Source of the DNA: an uncultured Treponema sp.
GTDB taxonomy: Bacteria > Spirochaetota > Spirochaetia > Treponematales > Treponemataceae
Direction of reading: 5' to 3'
DNA length: 61,837 bases
Assembly (NCBI RefSeq): GCF_945873775.1
Contig: NZ_CAMCEC010000013.1
Span: 1 to 61,837, forward strand
Both the position numbers and the translations under genes were made by a program. Below are positions 1 through 61,837 of the stretch, piece by piece. Positions within the stretch are counted from its first letter, which is position 1, and every line of letters starts with the position of its first letter. The notes below the pieces were generated by a model that saw only the letters and a program-made list of their open reading frames with translations, had not been told where the DNA came from and did no database searches.

Positions 1-1
1 T

Positions 2-433
2 CCGTCAAACCAGAGTACCACTTTTTCCCAGCCTTTTATATCATGCCATCTTAAAGGAGAGCTATTTTTTGATGTCGCAAATTCATACAAAGAACAGGAT
101 GGCTGGGCAATAGTTGACGGCAGAAAACTTCATTACTGGCTCTATGATTCTTATACATACCATGATGGGAACGACAGCTATATTTTTAATAAATATATTC
201 CTTATTGGGTTGAAAACATGGGATATGTAATTGATTTTGACAATATAAAAAAATATAACCCAAGTCAAAAAGTTGCTTCATCTGTAAAAGCTTTGATGAA
301 CCAGCGCAACTGCGATGTAAGTGTTGCCCTTGTAACGGATGACTGGCGCGCTGGCAATCATTATGTAGTTATAAACAGCTATAGCAGAGCCAAACAAATT
401 TATATCACAACAATTATGCCTCTTATTCAGTAA
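2..433 (+). CDS. C-terminal part of a protein cut by the window edge, possibly a papain-fold cysteine peptidase
   Basis: The frame is open from the first bases to a TAA at 431-433, so this is the last ~143 residues of a gene that begins upstream. The segment is rich in aromatic and polar residues and ends with the stretch NHYVVINSYS followed by a short IYITT strand. A His within a beta strand near the C terminus, followed by another strand, is what C39- or IdeS/Mac-like papain-fold peptidases show around their catalytic His. That assignment is a guess: the catalytic Cys would lie upstream of the window. An internal ATG at 218 gives a shorter reading but has no ribosome binding site and the frame is clearly coding before it. 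The next gene starts 33 bases downstream. Confidence 0.55.
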   Translation, partial: PSNQSTTFSQPFISCHLKGELFFDVANSYKEQDGWAIVDGRKLHYWLYDSYTYHDGNDSYIFNKYIPYWVENMGYVIDFDNIKKYNPSQKVASSVKALMNQRNCDVSVALVTDDWRAGNHYVVINSYSRAKQIYITTIMPLIQ

Positions 434-465
434 TCAAAAATAATCTATAAAAACAGGAGATTTTT

Positions 466-1230
466 ATGAAACAAACAAAATTTATTCTTGCGGCAGTTTT
501 AGCGTTGGCTGCAATCGCTCCACTTTCAGCACAGAACAATATGATTCTAGTGAAAGGCGGCACATTCCAGATGGGAAACAATTCTGAAAAAGATGCTCCA
601 GTGCACACAGTTACTGTAAGCGATTTTTACATGAGCCAAACTAAAATCACACTTGATGAATGGATGAGTAACACTGGTGTATATCCCAAAGGATTTTATA
701 GAGAAGAAATTCAAATTCCGCAAAGCCAATGGAGTACAACTGCTGCAGGAAATATCACTTGGTATGATGCAATAGTATATTGCAACAGACGGAGCAGAGA
801 TGAAGGTCTTACTCCTTGCTACGCTTCTAACGGTTCAAAAGACAATATTACTTATGCAGAAAGAACCCGAACAAAATATCCAAATATTACCTGCGACTGG
901 AATGCAAATGGTTATCGATTGCCAACGGAAGCAGAATGGGAATATGCCGCTCGGAATGAAATAAGCATTTCTGATTTTAGCAAAGGAAATCCAGAATGGT
1001 GCTGGGACTGGTATTCTAGCGATTATTATAACGAAAGCAAAAATTCAAAAGATCCGCATGGATCAAACCATGGAGATATGAGAGTATATAGAGGAGGACA
1101 ACGTGAAACATCAATTTCTGTATACGAAAGTGTTCCTGTATACAAAAGAGAAATGTTCTATCCAGAAGAATATATAACAGCTGCAGGTCCTTACCCATAC
1201 TCTTTCCGTGTAGTAAGGAATGCAAAATAA
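466..1230 (+). CDS. Secreted FGE-like (SUMF1-fold) protein
   Basis: 254 residues with a Sec signal peptide (residues 1-23, ending LSAQ) and one FGE-sulfatase (formylglycine-generating enzyme, SUMF1) fold. Visible family signatures are ILVKGGTFQMG near residue 27, ITWYDAIVYCNRRS near 103, GYRLPTEAEWEYAAR near 151 and EWCWDWY near 180; the usual RGGSW is replaced by RGGQ and the final GFRVVR by SFRVVR. Proteins of this type are numerous in treponemes and mostly have no known substrate; many are thought to be binding folds rather than sulfatase-activating enzymes. An AGGAG sits 7 bases before the ATG. A second FGE-like protein lies at 2275-3474 on the other strand. Confidence 0.85.
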   Translation: MKQTKFILAAVLALAAIAPLSAQNNMILVKGGTFQMGNNSEKDAPVHTVTVSDFYMSQTKITLDEWMSNTGVYPKGFYREEIQIPQSQWSTTAAGNITWYDAIVYCNRRSRDEGLTPCYASNGSKDNITYAERTRTKYPNITCDWNANGYRLPTEAEWEYAARNEISISDFSKGNPEWCWDWYSSDYYNESKNSKDPHGSNHGDMRVYRGGQRETSISVYESVPVYKREMFYPEEYITAAGPYPYSFRVVRNAK

Positions 1231-1514
1231 GGTTGCAAACAGCAAAAAGACAACTTTGCAACCCGCTTGGAAATTTCCAAAGTTGCGCTTTCAAGTTGAT
1301 TTTTTTTCAGAAACGTAATAGGCTCTAGTCCCTAAAATATCGTTAAATCCTTAATCACATGGAGACTGTAATAAAAACTTTGCCTAAAATAGCGTCAAAG
1401 TTTTTATTCACAAGTTTGCGTTGCAAACTTTCTTATCAACTGCAATTTCTTACTTTGTTGCGAAATTGTGCTAAAAAGTCAAATCGGAAATTGAAATTTC
1501 CTCATTGACTTTTT
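1231..1514. repeat. Intergenic run of six perfect hairpins
   Basis: This 284-base gap before the AAC(3) gene is nearly filled with successive inverted repeats: 1231-1239/1255-1263 (GGTTGCAAA), palindrome 1267-1280, 1372-1382/1396-1406 (TAAAAACTTTG), 1412-1419/423-430 with a 3-base loop (AAGTTTGC; right arm 1423-1430), 1443-1449/1462-1468 (CAATTTC), and 1473-1482/1505-1514 (AAAAAGTCAA) enclosing a second dyad GGAAATT-GA-AATTTCC at 1486-1501. The last hairpin ends two bases before the GGGAG of the next gene. Some may act as terminators of the upstream gene; the whole looks more like a structured leader or a hairpin cluster. Confidence 0.6.
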
Positions 1515-1527
1515 ATGGGAGAAAAAA

Positions 1528-2271
1528 ATGGACAAGAGCTTTATCGTAAATACGCTTAAGAAAAACGGCGTGCAAGAAGGAATGTGCCTTGAAGTTCACA
1601 GCAGCCTCAGCAGTTTTGGTTATGTTGAAGGCGGAGCAGAAACTGTAATAAGCGCGCTCAAAGAATGTGTCGGTTCAGAAGGCACAATTTTTATGCCGGC
1701 ACTAAGGCTTAGCCCTGCCCTTACGCTCACAGACGAAGACAAAAAGCTTGGAATAACCTGCAAAATAAAAATCCTTCCCAACGACAGAAAAAGAAGCGCA
1801 ATGGGAATTACCGCCGACACATTTAGGCTGCAAAACGGAACTCTTACAGGAAGCGGAATAATGCAAATTTCAGGCTGGGGAAAACACGCGCAGGAAGCTG
1901 TAACTGGCGGACTTAATTTTGCCATTCACAACGGAGGCAAGGCTCTGCTTTTGGGCGTGGACATTTATAAGCTTACCGCAATGCATTATGTTGAAGAAAT
2001 CACTCCAAAAGAAATTTCAGTTCTATTTGCTCCAAGCGAAGAAGTCAACAAAATCTATCCGCCTGAAGAATGGTTTATTGAAGCAGGAGATCCGCCTGTA
2101 AAAGCCTGGTACAAAATTCAAAACATGGCTGACGAAATGGGCTTTATAAGACATTTTGACATCGGAAGCTGCAAGGCAATGCTTTTTGATGTGGGAAAAG
2201 TCGTTTCGCTTTATGAGCATGAACTAAAAACAGACCCATTCGGATTTTGGGAATTAAAGAAGAAATCATAG
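1528..2271 (+). CDS. AAC(3)-family N-acetyltransferase
   Basis: 247 residues of the antibiotic_NAT (aminoglycoside 3-N-acetyltransferase, YokD-like) family. Signatures are the N-terminal VHSSLSSFG (near residue 24), the glycine-rich GTIFMPAL strand, IHNGGKALLLGVD (near 134) and MHYVEE (near 151), where His and Glu belong to the acetyl-CoA/antibiotic site. Length is close to the usual 260-270. It would transfer acetyl from acetyl-CoA to an amine; chromosomal YokD-like members often have no proven antibiotic substrate, so resistance is not implied. GGGAG lies 7 bases upstream of the ATG. It converges on the FGE lipoprotein gene with only three bases between stops. Confidence 0.85.
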   Translation: MDKSFIVNTLKKNGVQEGMCLEVHSSLSSFGYVEGGAETVISALKECVGSEGTIFMPALRLSPALTLTDEDKKLGITCKIKILPNDRKRSAMGITADTFRLQNGTLTGSGIMQISGWGKHAQEAVTGGLNFAIHNGGKALLLGVDIYKLTAMHYVEEITPKEISVLFAPSEEVNKIYPPEEWFIEAGDPPVKAWYKIQNMADEMGFIRHFDIGSCKAMLFDVGKVVSLYEHELKTDPFGFWELKKKS

Positions 2272-2274
2272 TCT

Positions 2275-3474
2275 TCACTCCGCGTTTCTTGCAAGGCGAA
2301 GTCCGCCGGTTTTTACGTAAGATGGATCGGCTCTTCGGTAGCAGGATTCAAAATATGAATAGGACGCGTTGTAGCCGCCCTGTTTCATGCTTTTGTAAGG
2401 ATAAACTTCGTATTTCCAGTCGTAGGGCGAGCCAAAATCGTAGCACCATTCGTAGGCGTTTCCGGCAAGGTCGTAAAATCCAAGCTTGGAAGGAAGTTTT
2501 CCGCCCTGCTTGTGGATTCTCATTCCGCCGTTTGCAGGAATCTTGCACGCGGAATTGCGGTCGTCCCAGCCGGCGGCAGTTTTGTTTGGTCCGTCCTGCA
2601 TTGAGTTGCTCATATTCCAGCCGTAGTTTTTTGCGACTTTTGACTGCGCGACAAATTCAATTCCTATGATTTCGTCCATAAGAGTGGGCTTTGAGCTTCC
2701 GTTGCAAGGTCCGGTTTTGTCGCCGGGAGCATTTCTTCCGCTTATAAAAGAACCGTCCTCGCATTTGCGCGCGGCATACTCCCATTCATAAAGATACGGA
2801 AGCCTGAAACCGTCCGCATTTTTGTTCACATACGGATTGTCAACATTTCCTTTTGCAAGACTTGTCATGTCGGTTGCCTTTGCATTTCCATAGGGAAGCG
2901 GAATATTTGAAGGACTCTCGCCTTCCGCGTAGATTGAATTTCTAAGAGGATTTTTAAAATCGGAATCCGTGAAGTAAACCGGAGCAAGACCGCACAATTC
3001 GCTCAAGGCATTGCACCACACAACCGCATCGCGCCAGTTTATTCCGCAAACAGGAATTCCCTCATCCTGCGGTTCGCCACCCTCGTTAAAAAGTTTGCTG
3101 CTGCTCAAATCTCCATACTGACCTTCCGCGCCGGCATTTTCAAAAGTATATTTCTTGTTTCCGCGCAAATCAGAAGTCGCCCAAGAATACACAAAACGCC
3201 AAACATTGTAGCTCACCTCGAACTTTGACATGCTGAACGGCACAACCTGAACATTTTTCGTAACACTTTCAACATCCTCGCCAAGAACAATCGCGTCCGT
3301 ATTCAAAACGCTTATCATGTCGATTTTTAAGCCTGAACCTGAAACAGAAAACTGCGAATCTTCCGTGCGTGGAGCGACTTTGTAATAAGCGTAGTCGTTG
3401 GAATTATCGCCGGAAAAATTGCACGAGAAAAACAGAATGCAAACCGCGGATAAAATGAAAAGAAATTTGTTCAT
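2275..3474 (-). CDS. FGE-like (SUMF1-fold) lipoprotein
   Basis: 399 residues with a lipoprotein signal (MNKFLFILSAVCILFFSC, lipobox FFSC with Cys 18). The mature part carries the FGE fold: MSKFEVSYNVWRFVYSW near residue 82, INWRDAVVWCNALSE near 146, GFRLPYLYEWEYAARK near 223, LAGNAYEWCYDFG near 342 and a C-terminal GGLRLARNAE. It should be anchored to the inner or outer membrane facing the periplasm or surface. Its substrate is unknown. It is transcribed alone, convergent with the acetyltransferase. The upstream gap 3475-3729 holds REP-like hairpins. Confidence 0.85.
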   Translation of the reverse strand: MNKFLFILSAVCILFFSCNFSGDNSNDYAYYKVAPRTEDSQFSVSGSGLKIDMISVLNTDAIVLGEDVESVTKNVQVVPFSMSKFEVSYNVWRFVYSWATSDLRGNKKYTFENAGAEGQYGDLSSSKLFNEGGEPQDEGIPVCGINWRDAVVWCNALSELCGLAPVYFTDSDFKNPLRNSIYAEGESPSNIPLPYGNAKATDMTSLAKGNVDNPYVNKNADGFRLPYLYEWEYAARKCEDGSFISGRNAPGDKTGPCNGSSKPTLMDEIIGIEFVAQSKVAKNYGWNMSNSMQDGPNKTAAGWDDRNSACKIPANGGMRIHKQGGKLPSKLGFYDLAGNAYEWCYDFGSPYDWKYEVYPYKSMKQGGYNASYSYFESCYRRADPSYVKTGGLRLARNAE

Positions 3475-3619
3475 GCAAAGATTATATTACAGCAACGGAA
3501 AATTGAACACAGAAATTTTCACCATCCTTCACAGATTGCAAAAAATCGGAATCAGAAGTAAAATTGCAACATTGATTCATGCAAGATTGCAGGGGCAAGC
3601 ACAACAATGACATATCAGT

Positions 3620-3688
3620 TTGTCATTCCCATACACCGGACACAGGAATCCATTGCAGGAGATTATCTGATCAAGCCAGATAATGACA
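3620..3688. repeat. REP-like hairpin pair
   Basis: Two members of the window-wide 28-bp hairpin family in opposite orientations: a degenerate one at about 3620-3651 (TGTCATTCCC ... GGAATCC) and a good one at 3661-3688, stem ATTATCTG / CAGATAAT around the common loop TCAAGC, ending AATGACA. A further partial copy of the tail (GGATAATGACAAAG) follows at about 3697. Confidence 0.7.
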
Positions 3689-3729
3689 AAGAAGTTGGAT
3701 AATGACAAAGAACATTTTTAGGAGAGAGC

Positions 3730-4317
3730 ATGAAAATAAACATTCTTCTTTTTGACAAATTTGAAACACTCGACGCATTCGGACCTGCAGAAATTTTTGG
3801 AAAAGTTCAGGAATTTGAACTTGACTATTTTTCAGTTGAAGGCGGAATCGTAACAAGCTCGCAGAATGTTTCCATTGTAACAAAACCAATCACAGAATCA
3901 AAAGAAGATTGCGTTTGGCTAATTCCCGGAGGCGAAGGAACCAGAAGCCTTGTTCACGATGAAGATTTCCTTTTAAAATTAAAGCAACTTGCCCAAAAAT
4001 CAAAGTTCTGTCTTTCAGTCTGCACAGGCTCTGCCCTTCTCGCAAAATGTGGCGCACTTGACGGAATCCGGGCGACATCGAACAAAAGGGCTTTTGACTG
4101 GGTAAAAACAACTTCGCAGAAAACGCTTTGGGTAAAAAAAGCTCGATGGGTCGTCGCTGGAAAAATCTACACATCATCTGGAGTCAGTGCCGGAATGGAC
4201 ATGGCGTTGGGTTTTGTTTCCGACATTCTTGGCAAAAACAAAGCGAACGAAATTGCAAGGCGGATTGAATACGTCTGGAACGACAACCCTGAAAAAGACG
4301 AGTTTTCAGAAAATTAA
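3730..4317 (+). CDS. DJ-1/PfpI family protein
   Basis: 195 residues with the class-I glutamine-amidotransferase-like DJ-1/PfpI fold. It starts INILLFDKFETLDAFGPAEIF, which contains the conserved acidic residue (Glu) of the site, and has the nucleophile elbow SVCTGS (Cys near residue 97) with the later TSSGVSAGMDMAL motif typical of the subfamily also found at the N terminus of some AraC-type regulators and in isonitrile hydratases. There is no DNA-binding domain. The reaction cannot be read from sequence. GGAGAG lies upstream of the ATG. It is followed after 13 bases by a GNAT gene, probably co-transcribed. Confidence 0.85.
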   Translation: MKINILLFDKFETLDAFGPAEIFGKVQEFELDYFSVEGGIVTSSQNVSIVTKPITESKEDCVWLIPGGEGTRSLVHDEDFLLKLKQLAQKSKFCLSVCTGSALLAKCGALDGIRATSNKRAFDWVKTTSQKTLWVKKARWVVAGKIYTSSGVSAGMDMALGFVSDILGKNKANEIARRIEYVWNDNPEKDEFSEN

Positions 4318-4330
4318 AAGGAAACAAAAC

Positions 4331-4795
4331 ATGATTCAAATCAGAAAAGCAACCGACGCAGACATTGGCGCACTAATGGAATCCCGCTGCAAAACAATGC
4401 GCGAAGTCTGCGGATTTGACGATAACTACGAATTTTCCGCCGAGTTCATGGAAGTCACAAAAGAATATTTTCTGCACGGCGACGGAACAACTGTAATCGC
4501 AACCAACGATTCTACCGGAACACCGCAAATCGTGGGGAACGCAACGCTCTGCTACACGGACATGATGCCGACTTTCTCACACCAAAGCGGAAAACGCGCA
4601 CACCTTATGAACGTGCACGTTGAAAAAGAATTCCGCCGCAAAGGAATCGCTCGCAGAATGCTTGAATTTCTTATTGACGAGGCAAAGGAACGAGGCGTTA
4701 CCGAAATCAGCCTTGACGCAACCGATGACGGCCGAAAACTCTACGAGGCAATGGGCTGGCACGCAAACACTGAAGCGATGGTGAAGGATTTATAG
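4331..4795 (+). CDS. GNAT family N-acetyltransferase
   Basis: 154 residues with one GNAT domain: IRKATDADIGALMESR at the N terminus and the acetyl-CoA loop EFRRKGIARRMLEFLIDEAK near residue 99, followed by LDATDDGRKLYEAMGW. The ATG at 4331 was chosen because AAGGAAAC precedes it and the family fold begins there; the upstream in-frame extension overlaps the DJ-1 gene. It would acetylate a small-molecule amine or a protein; the substrate is unknown. Base composition is richer in G and C than neighbours, as is the next gene. Confidence 0.85.
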   Translation: MIQIRKATDADIGALMESRCKTMREVCGFDDNYEFSAEFMEVTKEYFLHGDGTTVIATNDSTGTPQIVGNATLCYTDMMPTFSHQSGKRAHLMNVHVEKEFRRKGIARRMLEFLIDEAKERGVTEISLDATDDGRKLYEAMGWHANTEAMVKDL

Positions 4796-4806
4796 GAGAA
4801 CCAGAT

Positions 4807-5631
4807 TTGTCCACAATTTCATTTCCGCAAAAAGTCACAAACGAACAGATTCTCAAAACCGCAATGAGGCAGTCGGCGATTGACATGAACTGCAACGCAG
4901 ATGATTTTCTTCTGAGCAAAAACAAAGTCGTCATCTCAAAGGAAAATGCGGACGCGCGCCGGTACCTCAAGCTTCCGTTTGCCGCCGACCTTGTGAGCTA
5001 CGGAAACAACATAGTCGCCTCATGCTCGCCCGAACTTTGCGCAATCGTCGAGGAATACATTTCGTCCTTCGTGTGGTACCACTGCTTTGAAACGCCGAAC
5101 ATGCACGTGCTTTCCCAAAAACTGCGTCCGCTCGGATTCGACGTGTGCTTCATGGCGGAATACTGGCTGCACGACGTGAACAAGCTTTTTTCGGAAAATG
5201 AATCCGGCAAGAACGAAAACGCCTTCACCACAAAAATTCTTGAGCCGTGCGATTTTCAGAACCTTTACGTTGACGAATGGAGCAATGCGCTCTGTGCGGA
5301 CAGAAAAAATCTTGACGTGCTTGCGATCGCCGCGTTCGATTCAGATTCGCAGAAACTCGTTGGACTTGCCGGCTGTTCCGCGGACTGCGACACAATGTGG
5401 CAGATTGGAGTTGACGTTCTTTCCGAATACCGCCGTAAGGGAATCGCCTCCACTCTCACGAGGGAACTTGCGAAAGAAACTTTGCGGCGCGGAAAAATTC
5501 CGTTCTACTGCTGCGCCTGGTCAAACATCGTTTCCGCCCGAAACGCAATCAGAAGCGGCTTCCGTCCTGCCTGGTGCGAACTGACCGCAAAACCTATTGA
5601 GGAAATTGAAAAGATGAACGGGAAGAGGTGA
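4807..5631 (+). CDS. Two-part GNAT acetyltransferase starting with TTG
   Basis: 274 residues. The C-terminal half is a GNAT domain with the acetyl-CoA motif VLSEYRRKGIASTLTRELAKE (near residue 203-223) and NIVSARNAIRSGFRPAW; the N-terminal half looks like a degenerate GNAT or GNAT-associated domain. The TTG start at 4807 is supported by AGGAG at 4794-4798. The gene follows the previous GNAT at 11 bases, so both probably share a transcript. Sampled lines are about 50-53 percent GC against about 38 percent in the following TetR gene, hinting at a different origin for this pair. Confidence 0.8.
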   Translation: MSTISFPQKVTNEQILKTAMRQSAIDMNCNADDFLLSKNKVVISKENADARRYLKLPFAADLVSYGNNIVASCSPELCAIVEEYISSFVWYHCFETPNMHVLSQKLRPLGFDVCFMAEYWLHDVNKLFSENESGKNENAFTTKILEPCDFQNLYVDEWSNALCADRKNLDVLAIAAFDSDSQKLVGLAGCSADCDTMWQIGVDVLSEYRRKGIASTLTRELAKETLRRGKIPFYCCAWSNIVSARNAIRSGFRPAWCELTAKPIEEIEKMNGKR

Positions 5632-5688
5632 AAGTTTTTTTGAATCCCAGCAATGTTCACCATTTTTCCTCTTTACAAAACCGGCAAG

Positions 5689-5718
5689 TTGATTTAGACT
5701 AACGAGCGTTAGTAGTTA
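5689..5718 (+). promoter_or_regulatory. Promoter with TetR-type operator
   Basis: A perfect dyad ACTAACG-AG-CGTTAGT occupies 5698-5713. It lies in the spacer between TTGATT (5689-5694) and TAGTTA (5713-5718), 18 bases apart. An operator in the spacer of the promoter of a TetR gene is the usual arrangement for autorepression. Confidence 0.7.
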
Positions 5719-5731
5719 AAGCGAGGTTTAT

Positions 5732-6388
5732 ATGTCGGAAAAAATCACAAAGGAAAATGTTATAAAATCTCTTTTGGACACAGCGTTTTACAAGTCCGCG
5801 GGAGGAACAAGCCTTTCTGACATAGCCGAATCACTTGGAATAAAAAAAGCATCTCTTTACAATCACTTTGAAAGCCGCAATGACATAATCGAGCAGACAA
5901 CTTCTTCTTGCGCCGAATATTTAAAGAACATTTCATTCATTCCCGCCGAAATTGAAAGCGTGGCAAAAAAATATCCTGTTGAAACTGTCCTAAAAGGAAT
6001 CGTAAGCCGCTACGTAAAAATGCACGAAAAAGCGCCACTGTTTCAAATTTATACTTTTGTGGAAAGCCAGAAATATTTCGACATAAAAACCGCGCAGATT
6101 ATAAAGGAAGAAAATGAAAAACTTGAATCCCAGACCGCAATCGTGCTTGAATGCCTTTTAGATTTGGGAAAAATAAAAATTTCCAAAGAGCAAATTCCGG
6201 GAATTTCAAAATGGTTCTGCGCCGGAATAAACGATTTTTTAAACCGAAGACTTTTGGAACGCAAGCAAGCTGTAGTTCAGAATCCCAAGAGCGGCGAAGG
6301 AGAGCTTTTTACGCTTCAGTCTGACGACAAGGGAATTGACGAAATCAACAGACTTGTGGAGCAGTTCAGCAAACTTTTGTGCGCCTAA
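5732..6388 (+). CDS. TetR/AcrR family transcriptional regulator
   Basis: 218 residues. The N-terminal helix-turn-helix is clear: SLSDIAESLGIKKASLYNHFESRNDII (about residues 30-56). The remaining helical domain, which would bind an inducer, resembles no group I can name. It probably represses its own promoter through the dyad at 5698-5713, and perhaps the following membrane protein gene, which starts 31 bases downstream of its stop. Confidence 0.9.
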   Translation: MSEKITKENVIKSLLDTAFYKSAGGTSLSDIAESLGIKKASLYNHFESRNDIIEQTTSSCAEYLKNISFIPAEIESVAKKYPVETVLKGIVSRYVKMHEKAPLFQIYTFVESQKYFDIKTAQIIKEENEKLESQTAIVLECLLDLGKIKISKEQIPGISKWFCAGINDFLNRRLLERKQAVVQNPKSGEGELFTLQSDDKGIDEINRLVEQFSKLLCA

Positions 6389-6419
6389 AATTTTTTCAAA
6401 AATTCCCTGAGGTAAAAAA

Positions 6420-7277
6420 ATGAGCCAGATAAATATGCCTTTGATTGACAGCCAGCATCTTTTTTTGCTTTTTATTTTTTATTCTTTTGTCGGATGGATT
6501 TGCGAGGAAATCTGGGTTTCTTCACTTTACAGAAAAATCGAAAAACGCGGAATGCTGCACGGTCCGATTTGTCCTATTTACGGATTCGGCGCGCTTATAA
6601 TTCTTTTTGGAATTTATCCTTGGCGCGAAACTTGGTTCAGGCTTTTTGTTGCGTCGGCAATTTTAGCTTCGATTCTGGAATATTTTTCAAGCTGGCTTTT
6701 GGAAACGATTTTCCACACAAAATGGTGGGACTATTCAGCACATAACTTCAATTTAAATGGAAGAATCTGCCTTTTAAATTCATGCGCATTCGGACTTGGC
6801 GGAGTTGCGCTTGAACATTTTCTTCATCCAATAGCCGTAAACTTGATTTTTGCTCCTGAAATTCAGCCGTTCATTCCTGCAGTTTACTACGCATTTAGCA
6901 CAATGCTCGGAATCGATGTGATTTTCACGATAAAGCGGCTTGTAAGATTCAGCGAGACAATGGAAAAGCTCAAGATGTTCGGCGAGCAGCTCAAGGAAAA
7001 ATACGGAAGCGAATCTTGGTTTGCGGACACAAACTTGCATACAATGATTCAGTCTGTAAAATCAAGAATAGAATCCGGCTCAATTCAGGCAAGCGAAAAA
7101 ATGAAAGAACGGCTTGAAAAATTCTCACGCAGACAGCGCAACGAAGAAAGCCTTTTCAGAAAATTTCCTACAATGTCCAGCCGCGAATACAAACTTCCGC
7201 TTGACCACATAAAGCAGACGCTCAAGGAAAGCATCGAAAAAAAACGCAACGAACGCTTGAGAAAAATCCGCAAGTAA
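6420..7277 (+). CDS. CmpB-type putative ABC transporter permease family membrane protein
   Basis: 285 residues with four or five membrane segments in the first ~165 residues and a charged cytoplasmic tail. The sequence FYSFVGWICEEIW followed by RGMLHGPICPIYGFGAL and the later HTKWWDYS and GRICLLNS is characteristic of the family annotated as putative ABC-transporter permease (PF06541). No ATPase gene lies nearby, so a transport role is unproven. GAGGT precedes the ATG by 7 bases. The C-terminal tail is rich in Arg and Lys. It may be under the control of the TetR protein encoded just upstream. Confidence 0.8.
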   Translation: MSQINMPLIDSQHLFLLFIFYSFVGWICEEIWVSSLYRKIEKRGMLHGPICPIYGFGALIILFGIYPWRETWFRLFVASAILASILEYFSSWLLETIFHTKWWDYSAHNFNLNGRICLLNSCAFGLGGVALEHFLHPIAVNLIFAPEIQPFIPAVYYAFSTMLGIDVIFTIKRLVRFSETMEKLKMFGEQLKEKYGSESWFADTNLHTMIQSVKSRIESGSIQASEKMKERLEKFSRRQRNEESLFRKFPTMSSREYKLPLDHIKQTLKESIEKKRNERLRKIRK

Positions 7278-7300
7278 CTAACAGCTTGAAAATTACAACA

Positions 7301-7328
7301 GATTGCCGTGTCAAGCACGGCAATGACA
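7301..7328. repeat. REP-like hairpin, single copy
   Basis: Stem TTGCCGTG / CACGGCAA around TCAAG, ending in AATGACA. Part of the dispersed 28-bp family described in the findings. It lies 23 bases after the stop of the CmpB-type gene. Confidence 0.75.
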
Positions 7329-7403
7329 AACTGTTTACCAAGAGAATGTTTCAAAAGCGTCTTTTATGCCATGCTAATTTTGCAGTAAAAAATACAGAAT
7401 TAT

Positions 7404-7419
7404 TGTGATTTTTCTCACA
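7404..7419. promoter_or_regulatory. CRP-type operator, distal copy
   Basis: Perfect TGTGA-N6-TCACA dyad with spacer TTTTTC. It is identical to the copy at 7539-7554 and lies 159 bases before serC. Confidence 0.65.
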
Positions 7420-7538
7420 TAAAGGCAATTTTCAGCATAAAATCAGCAAATTCTGACAATTTTTGTAAGCCTTGGCTAAATTTCAATGGAAACGCCTTCT
7501 TTTTTCTTATAAAATTAAGTAAATTACAGCAAAATCAT

Positions 7539-7554
7539 TGTGATTTTTCTCACA
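7539..7554. promoter_or_regulatory. CRP-type operator, proximal copy
   Basis: Second perfect TGTGATTTTTCTCACA, 24 bases before the serC ATG and 135 bases from the first copy. An AT-rich TATAAA-like box at about 7509 lies upstream, so a protein bound here would sit downstream of the start of transcription. Confidence 0.65.
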
Positions 7555-7577
7555 AATCAAATTAAAAGGGGTACAGA

Positions 7578-8699
7578 ATGTCAAGAGTATACAACTTTAG
7601 CGCAGGTCCATCTTGCTTGCCGGAAGAAGTTTTAAAAGAATGCGCGGCAGAAATGCTAGACTACAACGGAAGCGGCCAGTCAGTAATGGAAATGAGCCAC
7701 CGCTCAAGCACATATCAGGCGATAATTGACCACGCGGAATCTCAAGTCCGCAAGCTTATGAAAGTTCCAGAAAACTACAAAATTCTTTTTTTGCAGGGAG
7801 GCGGCTCAACTCAGTTTGCAATGGTCGCAGAAAACCTTGGAATCCACACAGGCAAAGCGGCTTACATTCAGACTGGAGTTTGGGCAAAAAAAGCGGCGGC
7901 AGAAGCAAAGCATCTTGGAATAAAAGTTGACATAATCGCTTCAAGTGAAGACAAAAATTATTCTTACATTCCGCGTGTTGAAAAAATTGAAGGCGACTAC
8001 GACTACGCTTACATTTGCTTCAACAACACAATAATGGGAACTCACTACGAGTACATTCCCGACACTGGAAAAATTCCGCTTGTAGCAGATATTTCATCTT
8101 GCGTTTTGAGCGAGGAGCTTGACGTTTCAAAATTCGGACTTCTTTTTGCAGGCGCGCAGAAAAACCTTGCTCCGGCTGGAGTTACGCTTGTTATAATCCG
8201 CGAAGACTTGATTACAGAAACTCCACGCGAAGGAACACCGACAATGCTTTGCTACAAAACGCACGCAGACAACGGAAGCATGTACAATACTCCGCCTTGC
8301 TACACAATTTATGTTCTTGGAAAAGTTCTTGACTGGATTGAAAAGAACGGAGGAGATGCAGGAATCAACAAGCTGAATGTAGAAAAAGCAAACTATCTTT
8401 ACGACTATCTTGACTCAAGCGATTTCTATCATGCCACAGCAGAAAAAGGAAGCCGCTCATTAATGAATGTTCCGTTCCTTACAAAATATTCAACAGGCTC
8501 AAAAGATGAAGCAGACATTGCAAAAGAAAAAGAAATCAATGCAAAATTTGTAAAAGAAGCGGAAGCCGCAGGACTTGTAAACCTTAAAGGCCACAGGCTT
8601 GTAGGCGGAATGAGAGCTTCAATTTACAATGCAATGCCGCTAGCCGGAGTTAAAGCTCTTGTTGAATTCATGAAAAAATTCGCAGAAGAAAACAAATAA
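7578..8699 (+). CDS. serC: Phosphoserine aminotransferase
   Basis: 373 residues, full length for SerC. It converts 3-phosphohydroxypyruvate and glutamate to phosphoserine and 2-oxoglutarate, with PLP. Family marks are YNFSAGPSCLP at the N terminus, the glycine-rich QGGGSTQFAM (near residue 75), VADISSCVLS and the PLP lysine in FAGAQKNLAPAG (near residue 196); the end has GGMRASIYNAMPL. AAGGGG lies upstream of the ATG. It forms a two-gene operon with serA (15 bases apart), giving two steps of serine synthesis; the phosphatase SerB is not in the window. Two CRP-type dyads upstream suggest control by a CRP/FNR-like protein. Confidence 0.95.
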   Translation: MSRVYNFSAGPSCLPEEVLKECAAEMLDYNGSGQSVMEMSHRSSTYQAIIDHAESQVRKLMKVPENYKILFLQGGGSTQFAMVAENLGIHTGKAAYIQTGVWAKKAAAEAKHLGIKVDIIASSEDKNYSYIPRVEKIEGDYDYAYICFNNTIMGTHYEYIPDTGKIPLVADISSCVLSEELDVSKFGLLFAGAQKNLAPAGVTLVIIREDLITETPREGTPTMLCYKTHADNGSMYNTPPCYTIYVLGKVLDWIEKNGGDAGINKLNVEKANYLYDYLDSSDFYHATAEKGSRSLMNVPFLTKYSTGSKDEADIAKEKEINAKFVKEAEAAGLVNLKGHRLVGGMRASIYNAMPLAGVKALVEFMKKFAEENK

Positions 8700-8714
8700 A
8701 AAATGGAGAAAAAA

Positions 8715-9893
8715 ATGTTTAAGATTCAGACACTAGACAGAATCAGCGCAGTTGGACTTGATAATTTTCCGCGCGACGAATATGAAATTGCAAGCGAAAT
8801 TGTAAAGCCAGACGCAATTCTTGTTCGCAGCCACGATATGCTTTCAATGGAAATCGATCCGAACATAAAAGCTGTTGCCCGCGCTGGAGCAGGCGTAAAC
8901 AATATTCCTGTAAAAGACCTTGCGCAAAAAGGCGTTGTAGTTTTTAACACACCGGGAGCAAACGCAAACGCTGTAAAAGAGCTTGTAATTCTCGGACTTC
9001 TTATGGCAAGCCGTCCAGTAATCGCTGCAAACCAGTGGGTAAATTCCCTTGCCGGAAAAGGAGCTGAAATCGCAACTCTCGCTGAAAAAGGAAAAAAGAA
9101 CTACATCGGCCAGGAAGTAAAAGGAAAAACTTTAGGCGTAATCGGACTTGGAGCAATCGGAGCGCAGGTTGCAAACACAGCCGTAGAACTTGGAATGAAT
9201 GTAATTGGCTATGATCCGTTCCTTTCTGTAGACGCTGCCTGGAGTTTGAACCATCAGGTTAAGCACGCTGAAACATTGGACACACTTCTTGCAAAAGCTG
9301 ACTACCTTACTTTCCATGTTCCAGAAACTCCAGACACAAAAGGCTTTGTCAATGCAAATACAATCAAGAACATGAAAAACGGCGTAAAGCTTATAAACAT
9401 TGCGCGCGGCGGACTTGTAAACAATGAAGATGTTCTTGCCGCAATCAGAGCCGGAAAAATTTCATGCATGGTTACAGACTTTGCAGCAGAGGAGCTTATT
9501 GCCTGCGACAAAGTAATCTGCCTTCCGCACTTGGGAGCTTCAACTCCAGAAGCAGAAGACAACTGCGCAGTAATGGCTGTAAAAGAACTGCGTGATTTCC
9601 TTGAGCGCGGAATCATCAAGAACAGCGTAAACTTTCCAAAGACAACAACAGACAACCCGATTCCTTGCGGCGGAACAAGACTTTGCATAAGCCACAAAAA
9701 CGAACCGGGACTTGTTGCGCAGTTCACGACAATTCTTGGAGAAGCAAATCTCAATATTGAAGGAATGGTCAATCAGAACCGCGGCGAAGTTGCTTACAAC
9801 ATTATTGACGTAGCAGGAAAAGTCAACGAGCAGACATTGGAAAATCTTGCAGCAATAAAAGACGTTACAAAAGTAAGACCTATTTACAACTAA
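8715..9893 (+). CDS. serA: D-3-phosphoglycerate dehydrogenase
   Basis: 392 residues. It oxidises 3-phosphoglycerate with NAD, the first step of serine synthesis. The Rossmann nucleotide motif GLGAIGAQVA is near residue 143, NIARGGLVNNEDVL near 228 carries the catalytic Arg region, and CLPHLGASTPEAE near 271 the catalytic His. A short C-terminal ACT-like domain (about 320-392) would allow feedback control by serine. The ATG at 8715 is preferred over the in-frame ATG at 8703 because GGAG (8708-8711) precedes it. It is downstream of serC in the same operon. Confidence 0.95.
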   Translation: MFKIQTLDRISAVGLDNFPRDEYEIASEIVKPDAILVRSHDMLSMEIDPNIKAVARAGAGVNNIPVKDLAQKGVVVFNTPGANANAVKELVILGLLMASRPVIAANQWVNSLAGKGAEIATLAEKGKKNYIGQEVKGKTLGVIGLGAIGAQVANTAVELGMNVIGYDPFLSVDAAWSLNHQVKHAETLDTLLAKADYLTFHVPETPDTKGFVNANTIKNMKNGVKLINIARGGLVNNEDVLAAIRAGKISCMVTDFAAEELIACDKVICLPHLGASTPEAEDNCAVMAVKELRDFLERGIIKNSVNFPKTTTDNPIPCGGTRLCISHKNEPGLVAQFTTILGEANLNIEGMVNQNRGEVAYNIIDVAGKVNEQTLENLAAIKDVTKVRPIYN

Positions 9894-9913
9894 AAATTTT
9901 CTATTAAGAAACT

Positions 9914-9956
9914 TCCCTGCGGAATAAATTTTATTTTACATTCGCAGGGATTTTTT
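9914..9956 (+). terminator. Rho-independent terminator of serC-serA
   Basis: Eight-base stem TCCCTGCG / CGCAGGGA at 9914-9921 and 9943-9950 followed by six T. The loop is long (21 bases) and AT-rich. Confidence 0.85.
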
Positions 9957-10031
9957 ATTTTAAATAAATCCGCCGCAAAAAAATTTTTACATTTCATGCT
10001 GAAAAATAGTTTGCAAAATTTTCCCAACATA

Positions 10032-10060
10032 TTGACAGATACAGTAGCGTGGTATAGTAT
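10032..10060 (+). promoter_or_regulatory. Promoter of the copper operon with possible CsoR site
   Basis: TTGACA (10032-10037), 17 bases, TAGTAT (10055-10060). An imperfect dyad (ATAC..TA.C against G.TA..GTAT, about 10039-10060) covers the spacer and -10 box and could be the CsoR operator. The promoter is strong by consensus; the operator is an inference from position. Confidence 0.65.
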
Positions 10061-10089
10061 AAGAAAAAATTCATCAGTGGAGAAAAATT

Positions 10090-10404
10090 ATGGAAATGGA
10101 AGAAGAAAAAAAATCTTGCTGCGCAAACAAGACAACAAAACGTCCTGAAGAGGAACTAAGAAAACTTGTAAACAGACTCAGCAGAATTGAAGGGCAAGTC
10201 AACGGCGTAAAAAAAATGCTCCAGAATGACGCATACTGCACGGACATTCTTATTCAAGTTTCAGCGTGCCAGGCTGCATTCAACTCGTTCACAAAAGAGC
10301 TTCTTGCAAGCCACATAAAAGGCTGCGTTGCGGAAGGAATCAAAAATGGCGACGAGGAAATTGTTGATGAGCTTGTCCACACACTTCAAAAGCTTATGAA
10401 ATAA
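10090..10404 (+). CDS. csoR: CsoR-type copper-sensing repressor
   Basis: 104 residues of the CsoR/RcnR (DUF156) all-helical repressors. RLSRIEGQVNGVKKML is the family signature, and the metal triad is present as Cys in AYCTDIL (near residue 50) and His and Cys in ASHIKGC (near 75 and 79), the Cu(I) ligand set of CsoR proper. An extra N-terminal SCC pair (residues 9-11) precedes the fold. GGAG at 10079-10082 supports the start. First gene of an operon with a copper chaperone-like membrane protein and a Cu(I) ATPase, which it presumably represses until Cu(I) binds. Confidence 0.92.
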   Translation: MEMEEEKKSCCANKTTKRPEEELRKLVNRLSRIEGQVNGVKKMLQNDAYCTDILIQVSACQAAFNSFTKELLASHIKGCVAEGIKNGDEEIVDELVHTLQKLMK

Positions 10405-10422
10405 ATTTTCATGGGAGGAAAC

Positions 10423-10788
10423 ATGATAAATATAATTTTGGTTTTATTTATAATCGTAGTTTTTGCATTTGCCTTAAGAAATTCAATAAAACATTTTAAA
10501 GGCGAAGGTTCTTGCTGCGGTGGAGGCGGCGGAACTTTAGTTGAAAAAAAACAGCTTGAAAATCCTGTTGTTGAAAAAAAAACAGTCTTCACAGAAGGAA
10601 TGAAATGTTCAGAGTGCGCAAAAAAACTATGGAACTCGCTGAATAAAATTGAAGAGCTTTCTGTAAAAAAAGTAAACTTTAAAAACGGAACTGCGGTTTT
10701 TGAAGCAAGCAGAAATATTTCAGAAGAAGAAATCAAATCTGCTGTTGAAAACGCCGGATATAAATTTATAAAAACTATTCCACAATAA
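10423..10788 (+). CDS. FeoB-associated-like Cys-rich membrane anchor fused to an HMA domain
   Basis: 121 residues. One N-terminal membrane helix (residues 1-18) is followed by a basic stretch and GEGSCCGGGGG, the layout of FeoB-associated Cys-rich membrane proteins (PF12669), and then by a heavy-metal-associated domain with the metal motif GMKCSEC (near residue 61) and a C-terminal ENAGYKF. Start ATG at 10423 has GGAGG 6 bases before it; the in-frame ATG at 10411 overlaps that site. The protein would tether a Cu(I)-binding domain at the cytoplasmic membrane face, next to CopA. The pairing of these two domains is unusual to my knowledge. Confidence 0.8.
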   Translation: MINIILVLFIIVVFAFALRNSIKHFKGEGSCCGGGGGTLVEKKQLENPVVEKKTVFTEGMKCSECAKKLWNSLNKIEELSVKKVNFKNGTAVFEASRNISEEEIKSAVENAGYKFIKTIPQ

Positions 10789-10836
10789 AAAGGAAATTTC
10801 ATTCTTGGCTTTTGTCTGTAAGCAATGGAGGTTCGA

Positions 10837-13356
10837 ATGGAAAAATTTCTTATTTCAGGAATGAGCTGCGCAGCTTGTTCGGCTAGAATTGAAAAAGCAG
10901 TAACTAAAGTAAAAGGCGTGGAATCTTGCGCTGTAAGCCTTCTTACAAATTCAATGTCAGTGGAAGGAACAGCTTCCGCAAAAAGCATAATTCAAGCTGT
11001 TGAAAAAGCAGGATACGGCGCAAAAATTTCAGGCAATGAAAAAACAAGCAATTCAGAAACTCAGGAGCTATTGCTAGAAAATTCAGAATTAAAAAATTTA
11101 AAAAGCCGCCTTGCAGTCTCGTTGATTTTTCTTTTGATTCTCATGTACTTCAGCATGGGCCACATGATGCTAAACTTTCCCCTTCCCTCTTGGTTCAACG
11201 GAAACCATGTTGCGATGGGACTTATTCAGCTTTTGCTTACAATCGTAATTTTATTCATCAATAGAAAATTTTTCATAAGCGGAACTAAAGGACTGCTTCA
11301 CGGAACTCCAAACATGGACACGCTTGTTGCGCTCGGAAGCGGAGTTTCATTTGCATACAGCCTCGTAGTTCTTTTTAACATGACCGATGCAGTTTTAAAG
11401 GGCGATGAGCAGCGTGTAATGAAATGCATGGACAACTTCTATTTTGAAGGCGCGGCAATGATTGTAACTTTAATCACAGTCGGAAAAATGCTTGAGTCCA
11501 TTTCAAAAGGAAAAACCACAAACGCTCTAAAAAACCTCATAAAGCTAAAGCCAGAAAACGCCACAGTCATACGTGAAGGAAAAGAAATTATAGTTCCAAT
11601 AAGCGAAGTAAAAAAAGACGAAATTTTCATTGTAAAGCCCGGAGAAAATATTCCAGTTGATGGAATTGTAATTGAAGGGGAATCTTCAGTAAACGAATCC
11701 GCATTAACAGGAGAAAGCATTCCAGTCGATAAATCTGCAAAAAGCGAAGTATATTCGGCAACAATAAATTTAAATGGATTTTTAAAATGCAAGGCATTGC
11801 GCGTCGGAGAAGAAACAGCTCTTTCACAAATAATAAAACTTGTAAGCGATGCTTCCGCAACAAAAGCTCCAATTGCAAAAACAGCAGACAAGGTTTCTGG
11901 AATTTTTGTGCCGTCCGTACTTTTAATTTCAGCAATAACATTTTTTGTCTGGCTGATTTCCGGCGCGGAATTCAACTTTGCACTGTCCAGAGCAATTGCA
12001 GTTCTTGTTATAGGCTGTCCGTGCGCATTGGGGCTTGCAACTCCAGTAGCCATAATGGTTGGAAACGGAGTTGGAGCGAAAAATGGAATTCTTTTTAAAA
12101 CTGCAACTTCTCTTGAAGAAACTGGAAAAATAGAAATTGTCGCGCTAGACAAAACCGGAACAATAACAAAAGGCGAGCCAGAAGTAACCGATATTGTTGT
12201 AGCAGATAATATTTCAGAAAAAGATTTTATAAAAATTGCGGCATCGCTTGAATCAAAAAGCTCGCATCCTCTTGCTAAAGCTATTATGAAATTTTACAGC
12301 AATTCCAGTTTTGCCAATGAAGAGCTTTTTGATACGCAGGATTTTGTTTCGCTTCCGGGAAATGGAATTTCATGCAAAATCAAAGAAGAAAAATTTCTTG
12401 CAGGCAACTCAGTTTTTATAGAAAAAAATGCAGACATTTCATCAATAAAAGAAAAAACAATTTTATTTTCTTCCGAAGGAAAAACTCCACTTATATTTGC
12501 AAAGGAAAATAAAATTCTTGGAATGATTTGTGTCGCAGATAAAATAAAAGACGACAGCGCGCAGGCGGTTTCACAGTTAAAGGCAATGTCAGTAACTCCG
12601 GTTATGATTACAGGCGACAACGAAAGAACAGCGCAGGCAATCGCAAAAAATGCCGGCATAGAAAAAATTATCGCGGGTGTTCTTCCAGATGGAAAAGCAA
12701 AGGCAATCGCAACTTTAAAATCGAAAGGAAAAACAGCAATGGCTGGAGACGGAATCAATGACGCGCCGGCACTTGCAAGCGCAGACATTGGCATTGCACT
12801 TGGAGCAGGCAGCGACATTGCAATAGATTCCGCGCAAGTTGTTCTTATGAAAAATTCACTGCTAGATGTTCCGGCGGCAATCCGGCTTAGCAAAGCGACA
12901 TTAAAAAACATTCATGAAAATTTGTTCTGGGCATTTTTCTACAACATTGCAGGAATTCCACTTGCGGCAGGAGTTTACTACAAAGCATTTGGACTTCTTT
13001 TAAATCCAATGTTCGCGGCTGCGGCAATGAGCCTTTCAAGTTTTTGCGTTGTAACAAATGCGCTTAGACTGAATTTTTTTAAGCCGTATAAATTTTCCAA
13101 AGCAGAAAATAAATTTCAATCTTTAAAAAGGCAAAAGGAGGTTACTATGCCAACAGTTGAAAAAACTATCAAAGTTGAAGGAATGATGTGCGGACATTGC
13201 GAGGCGCACGTAAAAGAAGCACTTGAAAAAATCAAGGGAATTGAAGAAGCCGCAGCAGATCACGAAACAGGAAAAGTTGTCTTAAAACTTTCAAAAGAAG
13301 TCGATGACAAAAAAATTGCAGATGCAGTAAAAAAAGCTGGTTACACAGTAATCTAA
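10837..13356 (+). CDS. copA: Copper-exporting P1B-type ATPase with C-terminal CopZ-like domain
   Basis: 839 residues. It exports Cu(I) using ATP. Domains in order: N-terminal HMA with GMSCAAC (residues 8-14), four membrane helices, actuator loop with TGES near 291, the membrane metal site CPC near 393, phosphorylation site DKTGT near 437, hinge GDGINDAP near 637, two last helices, then a second HMA domain (about 771-839) with GMMCGHC. A C-terminal HMA is not usual in CopA. ATG 10837 is preferred over 10825 because GGAGG (10827-10831) lies between them. Third gene of the csoR operon, ended by a terminator at 13364. Confidence 0.95.
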   Translation: MEKFLISGMSCAACSARIEKAVTKVKGVESCAVSLLTNSMSVEGTASAKSIIQAVEKAGYGAKISGNEKTSNSETQELLLENSELKNLKSRLAVSLIFLLILMYFSMGHMMLNFPLPSWFNGNHVAMGLIQLLLTIVILFINRKFFISGTKGLLHGTPNMDTLVALGSGVSFAYSLVVLFNMTDAVLKGDEQRVMKCMDNFYFEGAAMIVTLITVGKMLESISKGKTTNALKNLIKLKPENATVIREGKEIIVPISEVKKDEIFIVKPGENIPVDGIVIEGESSVNESALTGESIPVDKSAKSEVYSATINLNGFLKCKALRVGEETALSQIIKLVSDASATKAPIAKTADKVSGIFVPSVLLISAITFFVWLISGAEFNFALSRAIAVLVIGCPCALGLATPVAIMVGNGVGAKNGILFKTATSLEETGKIEIVALDKTGTITKGEPEVTDIVVADNISEKDFIKIAASLESKSSHPLAKAIMKFYSNSSFANEELFDTQDFVSLPGNGISCKIKEEKFLAGNSVFIEKNADISSIKEKTILFSSEGKTPLIFAKENKILGMICVADKIKDDSAQAVSQLKAMSVTPVMITGDNERTAQAIAKNAGIEKIIAGVLPDGKAKAIATLKSKGKTAMAGDGINDAPALASADIGIALGAGSDIAIDSAQVVLMKNSLLDVPAAIRLSKATLKNIHENLFWAFFYNIAGIPLAAGVYYKAFGLLLNPMFAAAAMSLSSFCVVTNALRLNFFKPYKFSKAENKFQSLKRQKEVTMPTVEKTIKVEGMMCGHCEAHVKEALEKIKGIEEAAADHETGKVVLKLSKEVDDKKIADAVKKAGYTVI
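13147..13356 (+). CDS. copZ: Internal in-frame CopZ-like copper chaperone reading
   Basis: The last 69 codons of copA begin with an ATG at 13147 preceded by AAGGAGG (13135-13141) at five bases, the best ribosome binding site in the operon. The product would be a complete free HMA protein with GMMCGHC, the size of CopZ. This suggests that both a CopA-HMA fusion and a free chaperone are made from one frame. Alternatively the join came from loss of a stop between copA and copZ in this strain. Confidence 0.6.
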   Translation: MPTVEKTIKVEGMMCGHCEAHVKEALEKIKGIEEAAADHETGKVVLKLSKEVDDKKIADAVKKAGYTVI

Positions 13357-13363
13357 AAAAAAC

Positions 13364-13396
13364 GCCGTGGTAAAAATGCAGCCACGGCATCTTTCT
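13364..13396 (+). terminator. Terminator of the copper operon
   Basis: Stem GCCGTGG / CCACGGC (13364-13370, 13382-13388), then a T-rich tract. The upstream A-run makes a weak reverse terminator too. Confidence 0.75.
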
Positions 13397-13470
13397 TCCA
13401 TAATAAAAATTTATTCCGTGCAAAACAAAACACTCTTGAAAATCTAACAAAAATTCAGTGAAATAAACTT

Positions 13471-16347
13471 ATGAAACAAAACAAAAAATTTATTAAGATT
13501 ATTTCATTATTTGTATTTTTTTTTACACTGAATTTTATTCACGCTGAAAAAACTCCCGTTGAAAATTTATATGAATACAAAATGGAAAACGGGCTTACAG
13601 TTTTTGCCGCGGAAAACCACACCGTTCCTTTGGTCTATATTGAAATTGCAATCCGAGCTGGAGCTATAACGCAAACTCCAAAGACCGCAGGCCTTTTTCA
13701 TTTGTATGAACACATGATGTTCAAGGGAAACAAACTTTACAAAGATGCGGCTTCTGTGAACAGAGCCCTTTCGAATCTTGGAGTTGCAAGCTGGAACGGA
13801 ACAACAGGAATAAACCATGTAAATTATTTTTTCACAGTGCCGTCAAACAAACTTGAAGAAGGACTTGCATTTTGGAATGCGGCGGTTCGCTCTCCTCTTC
13901 TTGATGAACAGGAACTTGAAAATGAAAAAAAAGTTGTGCTTTCAGAAATTGAAGGCGGAAAATCAGATCCATCAAAAATTTTTTATAGCTATTTAAATAA
14001 AAAACTTTTCCCAGACGCGCCTTACAAACTTGATTCTGGCGGTTCATTTGACGCTGTAAGAAATGCAACTTCAGCTCAGCTAAAAGAAATAAAAGGAAAA
14101 TATTACATTCCCAAAAATGCCGCTCTTTTTATTGGCGGAGACATTCAGCCTGAAGAAACTTTCAAGCTTGCAGAAAAAATATTCGGAACTTGGAGCAACA
14201 ACAATTCAAACATTGAGCCTTCCACTCAGCAGAAAAAAGAGCCGTTTGAAAACACACAATTTTGCGTAATGCCTTTTGACAAAATCACAAAAGAACTTGT
14301 GCAGGTTATGATTCAGTTCAGAGGTCCGGACGCAGACTTTGATTTGCAAGATACTTATGCCGCGGACTATCTTATGTATCTTTTGTCAGAGCCAAACGGA
14401 GAATACATTCAGTCGCTTTACAAAAATTCAGAATTTAAAATTCCAGACTTCAACAATTCCTGGGCGCAATATGCAACAGTAAGAGCGAACGGACTTTTTG
14501 AGTTCGGAACAATTGTAACAGAGCCGAAAAATTTGCTGCCAGAACGAGCAGAAAAAATTCTTTCAGAAATTCAAAATTCAATTATTCCAAAAATCGCAAA
14601 TGAAAAAAAATTCTTTACAGAATCATACAAATCAAAAATTATAGAACAATTAAAAGATAGTCAGACACAAGCAACAGAAACTCCGTCAGAACTTTTGACA
14701 AGCATCCGAAGCTGGTGGACAAATACAAATGCAGAATATTTTTTCAGCTATTACGACAACCTTTCAAAAGTTACGCAGGACGATGTAAAAAGAATCGTAG
14801 AAAAATATATATCAAACAAAAAGCCGCTCGTAAGTGTTCTTTTAAATCCTGAAATTTACAAAAGCACAAAAGAAGATTTTGAAAATGCAGGATTCTACGA
14901 AATCCGCTCAGATGAAAAAAGATGGTGGCAGGAAAAACAATTCGAATTAAAAGAGCCAGTTCAAAATTCAAATTACAAATTTGCAGAAGAAAAAAATATT
15001 TACATTCCGCAAGAAAATCAAGAAACAAAAACTGAAAATAAAATTTCAAAGCGAAATATTGAAATTAAAAAACTGAAAAACGGAATTCCTGTTTACATAA
15101 ATAACACAAGCGACAAAATTATTTCCATTGCAATTCTTTGTCCGGGCGGAGTTGAAAAACTTACACCAGAAACATCCGGCATGGAAACAACATTGTTTTC
15201 TTTCATGGCAGATTCTTCAAAAAAGTTTTCATACAAAAAACGAACAGAAATTTCATACAACACAAATTCCAGCATAGGATATTTTTCAAAACTTTCTGGA
15301 AGCGCGCTTTACTTAAATGCAATGGACAAGCATTTTGAAAAAACACTTCCAGTTTTTCTGGACGGATTTTTAAATCCTACATTTAAACAGGATGAATATG
15401 AAAACACAATGAACAGCCTGCGCCAAAGAATCCAAGGAATTTTCAACGACCCGGAATCTTTTTTGGCTTACACAATTTCAAATGAACTTTACAAAGGTCA
15501 TCCTTACGAAGCAAAAACATTTGCAACTCCAGATTCAATAAAAAACATTACAATAGAAAATCTAAAAAATTACCACAAGGAACTTTTGGCAAACGGAAAT
15601 TTTTCTGTTGTTGTTTCAGGAAAAATAAATTCAGACTTTTTAATTAAAAAACTAAACAGCACAATTGGAAAATTAAAATTTTCAAATGAAGAAACAACAA
15701 GAAAAAACGTACAGCCAATCAGCATACAAAAAAATGCGCCAGTTACGCTTCGCCACTCGTCAGCAGAAGGAACGGCGTACATTACAAAAGTTTTCGCTTC
15801 CCCGGCAAATACTGAACCAGATTTTATTCCATGTGTGCTTGCAGGAAATATTTACACAGACATTCTTTTTAACGTTGTAAGAGAGCACTACGGAATTTGC
15901 TATTCGCCGCAGAGTTATGTCATAGGCTCAAAAGCTCCTTATGGAATTGAACATTTATTTAAAGTTTCTGATTTTAGCAATTTTGAAAAAACAATGAAAG
16001 AAGCAAGAAACTACATGGCAAATGATAAAATCGTAGAAAAAACAAATGCAGATGGAAGCTATGAATTTTCAACAGTTGAACAAAATTTGGAAGGCTATAA
16101 AAATTCATATATAAACCAGACTTATCAAAGCCAGCAAACCAGCGCAGGATTAGTTTCAATACTGGGCTACAATTTGATTCAGTTCAACGACATCGACTAT
16201 GACTTAAAGCAGCTAGAGCAAATCAAGCAAACTACAGCTCAAGAAATTCTCCGTGTCTTCAAAAAATACTGGGTTGAAAATCCTTCCGCTTGGTTCGCAA
16301 TAACTGGCGAAAATACAACTTTAAATTTTGGCGAGCAGGAGCAATAA
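13471..16347 (+). CDS. Periplasmic M16-family metallopeptidase
   Basis: 958 residues with a Sec signal peptide (1-25, ending FIHA). Two M16 (insulinase/pitrilysin) halves: the first has the inverted zinc motif HLYEH (near residue 76) with the downstream glutamate in ENEKKVVLSEIEGG (near 152); the second half, from about 520, keeps the fold without the motif. This is the one-chain clamshell layout. It should cleave peptides in the periplasm. The gene stands alone and its 3' end overlaps the 3' end of recQ on the other strand by 89 bases. Confidence 0.9.
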   Translation: MKQNKKFIKIISLFVFFFTLNFIHAEKTPVENLYEYKMENGLTVFAAENHTVPLVYIEIAIRAGAITQTPKTAGLFHLYEHMMFKGNKLYKDAASVNRALSNLGVASWNGTTGINHVNYFFTVPSNKLEEGLAFWNAAVRSPLLDEQELENEKKVVLSEIEGGKSDPSKIFYSYLNKKLFPDAPYKLDSGGSFDAVRNATSAQLKEIKGKYYIPKNAALFIGGDIQPEETFKLAEKIFGTWSNNNSNIEPSTQQKKEPFENTQFCVMPFDKITKELVQVMIQFRGPDADFDLQDTYAADYLMYLLSEPNGEYIQSLYKNSEFKIPDFNNSWAQYATVRANGLFEFGTIVTEPKNLLPERAEKILSEIQNSIIPKIANEKKFFTESYKSKIIEQLKDSQTQATETPSELLTSIRSWWTNTNAEYFFSYYDNLSKVTQDDVKRIVEKYISNKKPLVSVLLNPEIYKSTKEDFENAGFYEIRSDEKRWWQEKQFELKEPVQNSNYKFAEEKNIYIPQENQETKTENKISKRNIEIKKLKNGIPVYINNTSDKIISIAILCPGGVEKLTPETSGMETTLFSFMADSSKKFSYKKRTEISYNTNSSIGYFSKLSGSALYLNAMDKHFEKTLPVFLDGFLNPTFKQDEYENTMNSLRQRIQGIFNDPESFLAYTISNELYKGHPYEAKTFATPDSIKNITIENLKNYHKELLANGNFSVVVSGKINSDFLIKKLNSTIGKLKFSNEETTRKNVQPISIQKNAPVTLRHSSAEGTAYITKVFASPANTEPDFIPCVLAGNIYTDILFNVVREHYGICYSPQSYVIGSKAPYGIEHLFKVSDFSNFEKTMKEARNYMANDKIVEKTNADGSYEFSTVEQNLEGYKNSYINQTYQSQQTSAGLVSILGYNLIQFNDIDYDLKQLEQIKQTTAQEILRVFKKYWVENPSAWFAITGENTTLNFGEQEQ

Positions 16348-17842
16348 GTCCTTTAAACAGAAACTTTCTTATGCGTATGATTTTTTGCATTTTAAGCTGA
16401 CTTATAATTTCATCCGTATCTGAATGTTCATAAATATTTACCGAGCAATTTTTTCCAGCCGATTTATTCAAGGCAATCATCGCTTCTTGATTCAATTCAT
16501 CTTGAGTAAAACGGTTTGGATTTTTTCTTACAAGTTCCATAACAATTTTTGCATCAAGCGCAATTTTTTTATCTGATTTTCCAGAGCAAACATCACAGCC
16601 ATCACACGTCGCCTGTTCTCCGCCCAACGCATCCAATAAAATTTGACGGCGGCAAGTTTTACTTTCTGCAAATTTCTGCATAACTTTTCTTCTGTCATTT
16701 TCTTTTACTGCTGAAAATTTTTTGTGATCGTTAAAACTCCAAAGTAATATCGCATTTGAAATTTTTCCATCCCTTCCTCCGCGGCCGGCTTCCTGAATAT
16801 AAGATTCCGCGCTTGGGCTTGGCTCCAAATGAATAACAGTGCGAATATTTTTCTTGTCCACTCCCATTCCAAAAGCGCAAGTGCAGCACAAAATCGCATC
16901 ATCTTTCGGATAAAACCATTTTTCAACTTTTTGCTTTTCTTCACGGGTCATTCCAGCATGATAAAATTTCACTTTGTCATTTCCATAGTAAGCAGAAAGT
17001 TCCCTCGCCATGTCTTCAGATTTTGCACGAGTTCCGCAAAAAACAATCAGCGGCTTTTGTTCCGTCAGCGCAAGCAAAAAGGCAGTCCGTTTTTTCGCAT
17101 AGCATTTTACGACTTGATAATGAATATTCGGACGGTCGCTTTCACTTCTTACAATTTTCGCCTCTCCATCAAAAAGAACTTCAGAAACTCTTGCAAGAAC
17201 ACTTTCCGAAGCAGTCGCAGTAAAAGCTGTTACAACCGGCGGATTAATTTTTTTTATAACATCGCCAAGATTTAAATAAGCAGGCCTAAAGGAATCGCCC
17301 CACTCGCTTACACAATGCGCCTCGTCAATTGCAATGTGAACAATTCCAAACGAACAAAGCCGCTCCAAAAGATTTTGATTTTGCAACGCCTCTGGATTTG
17401 TAATTATCACTTTTGCACCGTTCTTTATGCGCATAAAATTTTCCTCACGCTCCAAATCAGTCTGACCGCCGCGAAACACAACGCAGTCAAGGCCGCCTTC
17501 ATCCATTCTTCTTTTTTGATCTGAAATAAGCGCAAGCAAAGGATAAATAACAAGCGTAGGTTTATTTAAAAGCAAAGCCGGCGCAAGAAAGCAAAGCGAT
17601 TTTCCAGCTCCAGTCGGAAGCAAAACAATCTGCCGTCCATTCGAACAGACATCATCTTTTAAAACATCATTTCTTGGATTTGCCGAATCCAAAATATTTG
17701 CAATTACAATTCTCTGCCACGGAAAAAAATACGAAATGCCAAACGCTTTTTTTGCCGCCTGCAAAACTTCATCAGAATCCAAAGTGTTTTCTTCTTCCGA
17801 TTCTGGAGCTGTCCAAAATTCATCATTGTTTTCTTCTGCCAT
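16259..17842 (-). CDS. recQ: RecQ-family ATP-dependent DNA helicase
   Basis: 527 residues. A 3'-5' DNA helicase of superfamily 2: Walker A PTGAGKS near residue 76, DEAH box IDEAHCVSEWGDSFRPAYL near 177, AFTATAS, then the second RecA lobe with FGMGVDKKNIRTVIH and QEAGRGGRDG, and a zinc-binding module CRRQILLD ... CDGCDVC. There is no HRDC domain, so it is a short RecQ. The C terminus after residue ~495 is basic and reads through DNA also coding for the M16 peptidase. The motifs make helicase assignment firm; RecQ rather than a paralogue is likely. Confidence 0.88.
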   Translation of the reverse strand: MAEENNDEFWTAPESEEENTLDSDEVLQAAKKAFGISYFFPWQRIVIANILDSANPRNDVLKDDVCSNGRQIVLLPTGAGKSLCFLAPALLLNKPTLVIYPLLALISDQKRRMDEGGLDCVVFRGGQTDLEREENFMRIKNGAKVIITNPEALQNQNLLERLCSFGIVHIAIDEAHCVSEWGDSFRPAYLNLGDVIKKINPPVVTAFTATASESVLARVSEVLFDGEAKIVRSESDRPNIHYQVVKCYAKKRTAFLLALTEQKPLIVFCGTRAKSEDMARELSAYYGNDKVKFYHAGMTREEKQKVEKWFYPKDDAILCCTCAFGMGVDKKNIRTVIHLEPSPSAESYIQEAGRGGRDGKISNAILLWSFNDHKKFSAVKENDRRKVMQKFAESKTCRRQILLDALGGEQATCDGCDVCSGKSDKKIALDAKIVMELVRKNPNRFTQDELNQEAMIALNKSAGKNCSVNIYEHSDTDEIISQLKMQKIIRIRKFLFKGLIAPARQNLKLYFRQLLRTKRKDFQPSIF

Positions 17843-17861
17843 AAAGTCCTCTTTTTATTTG

Positions 17862-17901
17862 CAAAAAAAAACTGCCTAATAAATTTTACTTTACTAGGCA
17901 G
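17862..17901 (-). terminator. Terminator of the antiporter gene
   Basis: On the minus strand, stem CTGCCTA / TAGGCAG (with further TAAA pairing inside) followed by about nine T. It lies between the antiporter stop and the recQ start. Confidence 0.85.
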
Positions 17902-17978
17902 CCTGATTTTTTCTGATAAAAACTTTATTGCTTAAGAAAAACAAAAAATGTTGGATTAACTAAAAACTTTTATTCATT

Positions 17979-20084
17979 CTAAGAATTATTTTTCCGCGCG
18001 GCAAATTTCTTCATCTTTTCAAAAAGAGATTTCGCATCAGGACATTTCAAAAGCTCTTCAACATTTTTTTCATCACGCAGAATGTAGCTCATAGAAGAAA
18101 GCAAAAGCATGTGAGGCGAAGAAGTTTTTTTAGGCGAAACAATCATAACAAAGACCTTGCACTTTTCACCGTCAAGGGAATCAAAGTCCACACCATTGCG
18201 GCTAATTCCCAAGGCAACGCAAGTGTGAGTGACGGCGTCGGATTTTCCATGCGGGAAAGCAACTCCGTGCTGCATTCCAGTGCTCATAATATTTTCGCGC
18301 TCGCGGACATCTGAAAGAACAGTTTCCCAGTTGCGCACAGCCCCGGAATTTGCAAGAAGCATAACCATTTCCTGAAGAATCTGCTCTTTTGTTGTTCCCT
18401 TCAAATCAACAGAAACAGCGTCCGGCGCAAAAAGCTTAAGGATGTCGGAACTTGTGCGGCTCACTTCGCTCTGATCAAAAAAATTTATTTTTTCAGGAAC
18501 ATAGTTTTCCTTTAAATCCTGAACAAGATTTCCAAGGCGGATTAAAACTTCGTACATCGCGTTTTTCACAAAGCCTGAATCTTCCGCGCTTGTTTCAATT
18601 TTTACAACAGACTCAGTTTCTGTAATTGAAAGGGAAATTCCGTCTTTTCTTGCCTGGGAAATTCCGTCGGAAATATTCATCATCTGAACATAAAAACCTT
18701 CGCTTCTAAGATCCTTAAGGAAAATGTCAATTACAAGGTCAGCAATTTCATCAGAACCAAAGTCCCAGGTAAACGCAACGTTATCTGTTGAGCGCGTTTC
18801 TTTTTTTGTTCCCTTTCCGCTTATAGAAAGAGCCGCAGAAATAAGAGGAGGCGCAAACAAAGTTGTAACAAGCGTCATAAGAATAACAACGCCGAACATC
18901 TGCTCGTCAAGAATTCCAGCCGTAAGACCGATTCCCGCAATAATAAGAGCAACTTCTCCACGCGGAATCATTCCGCAGCCGATTCTCAAAGCGCCTTTCA
19001 AGTTAAAGCCGAACCCTAAAGCAGGAAGTCCGCAGCCAACAACTTTTGCAACAACCGCAAGAACTGTATAGAACGCGCCGAACGCAAGAACTTCCTTGGA
19101 CATAAGCTCGCGCATATTCACCATCATTCCCATTACAGCAAAAAACAGCGGAACAAAAAATTTGTAAAGTCCGTGGATTCTTTCCTGAATAATCGCCGCA
19201 ATGTCTGTTGCAGAAAGCGAAAGTCCTGTAATGTACGCGCCAATAATCATCGCAAGCCCCTGCTTTTCAAAGAAGCCGCCAAGAAGCAACGCAATTCCCA
19301 AAGCGCAAATTGAAAAATCGTACGAATGCTTAAAAAGCTTAAGGAACTTTGCAATTTTCTTTGAAAACAAAAGACCCGCAGCGGTAAACACGAGCCATAT
19401 TCCAAAAGCGCGCGCCGCAATCAAAAGAATCTTAGCTCCGTCAATAGAAACTTGTCCGCCTTCAGAACTCAAAGCCGCGACAATTCCCATTACAACAGCA
19501 AGAAGAATAATTCCAAGAACATCATCAAAAACAGCCGACGCAAGAATCGTAACGCCTTCCGGGGAATCCATCTTCTTTTTGTCAGATAAAATGCGCGCCG
19601 TAATTCCTACAGAAGTCGCGGTGGACATAATTCCAAGGAAAAGGCATCTTACATCCATTATTCCGCAGCCAAAAAGCATCATTCCGGCAACATCGCCCAA
19701 AAGGAACGAAGCAACAACTCCGCCAAGACCAATTACGCCGCCAGCAAGTGAATAGCGCAAGAAAAGCGCAAGGTCAGTTTCAAGGCCGGAAGCAAAAAGC
19801 AAGATAACAGAAGCCACGGTAGAAAAGCCGTAAAGCTCAGGAGTTACAGCAAGCGAAACAGAATTCAAACTGAAAATTCCAGACGGAAATCCAGGAAGCG
19901 GAATTGCTCCCAAAGCGTAAGGACCAATAACAACACCGGCAATCAGCTCGCCAAGAACTGATGAAATTCTAGCTTTCTTAGCAAGAAATCCAAAAAAGCG
20001 GACAGCAAAAAGCAAAACTCCGATTTGAATAACAAGATTTCCCATCCGGGCTGTAATATCGCCTTCCAAAAAAAAAGCCTCCAT
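17979..20084 (-). CDS. CPA2 cation/proton antiporter fused to a PTS IIA (PtsN-type) domain
   Basis: 701 residues. Residues ~15-400 form about twelve membrane helices of the Na+/H+ exchanger (CPA2, KefB/GerN-like) fold, with ELIAGVVIGPYALG and SSEG-type polar helices. A linker domain (about 425-525) follows, then a PTS EIIA type-2 domain (545-695) with the phospho-histidine site GVAFPHGKSD (His near 612). A phosphorylated IIA domain on an antiporter would couple ion flux to PTS phosphorylation state. Fits with hprK-ptsH 2 kb away and trkAH at 40 kb. Whether K+ or Na+ is moved cannot be read. Confidence 0.88.
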   Translation of the reverse strand: MEAFFLEGDITARMGNLVIQIGVLLFAVRFFGFLAKKARISSVLGELIAGVVIGPYALGAIPLPGFPSGIFSLNSVSLAVTPELYGFSTVASVILLFASGLETDLALFLRYSLAGGVIGLGGVVASFLLGDVAGMMLFGCGIMDVRCLFLGIMSTATSVGITARILSDKKKMDSPEGVTILASAVFDDVLGIILLAVVMGIVAALSSEGGQVSIDGAKILLIAARAFGIWLVFTAAGLLFSKKIAKFLKLFKHSYDFSICALGIALLLGGFFEKQGLAMIIGAYITGLSLSATDIAAIIQERIHGLYKFFVPLFFAVMGMMVNMRELMSKEVLAFGAFYTVLAVVAKVVGCGLPALGFGFNLKGALRIGCGMIPRGEVALIIAGIGLTAGILDEQMFGVVILMTLVTTLFAPPLISAALSISGKGTKKETRSTDNVAFTWDFGSDEIADLVIDIFLKDLRSEGFYVQMMNISDGISQARKDGISLSITETESVVKIETSAEDSGFVKNAMYEVLIRLGNLVQDLKENYVPEKINFFDQSEVSRTSSDILKLFAPDAVSVDLKGTTKEQILQEMVMLLANSGAVRNWETVLSDVRERENIMSTGMQHGVAFPHGKSDAVTHTCVALGISRNGVDFDSLDGEKCKVFVMIVSPKKTSSPHMLLLSSMSYILRDEKNVEELLKCPDAKSLFEKMKKFAARKNNS

Positions 20085-20166
20085 GTAAAAATATAAGTCC
20101 GTATTTTATAACCTTTTTTAGACCTATACAATACACAGAGGCTTCAAAACTTAAGCAGGAATAAAG

Positions 20167-20478
20167 CTACTTCTTGTCTGCAATGCCGAATTCCTTCCAG
20201 CCCGACTGCGGAATCGTAAGCTTAACACGCCTTTTTGCATCAAGAACTTCTTTGCTTAAAAGCTTCGTCTTTTCAGTAAGCTCAGCGGTGCAAGACTTAA
20301 GATCGGCCTTTAGCTTTTCCTGCTTGCTGTCCAGCTCGCGGATTCCATTGACCATTTCTTCAATTTGAACGGCCTGCTCTTCTCCCAAGCTCACCTTGGC
20401 AAGCTCCTCCATGTGCGCCCTGATGCCAGACACCATAAGCCTTGCATCGCTCAGTTTCTGCGCGAATGTTTCTCCCAT
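20167..20478 (-). CDS. Small coiled-coil protein of unknown function
   Basis: 103 residues, not recognised. Residues ~30-85 form a long heptad-rich helix (EEQAVQIEEMVNGIRELD...) that should dimerise as a coiled coil; the C terminus has a short TIPQSGWKEFGI tail. No signal peptide or membrane segment, so cytoplasmic. GGGGGC precedes the ATG by 6 bases. The promoter (20534-20562, minus) and the 240-bp phased dyad array behind it make this the most elaborately controlled gene in the window for its size. Confidence 0.7.
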   Translation of the reverse strand: MGETFAQKLSDARLMVSGIRAHMEELAKVSLGEEQAVQIEEMVNGIRELDSKQEKLKADLKSCTAELTEKTKLLSKEVLDAKRRVKLTIPQSGWKEFGIADKK

Positions 20479-20533
20479 TCTTTGCCCCCTTCTTAGTTTT
20501 TTAAGCTGAAAAAATGAATTTCCTTATAAATAA

Positions 20534-20562
20534 AAGATAAGCATAGAACTGTATAAAAACAA
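20534..20562 (-). promoter_or_regulatory. Promoter of the coiled-coil gene
   Basis: On the minus strand TTGTTT (20562-20557), 17 bases, TATCTT (20539-20534). Predicted start near 20527, giving a leader of about 48 bases. The phased array starts 8 bases upstream of the -35 box. Confidence 0.6.
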
Positions 20563-20570
20563 CTAAAACA

Positions 20571-20810
20571 GGAGGAAATTCTCAAGAATACGCCTAAAAA
20601 CTCAAGAACAAAAGAAATTCTTCAGGAATATGAGAAATTCTACAAGAATATCATATATTCTTCTGGAATATTTAATATTCTTGAGGAATATACAATATTC
20701 TTCTGTAAAATGTATAAAAATGCAAGAATATATCTTATTCTCCTAGAATATTCAATATTCTTGAAAATTTTGCATAAAAATTGAAGAATACAGTTAATTC
20801 TCCAGAGAAA
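20571..20810. repeat. Twelve tandem 20-bp units with embedded ATTCT..GAATA dyads
   Basis: Cutting the sequence every 20 bases from 20571 aligns twelve units without a gap. Most contain ATTCT-N4/5-GAATA or close variants, e.g. 20611-20630, 20631-20650, 20651-20670, 20671-20690 and 20731-20750; others keep only the A-tract and AAGAATA half (20591, 20711, 20771). The units are diverged in sequence but not in length. 20 is not a multiple of three and no frame is open throughout, so this is not coding. It lies directly upstream of the minus-strand promoter at 20534-20562. Confidence 0.85.
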
Positions 20811-20915
20811 TCAAAGAATCTATATGCTGCCTGCCTTTAACTTCAAGTTTTAATAAAAACAGCCATTTAAATGTCATTTATGTGATAATAAATTTCATTA
20901 TTATGACAAACAAAC

Positions 20916-20986
20916 TGTCATTGCCGTGCTTGACACGGCAATCTTCTGTGATAAAACGGATTCCCCGATCAAGCCGGAGAATGACA
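20916..20986. repeat. REP-like hairpin pair in inverted orientation
   Basis: 20916-20943 is the reverse-oriented copy (stem TTGCCGTG/CACGGCAA) and 20959-20986 the forward copy (stem TTCCCCG/CGGAGAA around TCAAGC). Together they form a tail-to-tail pair of about 71 bases. The rest of 20811-21036 shows nothing else I can name. Confidence 0.75.
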
Positions 20987-21036
20987 AGAGTTCTATCAGG
21001 GAATAAAAGCTATGTATAAAACTCAAGTTTACAAAA

Positions 21037-21801
21037 TTACTTTTTTGCCACAATTACCATTGTTTTGGCGTTTTGGTCGTAAGGTTCGCCGCAAAATCCT
21101 CCGAAAACCTGCGCAGAAGAAAATCCGCACTCTTTGCAAAGAATGTCGCGTAGCTCGGCGGCGGAATATAGTCGCTGGATAAATTCGTGCTCAATTCGTT
21201 TTCCGTCCTTGCCAATTAAAATCCATTTTGAAAGCAAGCCTTCCCATGCACCCTGAACTTTGAATTCTGTAAGGACTGTCATTCCGGCGCGCTCAAACCA
21301 TTCGCCTTCTGTAAAATATTTTACGGCAGTTTCGCGGCTTATGCATTCAAGAACAAAGGTTCCGCCTTTTTTAAGGGCAGCATTCACTTTTTTTAGGATT
21401 TTTATGTCGTCGCTGATTTTGTCGCAATAGCCAAACGAATTGTAAATGTTCACGGCGGCGTCAAATTTCTTGCGTGAAGAAAAAGTTCTCATGTCCTTGT
21501 TTATAAATTCAATCTGAACGCCTTCATCCTGCGCAGTTTCCTTTGCCGCATCCAAAAACGGCTGGGTAATGTCAACGCCAGTAACGTTCAGTCCAAGAAG
21601 CGCAAGCTCCACGCTGATTCTTCCAGGCCCGCAGCAAACATCCAGCACGCGCTCCCCTTCGCCAAGCTCCGCAAGATTCACCACGCTTTTTGCAATTCCT
21701 GCCGCCTGCGCCCACTGCTGCCCGTCAAACATAATCGGCCCGTAGTTCAGCCAGAAATCTTCGTTTTCAAACCATTCAGTTTCAGTTTTTTTGTTTTTCA
21801 T
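21037..21801 (-). CDS. SAM-dependent methyltransferase (class I)
   Basis: 254 residues. The SAM-binding motif VLDVCCGPGRISVELA near residue 53 and NVTGVDITQPFLDAA near 75 define a Rossmann-fold class-I methyltransferase; EFINKDMRTF supplies motif II/III. The substrate domain (residues ~150-240) resembles small-molecule methyltransferases of the Methyltransf_25 type. Substrate unknown. It stands alone, divergent from hprK. Confidence 0.85.
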   Translation of the reverse strand: MKNKKTETEWFENEDFWLNYGPIMFDGQQWAQAAGIAKSVVNLAELGEGERVLDVCCGPGRISVELALLGLNVTGVDITQPFLDAAKETAQDEGVQIEFINKDMRTFSSRKKFDAAVNIYNSFGYCDKISDDIKILKKVNAALKKGGTFVLECISRETAVKYFTEGEWFERAGMTVLTEFKVQGAWEGLLSKWILIGKDGKRIEHEFIQRLYSAAELRDILCKECGFSSAQVFGGFCGEPYDQNAKTMVIVAKK

Positions 21802-21814
21802 TAGTCATTCCATA

Positions 21815-21843
21815 TTGAGTTTATTTATTCATAGTTGTATACT
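21815..21843 (+). promoter_or_regulatory. Promoter of the hprK operon, probably leaderless
   Basis: TTGAGT (21815-21820), 17 bases, TATACT (21838-21843). The hprK ATG is at 21850, six bases after the -10 box, just where transcription should begin. No ribosome binding site is present. Confidence 0.65.
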
Positions 21844-21849
21844 ATATAT

Positions 21850-22839
21850 ATGTCGGAAAAAAAGATAACAGTATTAGACCTTCTTGACTTGGATTTAAAA
21901 GGCCAGGACTCTCTGAACATGAAGTGCATTGCAGGAAGGTCGGGTCTTTATAGGGAAATAACTGTTTCCGACATAAACCGCCCAGGGCTTGCAATTTCCG
22001 GATTTTATGAGTCGTTTGCCTATGAACGCGTCCAGCTTTTTGGAAGAGGAGAATCCGCCTATCTTAGAAAGCTTGAATCCGAAGGAAATTTCGACCTTAT
22101 AAAAAAATTCTTTACTTATGAGATGCCATGCATAGTTTTTAGCCACAGCATTGAGCCTTCGGAATTTTTTCTTTCAATCGCGGAATCTTCAAGATGCGCG
22201 GTACTTCAGACTGACTTGATTTCAACTGATTTTTCACAGCGGCTTTTAAGAGTTTTTTCAAATATTTTTGCGCCAAGAAAAACGCTCCACGGAGTTTTTG
22301 TAGAAGTTTACGGCGTTGGAATTCTTCTTATTGGAGAAAGCGGCGTCGGAAAAAGTGAAACTGCGCTTGAGCTTGTTGAGCGCGGACATCGGCTTGTTGC
22401 GGACGACATTGTTGAAATAAGATGCGTAAACGGAAACTCAATTATCGGACAGGGAGCAAACAAGCTTATAAGCCACCACATGGAAATCCGCGGGCTTGGA
22501 ATTATAAACATCGCTCAGCTTTATGGAGTCGGCGCAATCCGTGAGCAAAAAGAAGTGCAAATGGTCATAAAGCTTGAAGCCTGGAGCCAGACAAAAGTCT
22601 ATGACAGAATCGGAACAAAGGGAGCTTTTATAGATCTTTTGGGCGTAAAAATTCCGATTATAGAAATTCCTGTAAAACCGGGAAGAAACCTTCCAATTAT
22701 AATTGAAGCCGCCGCAATGAACGAAAGATTAAAAACAATGGGCTACTATTCCGCGCAGGAATTCAACCAGAACATTTTGCGCTGGATAGAAACTGGAGCA
22801 GCCCAAAGAGATTACTATGGAAAAGAAGACTCTTATTGA
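21850..22839 (+). CDS. hprK: HPr kinase/phosphorylase
   Basis: 329 residues from ATG 21850 (a TTG at 21835 in frame lies inside the promoter). It phosphorylates Ser46 of HPr with ATP or PPi and reverses it. The C-terminal kinase domain has the P-loop GESGVGKSETALEL (near residue 162), HRLVADDIVEIR, the signature region MEIRGLGIINIAQLYGVGAIR and EIPVKPGRNLPIIIEAAAMN. The substrate gene ptsH is immediately downstream, followed by lexA and holA in one probable operon. Confidence 0.95.
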   Translation: MSEKKITVLDLLDLDLKGQDSLNMKCIAGRSGLYREITVSDINRPGLAISGFYESFAYERVQLFGRGESAYLRKLESEGNFDLIKKFFTYEMPCIVFSHSIEPSEFFLSIAESSRCAVLQTDLISTDFSQRLLRVFSNIFAPRKTLHGVFVEVYGVGILLIGESGVGKSETALELVERGHRLVADDIVEIRCVNGNSIIGQGANKLISHHMEIRGLGIINIAQLYGVGAIREQKEVQMVIKLEAWSQTKVYDRIGTKGAFIDLLGVKIPIIEIPVKPGRNLPIIIEAAAMNERLKTMGYYSAQEFNQNILRWIETGAAQRDYYGKEDSY

Positions 22840-22871
22840 GTCCAAAAAATAAAAACAAAGGAAGTGCCACT

Positions 22872-23138
22872 GTGACAGAAAAAATTCTTACAGTTAGAAA
22901 CCGCGCAGGAATCCACGCAAGACCTGCAGCATTGATTGCCCAGACAGCAAACAAATTTTCATCCGAAATAATCCTTGAAAAAGACTCGACCACCGTAAAT
23001 GCCAAGTCAATAATGGGAGTTATCACAATGGCGGCTGGATACAACACAAACATAACTCTAAAGGCTGAAGGCTCGGACGAAAAAGAAGCTGCCGAAGCGA
23101 TTTTCAACCTTTTTGAAGCGAAATTTGAAGAGGAGTAG
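22872..23138 (+). CDS. ptsH: Phosphocarrier protein HPr
   Basis: 88 residues from GTG 22872, chosen because AAAGGAAG lies 7 bases before it; an in-frame TTG at 22836 overlapping the hprK stop would add an unlikely basic extension. Both regulatory sites are present: the phosphohistidine in NRAGIHARPA (His near 15) and the HprK site in NAKSIMGV (Ser near 46). No PTS permease or enzyme I is encoded in the window, but the IIA domain of the antiporter at 17979-20084 is a possible partner. In treponemes HPr may serve regulation more than sugar uptake. Confidence 0.95.
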   Translation: MTEKILTVRNRAGIHARPAALIAQTANKFSSEIILEKDSTTVNAKSIMGVITMAAGYNTNITLKAEGSDEKEAAEAIFNLFEAKFEEE

Positions 23139-23141
23139 CCG

Positions 23142-23756
23142 ATGAAAAATCTTACAGACCGGCAAAAGGAAGTTCTGGAATTTATCGCGCGTTTTACAGA
23201 AGAAAACGGCTATCCTCCGACTGTACGCGAAATTGGAGAAAACTTCGGAATTTCACTTAGAGCCGTGCAAGATCATATTGCCGCCTGCCAGAAAAAAGGC
23301 TATCTTTCGCAGTGCCAGAAACGCTCGCGCTCAATCCGTGTTTTAAAAGACGACGGACTTGTAAGGGAAACAAAGCCGTTCCTAGCAAAAATTCCGCTGC
23401 TTGGAACTGTTGCCGCAGGAAAGCCTCTTCTTTGCGAAGAAAACCTTGACGGTTATGTAAACATCGCAGAGCCTTTTGTGCGCCCGGGAAAAAGCTACTT
23501 TGCCCTTCACGTCCGCGGAGCAAGCATGGCAAATGCCGGAATTCTTGACGGAGACCTTGCAATAATCGAGCAGGCAGAAATCGCCACAGAAGGCCAGATT
23601 GTTGTCGCCGTTGTAAACAATGCAATCACATTAAAAAGATTTTACCGTGAAGAAGAAAGAATCCGCCTTCAGCCAGAAAATCCAGATTTCCAGCCGATTT
23701 ACACACGGGACGTTCAGATTGCAGGAATAATGGTTGGACTTGTAAGAACATACTAG
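23142..23756 (+). CDS. lexA: LexA SOS repressor
   Basis: 204 residues. N-terminal winged helix LTDRQKEVLEFIARFTEENGYPPTVREIGENFGISLRAVQDHI; the Ala-Gly self-cleavage site lies in GTVAAGKPL (near residue 90); catalytic Ser in RGASMANAGI (near 127) and Lys in NAITLKRF (near 164). It represses DNA-damage genes until RecA-stimulated autocleavage. GAGGAG precedes the ATG, and only three bases separate it from ptsH. I could not identify a LexA operator in front of it. Confidence 0.95.
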   Translation: MKNLTDRQKEVLEFIARFTEENGYPPTVREIGENFGISLRAVQDHIAACQKKGYLSQCQKRSRSIRVLKDDGLVRETKPFLAKIPLLGTVAAGKPLLCEENLDGYVNIAEPFVRPGKSYFALHVRGASMANAGILDGDLAIIEQAEIATEGQIVVAVVNNAITLKRFYREEERIRLQPENPDFQPIYTRDVQIAGIMVGLVRTY

Positions 23757-23757
23757 A

Positions 23758-24774
23758 ATGGCAGAAACAGAAGTTTATCTTTTTACAGGTCCAGAAGCCG
23801 GTGAAAAAAACGAAGCAATAGAAAATCTACGGGACGCAGCCTCAAAGAAAAACAACGGAATTGAGCAGTACAAATATTACGCCGCCGATGTAAGAATTGA
23901 AGATATTGTAGCCCAGCTTCAAAACGCAAGTCTTTTTTCTCCGGCGCTTTTTATAACGCTTAGAAATGCTGAACAGATAAAGCAAAAAAGCGACATTGAT
24001 TCTCTTGTTTCCTGGATAAAGGCTTCTAAAAATTCTCCAAACACGCTTGTTTTAATTTCCGAAGAAAATTCCATAGACAAAAAAATTGAAAGCGCAGTTC
24101 CTTCCAGCCACAAGAAAATTTTCTGGGAAATGTTTGAAAACAGAAAGCCCCAGTGGGTTGAAAGCTTCTTCAGGAAAAACGGATTTTCTATTGCGCCGGA
24201 TGCGGTTGATCAAATTCTTGAAATGGTCGAAAACAACACGGAAAGCCTCAAGGCCGAATGCTCAAGGTTTTTCTTTTGCTTTGAAAAAGGCGCAACAATC
24301 ACTTCTGCTGATGTGGAGAAAATTCTTTCACACAACCGGGAAGAAAATGCGTTTACACTTTTTGACTCAATGGCAGACATTTCAAAAAGTCCCAAGCAGC
24401 GTTTTGAAAATTCATTGGAAATTCTTCAGAAAATCCGTGCGACAAAAGAATCAAACGGAATCGCATTAATCGCAGGACTCACATATTGCTTTAGGCAGCT
24501 GCGGCAGTGGCATTCACTTCATTCAGGCGGAAAATCTCCAGCCGACTCAGAGCTAAAGTCATCAGGATTTTCAGGCAAAAAAAATCAGGAAAAATATTCA
24601 AAGGCAGCCAAAATCTGGACAGCAGGAGCCGCATCTTCAGTTCTTGCACTTCTTTCCGCAACCGACATTTCAATCAGGGAAACAGGAGCCGTCCTTGAAG
24701 AAACCTACCTTTATACGCTTATTTATTCGATTGTAATAAAAAACGGACTTTTCTGCTCCGTGTGCGAATATTAA
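23758..24774 (+). CDS. holA: DNA polymerase III delta subunit
   Basis: 338 residues, length and layout of HolA. Seen: N-terminal YLFTGPEAGEKNEAIENL (degenerate P-loop region of the clamp-loader fold), LFSPALFITLRNAEQI near residue 60, and the C-terminal helical collar domain LYTLIYSIVIKNG. It forms the sliding-clamp loader with gamma/tau and delta prime. The ATG follows the lexA stop by one base with no ribosome binding site of its own, so translation is probably coupled. Confidence 0.85.
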   Translation: MAETEVYLFTGPEAGEKNEAIENLRDAASKKNNGIEQYKYYAADVRIEDIVAQLQNASLFSPALFITLRNAEQIKQKSDIDSLVSWIKASKNSPNTLVLISEENSIDKKIESAVPSSHKKIFWEMFENRKPQWVESFFRKNGFSIAPDAVDQILEMVENNTESLKAECSRFFFCFEKGATITSADVEKILSHNREENAFTLFDSMADISKSPKQRFENSLEILQKIRATKESNGIALIAGLTYCFRQLRQWHSLHSGGKSPADSELKSSGFSGKKNQEKYSKAAKIWTAGAASSVLALLSATDISIRETGAVLEETYLYTLIYSIVIKNGLFCSVCEY

Positions 24775-24816
24775 AAATAATGAACTTTACCCTTAATTTC
24801 GAGTTTTGTAATTTTA

Positions 24817-24889
24817 TGTCATTATCGGGCTAGACCCAATAATCTATTTAATTTAGCAACAGATTGCCGTGTCAAGCACGGCAATGACA
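24817..24889. repeat. REP-like hairpin pair in inverted orientation
   Basis: 24817-24844 (TGTCATTATCGGG ... CCCAATAATC, reverse) and 24862-24889 (stem TTGCCGTG/CACGGCAA, forward), lying between the convergent holA and rpsD genes. Confidence 0.75.
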
Positions 24890-24948
24890 AACTGTTTAAC
24901 ATAGAAATGTCATTTAAATAGCAAAACTCAACATTTAAGATATTTAAA

Positions 24949-24980
24949 CAAAAAAAAATCCGCCTGAAAACAAGCGGACT
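24949..24980 (-). terminator. Terminator of rpsD
   Basis: On the minus strand GTCCGC ... GCGGAT stem followed by a long T-run (plus-strand A-run 24949-24958). Confidence 0.8.
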
Positions 24981-25002
24981 TTCTTTTTAAAGCGGAATCT
25001 AA

Positions 25003-25596
25003 TTATTTAGAGTAGAATTCAACAACGAGCTGTTCGTTGATTTCTACAGGAATTTCTTCACGCTTTGGCATCATGATAAGTTTTCCAGAGAAAGCTTCTT
25101 CTGAAACTTCAATATAAGCAAGCGGACGGCGGTTTCCATTAAGGAAGCTTGTCTTGAACTGCTCATTTTTCTGGGCTTTTTCACAAAGTGTTACAACCTG
25201 GCCTGGTTTTACCTGGAAAGACGGAATGTTGATTTTTTTGCCATCAACACGAACGTGTCCATGAGAAACAACCTGACGGGCCATGCGGATTGAATTTGCA
25301 AATCCAATGCGGTAAACAAGGTTGTCAAGGCGAGTTTCAAGACCAACGATAAGGTTTTCACCAGTCTTTCCTTCTTTTCTTGAAGCGATGTCGTAATAAC
25401 GGCGAAGCTGGCGTTCAAGAATTCCGTAGTAAGCCTTTACCTTCTGTTTTTCGCAAAGCTGTTTTCCGTATTCAGAAGTTTTCTTTGACTTCTTGAAAGC
25501 CGGATCATTTGCTCTGTTCATTGCCTTTGGGTGTCCGCAGACATTTACACCAAGTCTTCTGCATTCCTTAAAACGAGGATTTCTTCTAGTTGCCAT
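25003..25596 (-). CDS. rpsD: Ribosomal protein S4
   Basis: 197 residues, the usual bacterial length. N-terminal S4 domain RNPRFKECRRLGVNVCGHPKA (zinc-free form), then ILERQLRRYYDIASRKEGKTGENL and the S4 RNA-binding domain LETRLDNLVYRIGFA ... VSHGHVRVDGKKINIPSFQVKPGQVV. S4 nucleates assembly of the 30S subunit. It is monocistronic here, outside the alpha operon. AGGAG (25609-25605) precedes the ATG, and the leader has competing hairpins suited to feedback control. Confidence 0.97.
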   Translation of the reverse strand: MATRRNPRFKECRRLGVNVCGHPKAMNRANDPAFKKSKKTSEYGKQLCEKQKVKAYYGILERQLRRYYDIASRKEGKTGENLIVGLETRLDNLVYRIGFANSIRMARQVVSHGHVRVDGKKINIPSFQVKPGQVVTLCEKAQKNEQFKTSFLNGNRRPLAYIEVSEEAFSGKLIMMPKREEIPVEINEQLVVEFYSK

Positions 25597-25651
25597 AATT
25601 TTTACTCCTATTCACCATGGTGATTTTCTCACCAATTTTTGCCGCGGTGAG
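25597..25651 (-). promoter_or_regulatory. rpsD leader with mutually exclusive stems
   Basis: Reading the minus strand: CTCACC (25651-25646), GGTGAG (25633-25628), TCACCA (25623-25618), TGGTGA (25617-25612), then AGGAG and ATG. Segment 2 can pair with 1 or with 3, and 3 can pair with 4. This is the layout of an autogenous translational switch; S4 itself would be the expected ligand. Confidence 0.5.
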
Positions 25652-25756
25652 GGATATAAATCAGTTGGAAAAGTATATAAAATTTCCAAACTAATTTCAA
25701 TAGAAACCTTAAATAGTTGTAGCTTCAGTTTTATATACAGTCAAAAAACAACGTAA

Positions 25757-25891
25757 GGAGAGTTGCGGCTGGCAAAAACACTCTGTTTTGCTGCCGCAAA
25801 AGCGGCAACGATAATAGTTCCAAGGCAAAACAGCGTGTAGTCCGATATCGGACGGTTTTGATAGACGCAGCTCGACTGACAGCTGTTTTTT
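25757..25891 (+). ncRNA. Structured RNA with terminator upstream of a PilZ gene
   Basis: Two mutually exclusive folds. Fold A: 25763-25769 plus 25772-25777 with 25786-25791 plus 25793-25799 (TTGCGGC.., GCAAAA). Fold B: 25779-25791 with 25825-25837 (13 pairs, one mismatch) enclosing TGCCGC-AAAA-GCGGCA at 25792-25807. Then a 14-base palindrome 25840-25853 and a terminator 25868-25885 with six T. It could be a riboswitch or attenuator for the PilZ gene at 25988, or a free small RNA. It does not match the c-di-GMP-I, SRP, tmRNA or 6S cores that I know. 25652-25756 shows only AT-rich sequence. Confidence 0.55.
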
Positions 25892-25987
25892 ATACGAAAT
25901 TACAATTAACTCGAAACTAAGGCTACTGTAATTTTTTTGATATTTTCTATTGTTGAAAGAAGAATTATGAGTTATTATTGATATACT

Positions 25988-26890
25988 ATGGCAATCGTTA
26001 CAGCTCAGGTTATTAACCGCTATTACGAAAATTATAAAAACACAGAAATCACCTTTTCAAAGGAAATAATACATACTCTAAAAATGGACCCGCGCCAGGT
26101 TTATATAAAATGCAGCGGACTTCAATGGCCTTGTATTATAAATTCAACGTCATTCAATCAGGCAAAAATAATTCTCGGGACTAAAAGCGGAGCCTATGCA
26201 GTGCTTTCAAATAAATCCGCGCCACCAGTCAGCTTAAGATTTTGCTTTTACCAGCCAGACGGTCAACTGATGAGTTTTTTTGTTACGGCTAAAGTCTACC
26301 TGATTGAACCGTATATGAACAGCACGGATCTTTCCATTATTACAATTCAGTACACACAAAGACCGCCGGACGACTTGATTCTGATGATTGGCAACATCCT
26401 TGATGCTAATTCCAATGCGGCAAGAAGAAAAGAAGAGCGCATTCTCATAACTCAGGAATCAATGCGCAAGCTCGGACTTCAGAAAAAGGAAATTGTAATT
26501 TACATACAAAATGTTCCGCGCCATTGCATTTTGCAGGACTTGTCATTTGGAGGCGCAAAAGTTGTTCTGCTTGGGCTTGCAAAATTCCTTATAAACAAGG
26601 AAGCTCTTATTCAGCTTGAATTTGAAGATCCTCACGAAACAATTTCAATCCGCGGAATTATTGTAAGAACAGACTTTATAGAAGGCAGAAAGGACATTAT
26701 TTCAGCAAGCATAAAATTTGCAGAAGATTCCATAAGCCTTGCATATAAAGTCCACATAAACAAATACATTGCAAACACAAAGCGCAAAGAGCTGGACAAT
26801 AAGTTCACAGCCGGAGAACTTGAAGATGCTCAGCCTGCGGACGAGATCAAGCCTGCATCTCCTGTTCAGCCGGAAAATTCAGCAACATAA
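25988..26890 (+). CDS. PilZ-domain protein (c-di-GMP receptor)
   Basis: 300 residues. The C-terminal PilZ domain has the c-di-GMP motif RRKEER (near residue 145) and DLSFGGAK (near 183), matching RxxxR and D/NxSxxG. The N-terminal ~135 residues are a beta-rich domain of the kind seen in treponemal PilZ proteins. It has no signal or membrane segment. No ribosome binding site precedes the ATG; a weak TTGTTG-17-TATTAT promoter (25950-25978) would start transcription within a few bases of it. It probably shares a transcript with the TPR gene 15 bases downstream. Confidence 0.8.
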   Translation: MAIVTAQVINRYYENYKNTEITFSKEIIHTLKMDPRQVYIKCSGLQWPCIINSTSFNQAKIILGTKSGAYAVLSNKSAPPVSLRFCFYQPDGQLMSFFVTAKVYLIEPYMNSTDLSIITIQYTQRPPDDLILMIGNILDANSNAARRKEERILITQESMRKLGLQKKEIVIYIQNVPRHCILQDLSFGGAKVVLLGLAKFLINKEALIQLEFEDPHETISIRGIIVRTDFIEGRKDIISASIKFAEDSISLAYKVHINKYIANTKRKELDNKFTAGELEDAQPADEIKPASPVQPENSAT

Positions 26891-26905
26891 TTAGCAAGGA
26901 AAAAA

Positions 26906-28060
26906 ATGGTTTCTACAAATTCACTGGATTCTATCTATTTTATAAAACTGCCGGAAGGCTCTGTACTTTCTCCAAAGGCAATGAAAATCGACCCTGAAAT
27001 TCCGCTGCCTGTTCAGAAAAAAAATCCAGAAGATCCAGTTGAACAAGATGCGGCAAAACTTTCAGAAGAGCAGATTCTCTCTGGCATTTTAACAGTTCTT
27101 GCTTATGACAAAAAAAATGAAAATTCAGAATATTACCGCAAGCTGATTACAGATGTCCGCCCCGGAATAAAAAAAGAGCTGGCAGAAGCCGCAATATTAA
27201 AAGCCCGCAACGAAGACTGGGATTTAGCGGAAGAAATTTGGCTGGCTGTAAACGGAATCGACCCGCAAGACAAAGCGATAATCCTGAATATGGCGATTTT
27301 CTTTGACCAGAAAGCAGACAGCTACCGGCGCAATTCCTTGAACGAAGACGCAGATGCTTACGACGAAGCCGCGCTTGACTACTACAACCAGGCAATGGAC
27401 AGCGACAAGGAAATTCCAGACGCATATTTTAACGCCGGCTTTTTTTATCTGAAAAAACGTGATTACGGCGAAGCGAAAGGCTGCTTTGAAAGCTACCTCG
27501 GACTTGTTGCAGATGCAAAAGACGAAGAGCTTGGCGAAAACGGAATTTACAAGAAAGAACGCGCGCAGGAAATCATCAATAAAATTTCAAACCGCAATTT
27601 GGAAAACGACAGATTCCGCGACGCATACAAATTGATTTCTGAAGGCCAGGAAGAAAAAGGACTTGAAGAAATTAGAAAATTCATAAGGGACAATCCTGTT
27701 GTCTGGAACGCATGGTTTTTGCTTGGCTGGGGACTTAGGCGGCTTGGACGATTTGAAGACGCAAAGCAGGCATTTTTAAAAGCAAGAGAATGTGAAGGCG
27801 GAGACGAAAATGCAGACACATTAAATGAGCTTGCAATCTGCCAGATGGAAACAGGCGAATTAAAAGAAGCAAAAGAAACCTTGGTAGAAGCACTTTCAAT
27901 GGATTCAGAAAACACAAAAATTATAAGCAATCTCGGATGCCTGTGCTTAAAAATGAACCAGAATGAAGAAGCCAGAAAATATTTTGAAGTTGTCCTTGAA
28001 ATCGACCCGGATGACAAAATTGCCGCTGCACAAATAGCAAAGCTAGATGCTGAAATTTAG
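26906..28060 (+). CDS. TPR-repeat protein
   Basis: 384 residues, cytoplasmic. At least five tetratricopeptide-like helix pairs can be seen from about residue 95 onward: DYYNQAMDSDKEIPDAYFNAGFF, a long central region, AWFLLGWGLRRLGRFEDAKQAF, ELAICQMETGELKEAKETLVEAL and ISNLGCLCLKMNQNEEARKYF. The first ~75 residues are unlike TPR and proline-rich. It would be an interaction scaffold; its partner is unknown but the PilZ protein is the obvious candidate. AAGGA is well placed before the ATG. Confidence 0.85.
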   Translation: MVSTNSLDSIYFIKLPEGSVLSPKAMKIDPEIPLPVQKKNPEDPVEQDAAKLSEEQILSGILTVLAYDKKNENSEYYRKLITDVRPGIKKELAEAAILKARNEDWDLAEEIWLAVNGIDPQDKAIILNMAIFFDQKADSYRRNSLNEDADAYDEAALDYYNQAMDSDKEIPDAYFNAGFFYLKKRDYGEAKGCFESYLGLVADAKDEELGENGIYKKERAQEIINKISNRNLENDRFRDAYKLISEGQEEKGLEEIRKFIRDNPVVWNAWFLLGWGLRRLGRFEDAKQAFLKARECEGGDENADTLNELAICQMETGELKEAKETLVEALSMDSENTKIISNLGCLCLKMNQNEEARKYFEVVLEIDPDDKIAAAQIAKLDAEI

Positions 28061-28066
28061 CGCGCT

Positions 28067-28519
28067 TTAATCCAAAACAATTTTATCGCCAGTTTTTATT
28101 CCATTTTTTTCAAACCAGCCCTGCGGAACTTCCAAAGCATATCTTACAGAACGAGTGCTTTTTACGGGCGCAAGGCTAAAAGGCGTCATGTCAAAAATAT
28201 TTTGAATTTTTCCAGTTCTATCAATGTAAGCAATCGAAAGCGGATGCGGCGTGTTTTTCATCCAGAAACTTAAAACCTGATCTTTTTCAAAAACAAAAAG
28301 CATTCCAGTTCCTTCTGGAATATTCTTGCGGTTCATAAATCCATAGTTGCGCTCTTCTTCTTTTTGTGCGACTTCAGCTTTTACAAAAATAGAATTTCCT
28401 GCGGAAGTTAAAATTTCAATTTCTTTTATAGGAAGATTAAACTTTTTATTTTGGCACGAAACAAAAAAAGGAACAAAAACGCAAACTGCAAAAATCACAA
28501 AAAACTTAAAATTTTTCAT
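28067..28519 (-). CDS. DUF192 lipoprotein
   Basis: 150 residues with a lipoprotein signal (lipobox VSC, Cys near 22). The rest is a DUF192 domain: RNYGFMNRKNIPEGTGMLFVFEKD, SFWMKNTPHPLSIAYID and ALEVPQGWFEKNGIKTGDKI. Function of the family is not established. It overlaps nothing and is read with the two genes upstream (28523 and 29058), probably as one transcript. Confidence 0.9.
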   Translation of the reverse strand: MKNFKFFVIFAVCVFVPFFVSCQNKKFNLPIKEIEILTSAGNSIFVKAEVAQKEEERNYGFMNRKNIPEGTGMLFVFEKDQVLSFWMKNTPHPLSIAYIDRTGKIQNIFDMTPFSLAPVKSTRSVRYALEVPQGWFEKNGIKTGDKIVLD

Positions 28520-28522
28520 AAA

Positions 28523-29068
28523 TCAAAGTCCTTCAAGGAATTCATCCCGCGCCATTTCTTCCGCGCTTTTATTTACAAGAGCCTTTGACTGCAGCTCCTC
28601 AAAAATTTTCCTGTCGGTATATTTTAAAGTCAGCGGACGTTCCAGCGACATAATCACGTTGCCGTCTTTCCATTCAGATTTTTCAGGATTAAGAGAAGAT
28701 GGATTTCCATATTTTTCAGTCAATGAAGAAAAAACAGAATAATGGTCAATTTTTGAGCGACGCAAGTTCAGCGTAATTGTATAAAGCTTGTCTTCGTAAA
28801 ACTGAAACCAGCAGCGGTCAAGAAACGAATACGGAGCATTTTTTGAAGTGTCGGTTTCTATTAAAGTTCTGTTTTCCCCAGGCAAAAGAGAAACATCCCT
28901 GTCGCCTCTGTAGCCAAAATTCAAATCTTTTTTTAAAGCCTCTTTCACCTGATCCACAGACATTCCAAGCTGTATTCCGCGGTAGCCAAAAGGAAGCGCA
29001 TCTTCAGCAAAAAAAGGAAAAGCCAAAAATAAAGCAAAAATGCAGATAAAAATTCTTTTAATTCGCAT
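28523..29068 (-). CDS. Exported protein of unknown function
   Basis: 181 residues with a signal peptide (1-21, ending FFAE). Mature start GYRGIQLGMSVDQVKEALKKD resembles the helix-first layout of BamE/SmpA-like small domains, followed by beta strands (WFQFYEDKLYTITLNLRR). The likeness is by eye only. Its start overlaps the end of the cNMP-binding gene by 11 bases, so translation is likely coupled. Confidence 0.7.
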   Translation of the reverse strand: MRIKRIFICIFALFLAFPFFAEDALPFGYRGIQLGMSVDQVKEALKKDLNFGYRGDRDVSLLPGENRTLIETDTSKNAPYSFLDRCWFQFYEDKLYTITLNLRRSKIDHYSVFSSLTEKYGNPSSLNPEKSEWKDGNVIMSLERPLTLKYTDRKIFEELQSKALVNKSAEEMARDEFLEGL

Positions 29069-30257
29069 GTTTTGAACTCTGTTTTCTATAGAATGCAGCC
29101 TGTTTTATAAGCTCCTCAACATCAGGCACATCAATTTTTCCGCCAACAATTTTTATATTCTGGTCATACTGAATTTGCCGGCAAGCTTCACCTTGCTGTT
29201 CACGTGGAATTGCGCAAAGTTTAAACACATCTGTCAAAGAAAGTCCTGAATGGTAAACGCTGCCTTTTACAAAAGGAACTTTTTGCTTTTCAATCTGAAG
29301 CGAAATCATGTCGATAAGTTTTTCTCTCAAATCGCCAAGCTGAGTATTTGCAAGCTGACGGTGCATTGCCCAAAGACGTTCCGCAAACATCATTGTAAGT
29401 TTTGAAATCATCTGCGGCTGGGTTGTAACCATCTGATTGAAGTTCGCCATATTCACAACCATAAGACGGCAAGGCTCGTGGGCAATCGCACTTGCAGAAC
29501 GCGGCTTGTTTTCAAGAAGCGCCATTTCGCCAAACATATCGCCTTTCTTTAAAAGCGCAAGAGTAACTTCATTTCCGTCTACAACTTTTGAAATTCTTAC
29601 AGAGCCTTCCTGAATTATAAACATATCCGCGCCTTTCTGACATTCAGAAAAAATCATTGAGTCGGCAGGATACTCACGGAAAATTTCGTTTGACGGCTCC
29701 AAGTAAGCGGCTTTTGCTCTTTTCCGCAGAAGAACAAACTGACGCTTGGCATTTTCAATATTGATTCCAGTCGGACACTGCTTTAAATACTGATAATATC
29801 CGTACAAAGCTATATTGTAATGTCCTGATTTTTCGTAATATTCCGCTATAGAAAAAAGAGATTCAGGCGAATCCAAAATTATATTTTTGAGCGTAAGTTT
29901 TGTAAGCTGATCATTCACAATCCTCATGTCGCGGGCAAAAGAACGCACAATTTTCATGGCGACCGGCGTGTTTTTCATAATCAGCTCTGGATACTGGCTT
30001 TTATGAACCATGATTGCAACAACCGGAGTCAATGCGACAACATTTTTCGTCTGTCCGTGCCCAGACATACAGGAAACAACCCCGATAAAGTCGCCCGGAC
30101 CTAAAACTTCAGGAGTTGTCCCCGGAATTGCAACCTCATTGAAGCACTTTACCCTTCCGCTTTGAATAATAAAAAATCTGTCATTTGCAGAAGTTCCTTC
30201 AACAAGGATATATGAGTTCTGCTTAAAATTCACAAATGAAAGCTGAAGCAATTTCAA
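29058..30257 (-). CDS. Dual cyclic-nucleotide-binding (CRP-like) regulator
   Basis: 399 residues. First cNMP-binding domain about 8-110 is degenerate at its phosphate cassette; the second, about 195-310, has a good cassette GDMFGEMALLENKPRSASA. Between them is a helical TPR-like segment. The end (about 320-390) reads as a Crp-type winged helix: LSLTDVFKLCAIPREQQGEACRQI then a wing KIVGGKIDVPDVEEL. So it may bind DNA on sensing cAMP or a similar nucleotide, a natural candidate for the TGTGA-N6-TCACA sites before serC. No cyclase is in the window. Confidence 0.8.
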   Translation of the reverse strand: MKLLQLSFVNFKQNSYILVEGTSANDRFFIIQSGRVKCFNEVAIPGTTPEVLGPGDFIGVVSCMSGHGQTKNVVALTPVVAIMVHKSQYPELIMKNTPVAMKIVRSFARDMRIVNDQLTKLTLKNIILDSPESLFSIAEYYEKSGHYNIALYGYYQYLKQCPTGINIENAKRQFVLLRKRAKAAYLEPSNEIFREYPADSMIFSECQKGADMFIIQEGSVRISKVVDGNEVTLALLKKGDMFGEMALLENKPRSASAIAHEPCRLMVVNMANFNQMVTTQPQMISKLTMMFAERLWAMHRQLANTQLGDLREKLIDMISLQIEKQKVPFVKGSVYHSGLSLTDVFKLCAIPREQQGEACRQIQYDQNIKIVGGKIDVPDVEELIKQAAFYRKQSSKHAN

Positions 30258-30265
30258 ACCACCTT

Positions 30266-31225
30266 CTAAACAAAAACAACTTCACATTCCAGCATAAAAC
30301 CTGTCCGCTCCTTCACTTTTTGTTGCGCAAGCTGAACAAGTTTTTTTATATCGGAACAAGTTGCGTTTCCTGTGTTGATAATTATATTTCCATGCCACGG
30401 AGCTATTTGCGCCCCGCCGATTTTCGCGCCTTTCAAGCCGGCTTCATCAATAAGCTTTCCGCTCGGCTCTCCAAAATCCCGGTTGTTTTTAAAAACACTT
30501 CCAGAACTTGGAGCTTTAAAATGCCCTTTTTGTTCTCTGTCTTTTATAAAACTTTCGCACGCAGCTTTCAGTTCAGAAATTTTTTCAAGCTGGCATTCTT
30601 CCGCTTTAAAGGCAACTTTTGTTATAACAACGGATTTTTCCATAAACGGCGAATGCTTATAAGCCCACTGCGCACAATCTTTATTATTATGATACATTTT
30701 TATATGTTTCTCAAGAAATTTATAGGAATTTTCATCAAAATTTTCCAAGTCAAGATATTCAACAAATTTGATTTTTGAGCTTATGTCATTCGAATAACAG
30801 CGGGCATTCATGTAGCAGGCTCCGCCGCAAGTTCCAGGAAGCCCCGCAAAAGATTCCATTCCAGAAATTCCGTTTTCCGCAAAGAATTCCACGGCGTGGC
30901 CAGTTTCAACTCCAGAACCGCAAACCACAATTCCGTTTTCAAATTTAATAGAAGAAAATGCATTCATTGAAATAACAACGCCGCAAAATCCTTCATCGCT
31001 TACAATCAAGTTGCTTCCACCGCCAAGAATAAAAAAATCCACGGAATTTTTTTTGCATTCTGAAATAACAAGCGCAAGAGAAAAAACGTCTTCCGGCTCA
31101 GCAAAAAGCTCAGCATTTCCGCCGACTTTCATCGTTGTGTGAAGCCTCATCGGCTCATCAGGCAAAAACCGCCCTTTGTACAAGTTCTTGATATTTTCAA
31201 CTATTTTGCGTATTCTGTTAGTCAT
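30266..31225 (-). CDS. murB: UDP-N-acetylenolpyruvoylglucosamine reductase
   Basis: 319 residues. Reduces UDP-GlcNAc-enolpyruvate to UDP-MurNAc with NADPH and FAD, the second committed step of peptidoglycan. FAD-binding: LHTTMKVGGNAELFAEPED (near 28), FFILGGGSNLIVSDEGF (near 60), GIPG-type SFAGLPGTCGGACYMNA (near 121); C-terminal domain with APSSGSVFKN (near 238) carrying the catalytic Ser, and LIDEAGLKGAKIGGAQI. No ribosome binding site is visible at the ATG. Divergent from cysS. Confidence 0.95.
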   Translation of the reverse strand: MTNRIRKIVENIKNLYKGRFLPDEPMRLHTTMKVGGNAELFAEPEDVFSLALVISECKKNSVDFFILGGGSNLIVSDEGFCGVVISMNAFSSIKFENGIVVCGSGVETGHAVEFFAENGISGMESFAGLPGTCGGACYMNARCYSNDISSKIKFVEYLDLENFDENSYKFLEKHIKMYHNNKDCAQWAYKHSPFMEKSVVITKVAFKAEECQLEKISELKAACESFIKDREQKGHFKAPSSGSVFKNNRDFGEPSGKLIDEAGLKGAKIGGAQIAPWHGNIIINTGNATCSDIKKLVQLAQQKVKERTGFMLECEVVFV

Positions 31226-31317
31226 TGCATTTCATTTTATAGAAAAAAATTAAAAAAATCGATAGTGGAAACAAGCACTTAATATAAAGCGCATAAGATT
31301 TTTCAACGGAGGAAAAA

Positions 31318-32850
31318 ATGGCGTTGAGACTTTACAACACAATGGGCCGCAAGATAGAAGAATTCGTTCCGATTCACGAGGGTTTTGTGGGATTTTACGG
31401 CTGCGGACCGACCGTCTACAACTACGCGCACATCGGAAACCTCCGCGCCTACGTCTTTCTTGACACGCTTGACCGCACGCTCACTTTCCTCGGATACGAC
31501 AAAAAGCACGTGATGAACATAACCGACATCGGACATCTTACAGGAGACGCAGACGAGGGCGAGGACAAAATGCTCAAGACGGCACAGGAACGCCACCAGT
31601 CGGTTCTTGAAGTCGCCAAATTCTACACGGACGCTTTTTTCAATGACATCGACAGGCTGAACATAATCAGGCCGGATGTCGTCTGCAAGGCGACTGAGCA
31701 CGTCCAGGACATGATTGAGCTTATCAAGAGAATCGAAGCGAACGGACACACCTATATGTCCGGCGGAAACCTCTACTACGACGTTACGACCTACCCCGAC
31801 TACGGAAAGCTCGCCAACCTGAATCTTGACGATTTGAAAGCCGGGGCAAGAATCGAAGTTGACCAGAACAAGCGCAATCCCTACGACTTTGTCCTCTGGT
31901 TCACAAAATCAAAATTTGAAAATCAGGCCCTGACCTGGGACTCGCCTTGGGGAAGAGGCTATCCGGGCTGGCACATCGAATGTTCCGCAATGAGCATGAA
32001 ATACCTCGGTGAGCATTTTGACATCCACACGGGCGGAATTGACCACATTCCGATTCACCACACAAACGAAATCGCCCAGTCGGAAGGCGCGACCGGCCAC
32101 AAATGGGTAAACTACTGGCTGCACAACGAATTCCTGGTGATTGCAAAAGACAAAAAAGCCGCGGAATCTGGCCAGGCGGAAAAAATGTCAAAATCCCATG
32201 GTAACTTTTTGACGCTTCAGTCATTAATAGATAAAGGATACGATCCGCTCGACTACAGATTTTTCCTTTTGGGAGGACATTACCGCAAGCAAATTTATTT
32301 CAGCTGGGACGCAATGGATTCAGCAAAAAATTCAAGAGCCGCTCTTGTTCAGCGTGTTGCCCGGCTTGCTCAAAATGCAGGCGGTGCAGATTCCCTGAAC
32401 TATTCTAAAATATATTCAAAAGGCGAAGCTTGCAAAACTGAAAATCTATCTGAAAAAGCAAAGGAATATATAGAAAAATTCCAAGCTGCTTTGGAAAACG
32501 ACCTTTCAGCTCCAGTTGCATTGAGCTGCATTCAAAAAGCAGTTAAAGACGGCTCTTTAAAGCCTGAAGAATCGCTTGAGCTTGTGCGCAGAATGGACAG
32601 CGTAATTGGCTTGAACCTTGTAAAATCTGCCGCGGATTTTCTTGCTGAACAGGAAAAAGAGCAAAAGGCTTCCGTTCCAGACCATTCAGGAGATCCAGAG
32701 GCACAGGAAATTGACGCGCTTGTGGCAGAAAGAGTTGAAGCGAAAAAAGCAAAGAATTTTGCAAGAGCCGATGAAATCCGCAATATGCTTTCATCCCGCG
32801 GAATAATTATAACAGACACGCCAAATGGAGCAGTTTGGAAGCGTTCTTAA
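31318..32850 (+). CDS. cysS: Cysteinyl-tRNA synthetase
   Basis: 510 residues. Class-I synthetase with the zinc-binding first Cys in [17 protein letters not shown] (HIGN in place of HIGH, residues ~37-40), [15 protein letters not shown], and KMSKSHGN (near 289). GGAGG precedes the ATG. The first ~880 bases are much richer in GC (sampled lines 47-60 percent) than the rest (28-38 percent), with a sharp change at about 32195-32220, right after the KMSKS motif. That looks like a gene assembled by recombination; the protein is nevertheless intact. Confidence 0.95.
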
Positions 32851-32885
32851 AAAAACAGAAAAAATGTAACTAAACAGGACTTATT

Positions 32886-33440
32886 GTGTTTTCTTTTAAT
32901 AAAAGCGAATCAGGCTCGATAAATTGTGCGGATTCAAAGGACTTTAGAAAATTATACGACTCTGCAATGGAACTTTTATTTAAAGTTTCGTTTAAAATTG
33001 TAGAAGATGAAGAAGCCGCAGAAGATTTGGTTCACGACTCATTTATAAAGGCAAACGAAAAAGCAATGGTTTTTCCTTCTATAAATGACGCAGTTTTCTG
33101 GCTGATCAGAGTTGTAAAAAACGCTTCGCTGAATTATGCAAAACGAAAAGTCAGAGAGGCGAACGCTTACCACAAGGCGCTTTATGAAGGCCGTCAGCAA
33201 ATGGAAAGCGGCGAAACTGAGCTTTTAAAAAAGGAAGCAAAAAAAATTGCGCTCGAAGCCTTAAACAAGCTTCCTGACAATTTAAAAGAAGTGCTTATTC
33301 TAAAAGAATATGCCGATATGAATTACAAGGAGATTGGCCGCCAGCTCGGAATTACAGAGGGGAATGTAAAGGTGCGGGTTTTCCGGGCAAAGGCACAATT
33401 ACTAAAATTGATAGGAGAAGAAGATGTTTACTTGTCCTGA
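32886..33440 (+). CDS. ECF-type RNA polymerase sigma factor
   Basis: 184 residues, GTG start at 32886. Region 2 is at residues ~20-90 (EEAAEDLVHDSFIKANEKA, AVFWLIRVVKNASLNYAKRK), region 4 at ~125-180 (LEALNKLPDNLKEVLILKEYADMNYKEIGRQLGITEGNVKVRVFRAKAQL). Like the T. pallidum RpoE-type factor next to cysS. It overlaps the anti-sigma gene by 17 bases, so the two should be made in fixed proportion. Confidence 0.92.
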   Translation: MFSFNKSESGSINCADSKDFRKLYDSAMELLFKVSFKIVEDEEAAEDLVHDSFIKANEKAMVFPSINDAVFWLIRVVKNASLNYAKRKVREANAYHKALYEGRQQMESGETELLKKEAKKIALEALNKLPDNLKEVLILKEYADMNYKEIGRQLGITEGNVKVRVFRAKAQLLKLIGEEDVYLS

Positions 33441-34140
33441 AGATGACATTCATTCTATCTATGCGGACGGAGAACTTCCCAAGAATTATGTCGCTGAATA
33501 CGAAGCGCATGTAAATTCCTGCCCTAAATGTTCCGCCAAGCTAAAAAAATTCCTCGCGCTTAATTCGGCTTTTGCTGAAGACAAAGAGTCCTTTCATTTT
33601 TCAAAGGAAGATTTGGATTCAAGTTTTCAAAGGCTTGAAGCGCGGCTTTCCTACAAAAAAGTTACTCAAGCTGGAAAAAATACATTTAAATTTCCAAAGC
33701 CAAGCAGCGGCATAAAATATTTCGCAGCTGGAATTGCGGCGGCGGCAGTTTTTGCATTCGTTGTTCCAAGCGCAAAAAAAGCAAATCCGTTTGAAGGACA
33801 AGTTTCCGCATTTCAGCCTGTAGCGCGCACTTCAATTTCGTCAACGGCAAATCAGGTTAGCTCCGACGGAAATATCGATGTTTCAGTTTTGAATTCAATT
33901 TTGGCTTCCGACAATTCAGATAAAAACTTTTACACGCTGCCCGTTTCTTCAAATTCAGTTTCGGCAGTTCCTGTTCTTATAATTGGCGGATCGAATTTCA
34001 AGAAAATCGCGCTGATTCCTTCGTTAAAAAGCTACGATGTTTTTTATCCGCAGGGCGAAAATTCAGAGCAGCAGGACAGAAACAACGGATTTGCATTTCA
34101 CGTTTCCTACCCTTTTTCAAATTTAAACTCAGGAAAATGA
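33424..34140 (+). CDS. Zinc-finger anti-sigma factor with membrane anchor
   Basis: 238 residues. The N-terminal ZAS-type zinc site reads HVNSCPKC (His near 29, Cys near 33 and 36), the H-x3-C-x2-C signature of anti-ECF factors. One membrane helix at about residues 99-115 (YFAAGIAAAAVFAFVV) puts the rest (~120 residues) in the periplasm. It should hold the sigma factor at the membrane until an envelope signal arrives. The following gene, two bases downstream, may be the sensor partner. Confidence 0.82.
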   Translation: MFTCPEDDIHSIYADGELPKNYVAEYEAHVNSCPKCSAKLKKFLALNSAFAEDKESFHFSKEDLDSSFQRLEARLSYKKVTQAGKNTFKFPKPSSGIKYFAAGIAAAAVFAFVVPSAKKANPFEGQVSAFQPVARTSISSTANQVSSDGNIDVSVLNSILASDNSDKNFYTLPVSSNSVSAVPVLIIGGSNFKKIALIPSLKSYDVFYPQGENSEQQDRNNGFAFHVSYPFSNLNSGK

Positions 34141-34141
34141 A

Positions 34142-35851
34142 TTGGCAATTTTAAAATCTTATGCAAATCTCCTTAGAAGTTCTCCGCTGGCAAGAACAAT
34201 AAGCTGGATAATTGTTGTTGTTTCCGCAGTTTTAATTTTGGGAATTTTAGGTCGCAATGTTAAACGCAAGCCGGTAATAGATTCCATAAGTCCGATGATT
34301 GGCTCGCCGGGCGATGAAATGACAATAGAAGGCAGCGGATTTGGAGATTCAAGGGGAACTTCAAGCGTAGAAATCGCAGGCTCTAAAATCACTGCAAGCG
34401 GATATTCACTTTGGTCAGATAAAAAAATCAAATTTATAATTCCGCCAAATGCGCAGGACGGACTTGTAATTGTAGGAACTTCGGCAGGAAAATCCGAGCC
34501 GGCATTTTTTGCAAATGAAAACGGAATTCCCGTTGCGGCAGTTGCGCCAGCGGCAACTTCAGTTCCTGTAATCGCATCAATTTCCGCAGAAAGCGCAGTA
34601 ACCGGGCAGACGATAATAATCCGCGGAACAAATTTCGGAACTTCAAAAGGGAAATCAAAAGTTTACTTTACAGCGAACCGGGACGAAACTTCATCTTTGC
34701 ATAGCTCGGAACAAAATGAAAATCAGGACAAAAACAACATTTTCATTCCGGCAAGTGAAACTGACTTTGACTACATCGCCTGGACAGACTCTGAAATTTC
34801 TGTGAAGATTCCAGACGGTGCTTCAAGCGGCTCGATTTTTATAGAAACTCCGCACGGAACAAGCGCGGCAAAAAAAATCAATGTAAATTTCCCTTACGGA
34901 AAAAAGCAGTACTCAAACAAAAGAACTTATGTAATTCAGATTGCCGCCGATATTTCAAATCACGTCGCTTCACAGGAAAGCTCGATTCTGCTTTACATTC
35001 CAAAGCCCGCAGTTTCTTCGTTTCAGCCTTTTGTTGAACTGAATGAAGTTTACCCTGAGCCATTTATAGTTGACGACACTTTTGACATAATTCACAACAA
35101 GCAGCTGAACCGGATTACAAACAACAAGCAAAGATTCAGCCAGACATTTATTGTGAGTACTTTCGGAATAAAAGGAAATTTCAATCCAAGAAATTTGGGA
35201 CAATACAAAGACAGAGGCGGAATTTTGTACGCAAAAAATACTTCCGCGGATGCTTGTGTTCCGTCGGACTCAAAAGCGGTTTCTTCGCTTCTTGAAACAA
35301 TTGTCGGGCGCGAAAAAAATCCGTATAGGCAGGCAAAACTCATTTACAATTTTATGACGGAAAATTATGAAGTTTCGGAAAAAATCCGCACAGGAAATAT
35401 TTCGCCGCTTGATTTAATCCGCAGAAAAAAAGGCGACGCTTACGACTTTGCAATTCTTTACACAGCTTTGTGCAGAGCGGCAGGAATTCCTTCTGTTCCA
35501 GTTGCGGGAATTCTTGCGCAAGACAAATCAAATGTAACTCCGCATTGGTGGACAGAACTTTATTTTGAAGGATACGGATGGCTGCCTGTTGACGTTTCGC
35601 TTGGAGCCGGACTTTCATTTTCTTCATTTATTGAAATAGCCGACCCAAAAGAATTTTACTTTGGAAATCTTGACAATCAGCACATTGCATTCAGCAGAGG
35701 CTGGCATCAGATAAAGCAGTCGTCTTTAAACAGCAAAATTGTTTACAGACCGCGTACTTATGCTTTACAATCTTTATGGGAAGAAGCCGGAGACAAAACT
35801 TCAAGCTACAGTTCTTTATGGAACAATCCTGTTATTCAAGGAATTTACTAA
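34142..35851 (+). CDS. Membrane-anchored TIG/IPT protein with an inactive transglutaminase-like domain
   Basis: 569 residues from a TTG that follows the anti-sigma stop at one base. One N-terminal membrane helix (~18-36), two IPT/TIG domains (about 46-125 and 140-255, IDSISPMIGSPGDEMTIEGSGFG and VIASISAESAVTGQTIIIRGTNFG), then a transglutaminase-like core. In the core the catalytic Cys motif GDC is GDAYDFA (Ala near 430), while the His (HWWTELYFEG) and Asp (WLPVDVS) are kept. It is probably a periplasmic binding or sensing protein rather than an enzyme. Its place behind sigma/anti-sigma suggests a signalling role. Confidence 0.8.
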   Translation: MAILKSYANLLRSSPLARTISWIIVVVSAVLILGILGRNVKRKPVIDSISPMIGSPGDEMTIEGSGFGDSRGTSSVEIAGSKITASGYSLWSDKKIKFIIPPNAQDGLVIVGTSAGKSEPAFFANENGIPVAAVAPAATSVPVIASISAESAVTGQTIIIRGTNFGTSKGKSKVYFTANRDETSSLHSSEQNENQDKNNIFIPASETDFDYIAWTDSEISVKIPDGASSGSIFIETPHGTSAAKKINVNFPYGKKQYSNKRTYVIQIAADISNHVASQESSILLYIPKPAVSSFQPFVELNEVYPEPFIVDDTFDIIHNKQLNRITNNKQRFSQTFIVSTFGIKGNFNPRNLGQYKDRGGILYAKNTSADACVPSDSKAVSSLLETIVGREKNPYRQAKLIYNFMTENYEVSEKIRTGNISPLDLIRRKKGDAYDFAILYTALCRAAGIPSVPVAGILAQDKSNVTPHWWTELYFEGYGWLPVDVSLGAGLSFSSFIEIADPKEFYFGNLDNQHIAFSRGWHQIKQSSLNSKIVYRPRTYALQSLWEEAGDKTSSYSSLWNNPVIQGIY

Positions 35852-35870
35852 AATATATATGGAGAAAAAA

Positions 35871-36602
35871 ATGACTACAAAAGTTTTAAGCGTAGGCGGT
35901 TCAATAATTGCACCGGACAAGCCAGATGAAGATTTTCTTTTTGAATTCAGCAGCATGATTTGCTCGTGGCTTTCTGAAAATAAAGATGCACGGCTGATTC
36001 TTGTAGCTGGCGGCGGCGGACCTGCAAGAAACTATCAAAATTCATACAAAGCGGTTTCTGCAAAATTTGATGAAAACCAAAAAAAACTTTCAGCATTTGA
36101 AAATTCAGAAAAACTTAACTATGCCTGCGACTGGATTGGCATAATGGCAACCCGGCTCAACGCACAGCTTTTAAAAACTGTATTCGGACCTTTGTGCAGC
36201 CAAGATGTTGTAACAGATCCAACAAAAGTCAGCGACTTTACAGGAAGAATTCTTGTTGCTTCCGGCTGGAAACCTGGATTTTCAACAGACAATGACGCAG
36301 TTCTTCTTGCAGAACGTTTTGAAGCAGACACAGTTGTAAATCTTTCAAACATTGAAAAAGTGTACACAGACGATCCGCGCAAAAATCCTGATGCAAAACC
36401 AATCGACAATATCTCTTGGAGCGATTTTAGAAAAATGGTTGGAGACGAATGGGTTCCGGGAAAAAACTGTCCGTTTGATCCAATCGCTTCAAAAAAAGCA
36501 CAGGAGCTTGGCTTAAAAGTTATTTGCGCAGGCGGAAAAAACATCGGGAATATAAAAGCAGTTCTTGATGGAAAAAATTACATAGGAACAACAATTTCGT
36601 AA
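35871..36602 (+). CDS. pyrH: UMP kinase, archaeal-like amino-acid-kinase family
   Basis: 243 residues from ATG 35871, preceded by GGAG at 7 bases. It phosphorylates UMP to UDP. Motifs: SVGGSIIAPD, VAGGGGPARNYQ, the nucleotide loop SGWKPGFSTDNDAVLLAE and TVVNLSNIEKVYTDDPRKNPDAKPI. This is the compact archaeal/spirochaetal form rather than the E. coli type. The upstream in-frame extension overlaps the TIG gene and lacks a ribosome binding site. Confidence 0.85.
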   Translation: MTTKVLSVGGSIIAPDKPDEDFLFEFSSMICSWLSENKDARLILVAGGGGPARNYQNSYKAVSAKFDENQKKLSAFENSEKLNYACDWIGIMATRLNAQLLKTVFGPLCSQDVVTDPTKVSDFTGRILVASGWKPGFSTDNDAVLLAERFEADTVVNLSNIEKVYTDDPRKNPDAKPIDNISWSDFRKMVGDEWVPGKNCPFDPIASKKAQELGLKVICAGGKNIGNIKAVLDGKNYIGTTIS

Positions 36603-36604
36603 GC

Positions 36605-37183
36605 ATGAAAAAAATTCAATTGCCGATTTTTATATTTTGTCTTTTGCTAACAGCAGTTTCATGCGTTTCAACAAAAGGACACAAAGAAATTTCAAGAAAT
36701 CTTTCTGACCAAGGAATAAAATCAGAAAAGCAGCTTTATAATTTTTTTATGAGCGCAAATCCTTCAGCAGACAAAAAAGAAGTTGCACGGCTTGCAGCTC
36801 TTTATATTGAAGAAGCAAATGCGGAAGGAATAAACAGCGACTGCGCTTTTGTCCAGATGTGCCTCGAAACTGGTTTTTTAAGATTCGGAAATCTTGTTAC
36901 GCCGAAAATGCACAATTACTGCGGACTGGGCGCAATCGATGCAGAACATCCAGGCGAAACTTTTGCAACAGAACAACTTGGAGTAAGAGCGCACATTCAG
37001 CATCTTCACGCTTATGCAACAAAAGATATTCCGCTGAACAATGAATGCATTGATACTCGGTATAAGTATGTAAATCCGCGCGGAAAATCTCCAACAATAG
37101 AAGGACTTGCGGGAACTTGGGCTGCAGACAAAAACTACGCTTTAAAACTTGAGCAGCTTTTAGTTCGACTTGAATCTTTTTAA
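36605..37183 (+). CDS. Glucosaminidase-domain lipoprotein
   Basis: 192 residues with a lipoprotein signal (lipobox AVSC, Cys near 20). The mature part is a glucosaminidase (PF01832, GH73-like) domain: ALYIEEANAEGINSDCAFVQMCLETGFLRFG with catalytic Glu near residue 88, then MHNYCGLGAID and EQLGVRAHIQHLHAYA. It should cut peptidoglycan glycans near the membrane during growth or separation. Its ATG lies 2 bases after the pyrH stop. Confidence 0.85.
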   Translation: MKKIQLPIFIFCLLLTAVSCVSTKGHKEISRNLSDQGIKSEKQLYNFFMSANPSADKKEVARLAALYIEEANAEGINSDCAFVQMCLETGFLRFGNLVTPKMHNYCGLGAIDAEHPGETFATEQLGVRAHIQHLHAYATKDIPLNNECIDTRYKYVNPRGKSPTIEGLAGTWAADKNYALKLEQLLVRLESF

Positions 37184-37221
37184 GCAACTCTGAATTCTTA
37201 TCCGCCGAAAATTCTGCAATG

Positions 37222-37250
37222 TTGTAACTTTTTGATTTTTAAACTATCAT
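37222..37250 (+). promoter_or_regulatory. Promoter of purD, probably leaderless
   Basis: TTGTAA (37222-37227), 17 bases, TATCAT (37245-37250). The purD ATG at 37258 is seven bases after the -10 box, with no ribosome binding site. Confidence 0.6.
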
Positions 37251-37257
37251 AGCAACT

Positions 37258-38610
37258 ATGAAAGTTATTGTTGTAGGAAACGGCGGACGAGAGCATACAA
37301 TTGCATGGAAATTAGCACAAAGCAATCTTGTTGAAGAAGTAATTTGTGTTCCAGGAAACGGCGGAACAGCCTTTGAAAAAAAATGCAGAAATATTGATTT
37401 TTCAAAATGTGAATATCTTAACGGCATCACAGGAAACGATGCGTACATAAAAGTTGCAAAGGAAAACAAATGCGAGCTTGCCGTTATCGGACCGGAAAAT
37501 CCGCTTGCAGAAGGACTTGCAGATTTATTCTGGAACGCAGGAATTCCAACTGTAGGACCGAAGTTTCAGGCAGCGCAGCTTGAAGCCAGTAAAGATCTTG
37601 CAAAAGAATTCATGCACAAATACAACGTTGCCTGCGCAAAAAGCAAAACTTTCACTTCAAAAGAAGAAGCAATTTCGTACATAAAAGAACAAGGCGCGCC
37701 GATTGTTGTAAAGGCGGACGGACTTGCAGCTGGAAAAGGCGTTGTAGTTGCAAAGACTTTGGAAGAAGCTGAAAACGCGGTCGAGCAGCTTATGGACGGC
37801 TCTATCGCTGGAGAAGCCGGAAAAAAACTCGTAATTGAAGAATATCTTCGCGGAACTGAAATTTCAATTCTTGCGGCTGTAAGCGTTACAAAAGAATTTT
37901 CAGAGCAAGGAAAATCCTGCATAGTTCCATTCTTAAGCGCAAGAGACCACAAAAGGCTTTTCGACGGCGCAAAAGGTCCTAACACAGGCGGAATGGGCGC
38001 AATTGCTCCTGTTGATGACGCAACTCCTGCAATAATTTCCCAGTTTGAAAAAAATATTCTTGAACCAACATTAAAAGGTCTTGAGTCTGAAAATTATGAC
38101 TACCGCGGATTTATTTTCTTCGGACTCATGCTTACAGAAGACGGACCAAAGTGCCTCGAATACAATGTGCGCCTTGGAGATCCTGAAACACAGGCTGTGC
38201 TTCCGCTCATGGACTTTGACTTTGCAAGCCTCTGCAAATCCATAACTGACGGTTCTTTAAAAGATTTCAAGCTTGAATGGAAAAAAGGATACCAAGTTGC
38301 TCCAGTCGCAGTAAGTGGCGGTTATCCAAAATCCTATAAAAAAGGATACAACATTATAATCAATGAAGAAAAAGTAAATGAATCCAATGCAAAAGTTTTT
38401 ATAGCCGGCGCAATGGAAAACAGAAGAAGCCGAAGCCCGGACGACACAAAACTTGTAACTAGCGGCGGACGCGTTTTAGCCTGCTCTGCTTATGGAACGA
38501 CTTTTGACGAAGCTTGGAAAAATGCCTATGAAGCAATGAGCGGAATAAAATTCAACGATATGTTCTACAGAAAAGACATAGGACTTCCGGGAGCCGCTGA
38601 ATCTAATTAG
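37258..38610 (+). CDS. purD: Phosphoribosylamine-glycine ligase
   Basis: 450 residues. Joins phosphoribosylamine and glycine with ATP (purine synthesis, step 2). VIVVGNGGREHTIAWKL at the start, ATP-grasp parts VKADGLAAGKGVVVAKTLEEA (near 148), RDHKRLFDGAKGPNTGGMGAI (near 230) and CLEYNVRLGDPETQ (near 299). About 20-30 residues longer than E. coli PurD. No other purine genes lie next to it. Confidence 0.95.
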   Translation: MKVIVVGNGGREHTIAWKLAQSNLVEEVICVPGNGGTAFEKKCRNIDFSKCEYLNGITGNDAYIKVAKENKCELAVIGPENPLAEGLADLFWNAGIPTVGPKFQAAQLEASKDLAKEFMHKYNVACAKSKTFTSKEEAISYIKEQGAPIVVKADGLAAGKGVVVAKTLEEAENAVEQLMDGSIAGEAGKKLVIEEYLRGTEISILAAVSVTKEFSEQGKSCIVPFLSARDHKRLFDGAKGPNTGGMGAIAPVDDATPAIISQFEKNILEPTLKGLESENYDYRGFIFFGLMLTEDGPKCLEYNVRLGDPETQAVLPLMDFDFASLCKSITDGSLKDFKLEWKKGYQVAPVAVSGGYPKSYKKGYNIIINEEKVNESNAKVFIAGAMENRRSRSPDDTKLVTSGGRVLACSAYGTTFDEAWKNAYEAMSGIKFNDMFYRKDIGLPGAAESN

Positions 38611-38627
38611 CTTTGATTTTTACCTAC

Positions 38628-38698
38628 TGTCATTATCGGGCTTGACTCGATAATACTTTTCTTAAACATTGATTCCCGCATCAAGTGCGGGAATGACA
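38628..38698. repeat. REP-like hairpin pair in inverted orientation
   Basis: 38628-38655 (TGTCATTATCGGGC ... CGATAAT, reverse) and 38671-38698 (stem TTCCCGCA/TGCGGGAA around TCAAG, forward), between convergent purD and uppP. Confidence 0.75.
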
Positions 38699-38735
38699 AT
38701 GAAAATAGTTCCAGTAAAATTGAAGAATAAAAATA

Positions 38736-39569
38736 TTAATGAAGGAAAATCATTCCTAAAATTCCAACTGGAATCAAGTAGCAGGCAAACCATTCAAGCC
38801 TGCCTTTTTTTATAAGCCGCATAAGCCAAGAAAGCGCAATGTATCCACTTGCAAAAGCCGCCGCACAACCTGCAATAACAGGCTCTGCTCCAATCGAAGA
38901 TGAAACTTCACCCAAATCTTTCAGTTCAAGAATAAATGCGCCCAAAATCGCCGGAATAGAAACAATGAAAGAAAATTCGCCGGCAACGTCCCGCTTAACT
39001 CCGCAAAAGAGAGCGCCCGCAATTGTTGAGCCGCTTCTTGAAATTCCAGGCAATGTTCCAATTCCCTGCGCAAATCCAATTGCCAAAGATTGTTTCCAAG
39101 ACGGAGACTTTAAAGAAGATTCAGAAGATGCCGAATGTTTCTTTTCAAGAAGTGAAGAAAAAATCAAAAGCAACGCTGTAACAACAAATCCTGCGCAAAC
39201 AGCTTTTACAGAAATTTCAGAAATAACTTTTGAAGAAAAAACTCCAAGAACGCCGGTAACGAAAGTCGCAAGAATAATGGCAACAATGTATTTTGTGTCT
39301 TCAGATTTTTTTTCAATCTGGGCGGCGGAAGGATTTTTTATAGGAACAAAAATTCTTGCAAAACTGCAAATCAGCTCCCATATTTTTTTTCTAAAATACA
39401 AAACAACGGCAAGCAAAGTTGCAACATGAAGAAACACATCAAACAAAAGCGGCACTTCTTCAAGTCCAAATAAATTCTGCGCGACAATCAAATGTCCAGA
39501 AGAAGAAATCGGCAGAAACTCGGCAATGCCCTGAAGAACACCCAAAACAATTCCTTGAAAAATTGACAA
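38736..39569 (-). CDS. uppP: Undecaprenyl-diphosphatase
   Basis: 277 residues, eight or so membrane helices. Recycles the undecaprenyl carrier for wall synthesis. Both family motifs are intact: GVLQGIAEFLPISSSGHL (catalytic Glu near residue 17) and GTLPGISRSGSTIAGALF (near 171). A charged loop near residues 97-105 and 145-160 is longer than usual. Transcribed alone. Confidence 0.95.
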   Translation of the reverse strand: MSIFQGIVLGVLQGIAEFLPISSSGHLIVAQNLFGLEEVPLLFDVFLHVATLLAVVLYFRKKIWELICSFARIFVPIKNPSAAQIEKKSEDTKYIVAIILATFVTGVLGVFSSKVISEISVKAVCAGFVVTALLLIFSSLLEKKHSASSESSLKSPSWKQSLAIGFAQGIGTLPGISRSGSTIAGALFCGVKRDVAGEFSFIVSIPAILGAFILELKDLGEVSSSIGAEPVIAGCAAAFASGYIALSWLMRLIKKGRLEWFACYLIPVGILGMIFLH

Positions 39570-39670
39570 TTTAAATCTCCAAAAATAAATTTTAGATACG
39601 CTAGCATTTTAGTTCATCTTGATTTTTCTGTCTATAAAAAGCTACGTTTAATTCCCACCATTTTCTTAGA

Positions 39671-39700
39671 TTGAACACAGCGCGGAGTTTCATGTATAAT
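39671..39700 (+). promoter_or_regulatory. Promoter of trkA-trkH, probably leaderless
   Basis: TTGAAC (39671-39676), 18 bases, TATAAT (39695-39700). The ATG at 39708 is seven bases after a consensus -10 box; only A residues lie between. Confidence 0.7.
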
Positions 39701-39707
39701 AAAAAAA

Positions 39708-41159
39708 ATGAACATAATGATAATCGGTGCAGGCTTTACTGGAGTTCAGCTGGCAAAACGCCTTATAAACGAAGGCAACATTGTAAAAATAATCGAAAGC
39801 AACGAAGACATTGTTGAGCACGTAAGCAATCGTCTTGACTGCGAAGTTATAAATGCGGACGGAAACAATCTTCAAGTTTTGGAAGAGCTTGAAATTGGAA
39901 AAATGGATGCGCTTGTAACTTTGACTGACAGCGATGAAATCAACATGATTACCTGTTCCCTTGTGGACGCCGTTTATCCAGACGTACTGAAAATTGCGCG
40001 TGTAAGAAACTACGCCTACTATGCAAACACAAACACAACAGCTCGCCAGCACGCGGAAACTTTCAAGGGAAATCACCGTCCGCTTTACGGAATTGACTAC
40101 ATGATTCATCCTGATGTAGAAGCCGCTCAGGCAATTGTAAAAGCTGTTGAGCATGGAGCAATAAGCGACATTGTTGATTTTGGTGAAAACGGAGATTTTG
40201 AAATCATTGCGCTTCAAATTGAAAAAGGAAGCAAACTCGATGGAGCCGCGTTAAAAAACATCCGCTCGCTTACAGACAAAAAATTTCTTATAGTTTATCA
40301 GGAAACAAAAGAAAAAGATTCAGACAACATGATTTCAGCCCTGCCATCCGGCGAAACAATTTTAAATGCAGGAGACAGAATCGGAATCATAATTGAAAAA
40401 GAAAACATTCCATTTATACTTGAGCTTTGCGGAATCAAGACAGACGCAATAAAAAAAATCGCTCTGGTTGGAATCGGAAGAATCGGAACAATCGTAGCAG
40501 ACAAAATTATCGAAAAAGACAAGGTTTCATTTTTAAAAAAAATTTTCACTGGAACAAAAAATATTTCGCAGACATTCACAATCATAGACAGCGACAAAAA
40601 TCTTTGCAAGGAAGCTGAAAAAAAATTTCCGCAGGCACAGATTTTCAACGCGGACATCACAGACGATGTTTTTATAGAAGAAGAAGGAATTCAAAAGTAC
40701 AACCTTGTAATTTGCGCCACGCACAATCACGAACTGAACATGGTTGTTTCCGCTTACCTTGAATCTCTAGGCGTGGAAAAAACAATCGCGCTAGTTGCCC
40801 AGTCCCAGTTTGGAAACATAGCCAGAAAACTTGGAGTCGATGTTGCAATTCCTATGCGGGACACTTTGGTTGACTCAATTATAAGCCATCTGCACGGAAA
40901 ATCAGTAACGGGAATTCATACAGTTTCAAACGGTGCATTTGAAATCGTGGAATGCGATTTGCCTTCATCAAGCAAGTTTATCGGCAAGCAGCTAAAAGAC
41001 ATCGCAAGTCCCGGCGAATATCTGATTCTCCTTGTAAAGAAAATTGGAAGTGAAAAATTTGAACTTCCGCAGGGAAACACAACATTTTCCGTGGGAGACC
41101 ATCTGGTTATAATAGAAAAAACTGGAGATAAAAAGATTCTGGAAAAATTCAGCAAATAG
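39708..41159 (+). CDS. trkA: Trk potassium uptake regulatory subunit TrkA
   Basis: 483 residues made of two RCK halves, each a Rossmann NAD-binding domain (MNIMIIGAGFTGVQLAKRL; KIALVGIGRIGTIVADKI near 247) followed by a TrkA-C domain (about 145-230 and 395-480). It gates TrkH in response to NADH/ATP. GEHLVI-like ending VGDHLVIIEK is present. trkH starts nine bases downstream. A second in-frame ATG at 39717 is possible but the promoter position favours 39708. Confidence 0.95.
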   Translation: MNIMIIGAGFTGVQLAKRLINEGNIVKIIESNEDIVEHVSNRLDCEVINADGNNLQVLEELEIGKMDALVTLTDSDEINMITCSLVDAVYPDVLKIARVRNYAYYANTNTTARQHAETFKGNHRPLYGIDYMIHPDVEAAQAIVKAVEHGAISDIVDFGENGDFEIIALQIEKGSKLDGAALKNIRSLTDKKFLIVYQETKEKDSDNMISALPSGETILNAGDRIGIIIEKENIPFILELCGIKTDAIKKIALVGIGRIGTIVADKIIEKDKVSFLKKIFTGTKNISQTFTIIDSDKNLCKEAEKKFPQAQIFNADITDDVFIEEEGIQKYNLVICATHNHELNMVVSAYLESLGVEKTIALVAQSQFGNIARKLGVDVAIPMRDTLVDSIISHLHGKSVTGIHTVSNGAFEIVECDLPSSSKFIGKQLKDIASPGEYLILLVKKIGSEKFELPQGNTTFSVGDHLVIIEKTGDKKILEKFSK

Positions 41160-41168
41160 GAACTTTCA

Positions 41169-42611
41169 ATGGCATTTACACTTTGCATAATAATTTTTTT
41201 TATAATTTCAATAATCGGACTTTCATTCTCAATTCCAATCGCCACGGCAATTTTCTGCCATGAATATTTTGTAATTCCATCTTTTTTAATTCCGATGATT
41301 GCAAGCTTGATTCTAGGCGCAATGACACTGTTTTTTTTCCGCAACAAAAAATCAAGGCTTACAATAAGATCAAGTTTTGCAGCCGTCGCGCTCGCCTGGA
41401 TTTCTGCAAGTTTATTCGGAGCGATTCCACTTTATTTTAGCGGAGCAATTCCAAATTTCACCGATGCATTTTTTGAAAGTGTAAGCGGATTTACAACAAC
41501 AGGCGCAACGACTCTTTCCGAAATTGAAAAACTTCCGCGCAGCATAAATTTATGGAGATGCCTTTCACACTGGCTTGGCGGAATGGGAATTGTGGCACTT
41601 ACGGTTGCGCTCATGCCAGTTCTTGGAGTCGGCGGATTTCAGCTTATAAAGGCGGAAACTACAGGTCCTGAAAAGGGAAAGTTCACGCCAAAAGTGACGA
41701 CCACGGCAAAAATTCTTTGGTTCATTTATCTTGGAATGACGCTCATTCAAACTGTTCTTTTAAAAATTGCGGGAATGGATTTTATAGACGCGCTTTGCCA
41801 CGCATTTTCAACTTTGGGAACAGGTGGATTTTCAACACGGAACGCAAGCATCGGCTCATACAATTCCGCTTCAATCGAATGGATTTGCTTTGTGTTCATG
41901 TTTTTAGCCGGAATAAATTTTTCGCTTTACTATTATTTTTTTACACGGAATTTCAGCGAAATAAAATGCAACTCAGAGCTAAAGGCATACATCTGGATAA
42001 ACGTTATTTCAATCGCCGCAATCGCAATTGTCCAGGCTTCTTCTTACGGCGGATTTTTTAAGTCGCTCAGATTTTCAGCATTCCAAACAGCAAGCATTTT
42101 AACCACAACAGGATTTTCCACAGCCGACTACACAAACTGGAAAAGTGCAAGCCAGATTGTAATCCTTATGCTTCTGTTCATAGGCGGAATGTCTGGCTCA
42201 ACTTCCGGCGGAATAAAAGTCATAAGATGGGTCGTGCTTTACAAGCAGTTCAAAAATGAAATACTAAAAATGATTCATCCGCACGGAGTTTTTTCAATCC
42301 GGTTAAATCAGCAGGCAGGAAGAAAAGATGTTGTTTTTTCAGTTTCGGCTTTTTTCTTTTTGTATTTTTCATTTGTGATTTTGACCGCATTTTTCACGTC
42401 ATTTTTCGGACTTGATATGCAGACTTCCTTTACCGGAGCTTTAACAATGATCGGAAACTGCGGACCTGCATTCGGAGCGTTGGGACCAAGCAACAACTGT
42501 GGCTGGCTCGCTGCCCCTGTAAAATGGTGGTACAGTTTTGCAATGATTGCCGGCCGTCTGGAACTTTTTACAATTTTTATATTCCTTACGCCAGCCTACT
42601 GGAAAAAATAA
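41169..42611 (+). CDS. trkH: Trk potassium uptake channel subunit TrkH
   Basis: 480 residues with ten or more membrane helices. The four pore repeats are visible as SGFTTTGATTL (near 106), STLGTGGFSTR (near 217), TTTGFSTADY (near 313) and GNCGPAFGALG (near 430). It takes up K+ driven by the membrane potential or H+/Na+. The CPA2 antiporter at 17979-20084 would move cations the other way. The C terminus ends in a membrane helix just before YWKK. Confidence 0.95.
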   Translation: MAFTLCIIIFFIISIIGLSFSIPIATAIFCHEYFVIPSFLIPMIASLILGAMTLFFFRNKKSRLTIRSSFAAVALAWISASLFGAIPLYFSGAIPNFTDAFFESVSGFTTTGATTLSEIEKLPRSINLWRCLSHWLGGMGIVALTVALMPVLGVGGFQLIKAETTGPEKGKFTPKVTTTAKILWFIYLGMTLIQTVLLKIAGMDFIDALCHAFSTLGTGGFSTRNASIGSYNSASIEWICFVFMFLAGINFSLYYYFFTRNFSEIKCNSELKAYIWINVISIAAIAIVQASSYGGFFKSLRFSAFQTASILTTTGFSTADYTNWKSASQIVILMLLFIGGMSGSTSGGIKVIRWVVLYKQFKNEILKMIHPHGVFSIRLNQQAGRKDVVFSVSAFFFLYFSFVILTAFFTSFFGLDMQTSFTGALTMIGNCGPAFGALGPSNNCGWLAAPVKWWYSFAMIAGRLELFTIFIFLTPAYWKK

Positions 42612-42617
42612 AAACTG

Positions 42618-42729
42618 CACTTGGTCGGCGTTCGCTTCGGTACTCGGTTCAGGTTTTTCCATAAAAAAATAAAGACCACACTTTATTTTAAGTGCGGTCT
42701 TATACTTTAGCCAACTCCCGGACTTGAAC
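42618..42729. repeat. Duplicate of the tRNA-Thr 3' part, its terminator and flank
   Basis: Nearly identical to 42817-42927 (one-base indel, a few substitutions). It includes the last ~23 bases of the tRNA gene (acceptor and T-arm strand), the terminator stem (42672-42701) and ~50 bases beyond, then breaks off inside the T-arm into unrelated sequence. The spacing of the copies is about 200 bases. It is a broken tRNA copy, not functional. Confidence 0.85.
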
Positions 42730-42860
42730 TCGATTCCTCCAGTCGCCGGCTTCCATGCCGTCTCCTTACGGACGCCTTCACTCACTTACATCGGCATCCT
42801 TGCCGACTTTTCCTCCCACTTGGTCGGCGTTCGCTTCGGTACTCGGTTCATGTTTTCCAT

Positions 42861-42899
42861 AAAAAAATAAAGACCACACTTCATTTTAAGTGCGGTCTT
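42861..42899 (-). terminator. Terminator of tRNA-Thr
   Basis: Minus strand: 12-pair stem (42899-42888 with 42881-42870, one G-U pair) followed by a T-run. Confidence 0.85.
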
Positions 42900-42906
42900 A
42901 TGCTTT

Positions 42907-42979
42907 AGCCAACTCCCGGACTTGAACCGAGTACCTGCTCGTTACGAGGGAGCTGCTCTACCAGGTGAGCTAAGTTGGC
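42907..42979 (-). tRNA. tRNA-Thr (anticodon CGT)
   Basis: 73 bases, CCA not encoded. Acceptor GCCAACT pairs with AGTTGGC, D-stem GCTC/GAGC, loop CTCGTAA with anticodon CGT preceded by T, variable AGGTA, T-arm CCGG...TTCAAGTCCGG type. The anticodon stem has one C-C apposition next to the loop. It reads ACG (and by wobble rules only that codon). It is followed by its own terminator. Confidence 0.92.
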
Positions 42980-43062
42980 AAGTGAAAGAATGTTAGCAAA
43001 AATGAATAAATCAGTCAACAGAAAATCCGCAGCCCAGTAAAATGAGCCACGGACTTTTTTTA

Positions 43063-44559
43063 TTAGAGAGGAATATTTCCGTGTTTTTTTGCAGGAGCTG
43101 AATTCTGTGTTTTTTGAGCAAGGAATTCAAGGCTGCGCGCAACACGTTGTCTTGTTTCTTCTGGGTTTATGATTTCACTGATGTAATCACGCTGAGCTGC
43201 AATTGTCGGAGTCATAATTGTATCTTTATACTCCTGAGACTTCTGGGCAACAAGGGCAGCCTGAGCAGGATCTTTCATTTCCTTTGCATAAAGAATTCCA
43301 AGTGCACCTTCTGCGCCCATTACTGCGATTTCAGCTTTTGGCCAAGCATAAACAAAGTCCGCGCCAAGATGCTTTGAGCACATTGCAATGTAAGCGCCAC
43401 CGTAAGCCTTGCGTGTAATAACTGTAACTTTTGGAACAGTCGCTTCGCTGTATGCGTAAATTACTTTTGCACCATGGCGGATAATTCCTTTTTGCTCTTC
43501 ATCTGGACCAGGCAAGAATCCCGGAACATCAACAAAAGTAACAAGCGGAACATTATAAGCATCGCAGTAGCGTACAAAACGCGCAATCTTATCAGAAGCA
43601 TCGCAGTTCAAAAGTCCGCCCCAGACAGCCGGATTGTTTGCAACAACGCCAACAGATTTTCCTTCAATCTTTGCAAAGCCGACAACTGCCATCTGAGCAA
43701 ATTCTTTCATAACTTCAAAGAAACTGTCATCGTCAACAACACAGTCAATTACGTTGCGGATGTCATAGCCCTTTTTGCTTTCTTCTGGAAGAGTTTCTGC
43801 AATTTTCTTTGCCTTTTTCTTTTCATCAAACTTGAACTTAGCTTCAGCGACAATTTCCTCGCCGTAATAATGCGGAATATAATCCAAAAGCTTTCTTACA
43901 GCTTCGTAGCATTCCGGCTCTGAAGAAGCTCTAAAATGGGCAACGCCGCTTTTCTGCGCATGAATAGAAGCACCGCCCAAATCTTCCGCGGAAATATCAA
44001 GCGAAAGAACACTTTTTACAACTTTTGGTCCAGTGATAAACATCTGGCTGATTGTGTCAACTGCAAAAATAAAATCAGTAATTCCTGGTGAATAAACAGC
44101 ACCGCCAGCGCAAGGTCCTACAATAATTGAAATCTGCGGAACAGTTCCAGACGCGCGCACATTCTGATAAAAAAGCTCGCCGTAACCGCAAAGAGCATCA
44201 ACGCCTTCCTGAATACGCGCTCCGCCTGAATCATTAAGACCGATAACCGGACACTTTGCCATAATCGCCTTGTCTATGAGCTCCGCAATTTTCTGTCCAT
44301 GAACTTTTCCAAGAGAGCCGCCCTGAACTGTAAAATCCTGAGCATAAATAGCAACTTTTTTTCCGTTGATTTTTCCAAAGCCTGTAATTACGCCGTCATA
44401 AGGAATTTCTTTTTTGTCCATTCCAAAACTTGTGCAAGTATGACGCGCAGCTGAATAAATTTCATAAAATGAATCTTTGTCGCAAAGATTGTTGATTCTT
44501 TCAATAGCGTGAAATTTTCCCTTTGCGTGCTGTTTTTCAATATTATAATTAGAAGCCAT
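43063..44559 (-). CDS. mmdA: Acyl-CoA carboxyltransferase (methylmalonyl-CoA decarboxylase alpha / propionyl-CoA carboxylase beta type)
   Basis: 498 residues from ATG 44559 with GGAGG before it (an in-frame TTG at 44577 would contain that site). Two crotonase-like halves: IYAQDFTVQGGSLGKVHGQKI, GLNDSGGARIQEGV and GPCAGGAVYSPGITDFI in the first; WGGLLNCDASDKIARFVRYCDAYNVPLV and TRKAYGGAYIAMCSK in the second. This is the carboxyltransferase of biotin-dependent enzymes. No biotin carrier or membrane decarboxylase subunits are adjacent, so sodium-pumping decarboxylase versus carboxylase cannot be decided. Confidence 0.85.
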   Translation of the reverse strand: MASNYNIEKQHAKGKFHAIERINNLCDKDSFYEIYSAARHTCTSFGMDKKEIPYDGVITGFGKINGKKVAIYAQDFTVQGGSLGKVHGQKIAELIDKAIMAKCPVIGLNDSGGARIQEGVDALCGYGELFYQNVRASGTVPQISIIVGPCAGGAVYSPGITDFIFAVDTISQMFITGPKVVKSVLSLDISAEDLGGASIHAQKSGVAHFRASSEPECYEAVRKLLDYIPHYYGEEIVAEAKFKFDEKKKAKKIAETLPEESKKGYDIRNVIDCVVDDDSFFEVMKEFAQMAVVGFAKIEGKSVGVVANNPAVWGGLLNCDASDKIARFVRYCDAYNVPLVTFVDVPGFLPGPDEEQKGIIRHGAKVIYAYSEATVPKVTVITRKAYGGAYIAMCSKHLGADFVYAWPKAEIAVMGAEGALGILYAKEMKDPAQAALVAQKSQEYKDTIMTPTIAAQRDYISEIINPEETRQRVARSLEFLAQKTQNSAPAKKHGNIPL

Positions 44560-44690
44560 ATTTCCTCCAAAAAACAAAACGATGCTTTATTTGCAAGCCA
44601 GTTCCAAATAGCAAACTTTTGCAACTGACTTCTTATAATACCGTGAATGTTTTCTAAAGTCAATATGACAAAAAACGTAAAACTGTCATT

Positions 44691-46313
44691 TTATTCAGCG
44701 GCAGGCTTTAAAAACACAAGGCTCTGCTCTTCCACATATTTTTCAGCATCAGTAATTTCTTGGTCGGAAGGAATAAAATCATATTTTTGGCGCAAAACAG
44801 AAGCGCAGGCAAAAACATCACCGCCGCAATTTTCCATTGCAGCAGAATATTCCGTCTTTAGCTCGCTGAATTTTAAAAAGCGGCTTTCAATTTCAGTTTG
44901 AATTCCTGTTATAATCCAGCGGTCTTTTTTAAATTCCAGGGAAACTTTTTCTTTTTGAAGCGAAACACAAAGGCTGTCTTCTCCAAGCGAATCAAAAATA
45001 AAAAATCCAACTTGATATTCCTTTGTTTCTCCGGGGAAAATTTTCTGTCCGTTTTCTTCCGAAATAGCAACTGGATTTTCTTTTCTGCGCTGGCCTTTAA
45101 AAAAAGTTCTGCAAGGATTTCCGTCAACTGTGAAATTTGAAATTCCATAAATATTGTGGCTAAGCTGATTTTTTACGAGCCAGACAGAAGGCGGAACAAG
45201 GTCGTTGCCGGCATTGTACATTGAGCTTGTTTTTCCTGTAACAAAAATATTTGCAAGCCGGTCCACTCTGCCGCCAAGAGATTTTGCGGAGCTTGCCCGC
45301 GCTGAATCAACATCAAGCAAATTTACCGCGCTATAGTACATTTCCACAGTTTGAAGCGAAGTTAGACCTTTTGTTGTCCGCTTTTCCAAAAAAGTCCTGT
45401 AAAGCGAAACCACAGCCGCAATTGCAAAAATAAAAACAGCAGCGCAAATTTTTATCACCGTGGATTTTGCTCTAAGCCATCTTTTCGCACGGATTCTTTT
45501 TTCTTGGCACAAAAGAAATTTTTGGGACTCGGCTTTGAATTTTTCCAAATCTGATGAAGAAGGTTCTTTTAATTCAAGCGCGGAAAATTCTTCCTTTGGA
45601 AATGAACAGTCTTTTCCGGCAAAAGCGTTTTCAGTAAATAAAAGAATTTTTTCGTCAACTCCAAAAACTGCATAGCGCAACGGGCAATAATTTAAATCCC
45701 GAATGTCAGTTTCCCTCGAAGAAGCATTTTTTTCAGCAAACGGAACTTTTCCGCAAATAGCCTTGTAAACAATAACCGCCTGCAAAAAACGAACCGCAGT
45801 TTTCCCAGAAAACACAGGATTCAAATATTTTCCATATAATTCCGAAAAATTTTCCTCTCCAAGCGAAGATAAAGATGCTTCAAGCAAATTCTTTGGCAAA
45901 AATAGAACTTTGGAAAAATCCTTGGAAACAATAATTCCGCCGGCGCCAACTAAAGAAAGAGGCAAATTGCTTTCATCCAAAGCATCAAGCGCATTGCAGA
46001 CAAGCGAACAGGCTTTTATAGACTCTTCTTTCTCCAAGGATTCTAAATATTCACTAAGCACAAATCCATAAAAGCAAGAGCCTTCAAGAAAAACAGTCTC
46101 ATCTTTGTCTTGCGCAAATTCTTTTAAATCCGCAGAAGAAAGTGTGCTTTCAAAACTCCATAAAGAGAAATTCCAAGTTTCGCCATTGAGCTCAGCAAGA
46201 AGTCCGTTTTCCCTGATTTTTCCGGCAAATCCAGCTTTTACAAAAACATTACCAGACATCCGGCTGTCTAAAAAAATTTTTTCGCCTTGAAGAAAAACTG
46301 GGATAGAACTCAT
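44691..46313 (-). CDS. Membrane protein of unknown function, third gene of hflK-hflC
   Basis: 540 residues, not recognised. N-terminal ~290 residues are soluble, one membrane helix lies at about 287-307 (STVIKICAAVFIFAIAAVVS), and the C-terminal ~230 residues are then probably periplasmic. The N-terminal half has a layout loosely like a kinase-fold pseudoenzyme (an alternation of beta then helical parts) but no catalytic motif. Its ATG overlaps the hflC stop as ATGA, so it is translationally coupled and may work with the HflKC complex. Confidence 0.7.
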   Translation of the reverse strand: MSSIPVFLQGEKIFLDSRMSGNVFVKAGFAGKIRENGLLAELNGETWNFSLWSFESTLSSADLKEFAQDKDETVFLEGSCFYGFVLSEYLESLEKEESIKACSLVCNALDALDESNLPLSLVGAGGIIVSKDFSKVLFLPKNLLEASLSSLGEENFSELYGKYLNPVFSGKTAVRFLQAVIVYKAICGKVPFAEKNASSRETDIRDLNYCPLRYAVFGVDEKILLFTENAFAGKDCSFPKEEFSALELKEPSSSDLEKFKAESQKFLLCQEKRIRAKRWLRAKSTVIKICAAVFIFAIAAVVSLYRTFLEKRTTKGLTSLQTVEMYYSAVNLLDVDSARASSAKSLGGRVDRLANIFVTGKTSSMYNAGNDLVPPSVWLVKNQLSHNIYGISNFTVDGNPCRTFFKGQRRKENPVAISEENGQKIFPGETKEYQVGFFIFDSLGEDSLCVSLQKEKVSLEFKKDRWIITGIQTEIESRFLKFSELKTEYSAAMENCGGDVFACASVLRQKYDFIPSDQEITDAEKYVEEQSLVFLKPAAE

Positions 46314-47314
46314 TGACGCTTCCCATCTGAACTATACAAATATTTAAAGTAGTCCATTTTTGTGCTGTAGGTAACATCAAAATTGCCAATTGTATTTTTG
46401 TACGACTCAAGACTTTTCCAGAACTCGTAGAACTTAGGATCACGCGTGTAAGACTGAGTGTAAATTGCCGCGGCTTCCGCATCAGCCTTTCCTTTTGTCT
46501 CCTCGCTTTTTCTGTAGGCTTCTGATTCTATCGTACGCTTTTCGTTTTCAAGCTTTCCAAGCCACTCGGATTTTTTTCCTTCGCCAAGAGAACGGTACGC
46601 CTGGGCCACTTGGTTGCGCTCCTTAATCATTCTGTTGTAAACGCTTTCTGTAAGCTCGTCAGAATATTTTATCTGGCGCGGAACAATGTCAATCAATTCG
46701 ATTCCATATTCGCCAACCATTTTTCTTGCATCGTCAGCCATTTCCTGGCAAAGTGCGCTTCTTCCCTTGGAAACACTTTCGTTGTTTGAATTCACATTCA
46801 CCAAAGCTTCAATTTCCGCACTGTCCTCGCCTTCGATTCCTGCAAGCTGATTTGAATCCGCACTGTCTTTTTCTTCGTTTATAAGATTGCTGCTTCTTAC
46901 AATTTCGCTAAGCCGGTTGCGTGTGATAATTGTCCTAGTTGAAGAATCAATTACATCGCTAAGCTTGTTGTACGCCGCATCCAAAGTCTTGAACGACTGA
47001 TAAAACAACGCAGGATCTGAAATTTTCCAGCGGCTTGTAGTGTCTACAATTATAAACTGATTTTCCTTTGTGGGAATGCGGGCCTGATCACCTTCAAGCG
47101 AAAGAATTTTTGCAGGATAAAAAGTGACGACATCAAGAAACGGAACTTTAAAATAAAGCCCGGTAGAAGTGCAGGATTTTACAATCTGACCGAATCTTGT
47201 AACAACAGCCTGATCGCCTTCGTTCACAATATAGAAAGGACCTGCCGCAAGCAAAATCACAATGACGGCAACAAAAGCCGCAAGTCTAAGATAAAATTTA
47301 TTCTGCTTTGCCAT
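46310..47314 (-). CDS. hflC: HflC, SPFH-family protease modulator
   Basis: 334 residues from ATG 47314, which has GGAGG before it. One N-terminal membrane helix (7-27) then the SPFH/prohibitin domain starting YIVNEGDQAVVTRFGQI, and a long C-terminal coiled coil rich in Glu and Ala (EGKKSEWLGKLENEK, KGKADAEAAAIYTQ). With HflK it forms a large membrane cage that restrains FtsH. hflK ends 17 bases inside it. Confidence 0.92.
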   Translation of the reverse strand: MAKQNKFYLRLAAFVAVIVILLAAGPFYIVNEGDQAVVTRFGQIVKSCTSTGLYFKVPFLDVVTFYPAKILSLEGDQARIPTKENQFIIVDTTSRWKISDPALFYQSFKTLDAAYNKLSDVIDSSTRTIITRNRLSEIVRSSNLINEEKDSADSNQLAGIEGEDSAEIEALVNVNSNNESVSKGRSALCQEMADDARKMVGEYGIELIDIVPRQIKYSDELTESVYNRMIKERNQVAQAYRSLGEGKKSEWLGKLENEKRTIESEAYRKSEETKGKADAEAAAIYTQSYTRDPKFYEFWKSLESYKNTIGNFDVTYSTKMDYFKYLYSSDGKRQ

Positions 47315-48275
47315 TTTTTCCTCCAAGATTTTTAAACGGAAGCACATTGTCAAGACCGCTGTCTATCAAAGCCGGATTCTTTTCTGCGCCGGAAGCAAAA
47401 ATTTCTTCCATAGTTTCAAGGTAAAGACGTTCCCTTGTAACTGCAGGAGCTTTTCTGTATTCCTCATAAACTGAATTGAACCTTGCGACATCGCCTTTTG
47501 CCTTGTTCACACGTTCAGCCGCATAGCCGTCCGCCACTTGAATCTGACGGTCAGCCTCGCCCTTTGCCTTTGGAATTTCTGAATTGTAGCTTTCTTTTCC
47601 TTCATTTATAAAGCGGTTCATGTCCTGAATAGCCTTGTTCACGTCCTCAAACGCATCCTGAACTCCTTCCGGCGGAACAATATTCTGAAGCTTAACCGCA
47701 AATACATTTATTCCAAGCCCAAGCTGCGAAAACTGCTCGTTCATCATGGAAACCGCAAGATTTTCAATGTTGCTTCGCTCGCTGCTCATAACATCCAAAA
47801 TCGCCCGGTCGCCAACCAAAGTATTGATTACAGAACGGCTTATATCGCGGATTGTCTGATCTTTTTCCTGAACCGTAAAAAGCCAGGCACGCGGATCAAC
47901 AATCCTGTACTGAATAATCCATTCAACATCCACGATATTCAAATCGCCGGTCAGCATAGTTGATTCACGCGTAATATTATTCTGATACTGATTTACAGAG
48001 CCGCTTTTTGTGGTTTTAAATCCGAACTGCTCCGTCTGGACAACTTTGTTTCCCGGAACAATAAATTTTTTGTCTATAAACGGAATTTTATACTGAAGCC
48101 CCGGTCCCAAAGTAGCATAATATCTTCCAAACCGAGTGATTACAGCCTGCTCCGCCTGATCAACAACAAAAAGACTAGAGCCTGCCGACGCAAGCAAAAT
48201 AACTCCTGCAATAACTGCCACAACATAAGATGGCTTTTTAAAAAAACTCCTGATTTTTACTTCCAAATCTGACAT
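47298..48275 (-). CDS. hflK: HflK, SPFH-family protease modulator
   Basis: 325 residues. Membrane helix about 18-38, SPFH domain from FVVDQAEQAVITRFGRYYATLGPGLQYKIPF, then coiled coil (AKGEADRQIQVADGYAAERVNKAKGD). The N-terminal Gly/Pro-rich stretch of E. coli HflK is missing. First gene of a three-gene run with hflC and a membrane protein. Confidence 0.92.
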   Translation of the reverse strand: MSDLEVKIRSFFKKPSYVVAVIAGVILLASAGSSLFVVDQAEQAVITRFGRYYATLGPGLQYKIPFIDKKFIVPGNKVVQTEQFGFKTTKSGSVNQYQNNITRESTMLTGDLNIVDVEWIIQYRIVDPRAWLFTVQEKDQTIRDISRSVINTLVGDRAILDVMSSERSNIENLAVSMMNEQFSQLGLGINVFAVKLQNIVPPEGVQDAFEDVNKAIQDMNRFINEGKESYNSEIPKAKGEADRQIQVADGYAAERVNKAKGDVARFNSVYEEYRKAPAVTRERLYLETMEEIFASGAEKNPALIDSGLDNVLPFKNLGGKNGKAE

Positions 48276-48598
48276 AAATATAAATTAATGCAAATCCGCT
48301 TAAAAAACAACGGTATCTATCAGCAAATTTTTTATATTTTCAATGTCTTTTCATTAAATTCCAAATTTTGTGTAAAACATACTTCTGATATTTTGAAATT
48401 CAATTCCCGATTTGACAGCAAAAACAACCCACTGTTTTTTTTCTCCAATAATTCCATCTTTAAACATAGCCTCTTACATATAATTGTTCATTCTTATACC
48501 CTTGCAAAGAAATGCGGAACAGGAAAAACGGCAGTGTTCCATGGCAGAAAAGCCAGCCTTTCTTAGTCCGCGGCTAATGCTATATTCAGTTAAAAATT
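48276..48598. other. Intergenic spacer without recognised gene
   Basis: AT-rich spacer between divergent hflK and the porin-like gene. A 92-codon frame at 48288-48566 has no ribosome binding site and no protein-like character. Two small hairpins (GGAACA..TGTTCC at about 48517-48541 and GGC-agaaaa-GCC next to it) stand out. Confidence 0.5.
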
Positions 48599-48730
48599 AA
48601 CTTAAAATTGTTTTGTTTTTAACTTAAAAATATTTTAAAATTAAGTTGATTTCGTTTTGATTTTAACTTAAAAACATTTTGAAATTAACTTAATTTCGTT
48701 TTCTTTTTAAGTTGATTTCATTATTAAATC
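48599..48730. repeat. Phased array of TTAA(C/G)TT sites upstream of the first barrel gene
   Basis: AACTTAA or its complement TTAAGTT begins at 48599, 48621, 48641, 48665, 48687 and 48707. The steps 22, 20, 24, 22, 20 show a 66-base unit repeated twice, each with three sites about two helical turns apart. The last site lies 24 bases before the -35 box at 48734. Confidence 0.75.
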
Positions 48731-48733
48731 AAA

Positions 48734-48761
48734 TTGATTTTTCCATATCTCTCTATATTCT
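48734..48761 (+). promoter_or_regulatory. Promoter of the first barrel gene
   Basis: TTGATT (48734-48739), 16 bases, TATTCT (48756-48761). The leader of ~45 bases has a small CCTTT/AAAGG hairpin and AAGGAGG before the ATG at 48811. Confidence 0.6.
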
Positions 48762-48783
48762 CCTTTGCTCCGAAAGGCTCCCC

Positions 48784-48900
48784 AAGATTTAAACATAAGG
48801 AGGCTAAGAGATGAAAAAGACTCTTATCGCGGTCGCAGCGGCTGCCGCACTTACAGCAACTTCTGCTTTCGCAGAAATCACATTCGGAGCATGGCTTCGC
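48784..48900. repeat. 117-bp inverted repeat, left arm (5' end of barrel gene 1)
   Basis: Identical, base for base by eye, to the reverse complement of 55141-55257. It covers the end of the leader, the ribosome binding site and the first 30 codons. Confidence 0.9.
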
Positions 48901-50151
48901 AGCATCACAGGCGTAGCGTCTAACGGCGAGGACATTCTTACTGGTACTTCAAACTCTTGGGGCGGAATTAGACCTTCAAGATTGAACGTTGCAGGCACAT
49001 CAGAAGACGGAAACGCTGGATTCAAGCTTGATGTTTACTTCAATGCTACAAAAGCACAGACTGTTAATGCAGACGGAACTTTTGATGAATCAACACAGGT
49101 TCTTGAAGTTGGCGACAACGCATACATTTGGGTAAAACCTGCCAGCTCTGTTCAGCTTGCTCTTGGTAAGTTTGATGGAGGAGAAACAGGACTCCGCGGC
49201 GACCTTTGCTACGGCTCATGGAACTGGCTCAGACCAGGCAACTGGATTGCAGAGGACGAAGGTCTTACTTTCAACGGAAGCCATACAGACGGTCTTATGG
49301 CAAAAATCACTCCTGTTGACGGTCTTGTAGCAGTAATCCAGCTTCCTGTATACAATGGTACTTGGGGCGGATATAACAATGCTTACCAGAAAGAAACTGT
49401 AATAGGCGGAGAAAAAATAGACTCAAAATACACTATTGAAGACACATTCAAGAACGGTATGTATGCGGCTGCTTACTCAATCGAAGGTCTTGGTACTCTT
49501 AAGGCTGGATACTTTGGAAGCTATGCAGAGAAAAACAAGAAAAGCACAAAAAAAGTTATTGTTGTAAAAGATGAAGACAATTATGAAAGTGTAGGAGAAC
49601 TTCTTGAATCAAAGGAAATCTTGGATCCAGCAGCAGATAGCAAGCAGATTGGAACTGTAAACGTTGCATTTGACTTCAACGCAGTTGAGAACCTCTTTGT
49701 AACTGTAGGCGCAAGATTTGGAATTGCTGACAAGGAATACAAGGCTGACAACGAAAAAATTAAGTTCACAGCTGGAGCTTCTTACCAGGTTTCTGACGCT
49801 ATGAAGTTCTCTGTTTCCGGCGGATATGTTCAGTACCAGGACAAATGTGTTGGAAAAGCTAGTGATATGAAAGACAACGCATTCTCTGTAGGTGCTGGCG
49901 TTGACTACGCAATCATGGACGGTCTTAACGCAGCTGCAGACCTCCGCTACAAGAACATTGGATACGGAAAAGATAAGGACGAAGGTGCAATCAGCTTCCT
50001 TGTTGGAGTTACAAAGAACGTATCTAGCAACGGCTACATCGGAGTTGGATTCCAGGGTGCAACAAACGGAAACGGACTTACAGGAATCGGTGCTAATAAG
50101 AACGATGACTTCGTATGGGCAGTTCCTGTAGCATTGAGCGTTTGGTTCTAG
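48811..50151 (+). CDS. Outer-membrane beta-barrel (porin-like) protein, expressed-type copy
   Basis: 446 residues. Signal peptide MKKTLIAVAAAAALTATSAFA, then alternating polar/aromatic strands and a C-terminal SVWF ending in Phe, as in outer-membrane barrels. Blocks shared with the paralogue at 53860-55230: LCYGSWNWLRP, EGLTFNG, VTVGARFGIADK, FTAGASYQVS, GAGVDYAIMDGL and GYGKDKDEGAISFLVGV. Between them the two differ strongly in loop-like stretches. It has a clear promoter behind a phased array. Family name unknown to me; it should be surface-exposed and abundant. Confidence 0.8.
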   Translation: MKKTLIAVAAAAALTATSAFAEITFGAWLRSITGVASNGEDILTGTSNSWGGIRPSRLNVAGTSEDGNAGFKLDVYFNATKAQTVNADGTFDESTQVLEVGDNAYIWVKPASSVQLALGKFDGGETGLRGDLCYGSWNWLRPGNWIAEDEGLTFNGSHTDGLMAKITPVDGLVAVIQLPVYNGTWGGYNNAYQKETVIGGEKIDSKYTIEDTFKNGMYAAAYSIEGLGTLKAGYFGSYAEKNKKSTKKVIVVKDEDNYESVGELLESKEILDPAADSKQIGTVNVAFDFNAVENLFVTVGARFGIADKEYKADNEKIKFTAGASYQVSDAMKFSVSGGYVQYQDKCVGKASDMKDNAFSVGAGVDYAIMDGLNAAADLRYKNIGYGKDKDEGAISFLVGVTKNVSSNGYIGVGFQGATNGNGLTGIGANKNDDFVWAVPVALSVWF

Positions 50152-50235
50152 TCGATAAAACGAAGCTAGCTTCGTTTTACCTCTGACAGTTTTGCTAGCA
50201 AAACTGTCGGGCAACAGCGCATAGTGCGAATGCTG
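50138..50235. repeat. 98-bp inverted repeat, left arm (3' end of barrel gene 1) with two perfect palindromes
   Basis: Matches the reverse complement of 53776-53873 with three differences. Inside are two perfect palindromes, both centred on GCTAGC: 50156-50179 (24 bases, TAAAACGAAGCT and mirror) and 50185-50208 (24 bases, GACAGTTTTGCT and mirror). Confidence 0.9.
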
Positions 50236-50249
50236 AACCAAAGCATAGG

Positions 50250-50272
50250 CCTCCCGGAAGGGAGGTTTTTTT
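50250..50272 (+). terminator. Terminator of the first barrel gene
   Basis: CCTCCC-GGAA-GGGAGG followed by seven T. The paralogue lacks it: the IS1182-type element sits at the matching point. Confidence 0.92.
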
Positions 50273-50434
50273 GTGTTTAAATGGCTAGTTTCCGGCTACG
50301 GAATAGAAAATCTGGACTATAAAAATCTGGCAGAAGATTTAATCGAAAATGAATTATCTGATTTGTTCAATCCCAAAATAAATAGATTGTTTCAGCAACT
50401 ACGGTTTCCTAACAGCAATTTCTTCTGGAATTAG
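50273..50434 (+). CDS. Possible 53-codon ORF, probably a gene remnant
   Basis: A frame from GTG 50273 to TAG 50434 reads WLVSGYGIENLDYKNLAEDL and further acidic, protein-like sequence. It has no ribosome binding site and begins in the terminator T-run. I do not recognise it. It may be the tail of a lost gene. Confidence 0.25.
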   Translation: MFKWLVSGYGIENLDYKNLAEDLIENELSDLFNPKINRLFQQLRFPNSNFFWN

Positions 50435-50554
50435 TCTGTAGAGTTCGTAGAGTCATTTATCCTTTTATTGTTGACAGAAAAAGAAAATTTCCCTATTCTT
50501 ATTGAGAACTTACGACGTAAATGCTGTAAATTCTCAGTGCAGGATAGCTTTCAA

Positions 50555-51829
50555 ATGATAAAGCGGGATTTATATTTAAGAAAATTATTGGATTATATGT
50601 GGGACGGCCAGATAAAGGTAATCACAGGAATCCGCCGGGCTGGAAAATCCACACTTCTTTTCGACCTTTTTTATGACCATCTCCTCAAAAACGGAACTTC
50701 CCAAAACAACGTTATTACATTGCAGCTCGACAAGCGTAAATACGCAAAATACAGAAATCCTATAGTCCTTGCTGATTTTGTGGAAAACACAGTTTCTGCA
50801 GGCAGGGAGAAATTCTATCTTTTTATTGATGAAATCCAGTTCTGCTATTCAGTTCCGGATCCGGACAATGACGGCTTTGAAATCACAGTATACGACATGC
50901 TGAACGAGCTTAAAGATTATAAGAACCTTGACGTTTATGTTACCGGAAGCAATTCAAAAATGCTTTCCAAGGATATTTCTACGGAATTCCGCGGCCGTTC
51001 CTCGCAGATTCATGTTTTTCCATTGAGTTTTGCAGAATATAATGAGGCGGTTGGAGGCGACAAGCGAGACAACTTTGACCGTTATATGATTTACGGCGGA
51101 CTTCCTTATCTTCTGCATTTAAAGACCGAAGAGCAGTTCAAGGACTATCTTTCAAATCTTTTTGACGAGGTCTACATAAAGGATATTGTAGAGCGGAATA
51201 AAATTGAGCGCCCGGATTTGCTGAACGACATTCTGAATTTGCTCAGCACGTTTATCAGCTCTTTGACAAATCCGCTGAATATTACGAACAGCATAAAAAG
51301 CGTAAAGAATGAAAAATTCAGCTCGAACACGGTAAGCGATTATATCGGGTATTGCAAGGATGCTTTTCTTATAAGCGAGGCAAAGCGTTACGATGTGAGA
51401 GGAAAGCATTATTTTGATTACCCGAACAAATATTATTTTACGGATATTGGTCTGCGGAATGCACGGCTGGGATTCAGGCAGATTGATTCCGGGCACATTA
51501 TGGAAAACATAATCTACAACGAACTGCTTACGCGCGGATATTCTGTTGATATTGGAGTTGTTGTTGATAGAAGAAAAGGCGCAAACGCACAAAAAGAAAT
51601 CGATTTTGTCGTGAACAAAGGCGACAGACGGGTGTATATTCAGTCCGCATGGCAGATGGGCACAACTGAAAAAATTGCGGCGGAACTTGATTCTCTAAAA
51701 CTTGCCAAGGACTTTTTTGCAAAGATAATCATACAGAATGACATTCCGTCTCATTTTTCGGATGACGACGGAATAATCCACTGCAATCTGATAGAATTCT
51801 TGCTGCACCCGGAATTGATTCCGTTATGA
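50555..51829 (+). CDS. AAA ATPase with DUF4143 domain
   Basis: 424 residues from ATG 50555 (AGGA before it; the track frame extends upstream to a TTG at 50468 without support). Walker A GIRRAGKSTLLFDL (near residue 23), Walker B YLFIDEIQF (near 92), sensor VYVTGSNSKML, then the DUF4143 half with YYFTDIGLRNARLGF and a C-terminal nuclease-like EIDFVVNKGDRRVYIQ with the E-x-D..Q-x-K-like pattern (here IQSAW). Such proteins are common in variable regions; their job is not established. It lies between the inverted barrel genes. Confidence 0.85.
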   Translation: MIKRDLYLRKLLDYMWDGQIKVITGIRRAGKSTLLFDLFYDHLLKNGTSQNNVITLQLDKRKYAKYRNPIVLADFVENTVSAGREKFYLFIDEIQFCYSVPDPDNDGFEITVYDMLNELKDYKNLDVYVTGSNSKMLSKDISTEFRGRSSQIHVFPLSFAEYNEAVGGDKRDNFDRYMIYGGLPYLLHLKTEEQFKDYLSNLFDEVYIKDIVERNKIERPDLLNDILNLLSTFISSLTNPLNITNSIKSVKNEKFSSNTVSDYIGYCKDAFLISEAKRYDVRGKHYFDYPNKYYFTDIGLRNARLGFRQIDSGHIMENIIYNELLTRGYSVDIGVVVDRRKGANAQKEIDFVVNKGDRRVYIQSAWQMGTTEKIAAELDSLKLAKDFFAKIIIQNDIPSHFSDDDGIIHCNLIEFLLHPELIPL

Positions 51830-51963
51830 AATTGCTTATATTACTTGCTTATGCCGCTCAATAAAATAAATTTCTTCTTTGCTCAAGAAAAGCTATGTTG
51901 TGTTCCTGTGCTTGGATGATTTTTTGGAGCGTAGTCATCCAGTGTATACTTATTGAAAAAAAA

Positions 51964-53730
51964 GGGGCTGTCCTAGAAGTTATTAACAGACTTCAAAAAG
52001 GGCGGCCTTTTTTATGTTAAATGAATTTTGTAGATTTTCGTTTATTGTTTTTTTTCTTAGGTGTTCATTAATCGAATCAGTTGCTTGAAATCATATCCCA
52101 GCATCAGAATCCCCATTCAGTTCCAACTTTTTCTTTTCCCCGAAGATGAAATCGCCTGAAGCCTAAATTGCCTTTTGTCTGTCCAAAGACAGTTTCACAT
52201 TCAGTGGAACGCTTTTTCATGAGAGTTTTATATTCTTCACTGGAAAGAAGATCTTTTACTTTTGCTTTCTGTTCAAGCCAGTGCCCGTTTCTTTGAATCA
52301 CTCTGCCATATTCGGATTTTGTACATAACTCTCTGAAAGGACAGCCTTCGCAGTTTTCACACTGGTAAACTTCGTAAGTCTGTAAATATCCGGATTTATT
52401 TTTCTTAGTCACTGTCTTTCTGTAAGGAACTGGATTTCCGCAGGGGCAGGTATATTCTTTTTGTTCAGCATCGTATTTCCAGTTTTCAGTGTTGAATGTC
52501 TTTTTCCTGAAACTCCTTTTTGTTTCTTTCTCATAAGTTGTGTACTTTACTATTCCTGTGATTTCATTTTTTTCCAGATAATCGTAATTCTCTTCGCTTC
52601 CATAACCTGCATCTGCAATTGCAAACTTAAACTTACATCCAAGACGTTTCTGAACATTTTCAAGATGAGGAATAAATGTTCTTGTGTCCGTAGGATTTGG
52701 GAACACGTCATATCCGATTACAAAATTGTTTTCAGTTCCAACCTGAATATTATAGCCCGGTTTGAGCTGACCATTGAGCATGTGATCTTCTTTCATTCTC
52801 ATGAAAGTTGCGTCTTCGTCTGTCTTTGAATAGCTGTTTCTGTCATTAAAAGTGGCGTTAGCCTTCTCGTATTTCTCTTTTCTCGGAAGATAATCCTTTT
52901 CAATCTGGCGTTTTGCCTTCTTCAGTTTTTTTTTACGTCTTTTGAATCTTCGTCATCAAGGTCATTTATTTCAGCAAGTTTTCTGTTAATCTGCTCGGCA
53001 ACGGCTTTGATTTCTTCACTTGTTACTGGAGTGTCATCGCCCGTTTCTGCAAAGTCCTTGTCACCGTAAATCTGATTTTCTTTCCGTGTAATTTCTTCTA
53101 CGTCTCTTAGGAATACCTTTAGTTTTTCATCCAGTTTCTTCTCGTTTTTCTCTACGGCCTTTCTCCAGACGAAGGTGTATTTGTTTGCGGCGCTTTCAAT
53201 TTTTGTTCCGTCAACGAAATATTTTTCAAGGCTGACATAACCTTTCCTGTTCAGAAGCTTCACTGTCGATACAAATATTTCTTCGATTGAGTCTTTCAGC
53301 TTTTCACTGCGGAATGTGTTGATAGTTCTGAAGTCCGGTTTCTGGAATCCAGTGAGCCACATCACGTTTACATTCTCGCGGCACTGCTTTGCAATCTGTC
53401 TTGAGGAATAGGTGCCTGTCATGTAGCAGTAAATCAATACTTTCAGGAGCATGACAGGATTGTAGCGGCTTGCTCCGCCACCTTTTGTGTTTCGTGCAAA
53501 TACTTCTTCAATTTCGAGTTCATCTACTGTTTTGCTGACAATTCTTACAAAATGATTTTGTGGAACCAGTTCGTCCAGGCTTGGCGGCAGGAGCCACTGC
53601 GCGTGCTGGTTATATGGTTTGTATGTGATTTTATCGCTTACGCCTCTGCTCATATTTAAATTTTAGCAGATTTGAATTCACTTGTAAATTTAAAATAATT
53701 GGGGCTGCCCGTTTCTTTTTGGACAGCCCC
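51964..53730 (-). mobile_element. IS1182-family insertion sequence, degenerate
   Basis: 1767 bases bounded by inverted ends GGGGCTGTCC (51964-51973 and complement 53721-53730). Each end also folds on itself: GGGGCTGCCC..GGACAGCCCC at 53701-53730. No clear target duplication. It carries one transposase frame with two frameshifts. It is inserted at the point where the 3' flank of the second barrel gene would continue into a terminator. Confidence 0.85.
52057..53653 (-). pseudogene. IS1182-family transposase, two frameshifts
   Basis: Read in three pieces the product is ~530 residues: N-terminal part from ATG 53653 to a TGA at 52922 (243 codons, MSRGVSDKITYKPYNQ, first Asp in YFVDGTKIESAANKY), then a shift to the frame ending at 52104 (second Asp in FAIADAGYGSEENYDYL, Cys-rich CENCEGCPFRELC, Glu in STECETVFGQTKGNLGFRRFHLRG), then after EWG a one-base loss hides the expected LMLGYDFKQLIRLMNT tail ending at 52057. 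The first shift is at a run of eight A reading A-AAA-AAC just before the TGA, which could be programmed -1 slippage; the second looks like decay. Confidence 0.88.
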
Positions 53731-53775
53731 CTATGCTTTGGTCAGTACCACCGCTAGCTTGCAAGGCAAACTCGC

Positions 53776-53873
53776 CAGCATTCGCGCTACGCGCTGTTGC
53801 CCGACAGTTTTGCTAGCAAAACTGTCAGAGGTAAAACGAAGCCAGCTTCGTTTTATCGACTAGAACCAAACGC
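53776..53873. repeat. 98-bp inverted repeat, right arm (3' end of barrel gene 2)
   Basis: Reverse complement of 50138-50235 with three base differences. One difference breaks the first palindrome (GCTGGC in place of GCTAGC in gene direction). Confidence 0.9.
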
Positions 53874-55230
53874 TTACAGATACTGGGATTGCCCAAACGA
53901 AGTTGTCGTTGTCGCCGTTGTCATCCTTATCCCATGAATAAGATTTTCCGCCAACGATTCCTGAACCGTCGTTTGTTACAAGACCGCAGTTGTTTGTTGC
54001 GCCCTGGAATCCAATACCGATAGAACCGTTGCTTCCAACAGACTTGTTAACTCCAACGAGGAAGCTGATTGCACCTTCATCTTTGTCTTTTCCGTATCCC
54101 TTCCAGTTTGAAAGTGCCTCAGAATCTGTTGTGTTAACACCTTTTCCGTTGCTCATATAGCGAACATCTGCAGCCAAGCTAAGACCGTCCATGATTGCAT
54201 AGTCTACACCAGCACCAACAAAGAATACATTGTCAACTGCTTCATCATTTCTATATGTGCAGTCATCCTGATACTGGAGGTATCCGCCGTCTACAGAGAA
54301 CTTCATCTGCTCTGAAACCTGGTAAGAAGCACCTGCTGTGAACGCCATCTTGAGGTAGTCAGGTCTGTAATCCTTATCTGCGATACCGAATCTTGCGCCA
54401 ACTGTTACATAGAGGTTTTCAACTGCTGTAAGGTCAAATGCAACACCAATCTGTCCAGTTGTCATTACATCATCATTAGCCGCTACAGCTTTAACTGTAT
54501 TCTGTTTATAAGATGGCGCTTCGCTTTTTGTGTCATCAAAAACCCAGTTTCCATCCTTATCTTCTTTGTTTCCAAGTGCCCATGTTTTTTTTGCAGCAGC
54601 GGCTTTAACTTTCTTCTGTGAGTAATCGCCAATATACTGTGCCTTGAATCTACCCACACCTTCAATTGTGTAGCCAAATCCAGCCTGAATATTCTTGTAT
54701 ACATCTTCAGCTTTTTCATAGCTAGAAGACATAGGAATAACTGCGAATGCGTGGAGTCCTTCGATTGGATCTGCTTCAAGCATCATACCCTTGCGCCAGA
54801 TTCCGTCGAATGTGAGTCCTTCGCCGTCATAAGCCCAGTTGTAAGGTCTGAGCCAGTTCCATGAGCCGTAGCAGAAGTCGCCGCGGAGTCCGTTTGTAGG
54901 AGAGTCGAACTTACCTACAGAGATTTTTACCATGTCAACAGGCTTAACCCAGAGGTAAGCGTCGTCGCCCTGTCCAAGGCCGCTCTCAAAGTCGTTGTAA
55001 ACGCCCATTACGAATCCGGCCTTTCCGTCCTCGGAAGTTCCGTTGATGTTGATTCTGGCTGTACGTGCGCCCCATCCCCATGAGTTCTCAACACCGGCGA
55101 TGATGTCCTCGCCTGTTGAAGCTACTGGAGAAGCAAGAACGCGAAGCCATGCTCCGAATGTGATTTCTGCGAAAGCAGAAGTTGCTGTAAGTGCGGCAGC
55201 CGCTGCGACCGCGATAAGAGTCTTTTTCAT
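53860..55230 (-). CDS. Outer-membrane beta-barrel (porin-like) protein, possibly silent copy
   Basis: 456 residues, paralogue of 48811-50151 in opposite orientation. Same signal peptide and first 30 residues; same C-terminal SVSVWF. The conserved strand blocks alternate with strongly different loops (for example a Lys/Ala-rich KVKAAAAKKTWALG near 210-225 and a Gly/Asp-rich stretch near the end). It has the same ribosome binding site but upstream of 55257 the sequence departs from gene 1: no phased array and no good -10 box, only a REP-like hairpin and an IS110 element. Its terminator is replaced by the IS1182 end. Confidence 0.8.
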   Translation of the reverse strand: MKKTLIAVAAAAALTATSAFAEITFGAWLRVLASPVASTGEDIIAGVENSWGWGARTARININGTSEDGKAGFVMGVYNDFESGLGQGDDAYLWVKPVDMVKISVGKFDSPTNGLRGDFCYGSWNWLRPYNWAYDGEGLTFDGIWRKGMMLEADPIEGLHAFAVIPMSSSYEKAEDVYKNIQAGFGYTIEGVGRFKAQYIGDYSQKKVKAAAAKKTWALGNKEDKDGNWVFDDTKSEAPSYKQNTVKAVAANDDVMTTGQIGVAFDLTAVENLYVTVGARFGIADKDYRPDYLKMAFTAGASYQVSEQMKFSVDGGYLQYQDDCTYRNDEAVDNVFFVGAGVDYAIMDGLSLAADVRYMSNGKGVNTTDSEALSNWKGYGKDKDEGAISFLVGVNKSVGSNGSIGIGFQGATNNCGLVTNDGSGIVGGKSYSWDKDDNGDNDNFVWAIPVSVSVWF

Positions 55231-55257
55231 CTCTTAGCCTCCTTATGTTTAAATCTT
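55141..55257. repeat. 117-bp inverted repeat, right arm (5' end of barrel gene 2)
   Basis: Identical to the reverse complement of 48784-48900. With the 3' arms it makes a nested inverted structure of about 6.5 kb. Confidence 0.9.
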
Positions 55258-55296
55258 AGGGTTCCCCGGAGGAAATTTACTTTAACTTTTTAATGG

Positions 55297-55323
55297 AGCA
55301 TCTGGTCAAGCCAGATAATGACA
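55297..55323. repeat. REP-like hairpin, single copy
   Basis: Stem ATCTGG / CCAGAT around TCAAG, ending AATGACA. It lies between barrel gene 2 and the IS110 element, where a promoter for gene 2 would be expected. Confidence 0.65.
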
Positions 55324-55439
55324 GGAAACGGTTCAAAAATGGCATATCTTCAAGCTAATAAACTGAACAAAACATCTTTTATATAGAAGAAAAGCGATTG
55401 CGTTATTGTTTTAGTCAAGCGTTTTGGTATATTATGAAA

Positions 55440-55582
55440 CTGTTTGAACTGGATTATCCAGGAAGAATCCTAATCGCCTCCTTGGGACTTGAGCCCGCAC
55501 ATAAGAATAGGACTTTGGCTCGGCTATTTTCGGGCAGGATAGTCCCGTTTCAAACTTCAATCTTTAAACTCAAGGGGCAAAT
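55440..55582 (+). ncRNA. Candidate IS110 bridge RNA
   Basis: Upstream promoter TTGTTT (55406-55411), 16 bases, TATATT (55428-55433) points to a start near 55440. The RNA then folds as nested stems: 55442-55448 with 55549-55555 (GTTTGAA), hairpin 55449-55453/55457-55461 (CTGGA), 55484-55489 with 55541-55546 (GGGACT), 55518-55522 with 55531-55535 (GCTCG). A structured RNA in the left non-coding end, just before the recombinase gene, is where IS110-group elements encode the bridge RNA that pairs with target and donor DNA. Confidence 0.65.
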
Positions 55583-56824
55583 ATGTACATAGTTGGAATC
55601 GATATAGCAAAAAAATCACATCAGGCGGCAATAATGAAGCCGGACGGAACTCTTGTGGGCAGATCTTTCAGATTTACAAATACAAAGCAAGGTTTCGAGT
55701 TTCTTATGGATAAGCTTTCGGCAGTAGATTCCAGCCTTGAAAATTTTGAATTCGGAATGGAAGCCACGGGACATTACTGGCTCAACTTGTACACTTGGCT
55801 TGCAGACAAACACGCAATTGTTCACGTAATAAATCCGCTCCAGTCAGACGCTCTTCGGAATCTCTACATCAGAAAAACAAAAACAGACTCCGTGGATGCA
55901 AAAATAATCGCGCAGGTAATCAGAATCGGGCAGTATTCAGAAACAAAACTTGCGGACGACCGTATGCTCATGATGCGCGACTTGTGCCGGCAGAGATTTT
56001 TTCTTGTGGATATGGTTGCGAACTTAAAGCGAAAAATAATTGTGATGATGGACAGAATTTTCCCGGAATACCAAGGCTTTTTTTCAGATACATTCGGAAA
56101 ATCTTCCACTGCAATTCTCAAGCACTGCACAACTCCAGAAGAAATAACTTTGTTCGGGGAAGACAATCTTGCGCAGCTTCTTCAGGTGGCCTCCAACGGA
56201 AAATTTGGACTAAAAAAAGCCCAAGAACTTATAAGCCTTGCCCGTAACTCTTTTGCCGCCCGCCTTTCTTCAAAAACACTTTCGCTTCTTGTAAAGCAGA
56301 TGATGGAGCAAATGGAGCTTCTTGAAAATCAGATTGAAATCCTTGAAAAGCACATATCGTCGCATTTTAAGTCGTTCGGAACAAAGATTACGCAGATTCC
56401 GGGAATTGGGCCAGTGCTTGGAGCTTCTATTTTAAGTGAAATTGGCGACATAAGCCGTTTTGCCAATCCTAAAAAATTGTGTGCTTATGCCGGAATAGAT
56501 CCTTCGGTAAAGCAGTCCGGGCAGTTTTTGGGGAACGAAAACCACATGTCCAAGCGCGGTTCTGGCTACCTTAGAAGATGCCTTTGGATGGCTTCATTTG
56601 TTTCCGTAAACCACTGCCGTGAAATAACGATTGTTTACAAGTCGCAAGTTTCAAAAGGAAAAACGCATTTTCAGTCAATGGGCTTTGTCTGCCACAAGCT
56701 CCTCAACATAATCTACACAGTCTTAAAAAATGACATAGACTACAGCCCAATGCTCTGCATAAATCCAGCTATAACAGCAAGAACTTCTCGCCGCATAGCA
56801 AGAGCCGCCCTAAAAGCTCGATAA
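55583..56824 (+). CDS. IS110-family recombinase (transposase)
   Basis: 413 residues, intact. N-terminal RuvC-like DEDD domain: GIDIAKKSHQ (Asp near 6), GMEATGHYW (Glu near 60), DSVDAKIIAQ (Asp near 102 and 105). A coiled coil spans ~140-255, then the Tnp-IS116/IS110/IS902 domain with IPGIGPVLGASILSEIGDISRF, CAYAGIDPSVKQSG and SKRGSGYLRRCLWMAS carrying the presumed catalytic Ser. It lies downstream of the long structured left end, the IS110 (not IS1111) layout. AAGGGGC precedes the ATG. Element borders cannot be fixed by eye; it is flanked by REP-like hairpins on both sides. Confidence 0.92.
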   Translation: MYIVGIDIAKKSHQAAIMKPDGTLVGRSFRFTNTKQGFEFLMDKLSAVDSSLENFEFGMEATGHYWLNLYTWLADKHAIVHVINPLQSDALRNLYIRKTKTDSVDAKIIAQVIRIGQYSETKLADDRMLMMRDLCRQRFFLVDMVANLKRKIIVMMDRIFPEYQGFFSDTFGKSSTAILKHCTTPEEITLFGEDNLAQLLQVASNGKFGLKKAQELISLARNSFAARLSSKTLSLLVKQMMEQMELLENQIEILEKHISSHFKSFGTKITQIPGIGPVLGASILSEIGDISRFANPKKLCAYAGIDPSVKQSGQFLGNENHMSKRGSGYLRRCLWMASFVSVNHCREITIVYKSQVSKGKTHFQSMGFVCHKLLNIIYTVLKNDIDYSPMLCINPAITARTSRRIARAALKAR

Positions 56825-56849
56825 TATATTACAATTACATATTTGAATA

Positions 56850-56877
56850 GATTGCCGTGTCAAGCACGGCAATGACA
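56850..56877. repeat. REP-like hairpin, single copy
   Basis: Stem TTGCCGTG / CACGGCAA around TCAAG, ending AATGACA, 25 bases after the IS110 recombinase stop. Confidence 0.75.
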
Positions 56878-56962
56878 GTTGTTTATAAAAGAAATAATTA
56901 AAACACGAAAACAGGTACTTAATGCGGCAGCCCTAAGCGGTGCTGGGAAAGACAGGAGGTTT

Positions 56963-57026
56963 GGAGGGATGTAAGAAACGGCGATTACATCGCTTCGCTT
57001 ACAAATTAGTTGGTTTTCCTCCCTCC
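56963..57026. other. Nested hairpin upstream of the DUF2804-like gene
   Basis: GGAGGGA (56963-56969) pairs with TCCCTCC (57020-57026); inside, TGTAAG (56970-56975) pairs with CTTACA (56998-57003); innermost GCGA-TTACA-TCGC (56981-56993). Sixteen bases on the 3' side stay unpaired. It ends 40 bases before the next ATG and could be a leader element. No gene or terminator T-run is present. Confidence 0.45.
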
Positions 57027-57066
57027 ATAGACTTTAGCGGCACGTAATGTTAAAATAAGTATATCT

Positions 57067-58134
57067 ATGTACACACGAGATTTGCAGGAAATTCCTCCGT
57101 CATTTGTTCAGAACGGGCGGCCAGTGTTCGGAACGTTCCGGGGGCATCCTAAGCGTTTTGACATCCGCGGAGTCTACAGGCCTTATGGAGTGATTCCGCT
57201 TCCGACTTTTATAACAAACCTCCGCATAAAGAGCCGCCTTATATTTTCGTTTAATATTGGGGAATATATCGGGCGCATCAGTTTTATAGACGCAAAAATT
57301 GCTGGCTTTTCAGAAGTTGTGTTCTGGAATAAAAATACATCGCAGCGGTTTGCCTATCATTCGCTCATGGGTCCAAGAAAAAGGCTTATTCCGCATAGCC
57401 TTGAATCGGCTTCAACTTCAAACTACAGCAAAAGGCGTTACACAAGAATCAGCTGGAACAGGAAGCAAAACAGGCTTTCTGTTATATTCGACTTGAAAGG
57501 AGATTCTGTGCGTCCTTCCGCGCGTGGAGCTTTTTCCGCAGTGTTCAACGACAGCCAGTTTGCAGAGCTTACTTCTGTGCGCCCAAATCCTACTTTAAGG
57601 CGAAGCTACGCAAGCTACAGTTCTGTTCTTCCATTGCACGGTTCTCTTACACTTTCTTACAATAGCGGCGAAACTAAAACAATGTCAGAGTCTGACGGAG
57701 TTTGCTCTTTTGACATGACGCGCACTTACATGAAATTCCGTTCGCATGGAAAATCCGTGCTTGGATTTGGCGAAATCAATGGAAAGAAAATTGCGTTCAA
57801 GCTTGCTTCCGAATCGCATGAAAGCGTAGACACGGACAAATACAACTGCAATGTTCTTTTTTACGATGGAAAGGCAACGCCGCTTCCGCCTGTTGTTATT
57901 TCGCATTATTCAGGCATGGACAAAAAGTGGGTTATTCAAGACACGGAAAACATGGTTGACCTTACATTTACGCCTGTTTCAGTCTGCGTAAACAATGTGA
58001 ATGCGTTTATTGTGCGCAGCGTGTACCATACGATATACGGCAACTTTGAAGGAACTCTAATTACTGCCAGCAGTGAAAAAGTTTCATTCAAATCTCTTGC
58101 AGGAATTTCCGAAAATTACTTGATACGTCTTTAA
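57067..58134 (+). CDS. DUF2804-like protein
   Basis: 355 residues, beta-rich, no signal peptide or membrane helix. The layout (RRPYGVIPL-type start, ISWNRKQNRLSVIFDLKGD, HGSLTLSYNSGETK, CSFDMTRTYMKFRSHGKSVLGFGEINGKKIAFKL, then a C-terminal YHTIYGNFEGTL) resembles the DUF2804 family of lipocalin-like double barrels, but this is from memory and moderate. The ATG has no ribosome binding site. It precedes a conserved hypothetical by 52 bases and they may be co-transcribed. Confidence 0.6.
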   Translation: MYTRDLQEIPPSFVQNGRPVFGTFRGHPKRFDIRGVYRPYGVIPLPTFITNLRIKSRLIFSFNIGEYIGRISFIDAKIAGFSEVVFWNKNTSQRFAYHSLMGPRKRLIPHSLESASTSNYSKRRYTRISWNRKQNRLSVIFDLKGDSVRPSARGAFSAVFNDSQFAELTSVRPNPTLRRSYASYSSVLPLHGSLTLSYNSGETKTMSESDGVCSFDMTRTYMKFRSHGKSVLGFGEINGKKIAFKLASESHESVDTDKYNCNVLFYDGKATPLPPVVISHYSGMDKKWVIQDTENMVDLTFTPVSVCVNNVNAFIVRSVYHTIYGNFEGTLITASSEKVSFKSLAGISENYLIRL

Positions 58135-58186
58135 ATTTTTGCAGTTCTTGAGGAGTATTTCAGTTTGAAGGCAAAATGGAGTATTT

Positions 58187-60199
58187 ATGGAAAATGAGAA
58201 CCGTCCAAAACGGACGCTTGAACCTGGCACGCTTGATAAAACCCGGAAAAATATCGGACCAATAGATGCAAATGAGGCTCTTTTTATGCAGAAAAAACTT
58301 GGCGGGGAAGTTCTCCGCGAAAAATTATCTCCAGCGGACTATTCAAATATGCCGGCAAACAGGAGAAGGCAGGATGTTGTGGTAAAAGCATCAGGAAGGT
58401 CTGCTTCGGATATTTCGTCTCAAAGCGCGTCGTTTGGCTCGTCATTTTCTTCGGCGGCTGTGGGCGGAATCAAGGCTTCTGTAAAGAAAATCCGCACAGA
58501 CGAGGATTTGCCGGAAATTTCCGCGCATGATTTAAAACTTATGGACAAAACCATGATGGCTCCGGGCTGCGATATTAAGCCGGACTTCGGACTGTTCAAT
58601 TTCTTCTATAGAATGTCCGCCAAAAACCGCGAGCGTGTGCAGAAAAAATTCGGTGAATACATTGTGCGCCGCCACGTTGACCACATTCAGTCTTTTATAG
58701 GCACAATAAAAACGTTTATTCAGATTTCCCCGGACGTATACAAAGCTAAAATTGCCACAGAGACAGATCTTAAGTTCAAGTTTCTTAGAACCGTGGGCAA
58801 GTGGACTCTCCGCGACATTAAGCTTTTGGCAATGGATGTTGAAAACGCTTCTGACTATCTTACAGTTCCCATGCTCATTCCTTTTGTGCGGGCGGTTTAC
58901 AGACAGCTTCTTACCGTTTACTACATTGGCGAGCAGCAGGTTTCACTTTTAATAAAGGACATTTATACGGACCTTGCTGAATTCCCGAATGCGGACAAAG
59001 CAAAACTTCAGACTTTGGTAAAGCAGGGCGTAACAGAATGGCTTTACGTGCATGACCAGATTATCCAGGGAATGTATCCGCTTTTGATGAGAATGTCTTC
59101 CGATGAATTTGTTGAATTCCCGGATTTCTTTAAAGTCAAGATTGTGGAAATTCTAAAATTCTTGGGAATTTCAAAGTTCGATCTTCTTCTCCCTGAAAAA
59201 AAGAAAAAAGAAAAAAAACAGGAAGAAGCTCAAGAAAAGAAAAAGCAGGAAACCCATCATATTGCAGGCGAAAAAAATGAAATTGTAAACATGGGACTTA
59301 AAATTCTTGACCAGCTTTTTCCGCAGGCAGGATTTCTTCACTTGGAACGCCACCCGGACTTGTTCCCGTACTTTAATCCGATTTACAATTTTGAAGACGG
59401 ATTCAATGTTATTGCGCCGGAAAATCCTTTGCAGGTAACAATTGTTCTTATTTTGATTATTGAGGATTTCCTAAAAGGCTGCCGGAACATAAAATTCAAT
59501 ATTGAAGCGGACGAAAAACTTGCAGTTTATCCAGACAAATTTGATTCTGCAATGGAAGACTGGGCTTCTTATTATGAAGATTTGTTTGCAAAAAAACTCG
59601 GCGACTACTTGCGTTCCTATGTAAATTCAATTTACTCGCAGAAGGAATATGCGCAAAGTAAATTCGGCAAGGAAAACTTAAACAATATTTTGTGGCGCAT
59701 AAAATTTTACTTTCTTCCAAATTACAAGTTCAACGCTCCTGTTTTGCAGAAGCCAGTCAACGATGCAAAGTACAGACCGCTTGCCGCCCGCACCGACTAC
59801 ATGAGAAGTGTTCTTACAGCTCTTGTCCGCAGAATCGATGAAAATTCCGCTGGAAAGAAAACCGTGCTTGGCGTTTTGAATCCGTGGGATCGTTACACAT
59901 TCGACTTGCCAAATGCTGTTTCAAAGAGAATTGATGTGCTTCTTGGCGCAAAAAGAGATGACGATGTTACTGCCGCTACAAATGCGAATCTTATAAAGTA
60001 CACGCTTTGCACTGTTTCGGTCTTGGACTGGTGGATAAACAATCCTACAAGCCCGGCTTACGATGCGAATTCTTCCAAGCTTTACAGAATTTCAGAAGAA
60101 GACGGCGGACCTTTGTTTTCTGTTCCAGAGCGTTCAGATCAGAATCAGCTTTTTGCGGAAGGCGTAAAAAAGGCAATTGAAGCAAAACGCAGCAAATAG
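58187..60199 (+). CDS. Large conserved hypothetical protein
   Basis: 670 residues, not recognised. The first ~100 residues are charged and Ser-rich (low complexity, GRSASDISSQSASFGSSFSSAAVGG). The middle is helical with hydrophobic faces, a Lys/Glu run (LPEKKKKEKKQEEAQEKKKQ, near residue 336) splits it, and the C-terminal half is helical again. No signal peptide, nucleotide motif or membrane segment is visible. I believe such proteins recur in treponemes, but no function can be given. GGAG before the ATG. Confidence 0.65.
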   Translation: MENENRPKRTLEPGTLDKTRKNIGPIDANEALFMQKKLGGEVLREKLSPADYSNMPANRRRQDVVVKASGRSASDISSQSASFGSSFSSAAVGGIKASVKKIRTDEDLPEISAHDLKLMDKTMMAPGCDIKPDFGLFNFFYRMSAKNRERVQKKFGEYIVRRHVDHIQSFIGTIKTFIQISPDVYKAKIATETDLKFKFLRTVGKWTLRDIKLLAMDVENASDYLTVPMLIPFVRAVYRQLLTVYYIGEQQVSLLIKDIYTDLAEFPNADKAKLQTLVKQGVTEWLYVHDQIIQGMYPLLMRMSSDEFVEFPDFFKVKIVEILKFLGISKFDLLLPEKKKKEKKQEEAQEKKKQETHHIAGEKNEIVNMGLKILDQLFPQAGFLHLERHPDLFPYFNPIYNFEDGFNVIAPENPLQVTIVLILIIEDFLKGCRNIKFNIEADEKLAVYPDKFDSAMEDWASYYEDLFAKKLGDYLRSYVNSIYSQKEYAQSKFGKENLNNILWRIKFYFLPNYKFNAPVLQKPVNDAKYRPLAARTDYMRSVLTALVRRIDENSAGKKTVLGVLNPWDRYTFDLPNAVSKRIDVLLGAKRDDDVTAATNANLIKYTLCTVSVLDWWINNPTSPAYDANSSKLYRISEEDGGPLFSVPERSDQNQLFAEGVKKAIEAKRSK

Positions 60200-60229
60200 T
60201 CTGAACAATGTTATTGAAAAGTTATAGCA

Positions 60230-60278
60230 GATTCCCCGTGTCAACATTCGCCTTGCGGCGCACTGCACGAGAATGACA
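60230..60278. repeat. REP-like hairpin, expanded variant
   Basis: GATTCCCCGTGTCAA ... GAGAATGACA with about twenty extra bases (including CGCCTTGCGGCG, itself a hairpin) inserted in the loop region. Confidence 0.55.
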
Positions 60279-60303
60279 ATTTATTTAATAAAAAGAGGTA
60301 TTT

Positions 60304-61140
60304 ATGGCACATTGCATTGTTCCTGCCGCAGAAGAAATTTTGGACAAGGAATTTCAAGTTTTAGATAAAGGCTTTGTCCGCATGGTTGACTATTACGGCA
60401 GCGACTCAAGAATTGTACAGGCAGCCCGCGTTTCCTATGGCGAAGGAACAAAAACTGTAAGCCAGGACGGAGCGTTGATAGATTATCTTTTGCGGCATCA
60501 GCACACTTCTCCATTTGAGCAGGTCATTTTTACATTCCATCTAAAAATGCCGATTTTTGTAGCGCGCCAGTGGGTTCGGCACAGAATGGGCAGAATGAAT
60601 GAAGTTTCCGGCAGATACAGCATTATGAAAGATGAATTTTATGTTCCGGAAAATTCGTGCATTTCAAAGCAGTCAACAAATAACAAGCAGGGCCGCGGAG
60701 AAGTTTTTGAAGAGCAGCAGGCAAAAGAGTTTCAGGCTGAATTTATTGAAGGTCAGCAGAAAGCCTACGAAGTTTACAAAGGCATGGTTGAAAAAGGAAT
60801 TGCAAGGGAAATCGCCCGCATAAATCTTCCGCTTGCATTGTACACGGAATTTTACTGGCAGATGGACTTGCACAATTTATTCCACTTTTTAAAGCTCAGG
60901 CTCGACAGCCACGCCCAGTATGAAATCCGCTTGTATGCAGAAAAAATTCTTGAGATTATAAAAACTGTTTGTCCAATGGCTGTAAGTTCTTTTGAAAATA
61001 CAATGGAAAAAGCAGTTTCGTTTAACGGCGAAGAAATGGAAGCTTTGCGCAAAGTTTTGAATGGCGAAGAAAATCCAATTCAGGATGAAAAGAAACTGAA
61101 AAGATTCAACGAAAAAATCAAGACAGGCGTTCAGCTTTAA
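60304..61140 (+). CDS. thyX: FAD-dependent thymidylate synthase
   Basis: 278 residues. Makes dTMP from dUMP with methylene-tetrahydrofolate and FADH2. The ThyX signature RHRMGRMNEVSGRYS (near residue 97) is intact; also SPFEQVIFTFHLKMP (near 76), and LYTEFYWQMDLHNLFHFLKLRLDSHAQYEIR (near 180), where Arg and His bind dUMP and folate. GAGG precedes the ATG. It explains dTMP supply without ThyA. Confidence 0.97.
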   Translation: MAHCIVPAAEEILDKEFQVLDKGFVRMVDYYGSDSRIVQAARVSYGEGTKTVSQDGALIDYLLRHQHTSPFEQVIFTFHLKMPIFVARQWVRHRMGRMNEVSGRYSIMKDEFYVPENSCISKQSTNNKQGRGEVFEEQQAKEFQAEFIEGQQKAYEVYKGMVEKGIAREIARINLPLALYTEFYWQMDLHNLFHFLKLRLDSHAQYEIRLYAEKILEIIKTVCPMAVSSFENTMEKAVSFNGEEMEALRKVLNGEENPIQDEKKLKRFNEKIKTGVQL

Positions 61141-61149
61141 AATAAAAGA

Positions 61150-61182
61150 GGCTGTTCAAATTTTACTGAGCAGCCTTTTTTT
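61150..61182 (+). terminator. Terminator of thyX
   Basis: GGCTG-T-TCA / TGA-G-CAGCC stem (61150-61158, 61167-61175) and seven T. It also lies just beyond the stop of the convergent DUF308 gene. Confidence 0.88.
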
Positions 61183-61184
61183 CT

Positions 61185-61724
61185 TTACTCTATTATTTCT
61201 GCTTCAACTTCAGTTGGGGAAGATTTCCATTCTCTAAACGCAAAAATTATTCCAGAAATTAAAATCAGAACTCCGGCGACTCTTACAAGTTTTACGCCAA
61301 AATCAGCAGGAAGCATAAAAAGCAAAACTGCAATAAAAATTGAGCAAAAGGCTTCTGTTATGAACGGAGCGGAATTTTCAGTGCCGGCAACAAAAATGAA
61401 TTCTGCAATCGCCGACAAAATCAAAAACACAGCCTGAATATAAAGAAAAATCCGCACAATTTTTTGAATCATGCTGAAAAATGCGAACGGAAGAATTACT
61501 GCGAGAATTCCAACTAAAATTCCTGCAATGCTTTTTATGATTACGGCGCGCTCAAAGTAAGGTGAAAGCGAAAATCTTTTCACTTTTAAAATAGAACTGA
61601 TTCCGTTTACTATTGCGCCGATTCCAATAAGAATTACAATTGCCTCTATGCTTGACTGCGGATTTATAACAGCCAAAAGTCCGACAACTGCGCTTAAGAT
61701 TCCTAAAAAAATTCTTGGATTCAT
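61185..61724 (-). CDS. DUF308 (HdeD-like) membrane protein
   Basis: 179 residues from ATG 61724, where AGGAG lies 5 bases upstream (an in-frame GTG at 61730 overlaps that site). Six membrane helices in three pairs: IFLGILSAVVGLLAVINP, AIVILIGIGAIVNGISSIL, IAGILVGILAVILPFAF, IFLYIQAVFLILSAIAEFI, IFIAVLLFMLPA and VAGVLILISGIIFAF, the DUF308/HdeD pattern. Function in this family is not defined outside acid resistance in E. coli. Confidence 0.85.
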   Translation of the reverse strand: MNPRIFLGILSAVVGLLAVINPQSSIEAIVILIGIGAIVNGISSILKVKRFSLSPYFERAVIIKSIAGILVGILAVILPFAFFSMIQKIVRIFLYIQAVFLILSAIAEFIFVAGTENSAPFITEAFCSIFIAVLLFMLPADFGVKLVRVAGVLILISGIIFAFREWKSSPTEVEAEIIE

Positions 61725-61755
61725 ACTCACTCCTAATAAAAATTGTTATATATAT

Positions 61756-61794
61756 ATTATAACATATTATTTATAATTTGCAAGATTGTGTCAA
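61756..61794 (-). promoter_or_regulatory. Promoter region of the DUF308 gene
   Basis: Two overlapping options on the minus strand: TTGCAA (61783-61778), 16 bases, TATAAT (61761-61756); or TTGACA (61794-61789), 17 bases, AATAAT (61771-61766). A TGTTATA/TATAACA dyad surrounds the first -10 box. Confidence 0.5.
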
Positions 61795-61837
61795 ATTTAG
61801 TTCGCAATTTCATTCCTGAAAAAAGCCATAAATCCAT

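What the first reader, a model, noticed from the sequence alone, without database searches (positions are those of the whole stretch)
48784..55257. Inverted pair of barrel genes with identical ends: a possible expression/silent cassette system
Barrel gene 1 (+) and gene 2 (-) share 117 identical bases at their 5' ends and 95 of 98 at their 3' ends, while interior loops differ. Gene 1 has a promoter, array and terminator; gene 2 has no clear promoter and its terminator is replaced by an IS end. Nested inverted arms of this kind allow inversion that would swap the bodies behind one promoter, or gene conversion, as in known antigenic variation systems of spirochaetes (tprK, vlsE). That is inference; only the structure is seen.
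Basis: partly seen in the sequence, partly recalled or inferred. Interest (0 to 1): 0.82.

Follow-up and report, generated by a model that had tools for sequence, protein, structure and literature searches.

The report
RNA-guided-looking switch for porin genes
Two back-to-front porin genes in a gut-type Treponema look like silent copies in a system that swaps different surface porins behind one shared promoter, probably by flipping DNA with a tamed jumping-gene enzyme whose guide RNA matches the shared start of the genes.

Summary
The repeats are real: 117/117 identical bases at the 5' ends, 95/98 at the 3' ends. A third copy with the same leader lies on another contig. In each of eight genomes exactly one copy has a conserved sigma70 promoter plus palindromic operator; here it is the third copy. 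Both window genes lack it, so they look like silent cassettes. Against a close relative (G273), upstream flanks are 92-100% conserved up to the shared leader, then a different porin body follows. Body 1 sits behind another flank there, as expected from a ~33-kb inversion between leaders. The 'IS' upstream of gene 2 is a single-copy, strongly conserved IS110-family recombinase, beside a porin leader in 10 of 10 genomes of its clade. It has intact catalytic residues, no recognisable IS ends, and a bridge-RNA-like ncRNA with one guide loop. Read by published bridge-RNA rules, that loop predicts the leader's ribosome-binding site (13/15 bases, top hit in 157 kb). Best explanation: porin switching by exchange at the shared leader, probably catalysed by this RNA-guided recombinase. 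The exchange is well supported; RNA guidance is strong inference; RecA recombination is the main rival. No expression, read-level or biochemical data.

The parts
48784..48900 (+). Shared leader of gene 1 (5'UTR, RBS, signal peptide), site U1
   Evidence: 117/117 identical to 55141-55257 and 99% over 110 nt to the C11 copy
48792..48806 (-). Predicted recombination site at U1 (TAGCCTC-CT-TATGTT)
   Evidence: 13/15 match to the guide-derived target, joint top hit in 156,678 positions
48811..50151 (+). Porin gene 1 (446 aa), inferred silent cassette
   Evidence: Pfam Porin_2/OMP_b-brl, AlphaFold model matches porins; no consensus promoter upstream
50138..50235 (+). 3' arm of gene 1 (95/98 identical to gene 2's), followed by a terminator at 50247-50268
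53776..53873 (-). 3' arm of gene 2; its terminator was replaced by the IS1182
53860..55230 (-). Porin gene 2 (456 aa), inferred silent cassette
   Evidence: Pfam Porin_2; no consensus promoter upstream
55141..55257 (-). Shared leader of gene 2, site U2
55235..55249 (+). Predicted recombination site at U2; core CT at 55242-55243
   Evidence: 13/15 match to the guide-derived target
55442..55555 (+). Bridge-RNA-like ncRNA with one guide loop: LTG 55474-55482 (TCGCCTCCT), RTG 55498-55505 (CACATAAG)
   Evidence: Fold z -2.6 here, same layout in most relatives; guides fit the adjacent leaders; expression not tested
55583..56824 (+). Domesticated IS110-family recombinase (413 aa)
   Evidence: PF01548 + PF02371; DEDD and Ser-Gly conserved against IS621; one copy per genome in 14 of 274 genomes; dN/dS about 0.02

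Best explanation
This is part of a surface-porin switching system in a Treponema. Several full-length porin genes share one leader (5'UTR, ribosome-binding site, signal peptide) but have divergent bodies. One genomic site has a conserved sigma70 promoter and palindromic operator: the expression site, on contig C11 in this genome. The others, including both window genes, are silent cassettes. DNA exchange at the shared leader, mainly by inversion between oppositely oriented copies, changes which gene lies behind which upstream region. Most likely the exchange is catalysed by the adjacent domesticated IS110-family recombinase. Its short ncRNA keeps a single bridge-RNA guide loop that recognises the RBS segment of the leader (top strand GCCTC-CT-TATGT), so one loop could serve both identical partner sites; the predicted crossover lies just upstream of the start codon. 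Shown: shared leaders, one promoter-bearing site per genome, body swaps at leaders between close relatives, co-location and constraint of the recombinase, guide/leader match. Inferred: expression and silence, RNA guidance, catalysis, the biological role of switching.
For: Leaders are identical within genomes while bodies are 43-82% identical. Exactly one site per genome carries TTGACT-17-TAGAAT plus GATATCGTATGGTATC or close variants. Between G000 and G273 the U1 flank is 98-100% identical up to the ATG, then bodies drop to 31-78% per 100 nt; body 1 (82% aa, next 60%) lies behind a different flank in G273; the layouts fit a leader-to-leader inversion. The recombinase is single-copy in 14 of 274 genomes; the 10 members of its clade (100/99 support) all lie beside a porin leader, the 4 IS-like relatives do not; leader and recombinase co-occur, Fisher p 1e-9 without phylogenetic correction. 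Catalytic residues intact; dN 0.009, dS 0.42. Guide-predicted 15-mers hit the adjacent leader best in 8 of 10 genomes; RTG covaries with its own leader, p 0.0145; shuffled RTGs never match as well in 5000 trials.
Against: No reads, transcripts or biochemistry. The 117-bp leader repeats (about 400 bp between U1 and U4 in G273) are long enough for RecA recombination. Signal peptides 3' of the predicted crossover are also homogenised, which site-specific exchange at the RBS does not explain. Guide matches are weak in G064/G065 (11/15, tied with other places) and position 2 of the LTG is a mismatch in G000. IS relatives' LTGs also end in CTCCT or ACCT, so part of the match is scaffold or ancestral RBS targeting. 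Recombinase-less relatives also share conserved leader cores. Assemblies are drafts that break at the leaders.
Confidence: 0.6

Rival explanations
1. The same porin switching, but driven by RecA-dependent homologous recombination and gene conversion between the long identical leaders; the IS110-like recombinase is incidental or does something else.
For: 117-bp identity here and about 400 bp between U1 and U4 of G273; homogenised signal peptides 3' of the predicted crossover; related porin clusters without this recombinase also share leader cores.
Against: Does not explain why a single-copy, strongly constrained recombinase lies beside a leader in all 10 genomes of its clade, in three neighbourhoods, or why its guide loop fits the leader RBS.
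Confidence: 0.27
2. The recombinase and ncRNA are remains of an IS110 element that once inserted beside this porin gene; the guide match is a footprint of its old target choice.
For: IS relatives lie at RBS-like sequences with matching left guides, so the ancestor probably aimed at ribosome-binding sites.
Against: The leader beside the gene is an unsplit site with both target halves contiguous, not an insertion flank; dN/dS about 0.02 and intact active site; guides covary with the leader; the same pairing is kept in three genomic neighbourhoods.
Confidence: 0.06
3. No switching: the leaders are identical because of selection for strong translation and secretion, and the genes are ordinary paralogues rearranged occasionally over evolution.
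For: A 34-nt core (AAGGAGGCTAAGAGATGAAAAAGACTCTTATCGC) is conserved across species of this group; recombinase-less relatives also conserve a leader core.
Against: Leaders are identical within genomes yet differ at 9-34 of 78 nt between all but the closest species pair, which is concerted evolution, not shared constraint. Flank/body discordance falls at the leader at several sites. Only one site per genome bears the promoter.
Confidence: 0.07

Closest known systems
Piv invertase / Moraxella type IV pilin inversion
   Same: An IS110-related DEDD recombinase next to surface-protein genes; inversion exchanges coding bodies (Piv relation to IS110 and its need for the SG residues: PMC11187229)
   Different: This protein is 393-422 aa in the leader clade, against 315-330 aa stated for the Piv/IS492/IS621 branch; it has a guide-RNA candidate; partner sites are gene leaders around several genes. 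No guide RNA for Piv was mentioned in the passages I read
IS621 and other IS110 bridge-RNA elements (PMC11208160, PMC11208158)
   Same: Recombinase domains, catalytic residues, target-loop layout, CT core, guide rules
   Different: Single copy, no recognisable IS ends, donor loop replaced by a plain hairpin, guide aimed at a host gene family
Campylobacter fetus sap S-layer inversion; Mycoplasma pulmonis vsa switching (own knowledge)
   Same: One promoter site, several genes with an identical 5' region, bodies exchanged by inversion
   Different: Different proteins and recombination machinery (RecA-dependent or tyrosine recombinase there), no guide RNA
tprK (Treponema pallidum), vlsE (Borrelia) (own knowledge)
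   Same: Spirochaete surface-protein variation
   Different: Those copy internal segments from partial silent cassettes into one gene; here the cassettes are complete ORFs with leaders and are exchanged at the 5' end

Membership tests
IS110-family RNA-guided recombinase (protein) | DEDD RuvC-like domain plus Tnp domain with catalytic Ser-Gly | tested here: met
   PF01548 and PF02371 above cut-off; NF033542 above cut-off; D7, E60, D102, D105, S312, G313 conserved in 14 sequences and aligned with IS621
IS110 mobile element | Recognisable element ends and insertion flanks | tested here: not met
   CGTATA / AGCAGGTCT ends present in the four IS relatives, not seen around the leader-clade genes
IS110 mobile element | Two-loop bridge RNA (target and donor loops) | tested here: not met
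   Target-type loop present; donor loop replaced by a plain hairpin
IS110 mobile element | Variable position, often several copies | tested here: not met
   One copy per genome in 14 of 14; always beside a porin leader in its clade. The IS relatives are single-copy too, so copy number alone does not separate them
Bridge-RNA-guided recombination | Guides match the recombining site around a shared core | tested here: met
   weaker in G064/G065
Bridge-RNA-guided recombination | Recombination depends on RNA and recombinase | not testable with these tools
   needs an assay
Piv invertase group | DEDD invertase adjacent to an invertible surface-gene segment | tested here: inconclusive
   Adjacency met and inversion between relatives inferred; active inversion not tested
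Piv invertase group | Short (315-330 aa) Piv/IS492/IS621-branch protein | tested here: not met
   393-422 aa in the leader clade; length range from PMC11187229; no tree with Piv was made
Expression-site / silent-cassette switching systems (sap, vsa type) | One promoter-bearing site, other copies without promoter, shared 5' region | tested here: met
   by sequence only
Expression-site / silent-cassette switching systems (sap, vsa type) | Reversible exchange within a clonal population | not testable with these tools
   no reads; between-species exchange only
tprK/vlsE-type gene conversion | Silent donors are partial internal segments without start or leader | tested here: not met
   All complete copies are full ORFs with start codon and signal peptide

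The most novel reading that the evidence does not exclude
A natural RNA-guided DNA invertase: a domesticated IS110 recombinase whose single-loop bridge RNA recognises the ribosome-binding site shared by a family of porin genes and shuffles them through one expression site. Transposition machinery would have become a host surface-variation switch by losing its donor loop, so that both partner sites are read by the same loop.
Probability: 0.55. Interest if true: 0.96.

Novelty: new variant of a known kind. Interest (0 to 1): 0.9.

Why it matters
IS110 bridge RNAs were described in 2024 as parts of mobile elements, and inversion was shown with engineered guides. A natural chromosomal case, in which the guide reads a host gene family and the element has lost its donor loop and ends, would be the first I know of. 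It would also raise, testably, whether Piv-type invertases have guide RNAs. For spirochaete biology it would give commensal-type Treponema a surface-porin switching mechanism distinct from tprK. It may also explain why assemblies of these genomes break at porin leaders.

Tried and rejected
tprK/vlsE-style segmental conversion: rejected as the main model, because cassettes are full genes. Gene 1 as the promoter-bearing copy: rejected, no consensus promoter. The IS1182 as agent: incidental, absent from this place in G273 and with a split transposase. Antisense regulation by the ncRNA: the LTG could pair with the porin mRNA RBS, but the RTG is same-sense as the mRNA and pairs only with the opposite DNA strand, as bridge-RNA geometry requires. 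Other ways of joining the guides matched less well overall (plain LTG+RTG ties in G202 and G204). Searches of viral contigs for the leader and the recombinase gave nothing; Rfam gave no match; the plasmid search gave nothing. The syntenic loci of the first relatives examined (G001 etc.) have neither leader nor recombinase. The library holds no bioRxiv collection, so a very recent report could be missed.

Full report
OBSERVATION. The arms 48784-48900 and 55141-55257 are identical over 117/117 bases and 50138-50235 / 53776-53873 match at 95/98; the longest exact inverted repeat in bases 1-47000 is 29 nt. Both genes encode porin-like barrels (the model, of gene 1, has mean pLDDT 69). Between them lie an AAA_14/DUF4143 ATPase and an IS1182 copy with a split transposase that replaced gene 2's terminator. 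The window is contig C13 of a 2.59-Mb genome; the named organisms found with the porin gene are Treponema.

MORE THAN A PAIR. The same leader begins a third porin gene on contig C11 (L035:5000-6229). A leader motif search had hits in 8 of 274 family genomes, with zero control hits. All leader hits inspected start porin genes of this family or run into contig ends. Within a genome, leaders are identical or nearly so over about 75-90 nt of coding sequence while bodies are 43-82% identical. Between species they differ at 9-34 of 78 nt, except for the close pair G000/G273 at 1 of 78. This is concerted evolution of the leader.

ONE EXPRESSION SITE. In each of eight genomes exactly one leader copy is preceded by a TTGACT-17-TAGAAT-like promoter and a GATATCGTATGGTATC-like palindrome just upstream of the RBS. 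G030, with one partial copy, also has it; in G064 the promoter and in G204 the palindrome match less strictly. In G000 it is the C11 copy. The window genes lack it, so I read them as silent cassettes. This is inference from sequence, not expression data.

BODIES MOVE BETWEEN SITES. The close relative G273 (backbone mostly 92-96% nt identity) has four copies. Its HflC-side flank matches window 42817-48899 at 95.9%, ending at the end of the shared leader, but is followed by a body closest to gene 2. Per 100 nt the U1 flanks are 98-100% identical, then bodies fall to 31-78%. Body 1 of G000 (82% aa, next best 60%) is behind another flank, U4, in G273. The expression-site flank is 92-96% conserved but carries unrelated bodies (45% aa). 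The layouts HflC-U1>body2 body4<U3 ... IS110-U2>body5 ATPase body1<U4 (G273) and HflC-U1>body1 ATPase body2<U2-IS110 (G000) are related by a leader-to-leader inversion of about 33 kb (U1 x U4), plus further exchanges and loss of one copy. The assignment of gene 2's body to the G273 U1 body (81%) is only slightly better than to its paralogues. Caveat: U1 and U4 share about 400 bp in G273, so that event could equally be RecA recombination.

THE RECOMBINASE. The element upstream of gene 2 (55583-56824) is an IS110-family protein with all IS621 catalytic residues. Homologues occur in 14 of 274 family genomes, one copy each. Ten form a clade (support 100/99) and every one lies divergently beside a porin leader, in three different genomic neighbourhoods (next to DUF2804, chemotaxis genes, or PtsI/Der-like genes). 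The other four are IS-like: their neighbourhoods differ, they have recognisable ends and two-loop ncRNAs, and two are almost identical in different species. G000-G273 dN/dS is 0.009/0.42. This looks like a domesticated host gene.

THE GUIDE RNA. Upstream of the recombinase, 55442-55555 folds into an outer stem, one loop of the target-binding type around a GGG..CCC hairpin, and a plain hairpin where IS relatives have the donor loop (z -1.9 to -4.0 in seven species; in G026 and G031 the minimum-energy fold departs from this in the loop). By published rules (PMC11208160; PMC11208158: LTG equals the left target with core, RTG is the reverse complement of core plus right target; read) the G000 guides predict TCGCCTC-CT-TATGTG. 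The leader reads TAGCCTC-CT-TATGTT. The adjacent leader, or another leader copy, is the best non-self hit in the DNA held for 8 of 10 genomes, with 14/15 in six leaders of G188. With G-U pairs allowed, 13-14 of 15 positions pair in six of eight species. RTG positions fit the own leader better than other species' leaders (p = 0.0145 by shuffling species); shuffled RTGs never reached the observed total in 5000 trials, and other ways of joining the guides do less well. In IS relatives the same reading partly matches the insertion flanks (G256 8/9; G138 6/9 plus 4/4), which supports the rule in this clade and suggests that the ancestral element aimed at ribosome-binding sites.

MECHANISM. Proposed: recombinase dimers carrying the same single-loop RNA bind two leader RBS sites, exchange strands at the CT core, and invert the DNA between oppositely oriented copies, so that a silent gene is moved behind the expression-site promoter. 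Steps shown: sites, guide match, swaps, co-location, constraint. Steps inferred: catalysis, RNA guidance, expression state, role. Because signal peptides 3' of the predicted crossover are also homogenised, RecA-type exchange or conversion probably acts too; that is the main rival.

KNOWN OR NEW. It works like the C. fetus sap and Mycoplasma vsa systems (own knowledge) and resembles Moraxella Piv in using an IS110-related enzyme (PMC11187229). It fails the tests for a mobile IS110 element and for tprK/vlsE-type conversion. I found no report of a natural RNA-guided invertase in the held literature, which lacks a preprint collection and most subscription journals.

NOTE ON SUBMISSION.

Noticed in passing
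L040:3747-17832; L041:1703-4826; L042:502-6646: Two relatives without this recombinase (G004, G023) have a different porin subfamily in mixed orientations with a shared RBS/leader core, one conserved promoter-like upstream region, and a serine resolvase/invertase (PF00239) in the cluster: perhaps a parallel switch with another recombinase.
   Followed up: partly
window 50237-51963: The AAA_14/DUF4143 ATPase stretch between the porin genes is 99.5% identical to G273 while most of the surrounding backbone is 92-96%: perhaps recent exchange.
   Followed up: no
window 48587-48740: AT-rich array of 22-bp-spaced TTAACTTAA-like repeats upstream of gene 1; the last 300 bp before the gene, array included, are 100% identical before body 1 in G273 (U4). 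Function unknown.
   Followed up: partly
window 51966-53735: IS1182 with its transposase split into two ORFs; it removed gene 2's terminator hairpin and left the T-run. G273 has a clean terminator at the corresponding place.
   Followed up: yes
L035:3837-4826 and next to the expression sites of G273 and G031: A PD-(D/E)XK (PDDEXK_2, Rpn-like) gene lies just upstream of the promoter-bearing porin site.
   Followed up: no
window 56850-56885 and many other places in the genome: Short interspersed hairpin repeat around TGCCGTGTCAAGCACGGCAATGACAG, dispersed over many contigs.
   Followed up: no
G026 (C16, C69, C152), G188 (C4, C7, C8, C10, C18), G230 (C69), G064/G065 contig ends: Draft assemblies of these species repeatedly break inside the porin leader, so copy numbers are underestimated and arrangements may be mixed.
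   Followed up: partly
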